NCBI GenBank assembly: GCA_012728565.1
Contig: JAAYEV010000159.1
Span: 1-48,048 of the forward strand
Source of the DNA: Clostridiales bacterium
GTDB lineage: Bacteria > Bacillota > Clostridia > Ch29
Length of the DNA stretch: 48,048 nt
Direction: 5' to 3'
The position numbers were made by a program, and so were the translations under genes. The stretch's first letter is position 1. Each line of letters opens with the position of its first letter. The notes beneath the pieces were generated by a model that saw nothing but the letters and a program-made list of their open reading frames with translations, was not told the DNA's origin and made no database searches. Below, piece after piece: positions 1-48,048 of this stretch.

Positions 1-2
1 AA

Positions 3-27
3 GGGACAAGGGACGGTTCTTTGTCCC
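3..27 (+). repeat. 25-nt REP-like hairpin repeat, copy 1
   Basis: The outer arms GGGACAA and TTGTCCC pair around an 11-nt core, GGGACGGTTCT. An exact inverted copy lies at 1461-1485 and an exact direct copy at 43758-43782. Copies 1 and 2 bracket the REP-associated transposase gene, the arrangement expected of a RAYT and its cognate repeats. No T-run follows this copy, so it is not an obvious terminator. Confidence 0.85.
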
Positions 28-134
28 ACTGCCCCTCTCTGTCCCCTCTCTCCAACAATAGTCTCTTAGCCGGAACTGTCAACTGTTACAATTATGGTGA
101 ATAATATGTATCGAAAAGGAGAGGAGGCTTAGTA

Positions 135-518
135 ATGAACGGAGGTCATTATGATTCATACGGCCAGTGCCCCTACAGGATGATAGCCATGCAGGAGGAC
201 GCCGACTATAGATACATGCTTGAAATGTACCCCCGGGCCTGCCAGGTAGTTTACCGGCATTCAGCGGACGAGATAGTGCGTAGGGAAAGAATGGGACACC
301 TGAAGGATAATATGTACCCCAACAGGGCAATAATGGATGAAATGATACAAAGCGTATACGACAGATGCAGCCACGAACTGCTCGGGGACATGTATGAGGG
401 CAGGCAGTTTTATTCCGACAGGGGGGATGTACTGAGGGACCTTGTAACCGTAATACTTCTAACGGAATTGTTCACGAGAAGGCGCCGACGCAGAAGGCGT
501 TTTTACACTGGCTTCTAA
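135..518 (+). CDS. Small Arg-tailed protein of unknown function
   Basis: I do not recognise a defined family. The 127-residue product follows a strong Shine-Dalgarno site (aggagaggagg, about 117-127) at good spacing, and a GC-rich hairpin follows it, so it looks like a real single-gene unit. It is rich in Tyr, Met, Arg and Asp. Two MYP motifs (near residues 31 and 60) lie in a mostly helical, charged sequence, and residues about 114-122 are an almost unbroken run of nine arginines before a hydrophobic, aromatic end. It has no signal peptide or membrane segment. The MYP-rich composition reminds me of short clostridial proteins of uncertain, possibly spore-related, role, but this is a weak impression. 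The Arg tail could bind nucleic acid or acidic polymer. It lies inside the interval bracketed by repeat copies 1 and 2, next to the transposase. Confidence 0.7.
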   Translation: MNGGHYDSYGQCPYRMIAMQEDADYRYMLEMYPRACQVVYRHSADEIVRRERMGHLKDNMYPNRAIMDEMIQSVYDRCSHELLGDMYEGRQFYSDRGDVLRDLVTVILLTELFTRRRRRRRRFYTGF

Positions 519-544
519 TAGGCTTTTGTTTATTAAACCATTAC

Positions 545-578
545 GGGGCGGGAGACCATCCCCCGCCCCACTATTTTC
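545..578 (+). terminator. Hairpin terminator after the Arg-tailed gene
   Basis: An 8-bp stem, GGGGCGGG (545-552) with CCCGCCCC (562-569), is followed by actatttt. It lies 27 nt after the stop of the plus-strand gene and just before the transposase stop on the other strand. The T-tract is short, so efficiency is uncertain. Confidence 0.6.
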
Positions 579-1371
579 TAGCTACTAGGTTTTTGCTTAC
601 ACCTAACAAACCGCCAATTTCCCTTAATGTAAGGTTGGACTTTTCCTTAAGCTCTATTATTAATTGGTCCCTTATCTCTTTGTAATCCTTATTTTTCAGG
701 TCCTCTATACAGATATTCAAAGGCAAAAGGTATTCCTCAATGAAATCTTGTGCATCCTTGATACCCTTTATTAAGGCCTTATCTCCTGGAACCCCTTCTT
801 CTACGTCTATGAACTCGATATCATCTTTCTGCTGCGATAATTCTTTAAACATTTGCACCGATTTCCAAGCATCATTGGATAGTGTGTTTAAAATAAATTG
901 GGTATCAACAAAGGAATTCCTGTTTTGATTCGTTTCGATGTAATGATTATAACTGGACCATCTATACTGAGCCGGTTCTTCAACTATGCCGCCCTTTACC
1001 GGATTGTTGTGTATATATCTTAACGCCGCAAGCAAGTACCTTTCATTATCAATGGCTTCGCTTCGAAACCTATCCTGAAACACATGCCCTACCCGGTTAT
1101 ATTTCTTGTTGAAATAGTGGGCATAACTGATCCCTATCCTTTTCATGCTCTGGCCAATGCTTTCCTTGTTTGTCTTTACAAGCAAATGAACATGATTGGT
1201 CATGAGGCAAAAACCAAATACATCGTATTCTGATACTTTTTGTTTGTATTCAATAATGGTTAAGAATTTACGTTTGTCTTCATCATCCAAAAAAATATCC
1301 ATTTTTCCATTACCCCTGAACATAACATGATATATGGATGTGGGACTGTTTTCCCTAGCAATCCTTACCAT
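571..1371 (-). CDS. REP-associated tyrosine transposase (Y1/HUH family)
   Basis: This is a single-strand DNA transposase of the Y1_Tnp (IS200-like, RAYT) type. Such enzymes nick DNA through a tyrosine held by an HUH metal site. Seen here: YHVMFRGN near the N-terminus, the HUH site in MTNHVHLLV, a candidate catalytic Tyr in GISYAHYF, and the family block RYIHNNPVKGG followed by RWSSY. The C-terminus (LREIGGLLGVS) looks like a helix-turn-helix, as in longer RAYTs. The start was moved: a GTG at 1380 lies inside the Shine-Dalgarno sequence agaggtgaagg, whereas ATG at 1371 follows it correctly (266 residues). The gene appears intact. Its cognate repeats are probably the hairpins at 3-27 and 1461-1485. 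No IS-type terminal hairpins adjoin it, so it is probably a domesticated or REP-mobilising enzyme rather than a classical insertion sequence. Confidence 0.9.
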   Translation of the reverse strand: MVRIARENSPTSIYHVMFRGNGKMDIFLDDEDKRKFLTIIEYKQKVSEYDVFGFCLMTNHVHLLVKTNKESIGQSMKRIGISYAHYFNKKYNRVGHVFQDRFRSEAIDNERYLLAALRYIHNNPVKGGIVEEPAQYRWSSYNHYIETNQNRNSFVDTQFILNTLSNDAWKSVQMFKELSQQKDDIEFIDVEEGVPGDKALIKGIKDAQDFIEEYLLPLNICIEDLKNKDYKEIRDQLIIELKEKSNLTLREIGGLLGVSKNLVARK

Positions 1372-1454
1372 TTCCTTCACCTCTTGCTTTAAATATCATG
1401 TAATTATTCCATATTAATCCATTATTTCCTCCTTTTTTACAAAAAAAAATAAAC

Positions 1455-1496
1455 AAAAAAGGGACAAAGAACCGTCCCTTGTCCCTTCTTGTCCCT
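1455..1496 (-). terminator. REP copy acting as glyS terminator
   Basis: Read on the minus strand directly after the glyS stop, the repeat stem GGGACAA/TTGTCCC, extended by flanking A-T pairs, is followed by a run of six T and further T-rich sequence. This is the form of an intrinsic terminator. An additional half copy (aagggacaag) lies between the stop codon and the hairpin. Confidence 0.7.
1461..1485 (-). repeat. 25-nt REP-like hairpin repeat, copy 2
   Basis: This is the exact reverse complement of the element at 3-27. It lies about 90 nt upstream of the transposase start, so the two copies are inverted around that gene and the Arg-tailed gene. Confidence 0.85.
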
Positions 1497-2885
1497 TTAA
1501 TAAGCAAGTTTTTCGGTGAGGTAGGCTTCAAGGTCCTCTATATTAAGCCTTACCTGTTCCATGCTGTCCCGTTCCCTTATCGTAACCGAATTGTCGTTTT
1601 GGCTGTCGAAGTCATAGGTTATGCAAAAAGGCGTGCCGATTTCGTCATGTCTTCGGTAGCGTTTACCTATGCTGCCCGCCTCGTCATACTCAACGGTGAA
1701 ACTCTTCTGAAGCCTTGTATAAAGAGCGTAAGCTTCCTCTCCGAGCTTCTTGGACAGCGGGAATACCGCGGCCTTAACCGGTGCGAGCGCGGGATGCAGT
1801 CTCAGCACCGTCCTTACATCCCCGTCCCCCAGGTCCTCTTCGTCATAGGCATCGGCAAGGAATGCCAGGAATAACCGGTCCACCCCCACCGAGGGCTCTA
1901 TGCAGTACGGGATATACTTTTCGCCGGAGAAGGGGTCGGTATAGGAAAAGTCCTCTCCCGAATGCTCCATGTGCTGCTTTAGGTCGTAATCGGTCCGGTC
2001 GGCGATACCCCAAAGCTCGCCCCATCCGAAGGGGAACTTATACTCTATATCGGTGGTGGCATTGCTGTAATGGGACAGTTCCTCCGGGCTGTGGTCCCTC
2101 ATCCTGATGTTTGTCTCGTCCATTCCCAGCTCCAGCAGCCAGTTTTTGCAAAAGTCCTTCCAGTACGCAAACCACTTGAGGTCTTCGCCGGGGGCGCAGA
2201 AAAACTCCAGTTCCATCTGCTCAAACTCCCGGGTCCTGAATATGAAGTTGCCCGGTGTTATTTCATTCCTGAAAGACTTGCCTATTTGGGCTATTCCAAA
2301 GGGCACCTTTTTCCTGGTACTTCTCATTACATTTTTGAAATTAACAAATATCCCCTGGGCTGTCTCCGGTCGCAGGTATATTTCCGCCTTGGAATCCTCG
2401 GTTACCCCCTGGAAGGTCTTGAACATCAGGTTAAACTGCCTTATGCCGGTGAAGTCATGCTCGCCGCAGTCGGGGCATTTTATAACCTTTTCCTTGATAA
2501 ACCGCTCCATCTTTTCGTTATCCCAGCCGTCAACGGTGACTTCCTCTCCTGCCTCCCTGTAGTAGTCTTCAATGAGCTTGTCCGCCCTGAACCTGGACTT
2601 ACACTTTTTACAGTCCATAAGAGGGTCGCTGAAGCTGCCCACGTGCCCCGATGCCACCCAGGTCCTTGGGTTCATCAGTATCGCCGCATCCAACCCCACG
2701 TTATAAGGGCTCTCCTGCACGAATTTTTTCCACCATGCCCTTTTTACGTTGTTCTTAAGCTCCACCCCCAGCGGGCCGTAGTCCCAGGTGTTTGCCAGGC
2801 CCCCGTAAATCTCGGAGCCGGGGAAAATTATGCCCCTTGTCTTACACAGCGATACCAGTTTCTCCATTGAGAATTCCTTTGCCAT
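1497..2885 (-). CDS. glyS: Glycine--tRNA ligase, alpha2 dimeric type
   Basis: This class II synthetase charges tRNA-Gly with glycine in the cytoplasm. At 462 residues it has the usual length of the single-chain alpha2 enzyme and is not one subunit of the alpha2-beta2 form. Visible family sequence includes the N-terminal [13 protein letters not shown], the zinc-ribbon-like pairs CKKCKSR and CPDCGEHDF, the class II motif 2 region ([21 protein letters not shown]), RPETAQGIF, and the C-terminal anticodon-binding domain from about residue 360. ATG at 2885 follows ggggagg at good spacing. A T-box leader precedes it, so expression should rise when tRNA-Gly is uncharged. In B. subtilis this chromosomal place holds the two-subunit glyQ-glyS. 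Confidence 0.97.
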
Positions 2886-2930
2886 TTGTTTTTCCTCCCC
2901 ATGCCAAATTGTATTAATGCTTTTGTTGCT

Positions 2931-3135
2931 AAATAAAAAGCCCCTTCATCCCCACCATAGGGACGAAAGAGCCAATCTTCCGCGGTTCCACCCTAATTGG
3001 TACCCCCGGGTACCCCCTTGATAAAAAATGCTCCGCAGCGCCCTTCACCGGCCTATTGCACCGGGCTTACACCCTCCCCGGCTCGCTTGGCCAAATCGGC
3101 CGGCTACTCCTCTGCTTCCACGCATTCATTTTGAA
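2931..3135 (-). promoter_or_regulatory. T-box riboswitch leader of glyS
   Basis: On the minus strand, the T-box sequence AGGGTGGAACCGCGG lies at 2994-2980, matching the conserved element that pairs with the free tRNA acceptor end. Upstream, 3000-3135 can form a long Stem I with GC-rich arms; a GGC triplet at 3042-3040 is a possible glycine specifier, though I have not folded it rigorously. Downstream, a 12-bp stem with a few G-T pairs (ctctttcgtccc with ggggatgaagggg) is followed by ctttttattt (2973-2931), which serves as the terminator. Uncharged tRNA-Gly should favour the antiterminator. Confidence 0.93.
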
Positions 3136-3144
3136 TTTATTATT

Positions 3145-3173
3145 AGTCTACCCAATTAATACGGTTTTGTCAA
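3145..3173 (-). promoter_or_regulatory. Sigma-A promoter of the glyS T-box leader
   Basis: Minus-strand TTGACA (3173-3168) lies 17 nt upstream of TAGACT (3150-3145). The -35 box overlaps the last codons of the upstream DUF4342 gene. Transcription would begin just before Stem I of the T-box. Confidence 0.75.
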
Positions 3174-3694
3174 TCGTCCTGTTGGTCTTTCCTTCTTACC
3201 CTTACCCTTCTTTTCCTGCTGGTCATAATATCCTTTGCATCGTCCGCCAGGTCGTCAATGAATCCCTTTGCGGCCCCCGCTTTCTTTTCCACTATTTCGC
3301 TTAAGTTTATTACTGCCCCGCCGGGCTTTTCAATTTCCACCACTGTCTTGGAAATAAGCGCAACCACTGCGCCTATGGCCGCAAGCTGCGGTGCCAAGAG
3401 AGTGCCTATGGCCCCGGCGGTAACGGGTATATCAAGTATGGTATTGCCGTCCTTTTTAACCCTTATCTTGGTGACGTTACCCTGCTTTATTAGCTCTTTC
3501 AGCTTTTCCAGCACTTCGTTACCCGCCGACGACAGGCTGTCGGTCCATCTTTCGTCCTTCTTGGCGGCTTCCAGGTCGATAAGGGTTTCCACCACGTCCC
3601 CTCCGCATTTTTCCAGGGCTTCCTTGGCCTCCTTATACGACAGGCCGGTGCGCTCCCTAATTATGTCGATTTTTTCAAGTGTAATCTCCATCAT
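3170..3694 (-). CDS. UBA-like plus DUF4342 protein
   Basis: The 174-residue protein has an N-terminal UBA/TS-N-like three-helix region (residues about 4-42: ITLEKIDIIRERTGLSYKEA and onward, ending VETLIDLE). A DUF4342 region follows, with a short beta segment (VTKIRVKKDGNTILDIPV) and a hydrophobic stretch, AGAIGTLLAPQLAAIGAVVALIS, that could be a membrane or amphipathic helix. The tail is basic and then acidic (RKRRVRVRRKDQQDD). The function of DUF4342 proteins is not known. Its ATG overlaps the recO stop by four bases (ATGA), so the two are probably co-translated. The glyS promoter starts inside its 3' end. Confidence 0.85.
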   Translation of the reverse strand: MMEITLEKIDIIRERTGLSYKEAKEALEKCGGDVVETLIDLEAAKKDERWTDSLSSAGNEVLEKLKELIKQGNVTKIRVKKDGNTILDIPVTAGAIGTLLAPQLAAIGAVVALISKTVVEIEKPGGAVINLSEIVEKKAGAAKGFIDDLADDAKDIMTSRKRRVRVRRKDQQDD

Positions 3695-4452
3695 TCCAGC
3701 CTCCCTGTTACATTATTTTTTATACTATCCATAAACCTGTTGGAAGAAAAGTCCTTGTCGATATGTACCGCCACGTAAGCCCTCATTGTGGTCTCCAGTT
3801 CCTTCAGCGTATGTCTTCCAACCTTGAGGCAGGCAAGTTTTTTCAGCCTCCACCCCAGCATAAGTTTCATTACCCCTATTGTGCCGGGACTTACCCTGCA
3901 GCCGTAGGGGTCCACCTTCTCACAGGCCGGGCACAGTACCCCTCCCGAAACCGGGCTGAAGTACCCGGCGTCGGTTTCGGTCCCGCAGCTCGCGCAGTGC
4001 CCCAATCTGGGTTTAAACCCGGCACAGGCCAGCACTTTGAGCTCGGCTGCCCTAATCAGCACCTCGGGATTACCTTCCTCGCCGGCGAGCATATACAGGG
4101 CCTCCAGCACAACCCTAAGAAGTTTTCCCGGCGGCTGGTCGGGCTGCACCACCTCGTTGGCCAGCTCTATCAGGTAAGTACATCGGGCAAGCCTTGCAAG
4201 GTCGTTTCTTATCTTGTGGAAGGTATTTATTATTTCCGCCTGGTCTATATAGTACCAGGTTTTTCCCTTGAACAGTACAAAATCGCAATAGCAAAAAAGC
4301 TGGGTACCCGCCATCAGCTTGCTTTTTGTTCTGCGGGCGCCCTTTGCCATGGCCTGTATTCTGCCGTACCTGTCGGTAATAAGGGTAAGTATTTTGTCCC
4401 CCTCCCCAAAATTAACCGACTTGGTGACCAACCCCCTCGTTTTTAAAAGCAT
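3691..4452 (-). CDS. recO: DNA repair protein RecO
   Basis: RecO loads RecA with RecR in the RecFOR pathway and anneals single strands. The 253-residue protein shows the N-terminal OB-fold (MLLKTRGLVTKSVNFGEGDKILTL), the central helical part, and a Cys4 zinc site as CASC and CPAC around residues 155-180. Length and motifs are standard. It follows a YqzL-like gene and era, which is the Firmicutes order. The Shine-Dalgarno is agaggatga. It overlaps the downstream DUF4342 gene by four bases. Confidence 0.96.
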   Translation of the reverse strand: MLLKTRGLVTKSVNFGEGDKILTLITDRYGRIQAMAKGARRTKSKLMAGTQLFCYCDFVLFKGKTWYYIDQAEIINTFHKIRNDLARLARCTYLIELANEVVQPDQPPGKLLRVVLEALYMLAGEEGNPEVLIRAAELKVLACAGFKPRLGHCASCGTETDAGYFSPVSGGVLCPACEKVDPYGCRVSPGTIGVMKLMLGWRLKKLACLKVGRHTLKELETTMRAYVAVHIDKDFSSNRFMDSIKNNVTGRLE

Positions 4453-4467
4453 TGCTCTTCATCCTCT

Positions 4468-4608
4468 TTAGCCCGTTTTATCCATCCTCCCGCCGGGTTT
4501 CTGTTTCCGCTTCATGCAGCAGCATGCATCCCTGTACCTTTTATATTCAAGATAATACCTGGTATCACCCGTTTTCTCAAAGGCCTTCCATATGAAATCC
4601 GTAATCAT
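4468..4608 (-). CDS. YqzL-like small protein
   Basis: This is a 46-residue reading frame between era and recO. It starts at ATG 4608 after gggaggc (spacing 7) and ends at TAA 4470-4468. The N-terminal half, MITDFIWKAFEKTGD followed by YYLEYKRY, follows the pattern of YqzL, a small protein at the same era-recO position in B. subtilis. The second half has three consecutive Cys and is basic. It is too short for ordinary gene callers. Its function is unknown. Position and N-terminal pattern are the evidence; a profile search would decide. Confidence 0.75.
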   Translation of the reverse strand: MITDFIWKAFEKTGDTRYYLEYKRYRDACCCMKRKQKPGGRMDKTG

Positions 4609-4714
4609 ATTTATGCCTCCCGTTTGAGTCTTGATTTCGGAACATCTCTATATATTTTCCCCGCCCGCAAAATGCCCTATACCGGCTATATTATGCCATA
4701 TCTGGAAGACCGAA

Positions 4715-5608
4715 TTATTGATACCCGAACGCACTCAAAGACCCGGCGGTGTTTCTCCAATCCTTTTTAACCTTCACCCACAGCTCCAGGAACACCCTGC
4801 AGCCCAAAAGCCCTTCTATATCACCCCTTGCCAGGGTTCCTAATTTTTTCAGCATGCTGCCGCCTTTTCCTATTATTATCCTTTTGTGGGATTCCCTCTC
4901 ACAATATATATTGGCCCGAATGTTCAATAGTCCCGGTTTTTCCGCCTCCTCCATAAGTTCCACCTCCACCGCTATTCCGTGGGGCACTTCCTGGTCCAAA
5001 AGTTCCAGCGCTTTTTCGCGAATTATCTCCGACACCACGAACCTCTCGGGCTGGTCGGTCACCATGTCGTCGGGGAAAAGTTTCGGCCCCTCCGGCAGCT
5101 TTTCCACTATCGCGCCCCTTAGAATGTTCAGGTTGTCACCCCTTGCCGCCGAAATGGGTATTATATCCGAAAATTCCCTCTCGGCCCGGAAGGCTTCCAC
5201 AAGGGCATCCACCCGGCTTTGGTCCACAAGGTCGGTCTTATTAACCGCCAGTATAACGGGGGTGCTGACACCTTCCAGCAAATCCAGTATAAAATTATCC
5301 CCTTTGCCAATCCCGGCGCCGGCTTCCACCACGTAAACAATGACGTCCACCTCTTTAAGCGCCGCCTTCGCCGATGCAAGCATGTACTCCCCCAGCTTGT
5401 TCCTGGGCCTGTGTATGCCCGGGGTGTCCAGGAACGCCAGTTGGAAATGTTCGGTGGTGTAAATAGCCCTTATGCTGTTCCTGGTTGTCTGGGGTTTGCT
5501 TGATATGATTGATATCTTTTCTCCCACCATCGCATTAAGCAGCGTGGACTTGCCCACATTGGGCCTTCCTATTATGGCTGCAAAACCCGATTTGTAGCCC
5601 TCGTTCAT
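4715..5608 (-). CDS. era: GTPase Era
   Basis: Era is a GTPase that binds the 3' end of 16S rRNA and assists 30S subunit assembly. In 297 residues the order is clear: G1 GRPNVGKST near residue 14, G3 DTPG near 61, G4 NKTD near 123, SAA (G5) near 153, and a C-terminal KH domain with GKGGSMLKKLG at about 246. ATG 5608 follows ggaggttaag. Neighbours cdd and recO fit the conserved cluster. Confidence 0.97.
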   Translation of the reverse strand: MNEGYKSGFAAIIGRPNVGKSTLLNAMVGEKISIISSKPQTTRNSIRAIYTTEHFQLAFLDTPGIHRPRNKLGEYMLASAKAALKEVDVIVYVVEAGAGIGKGDNFILDLLEGVSTPVILAVNKTDLVDQSRVDALVEAFRAEREFSDIIPISAARGDNLNILRGAIVEKLPEGPKLFPDDMVTDQPERFVVSEIIREKALELLDQEVPHGIAVEVELMEEAEKPGLLNIRANIYCERESHKRIIIGKGGSMLKKLGTLARGDIEGLLGCRVFLELWVKVKKDWRNTAGSLSAFGYQ

Positions 5609-5690
5609 GTCTTAACCTCCAAAAAGAATTCGCTTTATTATTTTATAACCGGAGGCCCTATAGTATTCCGTAAAAATCAAAACCGCTTTT

Positions 5691-6092
5691 TCACGGCTTT
5701 TCCGGCAGTTCTTCGCCGGTAAAAGCACAGGGTAAAAGCTCGGCTATGGTGCAAACCCTTATGTCCCCATCCGGTTTTCCGGTTATCACCTTAATATCCA
5801 GTCCAAATTCCGCCAGCAGCTGGCGGCATATTCCACAGGGAAAGGACCCGGCTTCTGCATCGCTGGCCACCGCTATGGCTTCAAAGCTCCGGCATCCTTC
5901 GGATACCGCCTTTACCACCGCGGCCTGCTCGGCGCAGATTGTGGCTCCATAGGATGCGCTCTCCACGTTGGTACCGGTAAAAACCCTGCCATCCTTGGCT
6001 GCAATTGCCGCCCCCACCCGGAACCGGGAATAGGGAGAGTAGGAATATTCCTTTGCCCGTTCCGCCAAGGCCAGCAGTTCCCTATAATCCAC
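5691..6092 (-). CDS. cdd: Cytidine deaminase
   Basis: This enzyme deaminates cytidine and deoxycytidine to uridine forms in pyrimidine salvage. The 133-residue size fits the small homotetrameric class. The zinc site is visible as CAEQAAV (residues about 53-59) and PCGICRQ (about 86-92), with three Cys ligands and a catalytic Glu, as in the B. subtilis enzyme. The start is GTG 6092 after aggaggtgg. It lies just upstream of era, the usual order. Confidence 0.96.
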   Translation of the reverse strand: MDYRELLALAERAKEYSYSPYSRFRVGAAIAAKDGRVFTGTNVESASYGATICAEQAAVVKAVSEGCRSFEAIAVASDAEAGSFPCGICRQLLAEFGLDIKVITGKPDGDIRVCTIAELLPCAFTGEELPEKP

Positions 6093-6103
6093 AAAACCAC
6101 CTC

Positions 6104-7186
6104 CTAGTTAAAGGTTACTTCGCTCCCGGTGGGAATAACCTGTATCCACGTTTTGCCGGGGTTTAGCACTAGTTCCTTCCCGTCCTCCAAGTAATAGTAC
6201 GTGGGGGCCCTCCTGTCCGCCTTTTGCCAGGTGATGGGCACATAGGTACCGTTGGTTATGTAGTAGCCTTTGCCGCTCCCTACAAGGTCAATATCGCGCC
6301 TTCCTTCACTGTCCACCACTTTATGGACCGCCCTCTGTATAATTATATTCTTTGCCTGAACCTGGTAGTCGCTGTTGTTCTCGTCCACGTGGGGCTTACC
6401 TGCTACATATCTTAAATATACCCCGTCATCCTTTGAATACTCATAGGAAACGCTGTATTTCTGCGGATAGGCAATTGTTACCTTTTCGGCCGTTTCGCCC
6501 TCCATCTGCCTGTCCTCCCCGGTAAAGGAATGGACGCTTTGGCCGCCGGTTTTGTTGTAGCCCCTGCCCTCCGCCGAAGCCTGTATCCTGTCAAGGGCGG
6601 TGTATATGTTGTGGGGCTCCTTCCTGTGCTTTTCTCTCCAGTAAAGCGGCTTACCAAGGTGCATGGCGTTAAAGGACGGTATTTTGAACCTTGCTATATC
6701 GTCCCAGGCTTCGGGGCTGCCCCCGGCGTGAAGGTATATCGCATTGTACTCCATGCACTTGTCTATGTAATAGGACCTGGCACTCCTTACCGGGCCCACC
6801 ATCTGGTCGGCACCGTGCATGTAAAGGGCCATGTACCGGGTTATGTTTCCCTCGGCCAGTATCTCGTACACCACTTCCGCCTGCTCCAGCCCTGCCTGGG
6901 GCCGCGCCGCAGGGTGGTTGTCCAGCATAACCGCCACCGGCCGCGGGTACAAATCGGCTCTTTCTATCATTTCCCCGCCCAGGGGACATATTACCCCGTC
7001 CACAAAGGTTGGCTTTTCCGGCTCCTTGGTCTCCTCCTCCGGCTGCTGTGCGCCGGGTTCTTCAGAAGTCTCTTCCTGCTGCGGCGGCGGGTCCTGCCTG
7101 CTGTTGGCCACTGTTATAATGGCTGTGGCAGTGGCAATAACAACAACTGCTGCAATGATTGCCCACAAAATTTTTTTGTCCTTCAT
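6104..7186 (-). CDS. DUF3048 (YerB-like) secreted or anchored protein
   Basis: The function is not established for this family. Residues about 4-27 (ILWAIIAAVVVIATATAIITV) form a membrane anchor with no lipobox Cys, followed by an acidic, Pro-rich linker (PPPQQEETSEEPGAQ). The DUF3048 core begins near RPVAVMLDNHPAARPQ and includes VYEILAEGNITRYMALY, VGPVRSARSYY and HLGKPLYWR. The C-terminal DUF3048_C part ends near GKTWIQVIP. The reading frame opens at a GTG (7252) that touches the previous stop without a Shine-Dalgarno. I prefer ATG 7186, which follows aaggggat and puts the anchor at the N-terminus (360 residues). The protein is probably displayed outside the membrane. Confidence 0.85.
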   Translation of the reverse strand: MKDKKILWAIIAAVVVIATATAIITVANSRQDPPPQQEETSEEPGAQQPEEETKEPEKPTFVDGVICPLGGEMIERADLYPRPVAVMLDNHPAARPQAGLEQAEVVYEILAEGNITRYMALYMHGADQMVGPVRSARSYYIDKCMEYNAIYLHAGGSPEAWDDIARFKIPSFNAMHLGKPLYWREKHRKEPHNIYTALDRIQASAEGRGYNKTGGQSVHSFTGEDRQMEGETAEKVTIAYPQKYSVSYEYSKDDGVYLRYVAGKPHVDENNSDYQVQAKNIIIQRAVHKVVDSEGRRDIDLVGSGKGYYITNGTYVPITWQKADRRAPTYYYLEDGKELVLNPGKTWIQVIPTGSEVTFN

Positions 7187-7252
7187 GCGGTCTATCCCCT
7201 TCTTTATAGATTTTACTGCCTGTGCCCGGGCGAATAAATACCCCGCCGGCAC

Positions 7253-7966
7253 TTACCGGGCCAACTGGAACAACAAAACGGTAATAATAATCCCGAGCAG
7301 CGCGCCTATTACCGTTTCAAACAAATTATGTATCCCGGTCTCTATCCTGCTTTGTACCACCAAAAGGCCCAGCAGCAGCGTCAATGTTGCCACCAGCGTG
7401 TCCCGGGAAATAAAGGCTACCGCCGTCACCACGCAAAAGGCTGTGGCGGCATGGCCGCTGGGCATTCCTCCCCTAAGGGGAGTCCCCTTGCCGGTCATGG
7501 CTTTTCCCGCCACCACCACCAGTATCACGGTAAGAAGGCTGATAAAAGTGATATGGGCGGGGGCCTGCCGCACCCTTTTTAAGGCTGCCAGCGTCAGCGG
7601 GTTGAGGCGGTCAAAAAAAAGGATATATGCCGCCACAACGGCGTTGACCGCCGAAATGAGCACCGCCCCGGCGGCTACGTTCTTCGCCACTTTGGCCAGC
7701 GGATGATAAGTTTCCATCATGAGGTCTACCGCCGCTTCAATGGAGGTGTTAATCATTTCCGCCACCAGCACAAGGGCGACGGTAAAAAACAAAAGCAGCA
7801 GCTCTATCCTATCAAGCCCTGTAAAAAGACCCAGAATCATTGCCGCCGCCGCCATTGCAAAGTGAATCTTCATATTCCTCTGGGTCTTCAGAGCATATAT
7901 CACGCCGGCTATTGCATCATTAAAGCTGTCCAGCAGCTTTCTTGCCTTCAACGCCCGTACCTCCAT
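7253..7966 (-). CDS. Fusion of undecaprenol/diacylglycerol kinase and PAP2 phosphatase
   Basis: Two membrane enzymes are joined in 237 residues. Residues about 13-115 are a DgkA-type kinase with FNDAIAGVIYALKTQRNMKIH and the active-site helix AEMINTSIEAAVDL. In Gram-positives this family phosphorylates undecaprenol. Residues about 140-237 are a PAP2 domain with GKGTPLRGGMPSGHAATAF and SRIETGIHNLFETVIGALLG, which hold the PSGH and SR-H-D-type acid phosphatase motifs, the final Asp being replaced by Glu (ETVIGA). Such a phosphatase could dephosphorylate undecaprenyl pyrophosphate or a related lipid. ATG overlaps the ybeY stop (TGATG). The usual Firmicutes gene here is plain dgkA. Confidence 0.92.
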   Translation of the reverse strand: MEVRALKARKLLDSFNDAIAGVIYALKTQRNMKIHFAMAAAAMILGLFTGLDRIELLLLFFTVALVLVAEMINTSIEAAVDLMMETYHPLAKVAKNVAAGAVLISAVNAVVAAYILFFDRLNPLTLAALKRVRQAPAHITFISLLTVILVVVAGKAMTGKGTPLRGGMPSGHAATAFCVVTAVAFISRDTLVATLTLLLGLLVVQSRIETGIHNLFETVIGALLGIIITVLLFQLAR

Positions 7967-8433
7967 CAGCCCCGGGTTAACCCGAGGCCTTCAAGTATCT
8001 CCTCTTCCCTCTGTCTCATCCTTTTGGTATCCTGCTGCCCGTCGTGAGTGTATCCCAAAAGGTGCAGTGTCCCGTGCACCACGAGAAACGCAAACTCCCT
8101 CTCGATGGAATGGCCGTATTCCTTTGCCTGGTCTACAACCTTTTCCATGGATATTATGATATCCCCCATGACCGCCTCGCCGTCCTCGTTAAGGTCCAGG
8201 AATTCCTCCCCCTCCATCATCGCGAAGGACAGCACGTCGGTGGGTGCGTCCACGCCCCGATACTCCCTGTTTAAAGCGGCAATGGCAGTATTGTCCACCA
8301 GCGTGATACTCACCTCGTAGCCGTAGGGGAAGTCCTCCTTTTCAAATACCGCGTCCACCGCCCTCTGGGCAATGCCTTTCAGTCCATCGTCAACCGTTAT
8401 ATGCTTCTGCCTGTTTTCCAGAAGAACCGTCAT
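7966..8433 (-). CDS. ybeY: Endoribonuclease YbeY
   Basis: YbeY is a zinc RNase needed for 16S rRNA 3' maturation and ribosome quality control. The 155-residue protein contains RGVDAPTDVLSFAM and the zinc motif HGTLHLLGYTHD, with the three metal His in place; a Thr stands where the family usually has Asp before the last His. ATG 8433 follows aaggcgg. The gene overlaps pgpH by 44 nt upstream and its neighbour downstream by one base, so it is tightly coupled. Confidence 0.95.
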   Translation of the reverse strand: MTVLLENRQKHITVDDGLKGIAQRAVDAVFEKEDFPYGYEVSITLVDNTAIAALNREYRGVDAPTDVLSFAMMEGEEFLDLNEDGEAVMGDIIISMEKVVDQAKEYGHSIEREFAFLVVHGTLHLLGYTHDGQQDTKRMRQREEEILEGLGLTRG

Positions 8434-10522
8434 GGCTTTTTCCGCCTTTCATATCCTTTTCAAGTTCAGGGTACTCAATTCTATTGTGAAAAATCCCGCC
8501 CAGTATATCAAGAAAAGCGTCGGATATTATGTCCAGGTCCTTTAAGGTCAAATCGCTTTCCTCCAGCTGACCGCTTTCCAGTTTTTCTTTTATTATTTTT
8601 CTCACCATTCCCTCAATTTTGCCCGGCGAGTGGTCGGTCATTGACCTTACAGCGGCCTCCACCGAATCCGCCAGCATTACAATTGCCGCCTCCTTGGTTT
8701 GCGGCCTGGGGCCTTCGTAACGAAAGCTGTCCATGTTCACCTTACTGCCATTCTCCCCCTGCTTGGCCTTGTGATAGAAGTACGAAACCACCGAATCCCC
8801 GTGGTGCTGCTTTATCAAATCTGTTATTACCCCCGGAAGCTTGTTCTGCTTGGCCAGCTCCACCCCGTCCTTGACATGGGATGTAATTATCAAAGTGCTG
8901 AGGCTGGGGGTAATCTTTTCATGGGGATTGTCCATGGCTATCTGGTTCTCGGTAAAGAAATAGGGCCTCTTTATCTTGCCTATGTCGTGGTAGTACGCTC
9001 CCACCCTCGCCAGCAGCGGGTTTGCCCCTATTTTTTGGGCCGCGTGTTCCGCCAGGTTGCCCACTATAATGCTGTGGTGATAGGTGCCGGGAGCTTCCAT
9101 AAGCAGCGTTTTAAGAAGAGGCTGGTTGGGATTTGAAAGCTCCAGGAGCTTCAGCGGCGTTATTATGCCAAAGAGGTTCTCCCATGCGGGCAGCGTGCCC
9201 ACGGTGAATATGGCGGCAAATACCCCGTTTAACAGCCCCCACAGGCTTTGGCTTAACACCTCTAAAACGGCACTTCCCGCAATGAGACCCATGCAAATTA
9301 TAACCAGCGCGTTGCTGCCGCCCACCAAAAGGCCGGAGGCCAGAAGGTCCCTTCTCTGGTGGGATACCATTGTAATTAACGCCCCTACCAGCCCGCCTAT
9401 TATGCTGAGGAAAAGCACCGTTATATTCCCGTCGGCAATAAGCGCCACCAGCAGCGCCACCGGTACGTTCACCATGAAACCCACCTTGGCGTCCAGCAGC
9501 ATTGTAATAAGCATTGAAACCGCGGCCACCGGCGCAAGATAGCCGGATATAATGTTTGCCCCAAGGCTCAAGAACAAAACCAGCACCACCACGGTACCTA
9601 TCAGCAGCAGGCTGCTTTTGTTGTAATATATCCGTGCATGAAAATTCCTTATGTAAAGCGCCGTCAAAAGCCCCAGCATCAGTATAAGCAGCGAGTACCC
9701 CGCCAGCAGCTTGTAATCTATTATGCCCTGTTTTAAAACCCCCGAAGCGTTTAAAAGTTCTATCTGTGAAGGCGTTACCGTCTCGCCCTTGTTTACAATA
9801 TTTTGTCCTTTCCGGATTATTACCGGCTCCACCCTGCTTACCGCCGCTTCGATGTCCTTGTTGGTCTCCTCCAGGTTGGGCAGCATGTTGGGTTTTATCA
9901 CCCGGCTGCAGATGTTGTATCCCAGGTCCCTAAGGGGCTGGCCAATCTGCTGCTTGGAAAAAAAATCCTCCGCTTCCCTCCGGGTCCTCTCCAGCGCGTC
10001 GGGTGTAACCCCAACGCTCATAATCTGGTCGGTCACGTCCAGCACATCCCGCCGCAGCATGTCAAGCTGTTCCCTATCGGCGCTGAGGGCGGTGCCAAAG
10101 TCTGTATCATCCAGCACCAGCCTGGACTCTTTTTTGAGCTTGTCCAGTTTTTCCTGGAGCGAAAGGTCCTCCTCGTCCCTTATTTCATACACCTTGTCAA
10201 AAAATCGTTCTATGCTGTTTCTTATTTCCACCGGGATGGAATGGTCCCGGGTATAGGTCGGGTTCACCGATGCCCTTGCCTGGTCCTTCAGTTTTTCGGT
10301 GGCTACGGTATCCACAATATCCCTAGGAGCCGGTATGTCCACAGGTGCGGTATCCCCCGCCTGCAGCGAATACCTTTCCGGCATTACCGCCGACAAAACC
10401 AGGGCAAGCACCGAAACATATATCGCCAAGGCTATCAACACTCTCTGCATCCTGTCCCCCACCGGTATCCTGAAAGCAGGCACCCTGCCTGTCTTCCGGA
10501 ACACGCTGTTTGTCTTGGCCAT
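8390..10522 (-). CDS. pgpH: 7TM-HD c-di-AMP phosphodiesterase (PgpH/YqfF)
   Basis: This 710-residue membrane protein has the PgpH layout: one N-terminal helix (RVLIALAIYVSVLALVLSAVM), an extracellular 7TMR-HDED region to about residue 270, seven transmembrane helices (about 275-470), then a cytosolic HD phosphohydrolase domain. The HD motifs are YHHSIIVGNLAEHAA, GAYYHDIGK and IKQHHGD. In Listeria and Bacillus the family hydrolyses the second messenger c-di-AMP. It lies between phoH and ybeY, the conserved position. The start follows ggggggat. Confidence 0.94.
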   Translation of the reverse strand: MAKTNSVFRKTGRVPAFRIPVGDRMQRVLIALAIYVSVLALVLSAVMPERYSLQAGDTAPVDIPAPRDIVDTVATEKLKDQARASVNPTYTRDHSIPVEIRNSIERFFDKVYEIRDEEDLSLQEKLDKLKKESRLVLDDTDFGTALSADREQLDMLRRDVLDVTDQIMSVGVTPDALERTRREAEDFFSKQQIGQPLRDLGYNICSRVIKPNMLPNLEETNKDIEAAVSRVEPVIIRKGQNIVNKGETVTPSQIELLNASGVLKQGIIDYKLLAGYSLLILMLGLLTALYIRNFHARIYYNKSSLLLIGTVVVLVLFLSLGANIISGYLAPVAAVSMLITMLLDAKVGFMVNVPVALLVALIADGNITVLFLSIIGGLVGALITMVSHQRRDLLASGLLVGGSNALVIICMGLIAGSAVLEVLSQSLWGLLNGVFAAIFTVGTLPAWENLFGIITPLKLLELSNPNQPLLKTLLMEAPGTYHHSIIVGNLAEHAAQKIGANPLLARVGAYYHDIGKIKRPYFFTENQIAMDNPHEKITPSLSTLIITSHVKDGVELAKQNKLPGVITDLIKQHHGDSVVSYFYHKAKQGENGSKVNMDSFRYEGPRPQTKEAAIVMLADSVEAAVRSMTDHSPGKIEGMVRKIIKEKLESGQLEESDLTLKDLDIISDAFLDILGGIFHNRIEYPELEKDMKGGKSHDGSSGKQAEAYNG

Positions 10523-10549
10523 TGGAATCCCCCCTTGTACCCCCTTACT

Positions 10550-11527
10550 CTACCTGTCCTTTTTCTTTGCATTATACCTGTCGTAAGCGAGCACTATCTT
10601 TTGTACCATGTGGTGTCTCACCACGTCCTTCTCGGAAAGGTATACAATATCCAGACCCTTTATACCTTTGAGTATCTTGGTGGCCTCCACCAGCCCGGAA
10701 TTTTTGCCGGTGGGCAGGTCTATCTGCGTTATGTCGCCGGTTACCACTATCTTGGAGCCAAAGCCCATGCGGGTTAAGAACATCTTCATTTGCTCCGGGG
10801 TTGTATTCTGGGCCTCGTCCAGTATGATAAAGGAGTCATCCAGCGTGCGTCCCCTCATGTATGCCAGCGGAGCCACCTCTATAACACCCCGCTCCCTGTA
10901 TTTCATGTAGGTCTCCCCGCCCAGAATGTCATACAACGCATCGTATAGGGGCCGTAAATACGGGTCCACCTTGTCCTGCAAGTCCCCCGGCAAAAACCCC
11001 AGCTTCTCGCCCGCCTCCACCGCCGGGCGGGTGAGTATTATCCTGGAGACTTCCCTGTTTCTCATGGCGCTTACCGCCATGGCTATGGCCAGGTAGGTCT
11101 TGCCGGTGCCCGCCGGCCCTATAGAGAACACTATATCACATTTTTTCATCGCTTCAATATAATTTTTCTGGCCCAGGGTTTTGCTCCTTATCTGTTTCCC
11201 CCGGTGGGTAAGGCATATGACTTCACTGCCCAGGTCCTTTATCTTTTCCTCGTGGCCGGCCATAACAAGCCCTATGGCATAGCTTATGCTCTGGGCATCC
11301 AGCTGCTCCCCCTTCTGTAACATGCCAATAAGGTTGTTTATAAGCTTTTCCGCCAGCTTTACCCTTTCTTCGCCGCCCTTTATTTTGACCTCGTTTCCCC
11401 TTGCTATGATGTCCACTTTCAAGCTGTCTTCAATCATCTTTACATTCTCGTCAAAGTTCCCGAACAGTTCCATCATGTACTGGAAATTGTCAATCTGCAC
11501 GCTTTTTTCACTGTAACCGTTACCCAA
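10550..11527 (-). CDS. phoH: PhoH-family ATPase
   Basis: The 325-residue protein has an N-terminal KH-like part (DIIARGNEVKIKGGEERV) and a P-loop ATPase domain with Walker A GPAGTGKTYLA (about residue 137) and Walker B FIILDEAQNT (about 231). PhoH proteins are ATPases, some with RNA helicase activity, and this one sits next to ybeY and era in a ribosome-maturation neighbourhood. The best start is TTG at 11527, two bases after the yqfD stop and seven after gggagg. Confidence 0.93.
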   Translation of the reverse strand: MGNGYSEKSVQIDNFQYMMELFGNFDENVKMIEDSLKVDIIARGNEVKIKGGEERVKLAEKLINNLIGMLQKGEQLDAQSISYAIGLVMAGHEEKIKDLGSEVICLTHRGKQIRSKTLGQKNYIEAMKKCDIVFSIGPAGTGKTYLAIAMAVSAMRNREVSRIILTRPAVEAGEKLGFLPGDLQDKVDPYLRPLYDALYDILGGETYMKYRERGVIEVAPLAYMRGRTLDDSFIILDEAQNTTPEQMKMFLTRMGFGSKIVVTGDITQIDLPTGKNSGLVEATKILKGIKGLDIVYLSEKDVVRHHMVQKIVLAYDRYNAKKKDR

Positions 11528-11529
11528 CC

Positions 11530-12732
11530 TCAGTCCTCCCTATTGTTAATATCAATCCTTTCCTCCATGCCTATATCTTCCAGGGTTTCAAATATAACCT
11601 CCACTCTTATTCTGTCATCTTCCGTTTCATTATATTTAACCTTGGTATCGGTTATTTCCACTTCTTGAGGCAGCATGGCCGAAAGCGTCTGCCGGGTTTT
11701 TTCCACCGCCAGTTCCACCGCTTCCTCCACCGGTATAAACCTTTCCTCCACCGATACTTCAAAGTATTTCTCAATAATTAATTCTACGGGCAGGGTGATA
11801 TTCCTCCAATCCACCAGCCTATTGGTATCGGTTTGGATGTCAAAATTCTCAAATTCGCAGTCCCGGCGGCCAAGATTCACAGTGTAGGAACCCACTTTTA
11901 GGCTTGCATTCTTATGTACCCGGCCGGTCCTCTCCCTCGTTTCAAGCCTTAGGTCCTGTTCCTCGGTAAGCTGGTACCAGGTCCTGGCCTCCACCCTGCC
12001 CATGGCATGGACAACCCTGGTGGGCCTGCCGGGCTCTTCCACTATGCCGCCAATCAGCACCTGGCCCGCCTTTACGGTGTCACCGCTTTTTACCGCCGCT
12101 TTACCCTGGTATACGTATATATTGCTTATTATACCATCCTTTTTTGCTACAATGTTGCAGGGCTCGCTCTTGTCAATAACAGGAGGCGGCTCGGTCCTTT
12201 CCACTATTTCCACCACCGCCCTTGTGCCCAGTATGTTTATGCCTACCCATACCAATTGGTCCATCTCTATCAGCAGTTTTGTTTCCACTTCCCTGGTATC
12301 CACAAGGGGTTTAAACACGCCGGGTTTTAGGCCATAAGATTCCAGTTCCCTTAAAATCCTGTCGGCGGGTACCCTTTCGTTGCCCTGGACCTCCACCACC
12401 CATATGAAGGAAGTGAGGATATACATAATGATGACGGCGGTAATTCCTCCCGCAACCAGCGTTTTTCTTTTTAAAACCCTGTGCAATAAAAAAGGGCAGC
12501 CCCTCTTTTCCAATATGGATACCCTGCAATTTATCCTTTTTCGTATCCGCCGCAGCTGCTTATACCCTTTAAGCCCCACCCTTGCCTTTAAAGCGGTGTA
12601 GTTTATCCTTTCGATATCCCAGAAATATATGTTGTTGGTTATGGCAAGGTTTATGAACCGTTCCAGGTTTATACCCTCAACTTTTATTACCACATACCCC
12701 TTAAGAAAATTCCATACTCGGACCGCCAGCAC
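11530..12732 (-). CDS. yqfD: Sporulation protein YqfD
   Basis: YqfD is a membrane protein needed for efficient sporulation in B. subtilis, where it is made in the mother cell under sigma-E. The 400-residue sequence has the conserved N-terminal domain (GYVVIKVEGINLERFINLA), one transmembrane helix near residue 95 (LVAGGITAVIIMYILTSFIW), the POTRA-like segment VEVQGNERVPADRILRELE, and an extracytoplasmic C-terminal part. GTG 12732 follows a run ggggggag. It is 15 nt downstream of yqfC. Confidence 0.95.
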   Translation of the reverse strand: MLAVRVWNFLKGYVVIKVEGINLERFINLAITNNIYFWDIERINYTALKARVGLKGYKQLRRIRKRINCRVSILEKRGCPFLLHRVLKRKTLVAGGITAVIIMYILTSFIWVVEVQGNERVPADRILRELESYGLKPGVFKPLVDTREVETKLLIEMDQLVWVGINILGTRAVVEIVERTEPPPVIDKSEPCNIVAKKDGIISNIYVYQGKAAVKSGDTVKAGQVLIGGIVEEPGRPTRVVHAMGRVEARTWYQLTEEQDLRLETRERTGRVHKNASLKVGSYTVNLGRRDCEFENFDIQTDTNRLVDWRNITLPVELIIEKYFEVSVEERFIPVEEAVELAVEKTRQTLSAMLPQEVEITDTKVKYNETEDDRIRVEVIFETLEDIGMEERIDINNRED

Positions 12733-12747
12733 CTATATATCTCCCCC

Positions 12748-13026
12748 CTACTGCAAAAACTCCACCTTGTCTATCCTGCCCACCACTATTATCTCTTCAA
12801 TAACTATGGTTCGTATGCTAAGGTCGCTTCCCGTAACCACCAGTATGCCGGACTTGGTGTTTATCCTTATAAGACCGGTGGAATACTCGATTATTCCCTT
12901 GTGGTTTTCTATGTACAGCTGGAGGTTGCCCACAAGGGTAATCTTGGGCAAATCCAGCACTATGTCCCGGGGCAGTTCCAGTAGGTCCGCAATCCCCTTT
13001 TTTATAATCTCGCTTTTTGTCTCCAC
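12748..13026 (-). CDS. yqfC: Sporulation protein YqfC
   Basis: YqfC is a small conserved sporulation protein always paired with yqfD. The likely start is GTG 13026, directly after aaggagggagg; an upstream ATG at 13044 lies in that Shine-Dalgarno. This gives 92 residues, close to the B. subtilis length. Motifs are ADLLELPRDIVLDLPKITL, ENHKGIIEYS and LVVTGSDLSIRTI. Confidence 0.93.
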   Translation of the reverse strand: METKSEIIKKGIADLLELPRDIVLDLPKITLVGNLQLYIENHKGIIEYSTGLIRINTKSGILVVTGSDLSIRTIVIEEIIVVGRIDKVEFLQ

Positions 13027-13128
13027 CGGGCCTCCCTCCTTCATTTAATAATCTATGCGCGAACCAACTGGTTAATAACAGCTAAATATGCTATACTATC
13101 TGGTGAACAAAGGATGGGGGCATAGGTC

Positions 13129-13818
13129 ATGAACAGGTGGATTAAAGCGGCACTGGTACTGCTTGTTATCGCATCGCTGGCGGGGTGCCTGCTGCTGACG
13201 GCGGTGCAGCTTGCCGCCTTTGATATCAGTTTTTACGAGAGGGCCTACGACAAGTACGGCCTGCAAAAAACCACCGGGCTTGCCAAAAGGAGCTATGTAA
13301 GCCTTTGTGAAAACATACTTGTTTACTTAAACGGCCAGATGGATTTTTTGTACAACCGCGCGGTGGCCTTCGGAAGTGACAAGTACCTGTTCAATCAAAG
13401 GGAACTCCTCCACATGCAGGACGTAAAAGAGCTGTTCGTGCAGGGCTACAGGGTCAGGAATTTCTCCTTTGCGCTGCTGTTGCTTCTTTTGTATGCAGCT
13501 ATACGCCTCTCAAAGGGCAGCAAGCACCTGGCCGGCAAACTGCTTCTCTGGGGCTCGGGCGTGCTGCTTGTTCTTACCGTTGCTTTCGGGCTTCTTTTAC
13601 AGACAGACTTTTACCGGCACTTTACCGTTTTCCACGAGGTTTTTTTCACCAACGACCTGTGGCTGTTAAACCCCGAGACCGATTTGCTTATAAATATGTT
13701 TCCGCTGGAGTTTTTCAACGATATGGCCATAAGGATTATGATGTACTTCGCCGCAGGACTGGCGGCACTGGCTTCGGTGGGATATTTCATATCCAAGGCA
13801 GAAAAAAACACCCCCTAG
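13129..13818 (+). CDS. DUF1461 (TIGR01906-type) integral membrane protein
   Basis: The 229-residue protein has one helix at residues 5-28, an outside loop, and three more helices near 110-128, 134-157 and 203-222. Conserved family features are FLFNQRELLHMQDV-like text (YLFNQRELLHMQDVKELF) and FHEVFFTNDLWLLNPETD. The family's function is unknown. It is one of few plus-strand genes and is divergent from yqfC. The leader has a good -10-like hexamer (TATACT, about 13094) but no clear -35. The stop codon lies inside a hairpin. Confidence 0.85.
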   Translation: MNRWIKAALVLLVIASLAGCLLLTAVQLAAFDISFYERAYDKYGLQKTTGLAKRSYVSLCENILVYLNGQMDFLYNRAVAFGSDKYLFNQRELLHMQDVKELFVQGYRVRNFSFALLLLLLYAAIRLSKGSKHLAGKLLLWGSGVLLVLTVAFGLLLQTDFYRHFTVFHEVFFTNDLWLLNPETDLLINMFPLEFFNDMAIRIMMYFAAGLAALASVGYFISKAEKNTP

Positions 13819-13825
13819 GAGGGGG
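13801..13825 (-). terminator. Terminator of the CBS-ACT gene
   Basis: On the minus strand, CCCCCT and AGGGGG pair around a 3-nt loop, followed by TGTTTTTTT. It lies 10 nt after the CBS-ACT stop. The same hairpin covers the stop codon of the plus-strand DUF1461 gene, so convergent transcription may end here from both sides. Confidence 0.75.
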
Positions 13826-13835
13826 CGTATATGTA

Positions 13836-14477
13836 TTATTTATCATTAATTAATACATGTTTTATTTTGTATCCCTTTTCCTTAATCCTTTTCTCCAATT
13901 CGGAAGTATCCAGTACCGATGACCTTATTATCAAGTCCCTTACTCCGTCGCCCGCATACATGGCTATATGGGTTATATTAATATTAAAAGAATAGAATAT
14001 TTCGGAAATATCCGCTATACCCCCGGGGACATCTTTGGTTTCTATTGTTATACGGCTTCCTTTTTCCCGAAAGCCCAGTAAATCTATGAAAGCCTCAAAT
14101 ATATCGCTTTCTGTAATGATGCCCACCAGTTTCCCATTCTCCATGACCGGAAGCGTGCTGATTTTGTGCTCCCTCATTTTGACGGCAGCTTCTTCCAATA
14201 AGTTGTCGGCTTCTATGGTAATAACTTTTTTTGTCATTGCCTCTTTAATTGTTATTTTGGATAGAAAATAGTTTACTTCAAAGATGCTCAGAGATGTAGC
14301 CTTTGTAGGTGAAACTGTTTGAATATCTTCTTTTGTAAGTATACCGACAAGCTTTCCGTTGTCTACTACGGGAAACCTTCTAAAACCTTTTTCCCTGAAA
14401 AGCGCCACTGCGTCCGCAATAGTAGTACTGGATGGTATTGTATACGGGTTTTTGGTCATTCTGTCTCTTACAAACAT
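13836..14477 (-). CDS. CBS-pair plus ACT domain protein (AcuB-like)
   Basis: Residues 1-60 and 75-130 are two CBS motifs (MTKNPYTIPSSTTIADAV with GILTKEDI; MTKKVITIEADNLLEEA with GIITESDI). Residues about 142-205 form an ACT-like domain (ITIETKDVPGGIADISEIF). CBS pairs bind adenosine nucleotides and ACT domains bind small ligands, so a regulatory role is likely. The layout matches AcuB of Bacillus, linked there to acetoin use, but no acetoin gene is nearby. ATG follows aaaggagg. Confidence 0.88.
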   Translation of the reverse strand: MFVRDRMTKNPYTIPSSTTIADAVALFREKGFRRFPVVDNGKLVGILTKEDIQTVSPTKATSLSIFEVNYFLSKITIKEAMTKKVITIEADNLLEEAAVKMREHKISTLPVMENGKLVGIITESDIFEAFIDLLGFREKGSRITIETKDVPGGIADISEIFYSFNINITHIAMYAGDGVRDLIIRSSVLDTSELEKRIKEKGYKIKHVLINDK

Positions 14478-14508
14478 ATTATCCTCCTTTCATTTTTATT
14501 GGCGCCCC

Positions 14509-15117
14509 TTAGAAGGGACGCCTTTTGTTCCTTTGTCTCAGCGTCATCGGCGGCTGCAAAATCTCGGAGAGAATGATTCCCTTTACCAGCTCATCCTTCC
14601 CGAACAACGCATAACCTCCCTGCCCTGCCGCCGCCGGCACCACCTCCCGGTCCGTGGGCCTTGTCCTAACGGGTTCCTTCAAAGCCCCTTTCCCCTCAGC
14701 CGCAGGGGTACCCTTTACCACCGGCGCAACCCTCCATACCGGTATCCCACCGGGCTTCGCTTCTTGGCTTTGACCCGGTGTACCGGAAGCGGCGGGAATA
14801 TCAACCGGTGCCTTGTACGTTTTTGCCTGCGCTGCAGGCTCCGCCGGTTTTATCACCGGTTTTCGCCCCCCGGCAGGCCTACCCTCCCCGACAGCCCTTT
14901 CCAGTTCCTTGGCCATGCTTTCCAGCCAGCCCATAACACCGCCCTGGACCTTATCCTGCTCCGGCTGCCTTTGCACCGGCGGTCTGTGCATGGACTGCCT
15001 GTTTCTTTGCTGCGATGCTTGCTGCGCTTTTTTTGCCTTATCGGCTTTTTTCTTACCTGAAATAAATATTGGTATGATTATATACAGAAGCAGTGCAAAA
15101 ATATCACCGAAGTCCAT
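14509..15117 (-). CDS. Membrane-anchored low-complexity protein next to floA
   Basis: I recognise no named family. The 202-residue protein has an N-terminal membrane helix (FALLLYIIIPIFIS), a Lys/Gln-rich juxtamembrane stretch (KKADKAKKAQQ), a long Pro/Ala/Gly-rich and probably disordered middle, and a short C-terminal module that looks conserved (DELVKGIILSEILQPP). ATG follows aaggaggg. It lies just downstream of floA with 21 nt between, so it may belong to the flotillin/NfeD membrane-domain unit; that is inference from position. Confidence 0.7.
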   Translation of the reverse strand: MDFGDIFALLLYIIIPIFISGKKKADKAKKAQQASQQRNRQSMHRPPVQRQPEQDKVQGGVMGWLESMAKELERAVGEGRPAGGRKPVIKPAEPAAQAKTYKAPVDIPAASGTPGQSQEAKPGGIPVWRVAPVVKGTPAAEGKGALKEPVRTRPTDREVVPAAAGQGGYALFGKDELVKGIILSEILQPPMTLRQRNKRRPF

Positions 15118-15138
15118 CCTTATCCCTCCTTAGGGGAC

Positions 15139-16146
15139 CTACTTTTCACCCTGCTTATCTGCGGCATCCTGCTGCTTGCCGGATGAACCCATGGCTGCTA
15201 TGGAATCCCTCATGTTGGTATCGGCAAGGATGTTTTTCATATTGTAATAGTCCATAACCCCAAGGTTTCCTTTTCTGAAAGCTTCGGCCATAGCCAGCGG
15301 AACCTCTGCTTCGGCTTCCACGACCTTTGCCCTCATTTCCTGTACGCTGGCCTTCATTTCCTGCTCCTTGGCGACCGCCATCGCCCTTCTCTCCTCCGCC
15401 TTTGCCTGGGCTATGCGCTTGTCCGCCTCGGCCTGGTCGGTCTGCAGCTGGGCGCCTATGTTCCTGCCTACATCCACATCGGCTATATCTATCGACAGTA
15501 TCTCAAAGGCAGTCCCTGCATCCAGGCCTTTGTCCAGTACCACCCTGGATATGGTATCTGGGTTTTCGAGGACTTCTTTATGGGAATTTGAGGAACCCAC
15601 GGTGGTTACTATGCCCTCGCCCACCCTTGCAATAATGGTTTCCTCACCGGCGCCCCCAACCAGTCTGTCGATATTTGCCCTTACGGTAACCCTTGCCTTA
15701 ACTATCACTTCTATACCGTCCTTGGCAACGGCGGAAACCTTAGGTGTCTCTATTACCTTGGGGTTGACGCTCATCTGTACCGCCTGCAGCACGTCCCTCC
15801 CGGCAAGGTCTATGGCCGCAGCCCTTTCAAACCCAAGGGGAATATTGGCCCTCTGGGCTGCTATAAGCGCGTTTACCACCCTGTCCACGTTACCTCCGGC
15901 CAGGTAATGGGCTTCCAATTGGTTGGCACCCACGTTGAGCCCCGCCTTTGTGGCCTTAATCAGTGGATTTACAATCCTCGAGGGTATAACCCTTCTTAGC
16001 CTCATACCCACGAGGGTGAATATCCCTATCTTGACCCCTGCCGCCAGGGCGGAAATCCAAAGACCAATCGGTATAAAAGAAAGTAAAAACACAAGCACTA
16101 CAAATCCCATCGCAATTATAACAAGCAAACTGATAAACGGACCCAT
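15139..16146 (-). CDS. floA: Flotillin-like protein FloA
   Basis: FloA scaffolds functional membrane microdomains. The sequence closely follows B. subtilis FloA/YqfA: an N-terminal membrane helix, [25 protein letters not shown]-type sequence, [21 protein letters not shown], a PHB core, then an EA-rich coiled coil ([34 protein letters not shown]). The frame opens at 16155, but that ATG abuts aaggagg. ATG 16146 has proper spacing and gives 335 residues. It is encoded 36 nt after nfeD, its usual partner. Confidence 0.96.
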
Positions 16147-16182
16147 AAACACCATCCTCCTTAATAAAATGTTCGGTTATAA

Positions 16183-17484
16183 TCAACCGTTTTTCGCCAC
16201 TATGATTCTGTTGCCCTCTACCTTTACTACTTTTATGTGATCCCCCGCCTTAATATAATCCCCCATGGTGACCACATCCATCCTTTTTCCGTCTATTTCC
16301 GCAGTCCCGGCGGGCCTAAGCGGCGTCACGGCAATGCCCTCTTTCCCTGCGAGGGATGAATGGTCGCTTATTCCGACGTACCCTTCCTCTGTTTTTAATT
16401 GGGTGGACAGTATAAGCCGGTCGAAGTACTTGCTGCGGGGCGCGTACTTGAAAAGCAGCACTGCCAGTATGATGGTGAGAACCATCGATGTGGCAAGGGA
16501 GGCTATCGCCTGCGCGGCCGAAGCCGATGCCATAAAAATGCTTGCAAGTATGCTTATTATGCCTCCCACACCGGGAAAACCAAAGCCCGGTATCGCAAGT
16601 TCGACCAGCAGCAGCGCAATACCAACCATAAACAGTATAACCGCCGACCAGCCGGCGTGCCCCGCCAGCATGCTGCCGGCAAAATAAAGCCCGAAGGATA
16701 ATAGCCCTATGGTGCCGAAAAACCCGAAACCCGGCACGAACAGCTCTGCCACCAATCCCCCCATCCCCAGTGTAAGGAATATGGCGCTTGCGGTGGTGCT
16801 TGCCATCATCTTGGCCAGCTTTACCTGGTAGCTTTCTTCCACCACCACTGTCCTTGCCGAAGCAAAGCCAAGCCAGTCGTTCAATTCCTGTCTCGAAGAC
16901 GCCGTGGTATCCGCTATACCCAGCTCAACCGCCTTTGCGGTGGAAAGGTTTAGAATTTTTCCCTTTTCCACCAGACCGGGTATCTCTATATCCCTGTCCG
17001 CCATAGCCGCTATCACCTCGGCATCCCTGTCCCTTAATTCGGCCACTTTCCTCAATTCACCGGTCCAGAAGGAAATGTTCTTTTCGGTATAGGGGATAGT
17101 CTCGGCGGAGCCTATACTGCTTCCCGGCGCCATCACCACCTTTTCGGCGGACATGGCTATCAGCACCCCGGCGGATATGGCCCTGTCCTTAATATAGGAC
17201 ACAGTTGGTACTCCCGAATTGATAATGGCTTCGCTAATTTTCAGCGCCGAATCCACCCTCCCCCCAAGGGTGGTTATTTCCAGCACCACGGCGGATGCCC
17301 CCTCTTCATAAGCCCTGTCCAGCTGCCCGGTTACAAAGGACGCCATGGCGGGATTAATTTCTCCCTTAACAGGTATATAGAATACCGTTTCCGACTGCGC
17401 TGCAGCCTTGTCTGCCCAGGGCAGAAGGACCAGCACCAAAAACAGTGTTAAAAAAAATATTGTGGTTTTTTTACCCGGTCTCAT
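16183..17484 (-). CDS. NfeD-family membrane serine protease (long form)
   Basis: Long NfeD proteins join a ClpP-class serine protease to a four-helix membrane part and a C-terminal OB-fold. Here a signal peptide (residues about 7-30, ending AAAQ) precedes the protease region (VFYIPVKGEINPAM, TLGGRVDSALKISEAI, with candidate catalytic Ser in RAISAGVLIAMSAEKV). Helices follow at about 230-360, and the OB domain begins near GKEGIAVTPLRPAG. ATG 17484 follows ggagggggg; an in-frame start at 17532 lacks a signal-peptide-like beginning. NfeD is usually encoded with flotillin, as here. Confidence 0.94.
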   Translation of the reverse strand: MRPGKKTTIFFLTLFLVLVLLPWADKAAAQSETVFYIPVKGEINPAMASFVTGQLDRAYEEGASAVVLEITTLGGRVDSALKISEAIINSGVPTVSYIKDRAISAGVLIAMSAEKVVMAPGSSIGSAETIPYTEKNISFWTGELRKVAELRDRDAEVIAAMADRDIEIPGLVEKGKILNLSTAKAVELGIADTTASSRQELNDWLGFASARTVVVEESYQVKLAKMMASTTASAIFLTLGMGGLVAELFVPGFGFFGTIGLLSFGLYFAGSMLAGHAGWSAVILFMVGIALLLVELAIPGFGFPGVGGIISILASIFMASASAAQAIASLATSMVLTIILAVLLFKYAPRSKYFDRLILSTQLKTEEGYVGISDHSSLAGKEGIAVTPLRPAGTAEIDGKRMDVVTMGDYIKAGDHIKVVKVEGNRIIVAKNG

Positions 17485-17582
17485 AATGTTTCCCCCCTCC
17501 ATATATCCATTATATTTTATTGCATTCACCATTACAACAAATATAGAAACTTATGGTTGAAGCTGGTAATTTGCAGAACAGC

Positions 17583-17616
17583 GCGGTGTGTCCCCTTTTC
17601 ACGACCGGGGACACCC
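17583..17616. repeat. GTGTCCCC hairpin, second repeat family
   Basis: GGTGTGTCCCC and GGGGACACC form a near-perfect 9-bp inverted repeat around ttttcacgacc. The 13-mer GCGGTGTGTCCCC (17583-17595) recurs at 31751-31763. It lies directly after the phosphatase-fold gene but has no T-run, so it resembles an intergenic REP element more than a terminator. Confidence 0.6.
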
Positions 17617-17618
17617 CT

Positions 17619-19439
17619 CTATATATCCTTAATCCCAATATCCGCCACCAGCGGGAGGTGGTCCGAGGCATCCGTTTCTATCGTATATACACCGGATACG
17701 GCAATTTCAGGCGAAAGGAATATATAGTCTATGCGCTCCCTTGCCCCGTCCCTTGCTACAAAGGTGTACAGGTCCTCTTTACCCATCTCCTTAGCTGCCT
17801 CTTTCAGTTCCCTTTCCATGTACATGATTTCCCCCGCCTCGGGAGTGGAATTAAAATCTCCCACCAGTATTACCTCGTCCTCCAGCAGCCCAATGTACTT
17901 TCTTATCTGCTGCAGTTGGGTATCCCTTATGGACCGGTTAAGGGACAGGTGGGTCACCAGGAAGTTCACCTCTTTCCCGTGTATATCAATCCTTGCGGAC
18001 ACAACCCCCCTCTGCTCTCCTTTACTGTCAAGCTGCAGGTTGCTGGCACTTACTATGGGAAATTTGCTCAGCACCGCATTGCCGTAACCCGCTCCAAACA
18101 GCGTGAAGTTTTCACCAAAATAATAATGCATATCAAGTTTCTCGGCCAGTTCCCTCGCCTGGTCCCGGAAAAAAGTCCTTATAAATCGGTAGTCCACCTC
18201 CTGGAGCCCCACTATCTGGGCTCCGCTTTCGCGAATAACCTCCGCTATTTTATTTATATCCAGTTTTCCGTCCCGGGAAATACCATGATGTATGTTGTAA
18301 GACATGATTCTTATATCGAACTGAGAACTTTTGTAAAGCGGGGTTGCCTTGATAAGGTCTCCCCAGTCAAACATTTTCCAGTACTCGTTGCCGGCGGGCG
18401 AAACGTATCCTCCCCTCACGCCGGCAAGCCGGGCAATGTCTACCGGTTCCGGGAGCGGTATGCAAAATCTTCCCTTTTCATCCGGCACAGCCTCAAGGTA
18501 ATTGGAGCCTACCCGGAACACCACCCTTCCTTTTCTCGAAACGGTACCCGATATGGAATTGTCCTGTTCATTATATGCGGCAAAAAAGTAGGGAATATCA
18601 AACCGAAAATTATAGCCTTCTTCCTTGTACAAAAGCCTGTCGCCGTCCTTAATTTCCTTGCCGCCGCCGTCATAGTTCTCCTGGAACAAAAACTCCCCTT
18701 CTTTGAATCGGACGGGCCGGCCGGTCCTGGACTTAAGCCTCCCCCCGCTGTCGTATATGCCTATGCCGGGGGCACTGCCGCTTATGCCCATCCCCTTAAT
18801 ATTTGTATACCCCTTACCGGCATCCACAAACAGCCGGGGCACATACCTTGTTACCGTTGTACTCAGCCCACCGGGGAAAGTGATGGTAAAATACATGGCG
18901 GTTCCCGGTTTAGTTAAATCCTCGGGCAGGCCGTCCAGGTCGATACTGTGCCAGCCCTCCTGGGCGGCAATAATTGAAAACTCGGCAAAGGATTTGCCGT
19001 TTACCACCGACAGGTTTATGCTGCTGTCCTTCAGAAGGTAAACCTTTGCCTTGCCCTCTTCCAAGTCTATTCTGACATCGGGGTTTGTGAGAATATAAGA
19101 CCTTTCCATGGCAGTGCCCGGAAAAAGCGTCACCCTTACCGGCATTTTCTCGGGAAGTGGCAGGTTTAGTATAAACCTGTTGAACCGGGTGCTTTCGGCC
19201 CGTTTTGTAAAATAGTCGCCTATCTCCCGTTTAAACACCGGCCGGTCTTCAGCATCAAAAACCTCCAGCGGTACCGATGTTACGTATACCGGTGCGGTAA
19301 GGTTTATCTCTATGCTGCCGCCGCTTTCATCCACCAGGTAGTCAAGCTTTATGTTCCACTGTGAAAAACCCTTGGGAATTAAAGTAATAACCGAAAAAAG
19401 AAATGTGATTACAAGCACCACCGCCAGGTTCTTCCTCAC
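17619..19439 (-). CDS. Exported endonuclease/exonuclease/phosphatase-fold protein with large N-terminal extension
   Basis: In 606 residues an N-terminal signal or anchor (LAVVLVITFLFSVITLIP) is followed by about 340 beta-rich residues that I cannot assign. They include GDYFTKRAESTRFNRFILNLPLP and repeated short sheets. From about residue 370 there is a complete EEP domain: DIRIMSYNIHHG, IVGLQEVD, GNAVLSKFPI, VTHLSLN, LVGDFNSTP, RIDYIFLS and SDHLPLVADI. These supply the Glu, His and Asp ligands of a Mg-dependent phosphodiesterase or phosphatase. The substrate is unknown; related secreted enzymes act on DNA, phospholipids or phosphoinositides. GTG 19439 follows aaagggggtgg. It is transcribed alone. 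Confidence 0.88.
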   Translation of the reverse strand: MRKNLAVVLVITFLFSVITLIPKGFSQWNIKLDYLVDESGGSIEINLTAPVYVTSVPLEVFDAEDRPVFKREIGDYFTKRAESTRFNRFILNLPLPEKMPVRVTLFPGTAMERSYILTNPDVRIDLEEGKAKVYLLKDSSINLSVVNGKSFAEFSIIAAQEGWHSIDLDGLPEDLTKPGTAMYFTITFPGGLSTTVTRYVPRLFVDAGKGYTNIKGMGISGSAPGIGIYDSGGRLKSRTGRPVRFKEGEFLFQENYDGGGKEIKDGDRLLYKEEGYNFRFDIPYFFAAYNEQDNSISGTVSRKGRVVFRVGSNYLEAVPDEKGRFCIPLPEPVDIARLAGVRGGYVSPAGNEYWKMFDWGDLIKATPLYKSSQFDIRIMSYNIHHGISRDGKLDINKIAEVIRESGAQIVGLQEVDYRFIRTFFRDQARELAEKLDMHYYFGENFTLFGAGYGNAVLSKFPIVSASNLQLDSKGEQRGVVSARIDIHGKEVNFLVTHLSLNRSIRDTQLQQIRKYIGLLEDEVILVGDFNSTPEAGEIMYMERELKEAAKEMGKEDLYTFVARDGARERIDYIFLSPEIAVSGVYTIETDASDHLPLVADIGIKDI

Positions 19440-19478
19440 GGCCCCACCCCCTTTACCCCTAGGGCTATCCCTATTTCA

Positions 19479-19487
19479 ATTATATCA
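19479..19487 (-). promoter_or_regulatory. Extended -10 promoter of the EEP-fold gene
   Basis: Minus-strand TGATATAAT (19487-19479) is a perfect extended -10 element about 40 nt upstream of the GTG start. No good -35 hexamer is seen at the usual distance, as is common for extended -10 promoters. Confidence 0.5.
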
Positions 19488-19586
19488 TAGACATTGTTCG
19501 ACATTTAACTGCAATATTTTACATAATCATAAGAGCACAAAAAAAAGTCCTTAGGGAATGGCGGTAACTGCTCCGGGATTCAGAAT

Positions 19587-19619
19587 TAAAAAGACCCGGA
19601 AATTAATTCCGGGTCTTAA
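19587..19619 (-). terminator. Terminator of rpsU-yqeY
   Basis: An 11-bp stem, AAGACCCGGAA with TTCCGGGTCTT, and a 5-nt loop are followed by TTTAATT on the minus strand, just after the yqeY stop. Confidence 0.9.
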
Positions 19620-19622
19620 ATG

Positions 19623-20066
19623 CTATTGAAGCATTTCCTTTACCAGCCTGTTTACTGTACCTCCTTCCGCCCTGCCCTTAACCTGCGGCATTACGGCTCC
19701 CATTACCTTTCCCATATCCTTCATACCCGCAGCGCCTACTTTTTCTATTGTTTCCCTTATTATCTCTCTTATTTCGGACTCCGATAGCTGTGGAGGGAGA
19801 TATTCACCGAGTATTTCTATTTCTTTTTCGTTCTGTTCTACGAGGTCCTGCCTGCCGCCCTGCTTGAACATCTCCAAGGCTTCCTTCCTGGACTTTATCT
19901 CCTTGGCGATTACTTCCATTACACCCTGGTCGTCCAGCTCGGTCCTTTTATCCTTCTCCAACTGCAGTATGGCGGCCCTTGCCATGCTTAACACGGTCTT
20001 TCTCACCGTATCCTTCTGTTTCATGGCGGTCCTCATATCCGATAAAAGCCTATCCTTGAGGGTCAT
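19623..20066 (-). CDS. yqeY: GatB/YqeY domain protein
   Basis: The 147-residue YqeY protein resembles the tRNA-binding tail of the GatB amidotransferase subunit; its own role is not settled. Motifs include RKTVLSMARAAI, YLPPQLSESEI and GKVMGAVMPQVKGRADG-like text (GKVMGAVMPQVKGRAEGG). It follows rpsU by 17 nt and shares its promoter and terminator. ATG follows aggaagggg. Confidence 0.95.
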   Translation of the reverse strand: MTLKDRLLSDMRTAMKQKDTVRKTVLSMARAAILQLEKDKRTELDDQGVMEVIAKEIKSRKEALEMFKQGGRQDLVEQNEKEIEILGEYLPPQLSESEIREIIRETIEKVGAAGMKDMGKVMGAVMPQVKGRAEGGTVNRLVKEMLQ

Positions 20067-20083
20067 TTTTCTCCCCTTCCTTC

Positions 20084-20269
20084 CTAATATCGGCTCCTTG
20101 ATTTCCTTCTCCTGGCTGCTTCGGATTTTTTCTTTCTTCTCACGCTTGGTTTTTCGTAATGCTCCCTTTTCCTGACTTCAGCAAGCACGCCGGATTTGGC
20201 GCATTCCCTCTTGAAACGTTTCAGGGCGCTTTCAAGGGATTCATTCTCTCTCACCTTAACCTCTGACAT
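20084..20269 (-). CDS. rpsU: 30S ribosomal protein S21
   Basis: S21 is a small basic protein of the 30S platform that helps initiation. The 61 residues include [23 protein letters not shown] and the basic tail [18 protein letters not shown], typical of Firmicutes. It is first in a two-gene unit with yqeY. The start is ATG 20269 after gggaggga; an overlapping ATG nearby is out of frame. Confidence 0.97.
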
Positions 20270-20359
20270 CCATATATCCCTCCCTCCGCTGCCGACAATT
20301 CAACATGCTTTTGGATAGGTCGGTGCTGCGATTTACTTATGGTACAAGCAACATAGACT

Positions 20360-20389
20360 ATTATACATCATCCTTTTTATACAAGTCAA
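20360..20389 (-). promoter_or_regulatory. Sigma-A promoter of rpsU-yqeY
   Basis: Minus-strand TTGACT (20389-20384), an 18-nt spacer, then TATAAT (20365-20360). It lies between the HIT gene stop and rpsU, leaving a leader of about 85 nt in which I see no known ribosomal-protein motif. Confidence 0.75.
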
Positions 20390-20393
20390 TATA

Positions 20394-20738
20394 TTAGCCG
20401 GGAGGCCAGGTCAAGCTTCGTCCGCCCAAAAGGTGGAAGTGAATATGATTTACCGACTGTCCTCCTTGGACACCGCAGTTGTTCACAATCCTGTAACCCT
20501 TTTCTGCCACTCCTTTGGTCTTGGCAAGGTTTGCCGCAACCGTCAATATGTGGGCCATTATATCCTTATTGCTGTTGTCAATTTCGTTCAGCGAAGGAAT
20601 ATGTGCCTTCGGCATTATCAGTATATGTACCGGAGCCTTGGGGTCTATGTCATTTACAGCTATAACCCTGTCATCCTGGTATACTATGTCCCCGGGTATG
20701 TCACCGGAGGCTATTTTGCAAAATATGCAATCCGACAA
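20394..20738 (-). CDS. HIT-family nucleotide hydrolase
   Basis: HIT proteins hydrolyse phosphoramidate or dinucleoside polyphosphate bonds with a catalytic His. The 114 residues begin with SDCIFCKIASGDIP and end with the triad NHIHFHLLGG; a zinc-binding Cys pair is at the N-terminus. A GTG at 20747 is part of the Shine-Dalgarno aaggaggtg, so the true start is probably TTG 20738, which restores the family-typical N-terminus. It follows mtaB on the same strand. Confidence 0.94.
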   Translation of the reverse strand: MSDCIFCKIASGDIPGDIVYQDDRVIAVNDIDPKAPVHILIMPKAHIPSLNEIDNSNKDIMAHILTVAANLAKTKGVAEKGYRIVNNCGVQGGQSVNHIHFHLLGGRSLTWPPG

Positions 20739-20819
20739 AATATTCACCTCCTTGCATAGGAATGCCGTATAGTATTATTCAACGGAAGGCTGCTGATTCC
20801 TGCCCGGCGGGTCAAAATT

Positions 20820-22124
20820 TCACACCCTGCCCTTCATGTAATCCTCCGAGCTTTCCACAAGCATTGTTTTTATCAGTTTATTGTTAAGGTCGTCCCGGGT
20901 AGGGGACAGTACTTTAATGTAGTTGTCGGTGAGGCCCTCGTAATATCCTTCCAAGCTGCTCCACTGCTCATACAGCACGTCCAGGCTTTGCCCGACAAAT
21001 TTGTCATGGAAATTCTTACGGCACCTTGCCGCAAGGTCTATTAAGGCTCTGCTTCTTTCATCCTTTTCCTTTGCGCTCACCTGTCCGGCAAAGCTTGCCG
21101 CCGGGGTGCCCTTGCGCGGTGAGTATTTAAAAACGTGCATATTGTAAAGGCCAAGATTTCGCAAGAACCGGTAGGTTTTTTCAAACTCTTCCCGGGTTTC
21201 CCCCGGGAAGCCCACCATCACGTCGGTGGTTATCGCCACGCCGGGCAGTGCTTCCTTTAGCCTTTCCACTATTTCGCGGTACTCCCCGGTGGTGTATTTT
21301 CGGCCCATCCTCTTGAGGGTCTCGTCGCACCCGCTTTGAAGGGACAGGTGGAAATGCCTGCACACCTTTTCAAGCTGCGCGATTTCATCGATTACTTCCT
21401 TGGTCATAAAGGTGGGCTCCAGCGAGCTTAAACGGATTCTGTCAAGCCCCTGCAGCGAGTGTACCCGTTTTATCAGCCCAAGGAGGTCGGTATCCGCGCC
21501 GGAATCCACTCCATAGGAGGTAACGTGGATCCCGGTAAGCACCACTTCCCGGTACCCCAGTTCCAGCAACCTTTCAACCTGTCTCACAACCGCTTCCGCC
21601 GGCCTGCTCCTTAACGGACCGCGGGCATAGGGTATTATGCAGTAGGTACAAAACTGGCGGCAGCCTTCCTGCACCTTCACAAAGGCCCTTGTCCTTCCCT
21701 TGTGCCTCTGTCTTAGGGCCAATTCTTCAAAATCTTCCTCCCTGCCCAAATCCCGCACCGCTTTAAGCGGCCTGCCGCTTTCCACTGCCCTCTCCACCAG
21801 TTCGGGCAGCCTTGACTTGTCCGCCGTACCAACCACCACGTCCACGCCGTCCACTGCCAGGACTTCGTCGGGCGATACCTGTACATAACAGCCTATTACC
21901 GCCACAACGGCATCGGGGTTTGTTTTTTTTGCCCTCCTTATGGCCTGCCTTGACTTGCTGTCCCCATGGTGGGTCACGGTACAGGTATTTATCACATATA
22001 CGTCCGCCGGGCTTGCAAAGTCTACAACCCGGTATCCTTTTTGTATAAAAAGCTCCTCCAGCGCCTCGGTTTCGTACTGGTTCACCTTGCACCCCAGCGT
22101 ATGAAATGCCACCGTTTTCATCAT
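20820..22124 (-). CDS. mtaB: tRNA (t6A37) methylthiotransferase MtaB
   Basis: MtaB converts t6A to ms2t6A at position 37 of ANN-decoding tRNAs. The 434-residue protein has the UPF0004 domain (FHTLGCKVNQYETEALEE, with Cys in TCTVTH and IGCYVQ for one cluster), the radical-SAM loop CRQFCTYC near residue 155, and a C-terminal TRAM-like part. It overlaps rsmE by four bases at the tail of the heat-shock operon, as in other Firmicutes (yqeV). Confidence 0.96.
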   Translation of the reverse strand: MMKTVAFHTLGCKVNQYETEALEELFIQKGYRVVDFASPADVYVINTCTVTHHGDSKSRQAIRRAKKTNPDAVVAVIGCYVQVSPDEVLAVDGVDVVVGTADKSRLPELVERAVESGRPLKAVRDLGREEDFEELALRQRHKGRTRAFVKVQEGCRQFCTYCIIPYARGPLRSRPAEAVVRQVERLLELGYREVVLTGIHVTSYGVDSGADTDLLGLIKRVHSLQGLDRIRLSSLEPTFMTKEVIDEIAQLEKVCRHFHLSLQSGCDETLKRMGRKYTTGEYREIVERLKEALPGVAITTDVMVGFPGETREEFEKTYRFLRNLGLYNMHVFKYSPRKGTPAASFAGQVSAKEKDERSRALIDLAARCRKNFHDKFVGQSLDVLYEQWSSLEGYYEGLTDNYIKVLSPTRDDLNNKLIKTMLVESSEDYMKGRV

Positions 22125-22870
22125 AAGCCTCCCAAGTCCCCGAACCTGTACATAAGGATTGCTGCGGCCGCTATGCCGGCGGTTTCTGTCCTTAAAATCC
22201 TTGGCCCCATATTTACAACTGTAATGCCCCTTTGCACAGCCCTTTTTACCTCATCGTCATCGAACCCGCCCTCCGGGCCCACCATAATAGCTATGCTGCC
22301 GTATTCACCGGCCGTGCCGGGTATACGGCCTATCGGAAGGCCGCCCTCCGCCGCATGGGGCAGCAGTGCCAGGCTAAAGCCCGCCATTTCCTCAAGGGCC
22401 CGGTCAAAGTCCAATACCGCCTTTACAACTGGTATCCTGCCGCGGCGGCACTGCTTGGCGGATTCCATCGCAATCCTCTGCCATCGCTGCTGCTTTTTTT
22501 CGGCATCCCGCCGGTCTTCAATCCTCACCACCGTCCGGGAAGTAATAACCGGCACAAAGGCGGAAACCCCCAGTTCGGTCCCTTTTTGTATTATAAATTC
22601 CATCTTGGTTCCCTTGGCGACCGCCTGGTACAGCACCATTTCCACATCCGCCTCGGTACCGGTTTCAACCGCCGGGCCAAGCCTTACCCTTACCTCTCCC
22701 TTTTCGACCCTTTCTATGGTCCCTTCATAATCGGTATTATTCCCGTCGCATATGGTCACCCTGTCACCGGCCGCAAGTCTCAATACCCTGGTAATGTGTT
22801 TTACGTCTTCACCGGTGATGGTGACCCATCCCCCTTTGATTTGACTTTTGTCCACGTAAAACCTGTTCAT
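22121..22870 (-). CDS. rsmE: 16S rRNA m3U1498 methyltransferase RsmE
   Basis: This SPOUT methyltransferase acts on U1498 of 16S rRNA. The N-terminus MNRFYVDKSQIKGG and the knot motif GPEGGFDDDEV are typical, and GPRILRTETA carries the conserved R-x-ETA. The frame extends upstream to 22909, but ATG 22870 follows aaggataaggg and matches family N-termini (249 residues). Confidence 0.95.
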   Translation of the reverse strand: MNRFYVDKSQIKGGWVTITGEDVKHITRVLRLAAGDRVTICDGNNTDYEGTIERVEKGEVRVRLGPAVETGTEADVEMVLYQAVAKGTKMEFIIQKGTELGVSAFVPVITSRTVVRIEDRRDAEKKQQRWQRIAMESAKQCRRGRIPVVKAVLDFDRALEEMAGFSLALLPHAAEGGLPIGRIPGTAGEYGSIAIMVGPEGGFDDDEVKRAVQRGITVVNMGPRILRTETAGIAAAAILMYRFGDLGGL

Positions 22871-22875
22871 GGCCC

Positions 22876-23817
22876 TTATCCTTTCAGCATGGCGGCAAGT
22901 GCTATCCATTCGCCTCGCCTTAGCTCTTCCACAACCGCCATGCCGTAATATTCAAGGGAAGCGTATACTTCCCCTCTTCTGTCCCGTATTATACCCGATG
23001 CAATAAAAATGCCTCCGGGCTTAAGATGACGGGCTGCCTGCGGGCTCATTCTTATTATTACATCCGCCACAATATTTGATACAATTATATCCACCCTGTC
23101 CTTTGCGGCATCCAAAAGGTTTGCCCGCTGTGCCTTCACCACCCGGTCCACGCCGTTTTGCCTTGCATTCTCACGGGTGATGTCCACCGCCTCCGCCTGA
23201 AGGTCGTAAGCTTCCACAATCCCAGCACCTAATTTTGCCGCCACCACCGACAGTATCCCGCTGCCACAGCCTACGTCTATAACCCTGCAGCCCTTGGAAA
23301 TGTATTTCTCCAGGAATTCTATGCACAGCGCGGTGCTCTCGTGGGTACCGGTACCAAAGGCCATCCCCGGGTCGATGGCTGCCACTATATCCCCTTCTTT
23401 TGGACGGTAATCCTCCCATGAGGGCTTTATCACTATATTTCGCCCTATCCTCAGGGGTTTGTAATACTTTTTCCAGCATTCCGCCCAGTCCCGGTCATTC
23501 ACGGTGCCGGTGGCAAGTTCCAACGGCCCGAAGCCGGGCTCGCAAAAGGCCAGGTCGGTCAGCCTCTCCCGTACCATCTTAACCAGGTCGCCCAGGCTGT
23601 CGTTTATAGGGAGGTACCCTTTGACAGTCACAATATCCCCCTCGGTGTTCAGCGCACCGGGTTCTATATAGTCCCAGCTTTCCTTTTGCCGCAGCAGGGC
23701 CCTTGCGTCCTCCGGGTCTTCTATGACCACCCCCGCCGCCCCGGCATCGTATAGTATGTTGGCTACCAGGTCGCAGCCCTCGGCGGTGGTATTTATTTTA
23801 AGTTCCATCCAGTCCAC
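22876..23817 (-). CDS. prmA: Ribosomal protein L11 methyltransferase PrmA
   Basis: PrmA trimethylates lysines and the N-terminus of L11. Motifs are WMELKINTTAEGCDLVANIL at the N-terminus, FGTGTHESTALCIEFLEKY, and the SAM-binding DVGCGSGILSVVAAKLGA near residue 180, followed by IVSNIVADVI. The frame opens inside dnaJ at 23847. GTG 23817, 13 nt after the dnaJ stop and following taggagga, is the better start (313 residues, N-terminus M-D-W as expected). Confidence 0.95.
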   Translation of the reverse strand: MDWMELKINTTAEGCDLVANILYDAGAAGVVIEDPEDARALLRQKESWDYIEPGALNTEGDIVTVKGYLPINDSLGDLVKMVRERLTDLAFCEPGFGPLELATGTVNDRDWAECWKKYYKPLRIGRNIVIKPSWEDYRPKEGDIVAAIDPGMAFGTGTHESTALCIEFLEKYISKGCRVIDVGCGSGILSVVAAKLGAGIVEAYDLQAEAVDITRENARQNGVDRVVKAQRANLLDAAKDRVDIIVSNIVADVIIRMSPQAARHLKPGGIFIASGIIRDRRGEVYASLEYYGMAVVEELRRGEWIALAAMLKG

Positions 23818-23830
23818 AGGCAATCTCCTC

Positions 23831-24967
23831 CTACACTCCGAAAGCATCCTTCACCTTGTCTATGATGCTTTTGCCCCCGTGGCCGGCACTGCCGCCGCTC
23901 AGCTCGTCAAACTTTCTCAATAGTTCCTTCTGCTGCTGGCTGAGCTTTCGCGGCACCTCCACCACCACTTTAACGTACTGGTCTCCCCTGCCCCGGCCGT
24001 TGAGCCTGGGAATCCCCTTGCCCCTTAACCGGAACACCGTACCGCTTTGGGTCCCCTCGGGTATGGTCTGCTTCACATCGCCGTCAAGGGTGGGTACAAT
24101 AATTTCATCGCCCAGCGCCGCCTGGACAAAGGATATGGGTATTTCGCAGTACACGTTTTCGTTTTCCCTTTTAAACGTCTTATGGGGTTTAACATGTATA
24201 TAGACATAAAGGTCCCCCGGAGGCCCTCCCCTTTCGCCGGGCTCTCCCTCACCCCGCAGCGACACCACCGAACCGTTATCCACGCCCGCCGGCACCTTGA
24301 TGGTTATGGTACGGGTTTTCAGCGTGCTGCCGGTACCGCCGCACTGGCTGCAGGGCTCTTCTATTATGGTGCCCTCGCCGTGGCATCTATCGCAGGTACG
24401 TACCGTTTCAAACCTGCCCAGGGCAGTGTTTTGCCTATACCTTACCTGGCCGGTGCCTCCGCACTTGTCACATGTTTTAGCCGAGGTTCCCGGCTTGGCG
24501 CCGGTTCCATCGCATACACCGCATTTTTCATGTCTTCTTACCCTGATGTCCTTTGTAACACCGAAGGCGGCCTCTTCAAACTCCAGCTCCAGGTCCGCCC
24601 TTATGTCGCTGCCCTTGGCGGGTCTCCTGCTTGCCCTCGCCCCTGAAAACCCTCCTCCGAAAAAGGTCTCAAATATATCTCCAAAGCCTCCGAAGTCACC
24701 AAAGCCGCCAAAGTCGCCAAAACCGCCGAAACCGCCCTGCCCGTTGGAGGCAGCGTGTCCAAAGGTGTCGTACTGCCTTCGCCGGGTTTCGTCGCTCAGT
24801 ACCTCGTAGGCTTCATTTATCTCCTTGAATTTTTGCTCCGCCTGCTTGTCGCCCGGGTTTACATCGGGATGGTACTTTTTCGCCAGCCGCCTGTAAGCCT
24901 TCTTAATTTCATCGGCGGAAGCGTTTCTATCCACTCCCAGCACTTCGTAGTAGTCCCTTTTGCTCAT
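23831..24967 (-). CDS. dnaJ: Chaperone DnaJ
   Basis: This type I J-protein stimulates the DnaK ATPase and delivers substrates. The J domain (residues 1-70) has the HPD motif in [11 protein letters not shown] Gly/Phe region follows with a GGFGDF motif repeated three times. The zinc domain has four C-x2-C-x-G-x-G units ([32 protein letters not shown]), then the substrate-binding domains. ATG 24967 follows gaggtgaggtg (378 residues). Confidence 0.97.
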
Positions 24968-25013
24968 AGGCACCTCACCTCGGATTGATTGATAGCCTCG
25001 CTGCTTCATCAGC

Positions 25014-25043
25014 AAAACCGGCCCGTAAACTCGTACAGGCCGG
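25014..25043 (-). terminator. Intercistronic hairpin between dnaK and dnaJ
   Basis: A 10-bp GC-rich stem (CCGGCCTGTA with TACGGGCCGG, one G-T pair) is followed by TTTT on the minus strand, 10 nt after the dnaK stop. It may attenuate transcription into dnaJ or protect the dnaK mRNA end. Confidence 0.55.
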
Positions 25044-25053
25044 CAGCTTTATA

Positions 25054-26910
<1,857 letters not shown>

Positions 26911-27579
26911 TTAAAGTGCGACTTTTACAAAACTGGGTCTTAGTACCCTCGATTTTATTTTGTAACCCTTCTGGAACACCTCCAGAATGGTACCCTCTTC
27001 CTTGTCGGAATCTTCCACCCGCATTACGGCATGATGAAAATTGGGGTCGAACTTAACACCTTCGGTAGGTATCTCCTCCACGTGGTACTTGGCCAGGATG
27101 TCCCTAAACTGCTTTATGACCATGTCTATACCTTCCTTAAGGGAAGCGCTGCCGCCTTCGCCACAGACGGCGGCTGCCGAATCCGCCGCCCTTTCCATGT
27201 TGTCCAGAACCCCCAGAAAGTCAAGCATAATTTCCGCCGCTATATAGTCGTAGGTTTCTTCCTTTTCCCTGGCGGTGCGCTTCCTGTAATTATCAAAATC
27301 CGCCTGCAGCCTGAGCAGGCGATCATAGTATTCCTCGTTCTTTTTCCTCAGGTCTTCCAACTGCTGCTCCGGGGAGATTCTTTCATCGGCATCCGCCGCG
27401 TTATCGTCCGCTCCAATCTCTTCATTATCCCGGGCCGCCGGTGCCTCCCCTGTCCCTTCATCCGAGCCTTCAACCTCTGCCTCCTCCGTCACCGTTTCCT
27501 CGGTAACATTACCGGCGGTAGTGACACTTTCGTCGGTGTCCATGTTTTTCTCTTTCTTATCCTTCTTTTTGTCCTCCAC
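26911..27579 (-). CDS. grpE: Nucleotide exchange factor GrpE
   Basis: GrpE releases ADP from DnaK. The 222-residue protein has a long acidic, disordered N-terminus (about 75 residues), a coiled coil (LEDLRKKNEEYYDRLLRLQADFDNYRKRTARE), and the beta-wing (YHVEEIPTEGVKFDPNFHHAV, KGYKIKSRVLRPSFVKV). The start GTG 27579 follows agggtgat. The N-terminal extension is somewhat long. Confidence 0.96.
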   Translation of the reverse strand: MEDKKKDKKEKNMDTDESVTTAGNVTEETVTEEAEVEGSDEGTGEAPAARDNEEIGADDNAADADERISPEQQLEDLRKKNEEYYDRLLRLQADFDNYRKRTAREKEETYDYIAAEIMLDFLGVLDNMERAADSAAAVCGEGGSASLKEGIDMVIKQFRDILAKYHVEEIPTEGVKFDPNFHHAVMRVEDSDKEEGTILEVFQKGYKIKSRVLRPSFVKVAL

Positions 27580-27616
27580 TGCGCATCACCCTAACTTTTT
27601 TTATTGTCAGCTGTCC

Positions 27617-28654
27617 TTATTCCTCCAGCTGCCTTTCCACCATTCCCGTTAGATAGTCTGTGATAAACTCCAGCACCGCCACCACCCTGTCATACTCCAT
27701 CCTGGTGGGCCCGATAATGCCTATCCTGCCTATCTCATTTTCACCGGCCCTGTACGTGGCGGTGACAAGGCTGCAGTCCTTTATACAGTTGTTGTCCAGT
27801 TCGCTTCCTATGCTAATCATTACTCCCTTGCCGCTCCCCATCCTGTTAAGAATAGACATGAGCTGCTCCTTTTCCTCTATAAGGGCAAGCAGGTTCTTGG
27901 CCTTGTTTACGTCCGAGTACTCGGGGAAATTGAATATGTTGCTCATGCCGTCGGCATACACGTCTCCTCCCCTGCTGGTGTTAAGGCTCTCGGCAAGCAG
28001 CGGGATGAGGGTATCCAGCAGGCTGTACCTGTAAACAAGCCTTTTGTAGTCCTCGGATTCGGTGCAGCGGTTGAGCTCGCCAATGGTAATCCCGGCGAAT
28101 TTATCGTTTGCCGCCCGGGTAAGGCTCTCCAGGTATTCGGGGGATACCGGGTCGGCGGTTTTTATTATGGTGTTTTTTACAATCCCGGTATCGGTTACTA
28201 TTACCGCCACAAGGCTGTTGGTGTCAATGGGAACAAAATGAATATGACGCAGCCTACTGCCGCTAATATGGGAATTCATAACCAGTGACGTATACCGGGT
28301 CAGCTGGGACAGTATCCTGGCTGTTTTCCTAATTATGCTCTCTATTTCATCTATCCTGTCCCCCAGCTCCCTTACAATTATCTCCTGTTCCCTGCGTGAC
28401 AGGTTCCTTATCTGCATCAGCCGGTCCACGTACAGCCTGTAACCCCTTTCGGAGGGTATTCGGCCCGCCGATGTATGGGGCTGCTCCAGGTAGCCCATTT
28501 CCTCCAGGTCGGACATTTCATTTCTAATGGTTGCGGAGCTTATGCCCAGCTTGTACTTTTTGGCAATGGTCCTGGACCCTATGGGCTGTGCGGTGGAGAT
28601 ATAGTCAGCTATGACGGCCTGCAGTATCTTTAGCTTCCTGTCGTCCATCTGCAT
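27617..28654 (-). CDS. hrcA: Heat-inducible repressor HrcA
   Basis: HrcA binds the CIRCE operator and represses class I heat-shock genes; GroE aids its folding. The 345-residue protein has an N-terminal winged helix (KLKILQAVIADYISTAQPIG to TSAGRIPSERGYRLYVD) and the GAF-like dimer domain. ATG 28654 follows agaggtgg; an upstream GTG at 28663 is part of that Shine-Dalgarno. CIRCE lies 18 nt upstream, so the operon is autoregulated. Confidence 0.97.
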   Translation of the reverse strand: MQMDDRKLKILQAVIADYISTAQPIGSRTIAKKYKLGISSATIRNEMSDLEEMGYLEQPHTSAGRIPSERGYRLYVDRLMQIRNLSRREQEIIVRELGDRIDEIESIIRKTARILSQLTRYTSLVMNSHISGSRLRHIHFVPIDTNSLVAVIVTDTGIVKNTIIKTADPVSPEYLESLTRAANDKFAGITIGELNRCTESEDYKRLVYRYSLLDTLIPLLAESLNTSRGGDVYADGMSNIFNFPEYSDVNKAKNLLALIEEKEQLMSILNRMGSGKGVMISIGSELDNNCIKDCSLVTATYRAGENEIGRIGIIGPTRMEYDRVVAVLEFITDYLTGMVERQLEE

Positions 28655-28672
28655 AAATACCACCTCTCATTG

Positions 28673-28699
28673 TTAGCACTCTCCTTTATAGAGTGCTAA
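28673..28699 (-). promoter_or_regulatory. CIRCE operator
   Basis: A perfect inverted repeat, TTAGCACTC at 28673-28681 and GAGTGCTAA at 28691-28699, is separated by nine bases: the consensus HrcA operator. It lies between the promoter and hrcA. Confidence 0.98.
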
Positions 28700-28712
28700 C
28701 CGCTCTGCAATA

Positions 28713-28741
28713 AAAATATCACTGACCCATTTTTTTGTCAA
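28713..28741 (-). promoter_or_regulatory. Sigma-A promoter of the hrcA operon
   Basis: Minus-strand TTGACA (28741-28736), a 17-nt spacer, then TATTTT (28718-28713). CIRCE starts 14 nt downstream, so HrcA would cover the start of transcription. Confidence 0.8.
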
Positions 28742-28751
28742 TACCTTTTTT

Positions 28752-29876
28752 TCAGTTAATAAAGAATTGAACAAAAACCGAGTTGGAAAGGTCAATACCC
28801 CTTGGGGTAAGCCAGAAACCTTCCTGCCCCATTTCAATAAGCCCGTCCTTTTTCAGCCTTTCAATCTGCTCGCTGTACAGCTTCCGTATATCGGTACCAA
28901 ACTCTTGTTCAAACTCCCGGAAATTAATTCCCCGCCGGGTGCGCAGCCTTAGAAAGATGGTTTCAAACATCCCGGTCTCCGGCGAAATTACCTCGGAACC
29001 CTCCACCGGCAGCTTTCCGCTGTCCAGCAGGGTACAATACCTGTGAAGGTCCGGAGTGTTCCACATTCTCATCCCTTCCCGGTGTGAATGGGCGGCTGTC
29101 CCTATGCCTATATAGGGCCGGTTTTCCCAGTACACCATGTTGTGAACGCATTCCCGGCCTTTTCGGGCGAAGTTTGAAATCTCGTAACGTTCATAACCTC
29201 TTCCTTCCAAGTACTCCACCGCGTAATGATACATGTCCCTGTCCAGGTCCGTATCCGGCTCTTCCAGCGCGCCCCCGGCAATCATGCTGTGAAACGGGGT
29301 ACCTTCCTCTATTTTTAATGAATAACAGGATATGTGTTCGGGTGCCAGGTCTGCAGCCGCTTCAAGGGTTTTTCGCCAGCTCTGCAGGGTCTGGCCCGGT
29401 ATCCCGAATATCAGGTCAATGTTTATATTGTCAAACCCCAGCTTCCTTGCCTGTTTATAGCTTTGTACGAAGGTTTGCCGGTCATGGGTTCTCCCCAGCG
29501 TTTTAAGCTCTTCCGGGTGCCAGCTCTGCAGCCCTATGCTCAGCCGGTTTATGCCGCCTTCCTTGAGGGTTTCAAGAATTCCGACGGACAGTGTGCCGGG
29601 GTTTGCCTCTATTGTTTTTTCGATACAATTTGATGTATCAAAACAACGGTCCACCCCTTCCAGCACCCTGTGCAGCAGCCCGGGTTCCAGGCAGGTCGGG
29701 GTGCCCCCGCCTATATACACGGTACGCAGCGTTTTGCCGCCGCGTAGTGCCATTTCGGAAAGCAGCGCGGCCACGTAACGCCGGTGCATGTCCTCCCGGC
29801 CGGGGAAAGACACGAAATCGCAGTAGAGGCACTTTTTTATACAGAATGGAATGTGCACGTACAGCGAACTCTCCAT
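28752..29876 (-). CDS. hemW: HemW-type radical SAM heme chaperone
   Basis: HemW resembles coproporphyrinogen dehydrogenase but binds heme and is thought to insert it into respiratory proteins. The 374-residue protein has YVHIPFCIKKCLYCDF (the 4Fe-4S motif C-x3-C-x2-C), VYIGGGTPT, EANPGTL and RLSIGLQSWHPEELKTLGR. The motif has the fourth Cys replaced (CDF), as in HemW proteins and unlike HemN. It lies between lepA and hrcA, the conserved order. Confidence 0.94.
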   Translation of the reverse strand: MESSLYVHIPFCIKKCLYCDFVSFPGREDMHRRYVAALLSEMALRGGKTLRTVYIGGGTPTCLEPGLLHRVLEGVDRCFDTSNCIEKTIEANPGTLSVGILETLKEGGINRLSIGLQSWHPEELKTLGRTHDRQTFVQSYKQARKLGFDNINIDLIFGIPGQTLQSWRKTLEAAADLAPEHISCYSLKIEEGTPFHSMIAGGALEEPDTDLDRDMYHYAVEYLEGRGYERYEISNFARKGRECVHNMVYWENRPYIGIGTAAHSHREGMRMWNTPDLHRYCTLLDSGKLPVEGSEVISPETGMFETIFLRLRTRRGINFREFEQEFGTDIRKLYSEQIERLKKDGLIEMGQEGFWLTPRGIDLSNSVFVQFFIN

Positions 29877-29887
29877 ACTCTTACCCC

Positions 29888-31687
29888 CTAGTTCAGCTTC
29901 AGGACAGCCATAAAGGCCTCCTGGGGCACCTCCACGTTTCCCACTTGCCTCATCCTCTTCTTGCCTTCCTTTTGCTTCTCCAAAAGTTTCCTCTTTCTCG
30001 TGATGTCACCGCCGTAGCACTTGGCCAAGACGTCCTTTCTCAGGGCCTTCACCGTCTCCCGGGCGATTATCTTGTTCCCGATGGCCGCCTGTATGGGTAT
30101 TTCAAACAGGTGCCTCGGGATTAACTCTTTAAGTTTTTCCGCGATGGCCCTGCCCCTGGTATAGGCCTTGTCCCTGTGTACAATGAAGCTCAGCGCATCC
30201 ACCGGTTCCGAGTTCAGCAGTATGTCCAGCTTCACCAGGTCGGCTTCCTGGTAGCCCTTGAACTCGTAATCAAAGGAAGCGTAACCCCGGGTACGGGATT
30301 TTAGCGCGTCAAAGAAATCGTATATAATCTCGTTAAGGGGCATTTCGTACTCCAGCACCACCCTGGTTTCCTCCAGGTATTTCATGTCCTTGAAGACACC
30401 CCTTCTTTCCTGGCACAGTTCCATGATCGCTCCCACGTAATCGGTGGGGGCTATTATGGAAGCATTAACTATTGGCTCCTTCATATATTCAATATTGTTG
30501 GCGGGAGGCAGGTTTGTCGGGTTGTCTATCGAGACCTCCTCGCCGCTTGTTTTTTTAACCCTGTATATCACGCTGGGGGCGGTGGTGACAATATCAATAC
30601 CGTGCTCCCTCTCCAGCCTTTCCTGGACCACTTCCATGTGCAAAAGCCCCAGGAAACCGCAGCGGAACCCAAACCCAAGCGCAGCGGAAGTTTCGGGCTC
30701 AAAGCTCAAGGACGCGTCATTAAGCTGCAGCTTGTCCAGCGCATCCCTCAGGGCCTCGTAGTCCGACCCGTCGGCGGGGTAAATGCCGCAGAATACCATC
30801 GAGTTCATTTTTCTATAGCCGGGCAGCGGCTTGTCTGCGGGGTTGTCGCTGTCGGTTATGGTATCCCCCACCCTGGTATCCCTTACGTTTTTTATGCCGG
30901 CGGCTATAAACCCGACCGACCCGGCGCTCAGCTCTTCAACAGGGGTGGGGGCGGGAGTAAATATTCCCACCTGGTCCACTTCAAAGCTTTTGCCGGTGGA
31001 AAACATCTTTATCCTCATACCCGGCCTTACCGAACCTTCAAAGATACGTACATAGGAAATGGCTCCCCTGTAGCTGTCATAGAAGGAATCGAAAATAAGC
31101 GCCTTGAGGGGGGCGCTTTGGTCCCCCGACGGGGGCGGGATTTTTTTAACCACCGCTTCCAGCACCTCTTCAATGTTGGTGCCTTCCTTTGCGGAAATAA
31201 GGGGTGCATCCGAAGCATCCAGCCCCAGTATATCCTCTATTTCCTGTTTTATTTTTTCCGGACGGGCGCTGGGCAGGTCAATCTTGTTTATGACCGGCAC
31301 TATCTCCAGGTTGTTCTCCAGCGCCAGGTACAGGTTTGCCAGCGTCTGGGCCTCAATTCCCTGGGATGCGTCCACCACCAGCAGCGCCCCTTCGCAGGCT
31401 GCAAGGCTCCTTGACACCTCGTAGGTGAAATCGACGTGGCCCGGCGTGTCGATGAGGTTTAGGATGTACTCTTCGCCGTCCCTGGCCCTGTAGACAAGCC
31501 TCACCGTCTGCAGCTTGATGGTGATGCCCCTCTCCCTTTCAAGGTCCATGTTGTCTAAAATCTGGTCCCGCATTTCCCTTTTGGTGAGCATGCCGGTACT
31601 TTCAATAAGCCGGTCGGCCAGCGTGGACTTGCCGTGGTCTATGTGCGCAATTATGCAGAAATTTCGAATATTTGATAGTTTGTGCAT
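29888..31687 (-). CDS. lepA: Elongation factor 4 (LepA)
   Basis: LepA is a translational GTPase that acts on stalled or assembling ribosomes. At 599 residues it has G1 [11 protein letters not shown]2/G3 with RGITIK and DTPGHVDF, G4 NKIDLPSA, and the LepA-specific C-terminal domain ([22 protein letters not shown]). ATG follows gggagg. Confidence 0.98.
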
Positions 31688-31712
31688 TGGTCAGCATTCC
31701 TCCCAAGTTCGA

Positions 31713-31763
31713 GGGACACTCGTCCGACCTGTCACGTCTCATATCGCCATGCGGTGTGTCCCC
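31713..31763. repeat. Inverted GGGACAC repeat in the lepA leader
   Basis: GGGACAC (31713-31719) and GTGTCCC (31756-31762) are inverted around 36 nt. The end shares the 13-mer GCGGTGTGTCCCC with 17583-17595. It lies in the lepA 5' leader, between promoter and start codon. Confidence 0.55.
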
Positions 31764-31786
31764 ATTCCTATATAACCCATTTCATT

Positions 31787-31816
31787 ATTATAGCATACGG
31801 AAAAATACTAATACAA
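31787..31816 (-). promoter_or_regulatory. Sigma-A promoter of lepA (extended -10)
   Basis: Minus-strand TTGTAT (31816-31811), an 18-nt spacer, then TATAAT (31792-31787) with TG one base upstream. The leader of about 95 nt carries the inverted GGGACAC repeat. Confidence 0.65.
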
Positions 31817-31896
31817 TTCAAATAAGATAAGGGAAGGAATGCCCCCGCCCGGCGCCGGTAACGCCGGTACCGGTTTACCGGGCGTCCTGTTACCGA

Positions 31897-33312
31897 TTAC
31901 CCGGACAGTCTCCTTTTCCTTTTCAAAACAGCTCCGATTGCCGCTGCCACGACTATAAGGGGCAGTACCGCGCCCAGCACAATGGGCGTAAAGTATCCGA
32001 ACCTTCTTTGCAAGCTCCCATACGCCCTGTCCAGCAGCGTGATTCTGGGAAAGGCATAAAGCGTGAAAAACAGGTCTTCCTCCGGCAGTTTGTCAAGGAA
32101 CGCCCTGTAAACCCCGTCCTCTCCCTTTGCAAGAGCGATGCTGCTTTCCACAACATAGGGAGCAGCCGTTGGAGGGATGACTTCTATATTCAGGTCCTTG
32201 AAACCGGCCCAGTTGCTTGCCGGGTTCAGGATGTATTCAAAGGAATACAATGGCTTTCTGGTTTCCCTGCTGTCCATGGTCCCGGCGGCGGTAAAACCAA
32301 CGCTCACCTCTTTTTGGCTCTCCGGGGGAAAATCCACCGTGTAGACAAGGGTTATTATTCGCTTTTGTTCCCCCACTGCCATAATGTCATGCTCCGAGCC
32401 GATTGCCATATGCCGTGAAAGGTGCTCGTCAAAGGCTTTGGCATACAAGTTATATAATTGAACATCCGAAAGCATATCGAGCCTTTCAGCATTGCCATAC
32501 TTGTTTACGTATTCTAATAGGTATGTCTTTACCTCTTTTTCATCTTCCTCCACCCTATACGAAAACAATCCGGTCCTTTCGGTCAGTTCTCCGTCGGTAT
32601 AGGCGTTAATTCGGAGGTTTATGTCCTCACCCAATACGAATATCTCCAATAATCTGGCTTCGCGGCACCAGGAGGCTATACTTACTTTATGCTCGTCCCA
32701 CTCAAGCCGGTTAAAGCCGCCTGTAAGAATTTTTGTCTTTTCCCGGTTAAAACTGAAGTCAACCGCGAAGTTTATCGCTTGGCCGGCAGTCGGCTCCACA
32801 TGAATGGTATACAGCTTGCCCTTTTCATTTTTCCCAAAGTTTTCAGCAGTATAGGTTTGGCCTGTAATGGTGTTTACAATGTTCTCAAATTTTAAGCTTG
32901 CTTCCCTCGTTTGTGGATCGCGGTTGGCATAAGATTTAACTGCGTCTCCGATATATACTTCATAGGGCAGCGCAACGCCGTCGGCAGTTATTGTGACATC
33001 ATCGGCTGAAAGGCTGCCGACACTTCCCACAAAGGGAAACGCCATCTGAACCGACTGCGCTTCCCCGGTCGGGTTGACCATTCGGTACGTCGCGGTAACC
33101 CCGCCGGTAATGGTATAATCGTTGCCTCTCCAGCCGGAAAAGTCAAATACCAGGTCCTCACCCACCAACGAGATTGGGCAATTCCCATCCACCGCCATCA
33201 TTCCGGCGGACGGGTACCCCTGCCAGTACGTCGGCCCTGAATTGGCAAAGGCCGCACTGCTTAACAAAATAATTAAAACGGCGACCAGTATGCATAATAA
33301 TATCCTCCTCAC
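31897..33312 (-). CDS. Exported beta-rich protein with C-terminal membrane anchor
   Basis: I cannot assign this firmly. The 471-residue protein has a signal peptide (ILLCILVAVLIILLSSAAFANS), a long beta-rich extracytoplasmic part, and a C-terminal helix (FTPIVLGAVLPLIVVAAAIGAV) followed by KRKRRLSG. The N-terminal segment (ATYRMVNPTGEAQSVQMAFPF) resembles DUF4424-like domains, which describe a structural and not a known biochemical role. GTG 33312 follows aaggggtgg. In many Firmicutes lepA and spoIIP are adjacent, so this gene is an insertion in the backbone. Confidence 0.7.
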   Translation of the reverse strand: MRRILLCILVAVLIILLSSAAFANSGPTYWQGYPSAGMMAVDGNCPISLVGEDLVFDFSGWRGNDYTITGGVTATYRMVNPTGEAQSVQMAFPFVGSVGSLSADDVTITADGVALPYEVYIGDAVKSYANRDPQTREASLKFENIVNTITGQTYTAENFGKNEKGKLYTIHVEPTAGQAINFAVDFSFNREKTKILTGGFNRLEWDEHKVSIASWCREARLLEIFVLGEDINLRINAYTDGELTERTGLFSYRVEEDEKEVKTYLLEYVNKYGNAERLDMLSDVQLYNLYAKAFDEHLSRHMAIGSEHDIMAVGEQKRIITLVYTVDFPPESQKEVSVGFTAAGTMDSRETRKPLYSFEYILNPASNWAGFKDLNIEVIPPTAAPYVVESSIALAKGEDGVYRAFLDKLPEEDLFFTLYAFPRITLLDRAYGSLQRRFGYFTPIVLGAVLPLIVVAAAIGAVLKRKRRLSG

Positions 33313-33412
33313 AAAACCACCCCTTTACCCTTTAGACCTTTCCGGTTAGAAAAAGTTTCTTGGCATCGCTTGTTCAAAAACTACCTATCCGCTAAATAAA
33401 TCATATCAATAA

Positions 33413-33433
33413 ACGGGTAAAAACTAAACCCGT
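33413..33433 (-). terminator. Second hairpin downstream of the spoIIP unit
   Basis: ACGGGT and ACCCGT pair around nine bases, followed by TTATT on the minus strand. It may back up the stronger terminator just upstream. Confidence 0.4.
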
Positions 33434-33449
33434 ATGCCGCTTACAAAAA

Positions 33450-33478
33450 CCATAAAAAATATCCCCTCCGGGGGATGC
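33450..33478 (-). terminator. Terminator of the spoIIP unit
   Basis: ATCCCC and GGGGAT pair around a 4-nt loop, followed by ATTTTTTATG on the minus strand. It ends transcripts of spoIIP and the small membrane gene. Confidence 0.75.
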
Positions 33479-33581
33479 ACTCGAAAAAATACTTGAAAGC
33501 TCTTTGTAAACTTATAACTTTCAACTGCAAGCTGCCGGATACCGTTTATACCCCGTGAGCCGCAAGGACCATACTGTTGGT

Positions 33582-33869
33582 TTACTTTCCGACAAGTCTT
33601 GCAAGCCTTTCCTTAACGGTCGCGTAGGCCCTCTGCCATTCGCTTTTGTCGATCATTAGTTCACTTCCCGCAAACTCCAGCCTTATTATACGCTCTTGTA
33701 GACCGTAAACGCCGAATATGGGGCGGTCATCCCTTAGGCCCAGCATTTCCTTAAAACTTACATCCACGATGGACAAGCCGGCATAAAAAAGCGCGGTACA
33801 AAGCAGCAGGGCCAGGAAGACCCTGAACCTTCTCCTTATAACTAAACGTCCTTTTTCCAGCCTGCCCAT
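33582..33869 (-). CDS. Small membrane protein downstream of spoIIP
   Basis: The 95-residue product is unrecognised. A basic N-terminus (MGRLEKGRLVIRRRFR) precedes one membrane helix (VFLALLLCTALFYAGLSIV). The rest is outside, with KEMLGLRDDRPIFGVYGLQERIIRLEF and an amphipathic helix at the end. ATG 33869 has aaggagg at proper spacing; an in-frame ATG at 33887 lies upstream of the Shine-Dalgarno. It follows spoIIP by 61 nt and precedes the terminator, so the two are probably co-expressed. Confidence 0.7.
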   Translation of the reverse strand: MGRLEKGRLVIRRRFRVFLALLLCTALFYAGLSIVDVSFKEMLGLRDDRPIFGVYGLQERIIRLEFAGSELMIDKSEWQRAYATVKERLARLVGK

Positions 33870-33930
33870 AGCGTTCCTCCTTGCCAAAGGTTATATACCC
33901 TAGAATAAAGGGTGTCCCAAACCGGTTATT

Positions 33931-35115
33931 TTATTCCTTAATCTCCTTTATTGCCTCGGAAATGGCCTTTGCCAGGTAAGGTACCGAAGCCAGCGCCTCC
34001 TCCATCGTGTTGGCGTTGCTGCCCACTTCAACCAGCACCGAATAGTTGGAAAGCTGCTGGTTATACTGCCCGGTTTTCTTTTCAAGAACTCTCCGGCACA
34101 GCCCCGGGCAGTCGGCGTTTATCTTATTTTTTAAAAGCTCGGCGAATTTCCTGGTTTCACTGCTGTTGGGCGCATTGGGACCCCACACCAGCATAAGCCG
34201 TGCAAGGTCTTTACCGTCCACCTTCATGGTGGACAGCGCCCTTGCGCTCTGCTCCTCCGCCCGGTTTCTCATTGGAAAGGCATCCCGGTGCAGGTCAACT
34301 ACAATCTTTATGGAAGGGTATTTTGCCAGCGTCTCCCGGGCGGACTTCAACGACCTTGAATAGGCCGGGGTGTATTCGGGGTAATCGTGGAAGGTTGTTA
34401 TATGCACCGATTTGATACCGTACCGGTTCTTAAGAATTTCCTGCAGTTCCCTTCCCACCCTGACCACCGAGTACCTCGGGTCTATTGTCCTGTCCACGTC
34501 GGTGGGGGTATAGTTGTATGCCTTGGACGGCCTGTAGGCCTCGGAAGTATGGGTATGATATATGAGGACTACCGGCTGTTCCATGTCAAGGGAAGTCTTT
34601 GCGGGGCTCCCGAACTGCCTGTCGGGCTCCTCCGGTTCCTCTTCAAACACGGTATCTATTTCGATTTTACCGGGGTTGTATTGGTTTAATATATCGCTCA
34701 AATCCTCCTCCGGGTCGTAAGGATTGCCCCTGACCGGACCGCCGATGCTGCCCCGGCTGGATACCGGCAGATTGTAGCTTTCCATTATGGGCAGCTGCGC
34801 TACAATTAAACTCTTAGGGTCTTTATAGTTCAAACGGGTCACCAGCCCGAACAGGTCCTTGAAAAAGGAACCATCACCGTCGTTTTGCCGCCCGGCCGTA
34901 ACGGCGGGCATTGCCCTGTCCAGCACAGCCTTTAAAAGGCTGTCCATCAACCGGCGTCCGTCATCCGTTATTTCGGTATCCTGCTGTGAAAAGACTTCCT
35001 GCGCGGGCCACATACGGTAAAAGCTGCGTATACCAGCCCCAAGGGTCAGGACACCTATTATAGCTACTGCGGCCACAATCCATTTTCCCGGCTTAACCAC
35101 TTTTATCCTTATCAC
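33931..35115 (-). CDS. spoIIP: Stage II sporulation protein P
   Basis: SpoIIP is the peptidoglycan amidase/endopeptidase of the DMP complex that thins septal wall during engulfment. The 394-residue protein has an N-terminal anchor (WIVAAVAIIGVLTLGAGI), an extended linker, and the catalytic domain from about residue 180 with YHTHTSEAY, VDLHRDAFP and VLVEVGSNANT, the zinc-binding His and Glu sites. GTG 35115 follows gagagggg. A sigma-E-like promoter precedes it. Confidence 0.95.
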   Translation of the reverse strand: MIRIKVVKPGKWIVAAVAIIGVLTLGAGIRSFYRMWPAQEVFSQQDTEITDDGRRLMDSLLKAVLDRAMPAVTAGRQNDGDGSFFKDLFGLVTRLNYKDPKSLIVAQLPIMESYNLPVSSRGSIGGPVRGNPYDPEEDLSDILNQYNPGKIEIDTVFEEEPEEPDRQFGSPAKTSLDMEQPVVLIYHTHTSEAYRPSKAYNYTPTDVDRTIDPRYSVVRVGRELQEILKNRYGIKSVHITTFHDYPEYTPAYSRSLKSARETLAKYPSIKIVVDLHRDAFPMRNRAEEQSARALSTMKVDGKDLARLMLVWGPNAPNSSETRKFAELLKNKINADCPGLCRRVLEKKTGQYNQQLSNYSVLVEVGSNANTMEEALASVPYLAKAISEAIKEIKE

Positions 35116-35159
35116 TTGAGTACCCCTCTCTACCTTACCGGCTTTTGTTCAACTATATA

Positions 35160-35188
35160 AATATATTCCTGCGGCCCCTCCAATATGT
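35160..35188 (-). promoter_or_regulatory. Candidate sigma-E promoter of spoIIP
   Basis: Minus-strand ACATATT (35188-35182), a 14-nt spacer and AATATATT (35167-35160) resemble the sigma-E pattern kmATATT and CATACAmT. In B. subtilis spoIIP is sigma-E dependent. The -10 fit is imperfect. Confidence 0.45.
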
Positions 35189-35198
35189 TTGACCATGT

Positions 35199-35232
35199 AA
35201 AAAGGCGCCGGTTTTAAACCTGCGCCTTTTGG
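35199..35232 (-). terminator. Terminator of gpr
   Basis: AAAAGGCGC and GCGCCTTTTT form a strong stem, one mismatch allowed, with a T-run on the minus strand directly after the gpr stop. Confidence 0.9.
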
Positions 35233-35234
35233 TA

Positions 35235-36209
35235 TTAGTTTATATACCTGTCCACATCGTCCGGCCCTATTGACGGGTGAAGATAAATATTCAGCCCGTT
35301 TGCCAGTATTTTTGACATATCCTTTATCATGTCATCAATTTCCTTTGGCGTTACCACAAGGCTCCCTATGTTCGGGTCAAGCACTTCCCGGATGAGCTTA
35401 TACAAGTCCTCCCCCTTCATCTTTTGCAGCACCCGGTAGAACTCATTGCCCTCGTCCGCCTGTTTTACCATTGCATCCACCACCATGTCTATCGTATCAC
35501 TGGTCATGGTTGCCGCGTCCACCACCGTGGGAACCCCGATGGCAATAACCGGCACCCCCAGGGTTTCGCGGTTTAACTCCTTCCTCTTGTTTCCCACCCC
35601 CGAACCGGGGCTTATGCCGGTATCGGCTATCTGTATGGTGGTGTTTATCCTTTCCATCTTTCTTGATGCCAGGGCGTCTATCGCTATGACCCTATCCGGT
35701 TTTATCCTGGATACTATACCTTCTATTATCTCTCCCGTTTCAATACCGGTAATACCCAGAACCCCCGGTGAAATGGCACAAACCGGAGTAACGCCCTCGT
35801 CCACCTGCTCGGGAAGGTATTCGAATATATGCCTGGTCACCATTAGATGAGATACGGTTTTGGGTCCCAGTGAATCCGGTGTCACGTTCCAGTTTCCAAG
35901 CCCCACCACAAGGGTGGTGCTTTCCTTGTCCACGGGGGCTATCCTTTTCAATTCCTCGCCCAGCGCCCTGCTGGTCTCTTCGTATACATCCTTGTCCCTC
36001 TGCTTTAAGCCGTTCGCCTCTATGGTGATGTAATTGCCCACCGGTTTACCCATTATCCGGGCCCCCACTTCCTCCCGGATGTTTACCCTGGTGACCTTAA
36101 CGCCCTCTTTTTCGGTCACATCCACCTCCACCCCCGGGATTTCCTGCTTTTTCTCCTCCCTGTACATTTCCCTTGCTTCCACCGCAAGGTCGGTTCGCTT
36201 GTTAAACAT
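35235..36209 (-). CDS. gpr: Spore germination protease GPR
   Basis: GPR degrades small acid-soluble spore proteins during germination. It is made as a zymogen and cleaved at its N-terminal prodomain; here FNKRTDLAVEA marks that region. The 324 residues contain VVGLGNWNVTPDSLGPKTV and VIAIDALASRKMERINTTIQI, typical for the A25 aspartic-like peptidases. ATG follows ggaggtg. In other spore formers gpr is made in the forespore under sigma-G or F; I found no convincing -35/-10 match here. Confidence 0.96.
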   Translation of the reverse strand: MFNKRTDLAVEAREMYREEKKQEIPGVEVDVTEKEGVKVTRVNIREEVGARIMGKPVGNYITIEANGLKQRDKDVYEETSRALGEELKRIAPVDKESTTLVVGLGNWNVTPDSLGPKTVSHLMVTRHIFEYLPEQVDEGVTPVCAISPGVLGITGIETGEIIEGIVSRIKPDRVIAIDALASRKMERINTTIQIADTGISPGSGVGNKRKELNRETLGVPVIAIGVPTVVDAATMTSDTIDMVVDAMVKQADEGNEFYRVLQKMKGEDLYKLIREVLDPNIGSLVVTPKEIDDMIKDMSKILANGLNIYLHPSIGPDDVDRYIN

Positions 36210-36326
36210 TACGCACCTCCCGAAACGCTTATGCTTTCATTATCCTTAAGAATAAAAATATGGTATTTTCAGATATTAATACTGAATATAGGTTTGGCTG
36301 CGGCCCCAGTTTTTATGCAACATGGC

Positions 36327-36355
36327 TTGCATTTTAACAATCAACATGGTAAAAT
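36327..36355 (+). promoter_or_regulatory. Sigma-A promoter of rpsT
   Basis: TTGCAT (36327-36332), a 17-nt spacer, then TAAAAT (36350-36355), with the rpsT start 37 nt further on. Confidence 0.7.
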
Positions 36356-36391
36356 AACCTTTGTTAATCCCGTAAAAGGGGGTGAAGGGAA

Positions 36392-36655
36392 ATGGCAAAT
36401 ATAAAATCCGCTGAAAAAAGGGCAAGGACAATAAAGGTGCGAACTGCGAGAAACAGGGCCTATAAGTCCGCTGTGAAATCCGCCGCCAAAAAGTTTGAAG
36501 CAGCGCTAAGTGCCGGCGACATCGAACAGGCCAGGGAAGCTTTCATAAAGGTTGAGAAGCAGCTGGATAAGGCGGCAAACAAGGGCGTTATCCATAAGAA
36601 CACCGCAGCCAGGAAGAAATCAAAGCTTGCAAAGAAGCTTAACAAAGCCATGTAA
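36392..36655 (+). CDS. rpsT: 30S ribosomal protein S20
   Basis: S20 is a primary binder of 16S rRNA, needed early in 30S assembly. The 87-residue basic, helical protein begins [21 protein letters not shown] and contains [20 protein letters not shown], the family signature. ATG follows aagggggtgaaggg. It is a one-gene plus-strand unit, divergent from gpr and convergent with holA. Confidence 0.98.
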
Positions 36656-36668
36656 TCCTAATAAAAAT

Positions 36669-36696
36669 AAGCGTACCTGATACAGTACGCTTTTTT
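36669..36696. terminator. Bidirectional terminator between rpsT and holA
   Basis: GCGTAC (36671-36676) and GTACGC (36685-36690) are followed by six T on the plus strand. On the minus strand the same hairpin is followed by TTATTTTTATT. Confidence 0.88.
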
Positions 36697-36700
36697 GATT

Positions 36701-37729
36701 CTACAAACCGGCTATCAAAAGCTCCAGCGCAAGCCAGGGGTCAATCCGGCCGCTTTTGATCCGCGCATCAGCCTCTCCGCACTCCTTTAATTTTTCCTTA
36801 AGTTCTTCCCTTGTAAATTTGCCCGCCTGCCTCATTAGGGACCCCGCCACAAAGGGCGGAACCTGCAGCTTGGATGCAACCGCTCCGCCGGAATATCCCA
36901 TATCTTTGTAAATCGATGCCTGCAGCAGCAGGCGGAACTGCCTTGCCACCATAAAGAGTACCCTTACCGGCGGCTCCCCACCCCGTTTCATTTCCTCCAA
37001 AAGCTCTATGGCCTTCGGGATGTTTCTGCTTCCTACTGAATCAACCAGTGAAAATATGTTCATGCTTAAATTTTCCGTGGCTAGGGCTTCGATATCCTCC
37101 TGCCGCACTTCGTTCCTGCCTTCGCAGTACTCAACAACCTTTCCGATTTCATTTGCAACACCGTCCAGCGTTTTTCCCGAATCCCTTTCCAGGTACCCGC
37201 TTAGAACCAAGAACCTGTTAAGTACCGTGGGGGAGATGGTTTTGCCGGCGGCTTTGAACCGCTTTGCAACCCACTTTTCAAACAGTGCCGGTTTTAGGGT
37301 ACCAAACTCCACCACCTCGCCAACCGATTTTAGTGTCTTCATAAGCCTTGTCCTCATATCGGGACTGGCCTTTGATGTTATTACAAGGCATGAGTAATCC
37401 GGAAGGCTCCGGAAACAAGTCTCCAACATTTCCATGTCCGCCTGGGTAAAACCCCTTTTCCCGGCGGGTGTAAACACCGCATTATTCACTATTACCAGCC
37501 TTCTTTCGTTCATAAAGGGCAGCGTTTCCACAGCATTGACAATTTTTTGCGCCGCCATATCGCTGCTGTCTATAACGGTCAGGTTCAACTGCTCGGCGGA
37601 AGGAGGTATAAGTATCTCCTTAATCCTGTTCACCGCTTCCCTTATCAAAAGGCCTTCGGGTCCATAAAACAGGTACAACTTCCCTACCTCTCCCCGCTTC
37701 AAGCTGTTGAAGAGTTCTGTCATGTCCAT
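36701..37729 (-). CDS. holA: DNA polymerase III subunit delta
   Basis: HolA opens the beta clamp in the clamp loader. In 342 residues, KLYLFYGPEGLLIREAVNRI begins the AAA+ like domain I, FMNERRLVIVNN and LVITSKASPDMRT follow, and the C-terminal collar domain has NIFSLVDSVGSRN and FMVARQFRLLLQ. It overlaps the comEC end by ten bases (or four if the third codon, ATG, is used). Confidence 0.95.
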   Translation of the reverse strand: MDMTELFNSLKRGEVGKLYLFYGPEGLLIREAVNRIKEILIPPSAEQLNLTVIDSSDMAAQKIVNAVETLPFMNERRLVIVNNAVFTPAGKRGFTQADMEMLETCFRSLPDYSCLVITSKASPDMRTRLMKTLKSVGEVVEFGTLKPALFEKWVAKRFKAAGKTISPTVLNRFLVLSGYLERDSGKTLDGVANEIGKVVEYCEGRNEVRQEDIEALATENLSMNIFSLVDSVGSRNIPKAIELLEEMKRGGEPPVRVLFMVARQFRLLLQASIYKDMGYSGGAVASKLQVPPFVAGSLMRQAGKFTREELKEKLKECGEADARIKSGRIDPWLALELLIAGL

Positions 37730-39180
37730 AAGTCCTTCACCCCGCCTTTACCATGTACAGTCATATCAATTGCCAGCCAGGCCGCGGCAGCGGCCAGGTA
37801 ATACGCTATATAGAACGCCGCGCCGGCCTTTTCCACGTTAACACTGCCAAAGGGCACCCTCCCGGCCATATCAATTATATAGTTCATCGCTTCAATAATT
37901 ATACCATTTACCCAGGCTGCAGTATAGCTGAGCGGTATGTGCATAAGGCACAGGACAAGGTAGGCCACCGTAAACCACAACACCGTCCCCGCCAGCGGCA
38001 CCGCCAGGATGTTGACCAGCACCGAAACCGGGGCAAAGCTTCCGAAATACCGAATAAGAAGAGGCACCACCAGCACCTGGGAGGCCAGCGTTATGGAAAC
38101 CGCTGCTGAAAGGTATTTGCCGGCAAAGCCAAAGAACCTGTTAAACACCGGGTAAAACAGTGCTATGCCAAGACAGGCCAGGAAGGAAAGCTGAAATGAA
38201 ACGCTGAATATAACGTAAGGCTTCATCGCCGTCATGAGAAAAGCGGCCAGCGAAAGGGATGTCAGCATATCCTGTTTCCTGTTTACAGCCGCGGCCAGCA
38301 TCAGCACCCCCATCATCACCGACGCCCTGACCACCGACGGGGTAAGACCAACCATGAAGGAGAAAAAGGCAAGGAGAGCGCACACAACAATAAACCTCTC
38401 CCGGCCGGTGAGCCCCAGTTTTTTAAAGAGCCAAACCAGTACACCGCATATAATGCCAACGTGCAGCCCCGAAACCGCCAGGAGGTGGGATATTCCCACC
38501 GCCGAGAACCTCTGCCTTGTCTCCTCGCCCACTTCCCGTCCGCCCAGCAAAAGGCCCTTCATTATCTCGCCCTGCCGCGGCGATACCACGGGTGCTTCCA
38601 GCTTATCCTTAACCCATTCTGCGGCGAGATGGCTGTAATACTTTACCGAACAGGGCCTCAACCCGGTAAACTCCAGGTGATAGGGGGTTGAAACAATTAA
38701 TGCCTCCGCCCCCAGGCCCCGGCAGTAATTCCTGTACCCTTGATTGGAGGATAACTTAAGCAGCCCTTCCGCCACCACACCATCGCCAACCGTTATGGCC
38801 CCTATGTCCCCGGAAGGATACAGCATAAGCTTACCCCTGTAGCCTATATCCCTTCCGTCCACCGCCAGCGATTCCACGTCCACCAGGAAACAGTCCTCCC
38901 GGATGACCGGCTCCACCCTGCCTTCCAGCTTGGCCCAGCGGCCTATGTAACCCTGTACCGTCCCGGCGTCAGCTTTATAGAGGGCGAAGCAGGAGACACC
39001 GATGCAGAAAAACACCAGCGCCGTCAACAGGTATGTCCTTTTTTGGGGCAAAAAAGCATAAAGCAGGACAAAGGCCGCAGCCGCCTGGAGCATGAGCATC
39101 CAAATTCCTATCTCCCAGGCAAGGCATAGGGCTCCTCCTGCCATATAACACGCAACGGCAAAAGTAAGTTTTCGTTTCAT
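37720..39180 (-). CDS. comEC: ComEC/Rec2 channel protein lacking the MBL domain
   Basis: ComEC is the channel for transforming DNA. The 486-residue protein has a DUF4131 N-terminal region with an OB-like loop (KLEGRVEPVIREDCFLVDVESL) and the Competence domain: GVGISHLLAVSGLHV-like text (FSAVGISHLLAVSGLHVGI), then multiple membrane helices through FVACLGIALFYPVF-like and ASQVLVVPLLIRYFGSFAPVSVLVN. It stops soon after the last helices (AWLAIDMTVHGKGG); the C-terminal metallo-beta-lactamase-like nuclease domain of full ComEC (usually near 750 residues) is absent. The frame runs directly into holA, so no downstream MBL frame exists here. The start ATG follows ggggtaaagcgg. Confidence 0.9.
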   Translation of the reverse strand: MKRKLTFAVACYMAGGALCLAWEIGIWMLMLQAAAAFVLLYAFLPQKRTYLLTALVFFCIGVSCFALYKADAGTVQGYIGRWAKLEGRVEPVIREDCFLVDVESLAVDGRDIGYRGKLMLYPSGDIGAITVGDGVVAEGLLKLSSNQGYRNYCRGLGAEALIVSTPYHLEFTGLRPCSVKYYSHLAAEWVKDKLEAPVVSPRQGEIMKGLLLGGREVGEETRQRFSAVGISHLLAVSGLHVGIICGVLVWLFKKLGLTGRERFIVVCALLAFFSFMVGLTPSVVRASVMMGVLMLAAAVNRKQDMLTSLSLAAFLMTAMKPYVIFSVSFQLSFLACLGIALFYPVFNRFFGFAGKYLSAAVSITLASQVLVVPLLIRYFGSFAPVSVLVNILAVPLAGTVLWFTVAYLVLCLMHIPLSYTAAWVNGIIIEAMNYIIDMAGRVPFGSVNVEKAGAAFYIAYYLAAAAAWLAIDMTVHGKGGVKDLWT

Positions 39181-39235
39181 CCGCTTTACCCCGGGTATTT
39201 CTTTTACTTACCAATACGCTTGGTTTTCTACCGAT

Positions 39236-39264
39236 AGAATACCAATTAAAATCCGCCAATGCAA
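39236..39264 (-). promoter_or_regulatory. Promoter of comEC-holA
   Basis: Minus-strand TTGCAT (39264-39259), 17 nt, TATTCT (39241-39236), about 55 nt ahead of comEC. Confidence 0.55.
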
Positions 39265-39333
39265 GGCAAAAGCCGGCATACTTTTCGATGTACTCGATAA
39301 AATAGCTCTTGGAATAAGCTCACTGCAAGGCCG

Positions 39334-40510
39334 TCATACAATCTTCTTCCTGCCGTTTATTGTAATCACCGTATTGCTGTATAAGCGCACCGCGTATATT
39401 TTGCCGTCTTTGTCAAGAACTCTGCAGTGTGTAGCAATACCGTTGGAAGAACCCACAATCCCCATGCTTATTCTTTTTCCTGCTACCAGCGTTCCGCCCA
39501 GGGCAACGCTTGAAGGATTCATAAACTTTATAGCATTTTTTGCAATAATATAGGTCTGGTATGTGCCGCGGCCCAAAACCAGTACCTCGTCGGTGGCTTG
39601 TACAATCGAGTTCTGGGCATATTTAAACCTAACGACCGCGCCCTGGTTTTCGATACATACTCTTTTGGCCAAGTAGCCCTGTATCCTATCCTTAAGCCTG
39701 TTTACCTGTTCGGCACTTGCCGAGTTGCCGGCGGCATAAATAACACGCACCCTCTCCAGCATATCCTTAATCACAGCGTAATCATCATCTGCCAAAAACC
39801 TGGCCAAGGCCTTTATATTTTGAGCGATTTTGTCCACGCTTTTTATTCTTTCTGAATATAAACCGGTGCCGCGCCCGGCCGTCAACGGGATATATCCCTT
39901 CGGCAACCACTGCACAGCCCCCGTCCGGCTGCTCCAACAGCTTTTTTATCGCGTCCTTGTCAATAAATTTAGGCGCTACCTTTATCCTCTCCAGCTCCCG
40001 GATACACCGCTCCATCGTGGCATCCGGCGCCGGTATCTCTTTGCATCCCGAAAGCACTTTCAGCAGGCCGGTTTTTGGCGCATCTTCCACGTAATACTGT
40101 TTGCCCGGCATTTTTGTCACCGTTAAGACGGCCTTCATTTTATCCTCTGTCAGTTCCGCCTTAACCTCAGTAGAAGCTTCCTTGACCGCGGGCCTGAACT
40201 CTACAATGTCTCTTTGTGTAACAATGCTTACGCTGTTTATTTTGCTGCCGTTAAGATACACTTCCACGTTGGTATCAGCCGGGTCTATGGCGGCATAATG
40301 CCCCTCTTCCACCGGGTCAGCCACCACTGCTTTGCCCGAAACTATTTCTATGTAGCCGTCTTTGCAGTCTTCCCTTTCCTTGCCTTGACATGCATCATTT
40401 CGTTTTACACGGGCAGGATCCACATGGGTTTCCAGCTCTCCGGCGTTACACCGGTAATTTTTAGTTCCCTTTTTAATGGCACCTCTTAATAATACCTCGT
40501 GAATTATCAC
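39334..40510 (-). pseudogene. Frameshifted FapA/DUF342-like gene
   Basis: Two overlapping minus-strand frames read as parts of one protein. The first (GTG 40510 after agaggtg, to 39785) has the FapA N-terminal pattern: DGYIEIVSGKAVVADPVEEGHYAAIDP, YLNGSKINS, then VVAEGIYPVDGR. The second (to 39334) has coiled-coil sequence SERIKSVDKIAQNIKALARFL and a C-terminal beta-helix-like part, ALGGTLVAGKRISMGIVGSSNG. Reading changes by one base near 39871-39885, in a run of C and G (gcgcccggcc on plus). The central beta-helix of ordinary FapA seems missing, so an internal deletion is possible too. FapA proteins are polar or membrane-associated regulators of flagella and related envelope systems; a c-di-GMP riboswitch lies upstream. 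A sequencing error cannot be excluded. Confidence 0.75.
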
Positions 40511-40635
40511 ATCTAAACACCTCTATTACCGCTTTTCATGTATCACTTACTTCCCTTTATCCAAGGGATGCGGACGTATAAATCTCTTTAAACTCCATCA
40601 TCGGCACCGGCGGGCTGCACAGGAAGCTGCGTTTA

Positions 40636-40690
40636 ACAAAATAAAAAACAACCTGCCAAATCGGGACTGCCGATTATAGAAGGCTGCCTA
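40636..40690 (-). promoter_or_regulatory. Possible expression platform of the c-di-GMP riboswitch
   Basis: After the aptamer, minus-strand CAGCC and GGTTG (with a G-T pair) can enclose an inner ATCGG/CCGAT hairpin, followed by GTTTTTTATTTTG. This could be the riboswitch terminator, but the stem is imperfect and I have not computed its stability. Confidence 0.35.
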
Positions 40691-40697
40691 CCATATA

Positions 40698-40792
40698 TTT
40701 CGGCAACCCAGCCGCCGTAGCAGCTAGCCGCCGCCTTAGGCCTGTGGCTTTGCGTCCCGGCCTTTCGGCCGGTTTGCCCTTTCGTCCCCAGC
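40698..40792 (-). ncRNA. Cyclic-di-GMP class I riboswitch (GEMM-I)
   Basis: On the minus strand the aptamer has the conserved blocks in order: GGGCAAACC, a stem closed by a GAAA tetraloop (GGCCGAAAGGCC), GGGACGCAAAGCC, GGCCTAA, and the second arm ending GGGTTGCCG. These are the GEMM-I ligand-pocket and tetraloop-receptor elements. It lies about 190 nt upstream of the frameshifted DUF342 gene and follows its own promoter. The aptamer is therefore predicted to sense c-di-GMP; whether ligand turns expression on or off is not clear from the platform. Confidence 0.93.
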
Positions 40793-40834
40793 ATTACTTG
40801 TGAAACCGTTTTGGTAATTTTTTCATTGGAGCAT

Positions 40835-40863
40835 ATTATAAATCAAAAATATAGTCTTTGCAA
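40835..40863 (-). promoter_or_regulatory. Sigma-A promoter of the riboswitch transcript
   Basis: Minus-strand TTGCAA (40863-40858), 17 nt, TATAAT (40840-40835). Transcription would start near 40828, about 35 nt before the aptamer. Confidence 0.8.
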
Positions 40864-41042
40864 CAACATTACCATAATATTCAAATTCCGACAGCATTAT
40901 TTCATCAAGATGAACAGGCCAATCTTTTCCGGGTATTATGCTGTCTAAAAACGTCTAAAGTGATATGATTTTTCGTTAATGAATACCGGCTTAACAGGCA
41001 CTTTTGACCAATTACATTATAATTGTCTCATGCTTCATTATA
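40864..41042. other. AT-rich intergenic stretch without a visible gene
   Basis: This is the rest of the 587-nt gap between 40510 and 41098. It is AT-rich, and I see no convincing reading frame, RNA or repeat in it. Confidence 0.5.
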
Positions 41043-41083
41043 AAATTATAAAATAAAAGGAGGACGATACTCTCGCCCTCCCC
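41043..41083 (-). terminator. Terminator of the ECF S-component gene
   Basis: GGAGGGCGA (41081-41073) and TCGTCCTCC (41067-41059) form a 9-bp stem with one G-T pair, followed by TTTTATTTTATAATTTT on the minus strand. Confidence 0.88.
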
Positions 41084-41097
41084 TGCCAAATGCGATA

Positions 41098-41610
41098 TCA
41101 GTTATTTTGGTTTTTTATTACCTTCACCCTTACCAACACTTCCGCAACCGGTAATGCCAGGGCCGCGCTGCCCAGCGCCTGGAACAAATTGCCCGGCAGT
41201 TCCACCAGGGCCGCCGGAAGGCCGTATAGGAAAATCTCCACCGTGAAATATCCCGCCGCCATCCACAGGCCGCCCAGTGCCATTGCCGCTATCCTTGAAA
41301 CAGTGCTGCCCTTGGCCGAAGCCAGTCGGTATAATACGTATCCCACTATGAATCCTTCCAGGCCTTTTATCACAAGGGTAAAGGGCGCCCACGCGGCATA
41401 GGGGGACAATAAATCGGCCAGCGCCGACCCTACTCCGCCCGCAATTGCTCCGTACCTTGGTCCAAGCAGCAGTGCCGCCAAAAATATCACCGTATCGCCG
41501 AGGTTTATATATCCCTTCGTTGCCGGTACAGGCACCTGGAAGGCTATGGTAGCCACCGTCACAAGCGCCGTTAGGAGCGCCGCCAAAACCAATTTTTGGG
41601 TTTTATTCAT
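41098..41610 (-). CDS. ECF transporter S component, riboflavin-type family
   Basis: ECF S components capture vitamins in the membrane and couple to a shared energizing module. The 170-residue, six-helix protein contains the conserved stretch GYINLGDTVIFLAALLLGP and ALADLLSPYAAWAPFTLVIKGLEGF, which looks like the ECF-ribofla_trS family (PF07155). Members of that family do not all transport riboflavin, so substrate is uncertain. ATG 41610 follows ggaggga; the frame's upstream ATG is less well placed. No ATPase or T component lies in the window. I saw no FMN riboswitch ahead of it; a weak promoter (TTTAAA, 17 nt, TATAAT) is near 41650-41680. Confidence 0.85.
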   Translation of the reverse strand: MNKTQKLVLAALLTALVTVATIAFQVPVPATKGYINLGDTVIFLAALLLGPRYGAIAGGVGSALADLLSPYAAWAPFTLVIKGLEGFIVGYVLYRLASAKGSTVSRIAAMALGGLWMAAGYFTVEIFLYGLPAALVELPGNLFQALGSAALALPVAEVLVRVKVIKNQNN

Positions 41611-41670
41611 CAAAGGTCCCTCCAAAGGTTTTATACTGTGGGTTTTATTATACCACGCGCCCTGGGACTT

Positions 41671-42378
41671 TTAAATATTTGTTTGATTTTTAACCCTTTC
41701 AATGAGGCGGGACAACACCATGGACAATTCTCCCCAGGTTACTCCCTTGTCAAGAGGGTACTGGTCCTGAACCAGCCCTTCCTCCCTAATGGCCTCGAAA
41801 AATGGCGCAGCCCAGTGACCGCCTTTTTGCCTTTTTATCTGTACGGTATTGAAAATACCTGTCGCAATGGCGTTGGCAATCTTTTTCCTGAAAGGGTTCT
41901 GGGAAAGAAGATGGTTATCCGATGGATTGGTTAAAAAGGCTGTTTCTACAATCACCGTAGGCATTTCGGATTCTCTTATGACAAAGGAATAGTCCTCTCT
42001 TTTGGCGTTGAGCTTGTTATACGCCCTTCTCCTTGCGATTCCCAGGTTTGAGATTTCTTTTAATATACACTCCGCCAGCTCTTTTCCCTCAAGGGATTTG
42101 TGCCCGTATACCGTCTCGGTTCCCTTTGAAGATACCGGCCCCCCGTTGCAGTGTATTGATATGGTATAATCGGCACCCGATTTATTAATCCTCGAAATCC
42201 TTTCAGCAGGCTCCACCGTTTCATCCATTTCTCTTGTCATCGCAACATCAATGCCCTCATGCTCCAGGAAATGTTTCAGTTTTATTGCAATATCAAGGTT
42301 TACGTTTTTCTCCACTATTCCAAAGGCCTGCAGCCCCGGGTCGTCCCCGCCGTGGCCCGGGTCTATACAAATCTTCAT
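41671..42378 (-). CDS. N-acetylmuramoyl-L-alanine amidase (Amidase_3) without signal peptide
   Basis: This zinc amidase cuts the bond between muramic acid and the stem peptide. The catalytic domain starts at residue 1: MKICIDPGHGGDDPG (zinc His), VEKNVNLDIAIKL (zinc Glu), TISIHCNGG (zinc His) and PTVIVETAFLTNPSDN (catalytic Glu). After about residue 185 comes GHWAAPFFEAIREEGLVQDQY and VTWGELSMVLSRLIE, like a single SLH-type repeat. ATG 42378 follows ggaggtgat; the longer upstream frame overlaps the divergent alaX and lacks a start signal. With no signal peptide it may act after lysis, as CwlC does for the mother cell; that is inference. Confidence 0.9.
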   Translation of the reverse strand: MKICIDPGHGGDDPGLQAFGIVEKNVNLDIAIKLKHFLEHEGIDVAMTREMDETVEPAERISRINKSGADYTISIHCNGGPVSSKGTETVYGHKSLEGKELAECILKEISNLGIARRRAYNKLNAKREDYSFVIRESEMPTVIVETAFLTNPSDNHLLSQNPFRKKIANAIATGIFNTVQIKRQKGGHWAAPFFEAIREEGLVQDQYPLDKGVTWGELSMVLSRLIERVKNQTNI

Positions 42379-42507
42379 CTTATCACCTCCACTATATAAT
42401 ATGTGGAGGTTTAACTTATTGTCATCGGCGGGGATTTTCCCTTGTAATATATCCCGGTAGTGATAAACTACTAAATATAAGATAAGCGACTTTGAAAGGG
42501 TGTTGAT

Positions 42508-43704
42508 ATGGACACGGAAAGACTTTACAGGGAAAACGCCTATACAGCTCAATTTACTGCAAAGGTTGTGCGGCAGGAAAAGACCCGGGAAGGCTTTGAA
42601 GTGGTGTTGGACAAAACCGCCTTTTACCCCACCGGCGGAGGCCAGCCCTGCGATACGGGATGGCTTGACGGCATCCCGGTTATAGATGTGGAGGAACGGG
42701 AAGGTACGGTTGTACATTTATTAAAGGCCCCTTTGGAATCCGACGCCGTCACCGGCAGGATAGACTGGGAGCGTCGTTTTGACCACATGCAGCAGCATGC
42801 AGGACAGCACGTGCTTTCCGCCTGCTTTGACAAGATTGCCGGGGCGGGAACAGTGGGTTTTCACCTGGGAAGCCAGTTTGTATATATAGACTTAGACAGC
42901 ATCGATTTGACCCGGGAACAGATTACCCAAGCCGAACAGCTGGCCAATAAAACAGTTTTTGAAAGCCTCCCAATCAAAACCTATACAGTCCAGCCGGCAG
43001 AGCTAAATAGTTTGCCCCTTCGCAAGCAGCCCACCGTTGAAGAGGATATACGGATTGTTGAAATAGACGGGTTTGATTACTCCCCCTGCGGGGGGACTCA
43101 TCCCTCCCATACCGGCTGCATAGGCCTTATAAAGATTAGGCGGTGGGAAAAGCAAAAAGACTGCACCCGCATTGAATTCGTATGCGGCGGTAGGGCCCTC
43201 GAAGACTATGGTATAAAGAACGAAAGTTTAAACAGGGTCTGTGCAATGCTTTCGGTCAGGGACTTTGAAGCGGCGGATGCAGTGGAAAGGATACTGTCGG
43301 AGAACAAAGCCCTGGCCAAGGCCGCCGAGGCCATGAGGGAAGAACTTTGCAAGTTTGAAGCGGAAAAGCTGGTGCGAAATGCACCGTTGGAAAAGGGACT
43401 GCGGCTTATCAAGCTTTCGTACCACAACCGCCCCTTAGAAGAACTGCGCCTTTTGGTATCCGGCATAACTTCCGAGAAGGGCTGTATAGCTCTCCTTGCC
43501 ACCACCGGGGATAAAAACCAGGTAATGGCCGGCCGTTCGGAGGACCTAAGTATTGACCTTAGAAAACCCTTTAATGAGGTTATGTCGCAAATCGGCGGCA
43601 GGGGCGGAGGAAGCGCCAAATTGGTCCAGGGCGGGCTGGGAGATGCCGAGAGCGCCGCCCGGGCACTGGACATGCTTTACAGCGCCGTTTTAAATGAGCT
43701 TTAA
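42508..43704 (+). CDS. AlaX-type alanyl-tRNA editing protein with DHHA1 domain
   Basis: This protein deacylates mischarged Ser- or Gly-tRNA-Ala in trans. Order in 398 residues: a beta-barrel start with FYPTGGGQPCDTG, the editing zinc site HMQQHAGQHVLSA (HxxxH) near residue 92 and CGGTHPSHTG near 193, a coiled-coil linker, then a DHHA1 domain with LLVSGITSEKGCIALLATTGDKNQV and IGGRGGGSAKLVQGG. This is the long AlaX form, resembling AlaRS without its synthetase core. It is plus-strand, divergent from the amidase, after aaagggtg. Confidence 0.94.
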   Translation: MDTERLYRENAYTAQFTAKVVRQEKTREGFEVVLDKTAFYPTGGGQPCDTGWLDGIPVIDVEEREGTVVHLLKAPLESDAVTGRIDWERRFDHMQQHAGQHVLSACFDKIAGAGTVGFHLGSQFVYIDLDSIDLTREQITQAEQLANKTVFESLPIKTYTVQPAELNSLPLRKQPTVEEDIRIVEIDGFDYSPCGGTHPSHTGCIGLIKIRRWEKQKDCTRIEFVCGGRALEDYGIKNESLNRVCAMLSVRDFEAADAVERILSENKALAKAAEAMREELCKFEAEKLVRNAPLEKGLRLIKLSYHNRPLEELRLLVSGITSEKGCIALLATTGDKNQVMAGRSEDLSIDLRKPFNEVMSQIGGRGGGSAKLVQGGLGDAESAARALDMLYSAVLNEL

Positions 43705-43706
43705 AA

Positions 43707-43740
43707 AGCGGAAGGGGCCTTTCCCTTCCGCTCGATCTTG
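43707..43740 (+). terminator. Hairpin downstream of alaX
   Basis: AGCGGAAGGG and CCCTTCCGCT form a perfect 10-bp stem four bases after the stop, but the tail cgatcttgttt has few consecutive T. REP copy 3 follows and may back it up (TTGTCCC then atttattt). Confidence 0.6.
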
Positions 43741-43757
43741 TTTAACCGGGACAAGCC

Positions 43758-43782
43758 GGGACAAGGGACGGTTCTTTGTCCC
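43758..43782 (+). repeat. 25-nt REP-like hairpin repeat, copy 3
   Basis: Identical to copy 1 at 3-27, more than 42 kb from it and the transposase. An extra half-unit, GGGACAAGCC, precedes it directly (43748-43757). It lies between the convergent alaX and ATC-hydrolase-like genes. Confidence 0.85.
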
Positions 43783-43788
43783 ATTTAT

Positions 43789-44256
43789 TTAATCCTCAAT
43801 AATTCGGTAGCAGTGGTCGCAGTGGTCGCTGTTCTGCATCAGCGTATTATGCCTCTTGAACCTAATCCGCGGATTAAACACGTCCACCACCGGGTACTCG
43901 TACATGCAGCAGTATTTGTACCCGAGGTCCTGGGCACCCAGCTTTTTGTATTCGTTGGCGTAAAAACAACCCTTAACCCTGAGCCTCAGCTCCCCTTTAT
44001 CCTTCACTTCAACCTCGCTGTCTATTATCCCGTCCTTTTTCTTCCACACCATGCTGTACAGGTCCTCAAGGCCTGCATCGCCCTTGTCCTTAAGGCTCCA
44101 TTTCCGATGGGCTCCTTCGGTAAGAACCTCCGCTATCTCGTCCGCTACCTGGGGACCGTATTTCTGCTGCAGCTTCCTGGTTATATCCACCAGCCTTTTT
44201 ATTTCGCTTCTCTTTAGTTTTTTATAAAGCTCCAGTAATTCCTTTTCATATTCCAT
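43789..44256 (-). CDS. L-2-amino-thiazoline-4-carboxylate hydrolase-like protein
   Basis: The family (PF14196) is named for an enzyme of the L-cysteine-forming pathway, but most members have unproven roles. The 155-residue protein has a coiled N-terminus, VKGCFYANEYKKLGAQDLGYKYCCMYEYPVVDVFNPRIRF-type core with three Cys, and ends with a CDHC pair. The C-terminal Cys cluster looks like a metal or redox site. GTG 44265 sits in the Shine-Dalgarno; ATG 44256 is preferred. The assignment is from memory of the pattern. Confidence 0.6.
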   Translation of the reverse strand: MEYEKELLELYKKLKRSEIKRLVDITRKLQQKYGPQVADEIAEVLTEGAHRKWSLKDKGDAGLEDLYSMVWKKKDGIIDSEVEVKDKGELRLRVKGCFYANEYKKLGAQDLGYKYCCMYEYPVVDVFNPRIRFKRHNTLMQNSDHCDHCYRIIED

Positions 44257-44330
44257 GAAAAGCACCCCCGGCCAATATAATATTAAACTTTTTTAGCAAG
44301 CCATCAAATTTAGTCATATTCGCCTAAAAA

Positions 44331-44372
44331 TGAACAAAGAGCCGCAAAGGCTCCCTTTTGTCCCTAATTATT
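44331..44372 (-). terminator. Terminator-like hairpin after the polyprenyl synthase gene
   Basis: GGAGCC and GGCTCT pair around tttgc, extended by G-T and A-T pairs, followed by TTTGTTCATTTTT on the minus strand. The flanks (gggacaaa...) resemble a degraded REP element. Confidence 0.6.
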
Positions 44373-44401
44373 ATATAACACATGTCCCTGATTGGCAATG
44401 C

Positions 44402-45370
44402 CTATTTTGTTCTTGCTGCAGTGAACAATAGCAGGTCTTGCAGTGCATCGGTATAGGTATTGGGCACAAGGTTACGTATAGCTTTTTTTGCCTTGTCATG
44501 GTACCTCTGCTGCAGCAGTGCCGCCCGTTCCACCGCCCCGCTTCTTTTTACCAGTTCAACTATCTCTTTCAGCCTGTACTCCGACTTTTTTTCGTCCGAC
44601 AGCATATTCCTTAGCCGTTCGCCGGTATTCTTGTCCTTCAGCGCATAAATTACCGGCAGTGTATATACCCCTTGGCGCACATCGTTTGTAACCGGTTTGC
44701 CCAATTCCTCCTCGCTGGACTTGAAGTCCAAAAGGTCGTCCATTATCTGGAATGCCATGCCGAGGTTCATCCCGTACATCACCAGCGCCCTTTTTTGCCA
44801 TTCGGGTATTGTTGACTGGCTTGCCCCAAGGTAGCAGCTCATGGCAAACAGCATGGCGGTTTTATACCTTATCCTGGTAAGGTATTTTTTAATGCTGATG
44901 TTTAAGTTGTTCCGGGTAAAATACTGTTCTATTTCGCCTTCGCATATCAGTTTAAAGGTTTTGGCCATCATGGATGCATCGCTGAACTCGGTATACTGTG
45001 TGAGCATTTGGAAAGCCTTGCTCAGCATGTAATCGCCTGCAAATATGGCGGTATGATTGTCCCATTTCCTATGGGTGGTCTCAATTCCCCTCCTGTAGTC
45101 GGCATCATCAATCACGTCATCGTGTACCAACGTGGCCATATGAACCATCTCCACTGCGGCGGCCAGCGGCACAAGCCTTTTTTGGTCAACCCCGCCGTAG
45201 CCGCCGCAAAGAAGCACCAGCGCCGGTCGTAGGCGCTTGCCTCCAGCGTTGACCAGGCGGAACAATATGGACTCGATGGTGGCATTGCGCGAGCGCGCTT
45301 CCTGCCGCAGCCTGCTCTCCACCATTTCAAGCCCCCTATATAAATCGGGATACTTTTCCCAGGAATTCAC
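44402..45370 (-). CDS. Polyprenyl diphosphate synthase (heptaprenyl synthase component II-like)
   Basis: This trans-prenyltransferase makes the side chain of (demethyl)menaquinone from FPP or GGPP and IPP. The first Asp-rich motif is LVHDDVIDDADYRRG near residue 82, the second IMDDLLDF near 211, with GGKRLRPALVLL at the N-terminus and KTAMLFAMSC mid-chain. GTG 45370 follows gggtgat and is a better start than GTG 45379. It is 22 nt downstream of a Gx-family gene, its frequent partner. Confidence 0.92.
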   Translation of the reverse strand: MNSWEKYPDLYRGLEMVESRLRQEARSRNATIESILFRLVNAGGKRLRPALVLLCGGYGGVDQKRLVPLAAAVEMVHMATLVHDDVIDDADYRRGIETTHRKWDNHTAIFAGDYMLSKAFQMLTQYTEFSDASMMAKTFKLICEGEIEQYFTRNNLNISIKKYLTRIRYKTAMLFAMSCYLGASQSTIPEWQKRALVMYGMNLGMAFQIMDDLLDFKSSEEELGKPVTNDVRQGVYTLPVIYALKDKNTGERLRNMLSDEKKSEYRLKEIVELVKRSGAVERAALLQQRYHDKAKKAIRNLVPNTYTDALQDLLLFTAARTK

Positions 45371-45392
45371 ATGTATCACCCACTTGAATAGT

Positions 45393-45896
45393 CTAGTTGG
45401 AACCTCTACCCATAAGTGCCATTACGTACTTTACCGTAAACCCTATGAATATTCCTGTTATCACCGCCGACACCATCAGTATAGGCAGGTAAATGTAAAG
45501 ACCGAAGTTTTCCACTATAAGCCCGGCAACAAATAATTGTCCCACGTTATGGGCCACCGCCCCGGCAACGCTTATACCCACCACGCTGAATTTGGATCCG
45601 GCCCATCTGTACAAGGCATACATAACCACCGTGCTTAGCATTCCCCCGGCGGAGCTGAAAAGAAAGTTTGACGGCACCCCGCCCAGCATCGACCCAAGGA
45701 ATGTCCTTATCAGCACAACCACCAGGGCCTCTTTAAACCCGAACAGGATAATTGCCACCAGCGACACTATGTTTGCAAGGCCAAGCTTTACCCCCGGAGC
45801 GATGTACGGGATGGGCAGAAGGCTTTCCACCACGTGCAGCACCAGCGCCATCGACACCATCATGGCCAATACGGCCAGTTTTCTTGTTTTCTTCAT
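45393..45896 (-). CDS. Gx transporter family membrane protein (heptaprenyl synthase component I-like)
   Basis: The 167-residue protein has five or six helices and the family text SLLPIPYIAPGVKLGLANIVSLVAI and LIRTFLGSMLGGVPSNFLFS (PF07456). Members were named as component I of heptaprenyl synthase, yet the fold is that of a small transporter. EetB of Listeria, part of flavin-based electron transfer, belongs to this family, as I recall. Its ATG overlaps the ApbE stop by four bases (ATGA), so co-translation is likely. Confidence 0.88.
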   Translation of the reverse strand: MKKTRKLAVLAMMVSMALVLHVVESLLPIPYIAPGVKLGLANIVSLVAIILFGFKEALVVVLIRTFLGSMLGGVPSNFLFSSAGGMLSTVVMYALYRWAGSKFSVVGISVAGAVAHNVGQLFVAGLIVENFGLYIYLPILMVSAVITGIFIGFTVKYVMALMGRGSN

Positions 45897-46954
45897 TCGG
45901 CCCCCACCCATCTTACCTTATAGTCCGGCTTGGAAAGGCTGAACCAATCATTGATGCCGGAGGACAGCACCACCTGCCTGTCATCGGTAACAACAATTGC
46001 CTCAACGCCTTCCAGGTTCTCAACAAGGTCCATTCCCTTTTCAACCCCCAAAAGAAACACCGTAGTGGACAGGGCATCGGCATCAAAGGATGAGGATGTG
46101 ACGATGGTAACTCCCCTTACTTCGCCGATTCCGGGATAACCCGTAAAGGGGTTCAGTATATGGTGGTGCCGCTTCCCGTCCTTTTCGAAGTATCTCTCGT
46201 AATCCCCGGAAGTGACAATCGTAGCATCGGTTATCCGTACAATACCCAGAATGCCCTTGGCAGGCGCCTCCGGGTCCTTTATCCCGATATTCCACGGCTT
46301 GCCGTCGTACCTTGCCCCTATGGTGAGCACGTTGCCGCCGAGGTTTATTATGGCATGCTTTATTCCTTCCCCGACCAGCGCCTCCTTGACCTCGTCGGCT
46401 GCATAGCCCTTGGCGATGCCGCCGAGGTCAAGGCCCATGCCGTGCCTTTTCAGGTATACTTCCCCTTTTTCTTCGTTTACCTCAACGTCCCTGTAGTCTG
46501 TAAGCTCCAGCGCATTTTTCAGCTCCTGCTCCCCCGGTACTTTCGGGTTTTCGGTTCCTATACCCCACAGCTCCACCAAGGGCCCCACCGTGATATCAAA
46601 AAGGCCTTCGGAAAGCCTGCCGTAGTACAGCCCCTTCTCCACCACCTTTTGGGTGTCGGCGCTTACCTTAACCGGCCTCTCCCCGGCGTTTTGGTTTAGT
46701 AAGTTCACTTCGCTGTCCTTTTGGTTTGCGCTCATCAGGCCTTCTATTTCCCTTATCCGGGCAAGGGCTTTTTCCGCCGCGCTGTCCGCTTTGTTAATAT
46801 CCCTATCGTATACTTTTATGTTGACCAGGGTTCCCATGAGAAACTCCGACTTCTCCACCTTCTTCAGTCCTCCGGTGATTTTGTCGGCCCGGCACCCGGT
46901 CACGGAAAATAAAAGGCATATGGAAACAGCCAAACCGATAGTTTTGCTTTTCAT
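45893..46954 (-). CDS. apbE: FAD:protein FMN transferase (ApbE), lipoprotein
   Basis: ApbE attaches FMN to Thr of exported flavoproteins using FAD. The 353-residue protein has a lipoprotein signal (VSICLLFSVTGC), LMGTLVNIKVY, DITVGPLVELWGIG, DLGGIAKGYAADEVKEAL, INLGGNVLTIG, HHHILNPFTGYP and SSSFDADALSTTVFLLG, all complete for FAD and Mg binding. It is therefore anchored outside. ATG follows gggagat. Its target flavoprotein is not in the window. Confidence 0.94.
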   Translation of the reverse strand: MKSKTIGLAVSICLLFSVTGCRADKITGGLKKVEKSEFLMGTLVNIKVYDRDINKADSAAEKALARIREIEGLMSANQKDSEVNLLNQNAGERPVKVSADTQKVVEKGLYYGRLSEGLFDITVGPLVELWGIGTENPKVPGEQELKNALELTDYRDVEVNEEKGEVYLKRHGMGLDLGGIAKGYAADEVKEALVGEGIKHAIINLGGNVLTIGARYDGKPWNIGIKDPEAPAKGILGIVRITDATIVTSGDYERYFEKDGKRHHHILNPFTGYPGIGEVRGVTIVTSSSFDADALSTTVFLLGVEKGMDLVENLEGVEAIVVTDDRQVVLSSGINDWFSLSKPDYKVRWVGAE

Positions 46955-47016
46955 ATTTATCTCCCATTTATAAGCGCTGTCTTATTATATTATAAACAAT
47001 ACCATGCGCTAATACC

Positions 47017-48048
47017 CTACAAGGCCCCGGTTGCGCCGTAACTTTTCAGCATCTTTTTCATGCCGTCGGTTGCCTCCACCCTTCCGTCCTGTAAGACCCA
47101 AACCGCTTCCACCCCGTCAAGCCCTTCCACAAATTCCCGTCCCTCTTGATAGGGCATCAGGAATACCGCGGTGGAAAGCAAATCCGCCATTCCCGAGTCT
47201 TCGGTTACCACTGTAACCGCCTTGCTGTGCTCTCCCGGCATCAGCGTATCCGGGTCAATAAGATGGTGGTACATTTTTTCGCCCACAAAATAATACCTCT
47301 GGTATACGCCGCTGCTTACCACCGACGTATCCTTCACAAAAAGGGTATCCATTATGTTGCTTCCGTCGTCGGAAACAATGAATTTGTCGGGGTCCTGGAT
47401 GCCTATGCCCCAAAGCCCGCGAATGCCGTCCAGGGGCTTCCCAATGATACGCATATTGCCCCCGGCGTTTATTATGGCCGAACTAAGGCCCTGCTCAACA
47501 GCTTCCCTGGCTGCAATCTCCGCCGCAAAGCCCTTTGCCACCGCACCCACGTCAAGGGACATGGCTTTATCCGCAAGAAATATCGTTCCCTCTTCTTGGT
47601 CCACAATCACCTTGTTTATATCGGTATGCCGGGCGGCCTCCTTAAGCTTTTCCATCGGGGGAACCTTTGCCCTTTCCGGGTGGTCCAGGCCCTCCTGGCG
47701 GTATTCATGCCAAATCTTGAGTACCGCTCCCATGGCAATATTTACCTTACCACCGGTACGCTCATACCATTCCTTGGCAAAGACCACAAGGTCTATTATC
47801 TCCTTGTCCACCTTGACCGGCTTTATGCCGGCGTTATCGTTAATGGTCTTTATATTGTTTATACCCTCGTAATCGTTGTATATATCATAAAGCCTGTGAA
47901 GTTCCTCGAACCTATTTTTTATTCTTTCGTAATGGGATTCAAACTCCTGCTCGCTCTTTGTGTAGGCTGTAACGTTAATAAGCGTGTTAAAACAGTCAAA
48001 GAAGCCGTCGGAATATTTGCTGTATTCGCTCTCATATCCCCTTTGGCA
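47017..48048 (-). CDS. Second ApbE-family flavin transferase, 5' end outside window
   Basis: The frame is open to the window edge, so at least 343 residues are encoded. An internal GTG at 47811 is not the start, since upstream text fits the family (GFFDCFNTLINVTAYTKSE, NRFEELHRLYDIYNDYEG, IKTINDNAG). Core motifs are NIAMGAVLKIWHEYR, DVGAVAKGFAAEIAAREA, INAGGNMRIIG, HHLIDPDTLMPG and DLLSTAVFLMPY. The usual H-x-(I/L)-(D/N)-P-x-T-G lacks its Gly at the expected place. The first visible codon is Cys, perhaps the lipobox Cys. It is divergent in sequence from the neighbouring ApbE, so not a recent duplicate. Confidence 0.9.
   Translation of the reverse strand, partial: CQRGYESEYSKYSDGFFDCFNTLINVTAYTKSEQEFESHYERIKNRFEELHRLYDIYNDYEGINNIKTINDNAGIKPVKVDKEIIDLVVFAKEWYERTGGKVNIAMGAVLKIWHEYRQEGLDHPERAKVPPMEKLKEAARHTDINKVIVDQEEGTIFLADKAMSLDVGAVAKGFAAEIAAREAVEQGLSSAIINAGGNMRIIGKPLDGIRGLWGIGIQDPDKFIVSDDGSNIMDTLFVKDTSVVSSGVYQRYYFVGEKMYHHLIDPDTLMPGEHSKAVTVVTEDSGMADLLSTAVFLMPYQEGREFVEGLDGVEAVWVLQDGRVEATDGMKKMLKSYGATGAL

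Follow-up and report, generated by a model that had tools for sequence, protein, structure and literature searches.

The window analysed here (the whole stretch of 48,048 nucleotides) ends in a cluster of two ApbE genes, a Gx-family gene and a polyprenyl synthase gene, which raises the question of the electron-transfer system that such a combination would serve. The earlier note had read the cluster as part of a flavin-based electron-transfer locus whose missing partners might lie beyond 48 kb. This reading has been supported by the follow-up, as a second contig, C175, supplies Ndh2 and a lipoprotein in the position of PplA. Judged from sequence, we consider it rather probable that the genes belong to a FLEET/EET-type locus for flavin-based extracellular electron transfer, in which a lipoprotein with a variant motif (c4) acts as the carrier and ApbE1 as its dedicated enzyme.

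The gene cluster and contig C175

Four codirectional, tightly spaced genes occupy positions 44402-48048 on the minus strand, and their assignment has been confirmed throughout by Pfam (7e-50 to 1e-94). ApbE1 (47017..48048; PF02424, 2.1e-66) belongs to the c4-associated clade of lipoprotein-type FAD:protein FMN transferases, and its gene is truncated at the 5' side by the contig end. It is followed by ApbE2 (45893..46954; PF02424, 1.3e-94), a lipoprotein FAD:protein FMN transferase with a lipobox that falls into the general clade, by a Gx/EetB-type ECF-S-like protein (45393..45911; PF07456, 7.3e-50), the predicted FAD-export subunit, and by a DmkB-like long-chain polyprenyl diphosphate synthase (44402..45379; PF00348, 2.2e-72), the predicted maker of the quinone side chain. 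The top NCBIfam model of the latter is TIGR02748, heptaprenyl diphosphate synthase component II (3e-90, below cut-off). According to a genome search, ApbE1 and ApbE2 are the only ApbE genes of this genome. An ATC_hydrolase-family protein is encoded downstream of the operon (43789..44265, minus strand; PF14196, 1e-16), in an order conserved in genomes of the family. The ECF transporter S component at 41098..41625 (minus strand; PF07155, 4.3e-45), previously taken to be of the riboflavin type, passes the cut-off of Pfam ECF-ribofla_trS, but falls below every NCBIfam cut-off, with TIGR04002 as the nearest model, and its substrate is uncertain; two ECF-T genes are present in the genome, unlinked to the locus. 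GPR and SpoIIP, both encoded within the window, fit the proposal that the host is a spore former.

The window represents the entire contig C2 and ends inside ApbE1, so that partner genes could not be seen from it. Contig C175 has been found by searching the genome with the genes lying upstream in two relatives (G005 and G004), and its right end is identical, in reverse complement, to the last 141 bp of the window (47908-48048). We infer that C2 and C175 are neighbouring contigs of one assembly graph and that the locus has been split by an assembly break. The joined order reads FixC, FixX, Ndh2, c4, ApbE1, ApbE2, Gx and polyprenyl synthase. FixC and FixX adjoin a divergent Ndh2-type NADH dehydrogenase (C175:5913-7649, 578 aa), an 86% relative of which contains Pyr_redox_2 together with a C-terminal DoxD/DoxX domain, while c4, a lipoprotein of 370 aa, lies in the PplA position directly upstream of ApbE1. 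The 5' end of ApbE1 on C175 encodes a signal peptide with the lipobox FFLAGC. In both relatives the order from Ndh2 through polyprenyl synthase is unbroken, and FixCX is present in G005, too; as further genera of the family have the identical order, the gene arrangement is not due to chance. The assembly of a sister genome (G002) is interrupted at this very point, and one contig start there still encodes the final residues of c4. Fur boxes between ndh2 and c4 have been considered and rejected, the top match to the Fur consensus in this genome being no better than in shuffled sequence.

Of the partners expected beyond 48 kb, Ndh2 and a lipoprotein have thus been located on C175, whereas DmkA and EetA candidates lie elsewhere in the genome. 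The only UbiA-family gene, on C217, matches MenA models best, below their equivalog cut-offs, and the single NusG-II (EetA-like) copy is found on C245, beside maf and mreBCD. Ndh2, FixCX and c4 on C175, taken together with these MenA/DmkA-like and NusG-II/EetA-like genes, argue for a FLEET-type locus. EetA itself is dispensable for EET in Listeria (PMC9973259). As neither a MenB above cut-off nor a member of the MqnA/D family has been found in the genome, de novo synthesis of the naphthoquinone is doubtful, and the head group may come from outside, by analogy with Lactiplantibacillus plantarum, for which an external source has been reported (PMC10746273).

The lipoprotein c4 and its variant motif

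The PplA partner postulated before has two counterparts in this genome. A two-domain FMN_bind lipoprotein on C156 reaches 7e-44 with the NCBIfam PplA model, below its cut-off, and may be called PplA-like; the protein in the PplA position, c4, is not a Pfam-recognisable PplA and belongs to a divergent family. It consists of a lipobox and two repeats of ∼155 residues (one repeat in some genomes), and the lipobox cysteine, the lipid anchor, is invariant across the alignment. Near the end of the domain, a motif [DE]-[LI]-x-[S/A/T]-x-V-[T/S] has been observed in 65 of 67 complete domains of the class, the two others, both from one genome (G346), reading D-L-K-T-S-S-T, and in all 40 domains of the phylum set; the fourth place is occupied by glycine in 2 of 105 domains. 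The published acceptor motif of ApbE is D-x-x-[S/T]-G-A-[S/T] (PMC12052999). This canonical form is absent from c4, where the variant stands in register with it: acid, Ser/Thr and acceptor are equally spaced, and G-A is replaced by x-V. A point against c4 as a substrate is the published mutagenesis of the canonical motif, in which, according to a review, G-to-A and A-to-V changes cut flavinylation to about 50% (PMC12052999).

The relationship of c4 to known flavoproteins has been approached with several methods. None of its members passes Pfam FMN_bind, NCBIfam PplA or other flavoprotein models, and a single-sequence phmmer search against the PDB has returned nothing significant. A signal-free domain profile, built from 52 diverse domains and searched against 177,635 PDB sequences, has yielded 2kzx as the sole significant match (E 3.5e-5); its D-A-I-S-G-A-T stands opposite the c4 motif at every residue. 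Both 2kzx and 3o6u, the latter described as flavinylated (PMC11334425), are also matched by the canonical PplA-like protein encoded in this genome. A first profile-profile match between c4 and PplA-like proteins (91.5%) has been discarded, as the signal peptide of the lipoproteins had raised it artificially; hhalign comparison with FMN_bind/PplA-like proteins without this peptide gives probabilities of 0.5-2%, which are not significant. AlphaFold models calculated from two or four sequences have reached pLDDT values of only 32 and 41, and their fold matches to MHC and IscU have accordingly been disregarded, as have weak Pfam matches to DDE_Tnp_2 and RE_NgoFVII, which score close to the cut-off or under it, involve odd segments, occur in few members and are attributed to chance. 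Homology of c4 to FMN_bind proteins is thus likely, not proven, given the domain-only profile-profile result and the poor structure models.

These data bear on the view that c4 carries no flavin at all and is a lipoprotein with a structural or ligand-binding role, whose association with ApbE1 has some other cause. The lacking Pfam FMN_bind match, the missing G-A in the motif and the low pLDDT of the models would agree with it, but a virtually invariant motif in exact register with canonical sites, the significant match to 2kzx and the placement of c4 at the PplA position in FLEET loci speak against it, and we consider it unlikely. The preferred reading, by which c4 is the PplA equivalent and probably a doubly flavinylated lipoprotein, is based on these same sequence features.

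Two ApbE clades and the distribution of c4

Of 391 class genomes, 41 encode a member of the family; across the phylum the figure is 43 of 398 sampled genomes, about a tenth (the 43 include two remote matches, and this genome and one further, previously examined genome form part of the sample). In relatives, the genes around c4 have been compared with profiles for the known partners. Directly downstream of c4, an ApbE1-clade gene is present at 37 of 38 testable class loci, with G093 as the exception and three further loci, cut by contig ends, outside this count; in the phylum sample, ApbE1 directly follows at 16 of 18 newly sampled, strong-scoring loci. Ndh2 shares the locus with c4 in 22 of the 41 class genomes, several of which contain the full set of Ndh2, DmkB, DmkA, EetA, EetB, c4 and ApbE1, with c4 replacing PplA. 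Many c4-ApbE1 pairs sit outside Ndh2 loci.

The genomic pairing is reflected in the ApbE tree, where a branch with a support of 100 separates all 37 c4-adjacent enzymes from all ApbE2-type enzymes; the c4 side also includes three ApbE whose genes are not adjacent to c4. The Ser-His-Asp triad of FmnB (PMC8906456) has equally spaced counterparts in both types, represented by S246, H262 and D289 in the ApbE1 fragment, and clade-specific changes adjoin the motifs for FAD and catalysis (D-V-G-A versus D-L-G-G, T-L-M-P versus T-G-Y-P). This suggests an enzyme-substrate pairing of ApbE1 with c4 and of ApbE2 with canonical proteins.

The earlier note had named an ordinary Rnf operon accounting for both ApbE enzymes as evidence against its reading. 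An Rnf operon does exist, on C5, very likely using ApbE2, and this explains one of the two enzymes only. The corresponding rival explanation, in which both ApbE and Gx service Rnf and ordinary FMN_bind proteins and the c4 lipoprotein is unrelated, draws on the lack of an ApbE beside Rnf on C5, on the frequent colocalisation of eetB with Rnf in Clostridia (PMC9973259), and on two genomes (G001 and G003) in which this chromosomal site holds ApbE2-Gx but lacks Ndh2, c4 and ApbE1. It does not account, however, for an almost strict association of ApbE1 with c4 that extends over many families, or for the Ndh2, DmkA and DmkB genes that these operons also contain. In one genome (G034), moreover, an ApbE2-type enzyme is encoded in the Rnf operon (L059), and c4 comes with a separate ApbE1 at another site (L049). 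We find this explanation very unlikely. ApbE2 probably also serves Rnf and canonical FMN_bind proteins, and the arrangement in G001 and G003 points to ApbE2-Gx as a general or Rnf-serving unit to which Ndh2-c4-ApbE1 would have been added as a module. We lean slightly towards a broader proposition, namely that clostridial EET makes use of a second flavinylation code, consisting of variant-motif lipoproteins and a co-inherited, dedicated ApbE clade of distinct specificity, in parallel to the S-G-A-T code and the other ApbE in the same cell.

Proposed electron path and comparison with known systems

In the mechanism that we propose for the FLEET-type locus, with electrons flowing in the direction that we infer, NADH would be oxidised by Ndh2, and an electron-transferring flavoprotein possibly via FixCX, to reduce a membrane naphthoquinone. 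The tail of the latter would be provided by the polyprenyl synthase and its assembly by the MenA/DmkA-like enzyme encoded elsewhere. From the quinol, electrons would pass to covalent FMN groups on lipid-anchored c4 outside the membrane and from there to extracellular acceptors. FAD would be delivered outside by Gx (EetB) with an ECF module, in line with the role of EetB in FAD supply (PMC9973259). ApbE1 would load FMN onto c4 at the terminal Thr/Ser of [DE]-[LI]-x-S-x-V-[T/S], with one site per ∼155-residue domain and hence two per c4 here, and ApbE2 would modify canonical D-x-x-S/T-G-A-T proteins, namely RnfG, the PplA-like protein of C156 and a further FMN_bind protein on C209. A different destination of the electrons may be envisaged, with c4 flavinylated and the locus feeding an extracytosolic reductase for a specific organic acceptor instead of metals or electrodes. 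Reductases of this kind are known to receive electrons from flavinylated carriers (PMC8238504), many c4-ApbE1 pairs are found outside Ndh2 loci as described above, and the acceptor is neither defined by the carrier alone nor readable from sequence; a dedicated reductase gene has, however, not been recognised at this locus, and we regard this variant as possible, if rather doubtful.

Neither the c4 carrier family nor its pairing with a separate ApbE clade has been found in the literature searched, and without the canonical motif and a Pfam or NCBIfam match, c4 systems would be missed by EET surveys using FMN_bind, PplA or S-G-A-T. With two ApbE clades beside two substrate types, ApbE specificity becomes directly testable, and the second motif could yield a further flavin tag, possibly an orthogonal one. 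For physiology, a suitable carrier of the variant locus, with ApbE1 directly following c4, is the cultured species Acetoanaerobium noterae.

Among known systems, Listeria-type FLEET/EET shares with this locus the combination of Ndh2, EetB, DmkB, ApbE/FmnB and a multi-site lipoprotein; DmkA-like, EetA-like and ECF-T genes also exist in this genome, but unlinked. Here PplA is exchanged for the c4 family, and the locus differs in its two ApbE genes, the divergent Ndh2 and the adjacent FixCX. The clostridial association of Rnf with ApbE and EetB is matched by the presence of both Rnf and ApbE2-Gx, yet Rnf is located on another contig and leaves Ndh2, c4 and ApbE1 unexplained. The FMN-bind2 double-domain proteins (mSystems 2024, PMC11334425) resemble c4 in their domains of ∼160 residues, often even in number, in their two predicted flavin sites and in having been found by BLAST and not by a Pfam model, and c4 may overlap with them; this comparison is one by description, and the accessible part of that paper describes neither a motif variant nor a partner ApbE clade. 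The Caldicoprobacter EET locus (L044) holds the same functional set of Ndh2, FMN_bind lipoprotein, ApbE2-type enzyme, NusG-II, Gx and polyprenyl synthase, but its lipoprotein is canonical (D-T-Y-T-G-A-T), its ApbE belongs to the ApbE2 clade, and c4 and ApbE1 are absent. The system itself is FLEET-like, and what is probably new in it are the c4 carrier, the variant motif and an ApbE clade of its own.

Repeat halves of the c4 lipoprotein

The two repeats of c4, the lipoprotein encoded directly upstream of ApbE1, have been compared at the DNA level in three genes (L084:8065-9174, L036:5567-6670 and L037:5504-6622). Their C-terminal, motif-bearing halves are 91-99% identical between the two repeats of one gene and 79-83% identical from genus to genus. 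In the N-terminal halves the order is reversed, with 56-64% identity within a gene and 71-79% between orthologues. This pattern suggests that gene conversion has acted repeatedly on the half with the predicted flavin site.

Surroundings of Ndh2 and c4

On L084, from contig C175, whose end overlaps that of the window, FixC- and FixX-like genes (ETF-quinone oxidoreductase; 4282-5880) adjoin Ndh2 and possibly provide a second electron input. The ndh2-c4 interval holds two AT-rich palindromes (L084:7680-7722), spaced by about 23 bp and kept in three genera; tested as Fur boxes, they have shown no separation from shuffled sequence. Within the window, two overlapping ORFs (39334-40510) have matches to FapA, in its N-terminal part and its beta-solenoid, and probably represent one frameshifted FapA-family gene.

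Related loci in other genomes

In Acetoanaerobium noterae, the variant locus lies on L158 (NZ_CP154629.1), labelled plasmid pTPELB2, which, at 2.63 Mb, looks like a chromosome. Genome G425 carries two tandem c4 genes followed by one ApbE1 (L174:7735-11357). Genome G003 has, apart from its ApbE2-Gx locus, a second one (L038/L086) that contains Ndh2, a canonical FMN_bind lipoprotein, Gx and a polyprenyl synthase. Near the c4-ApbE1 pair of L182, a PplA-like FMN_bind protein (11101-11871) bears T-G-A-T at one site and T-K-A-T at the other; in the latter, the glycine of the canonical motif is naturally replaced.
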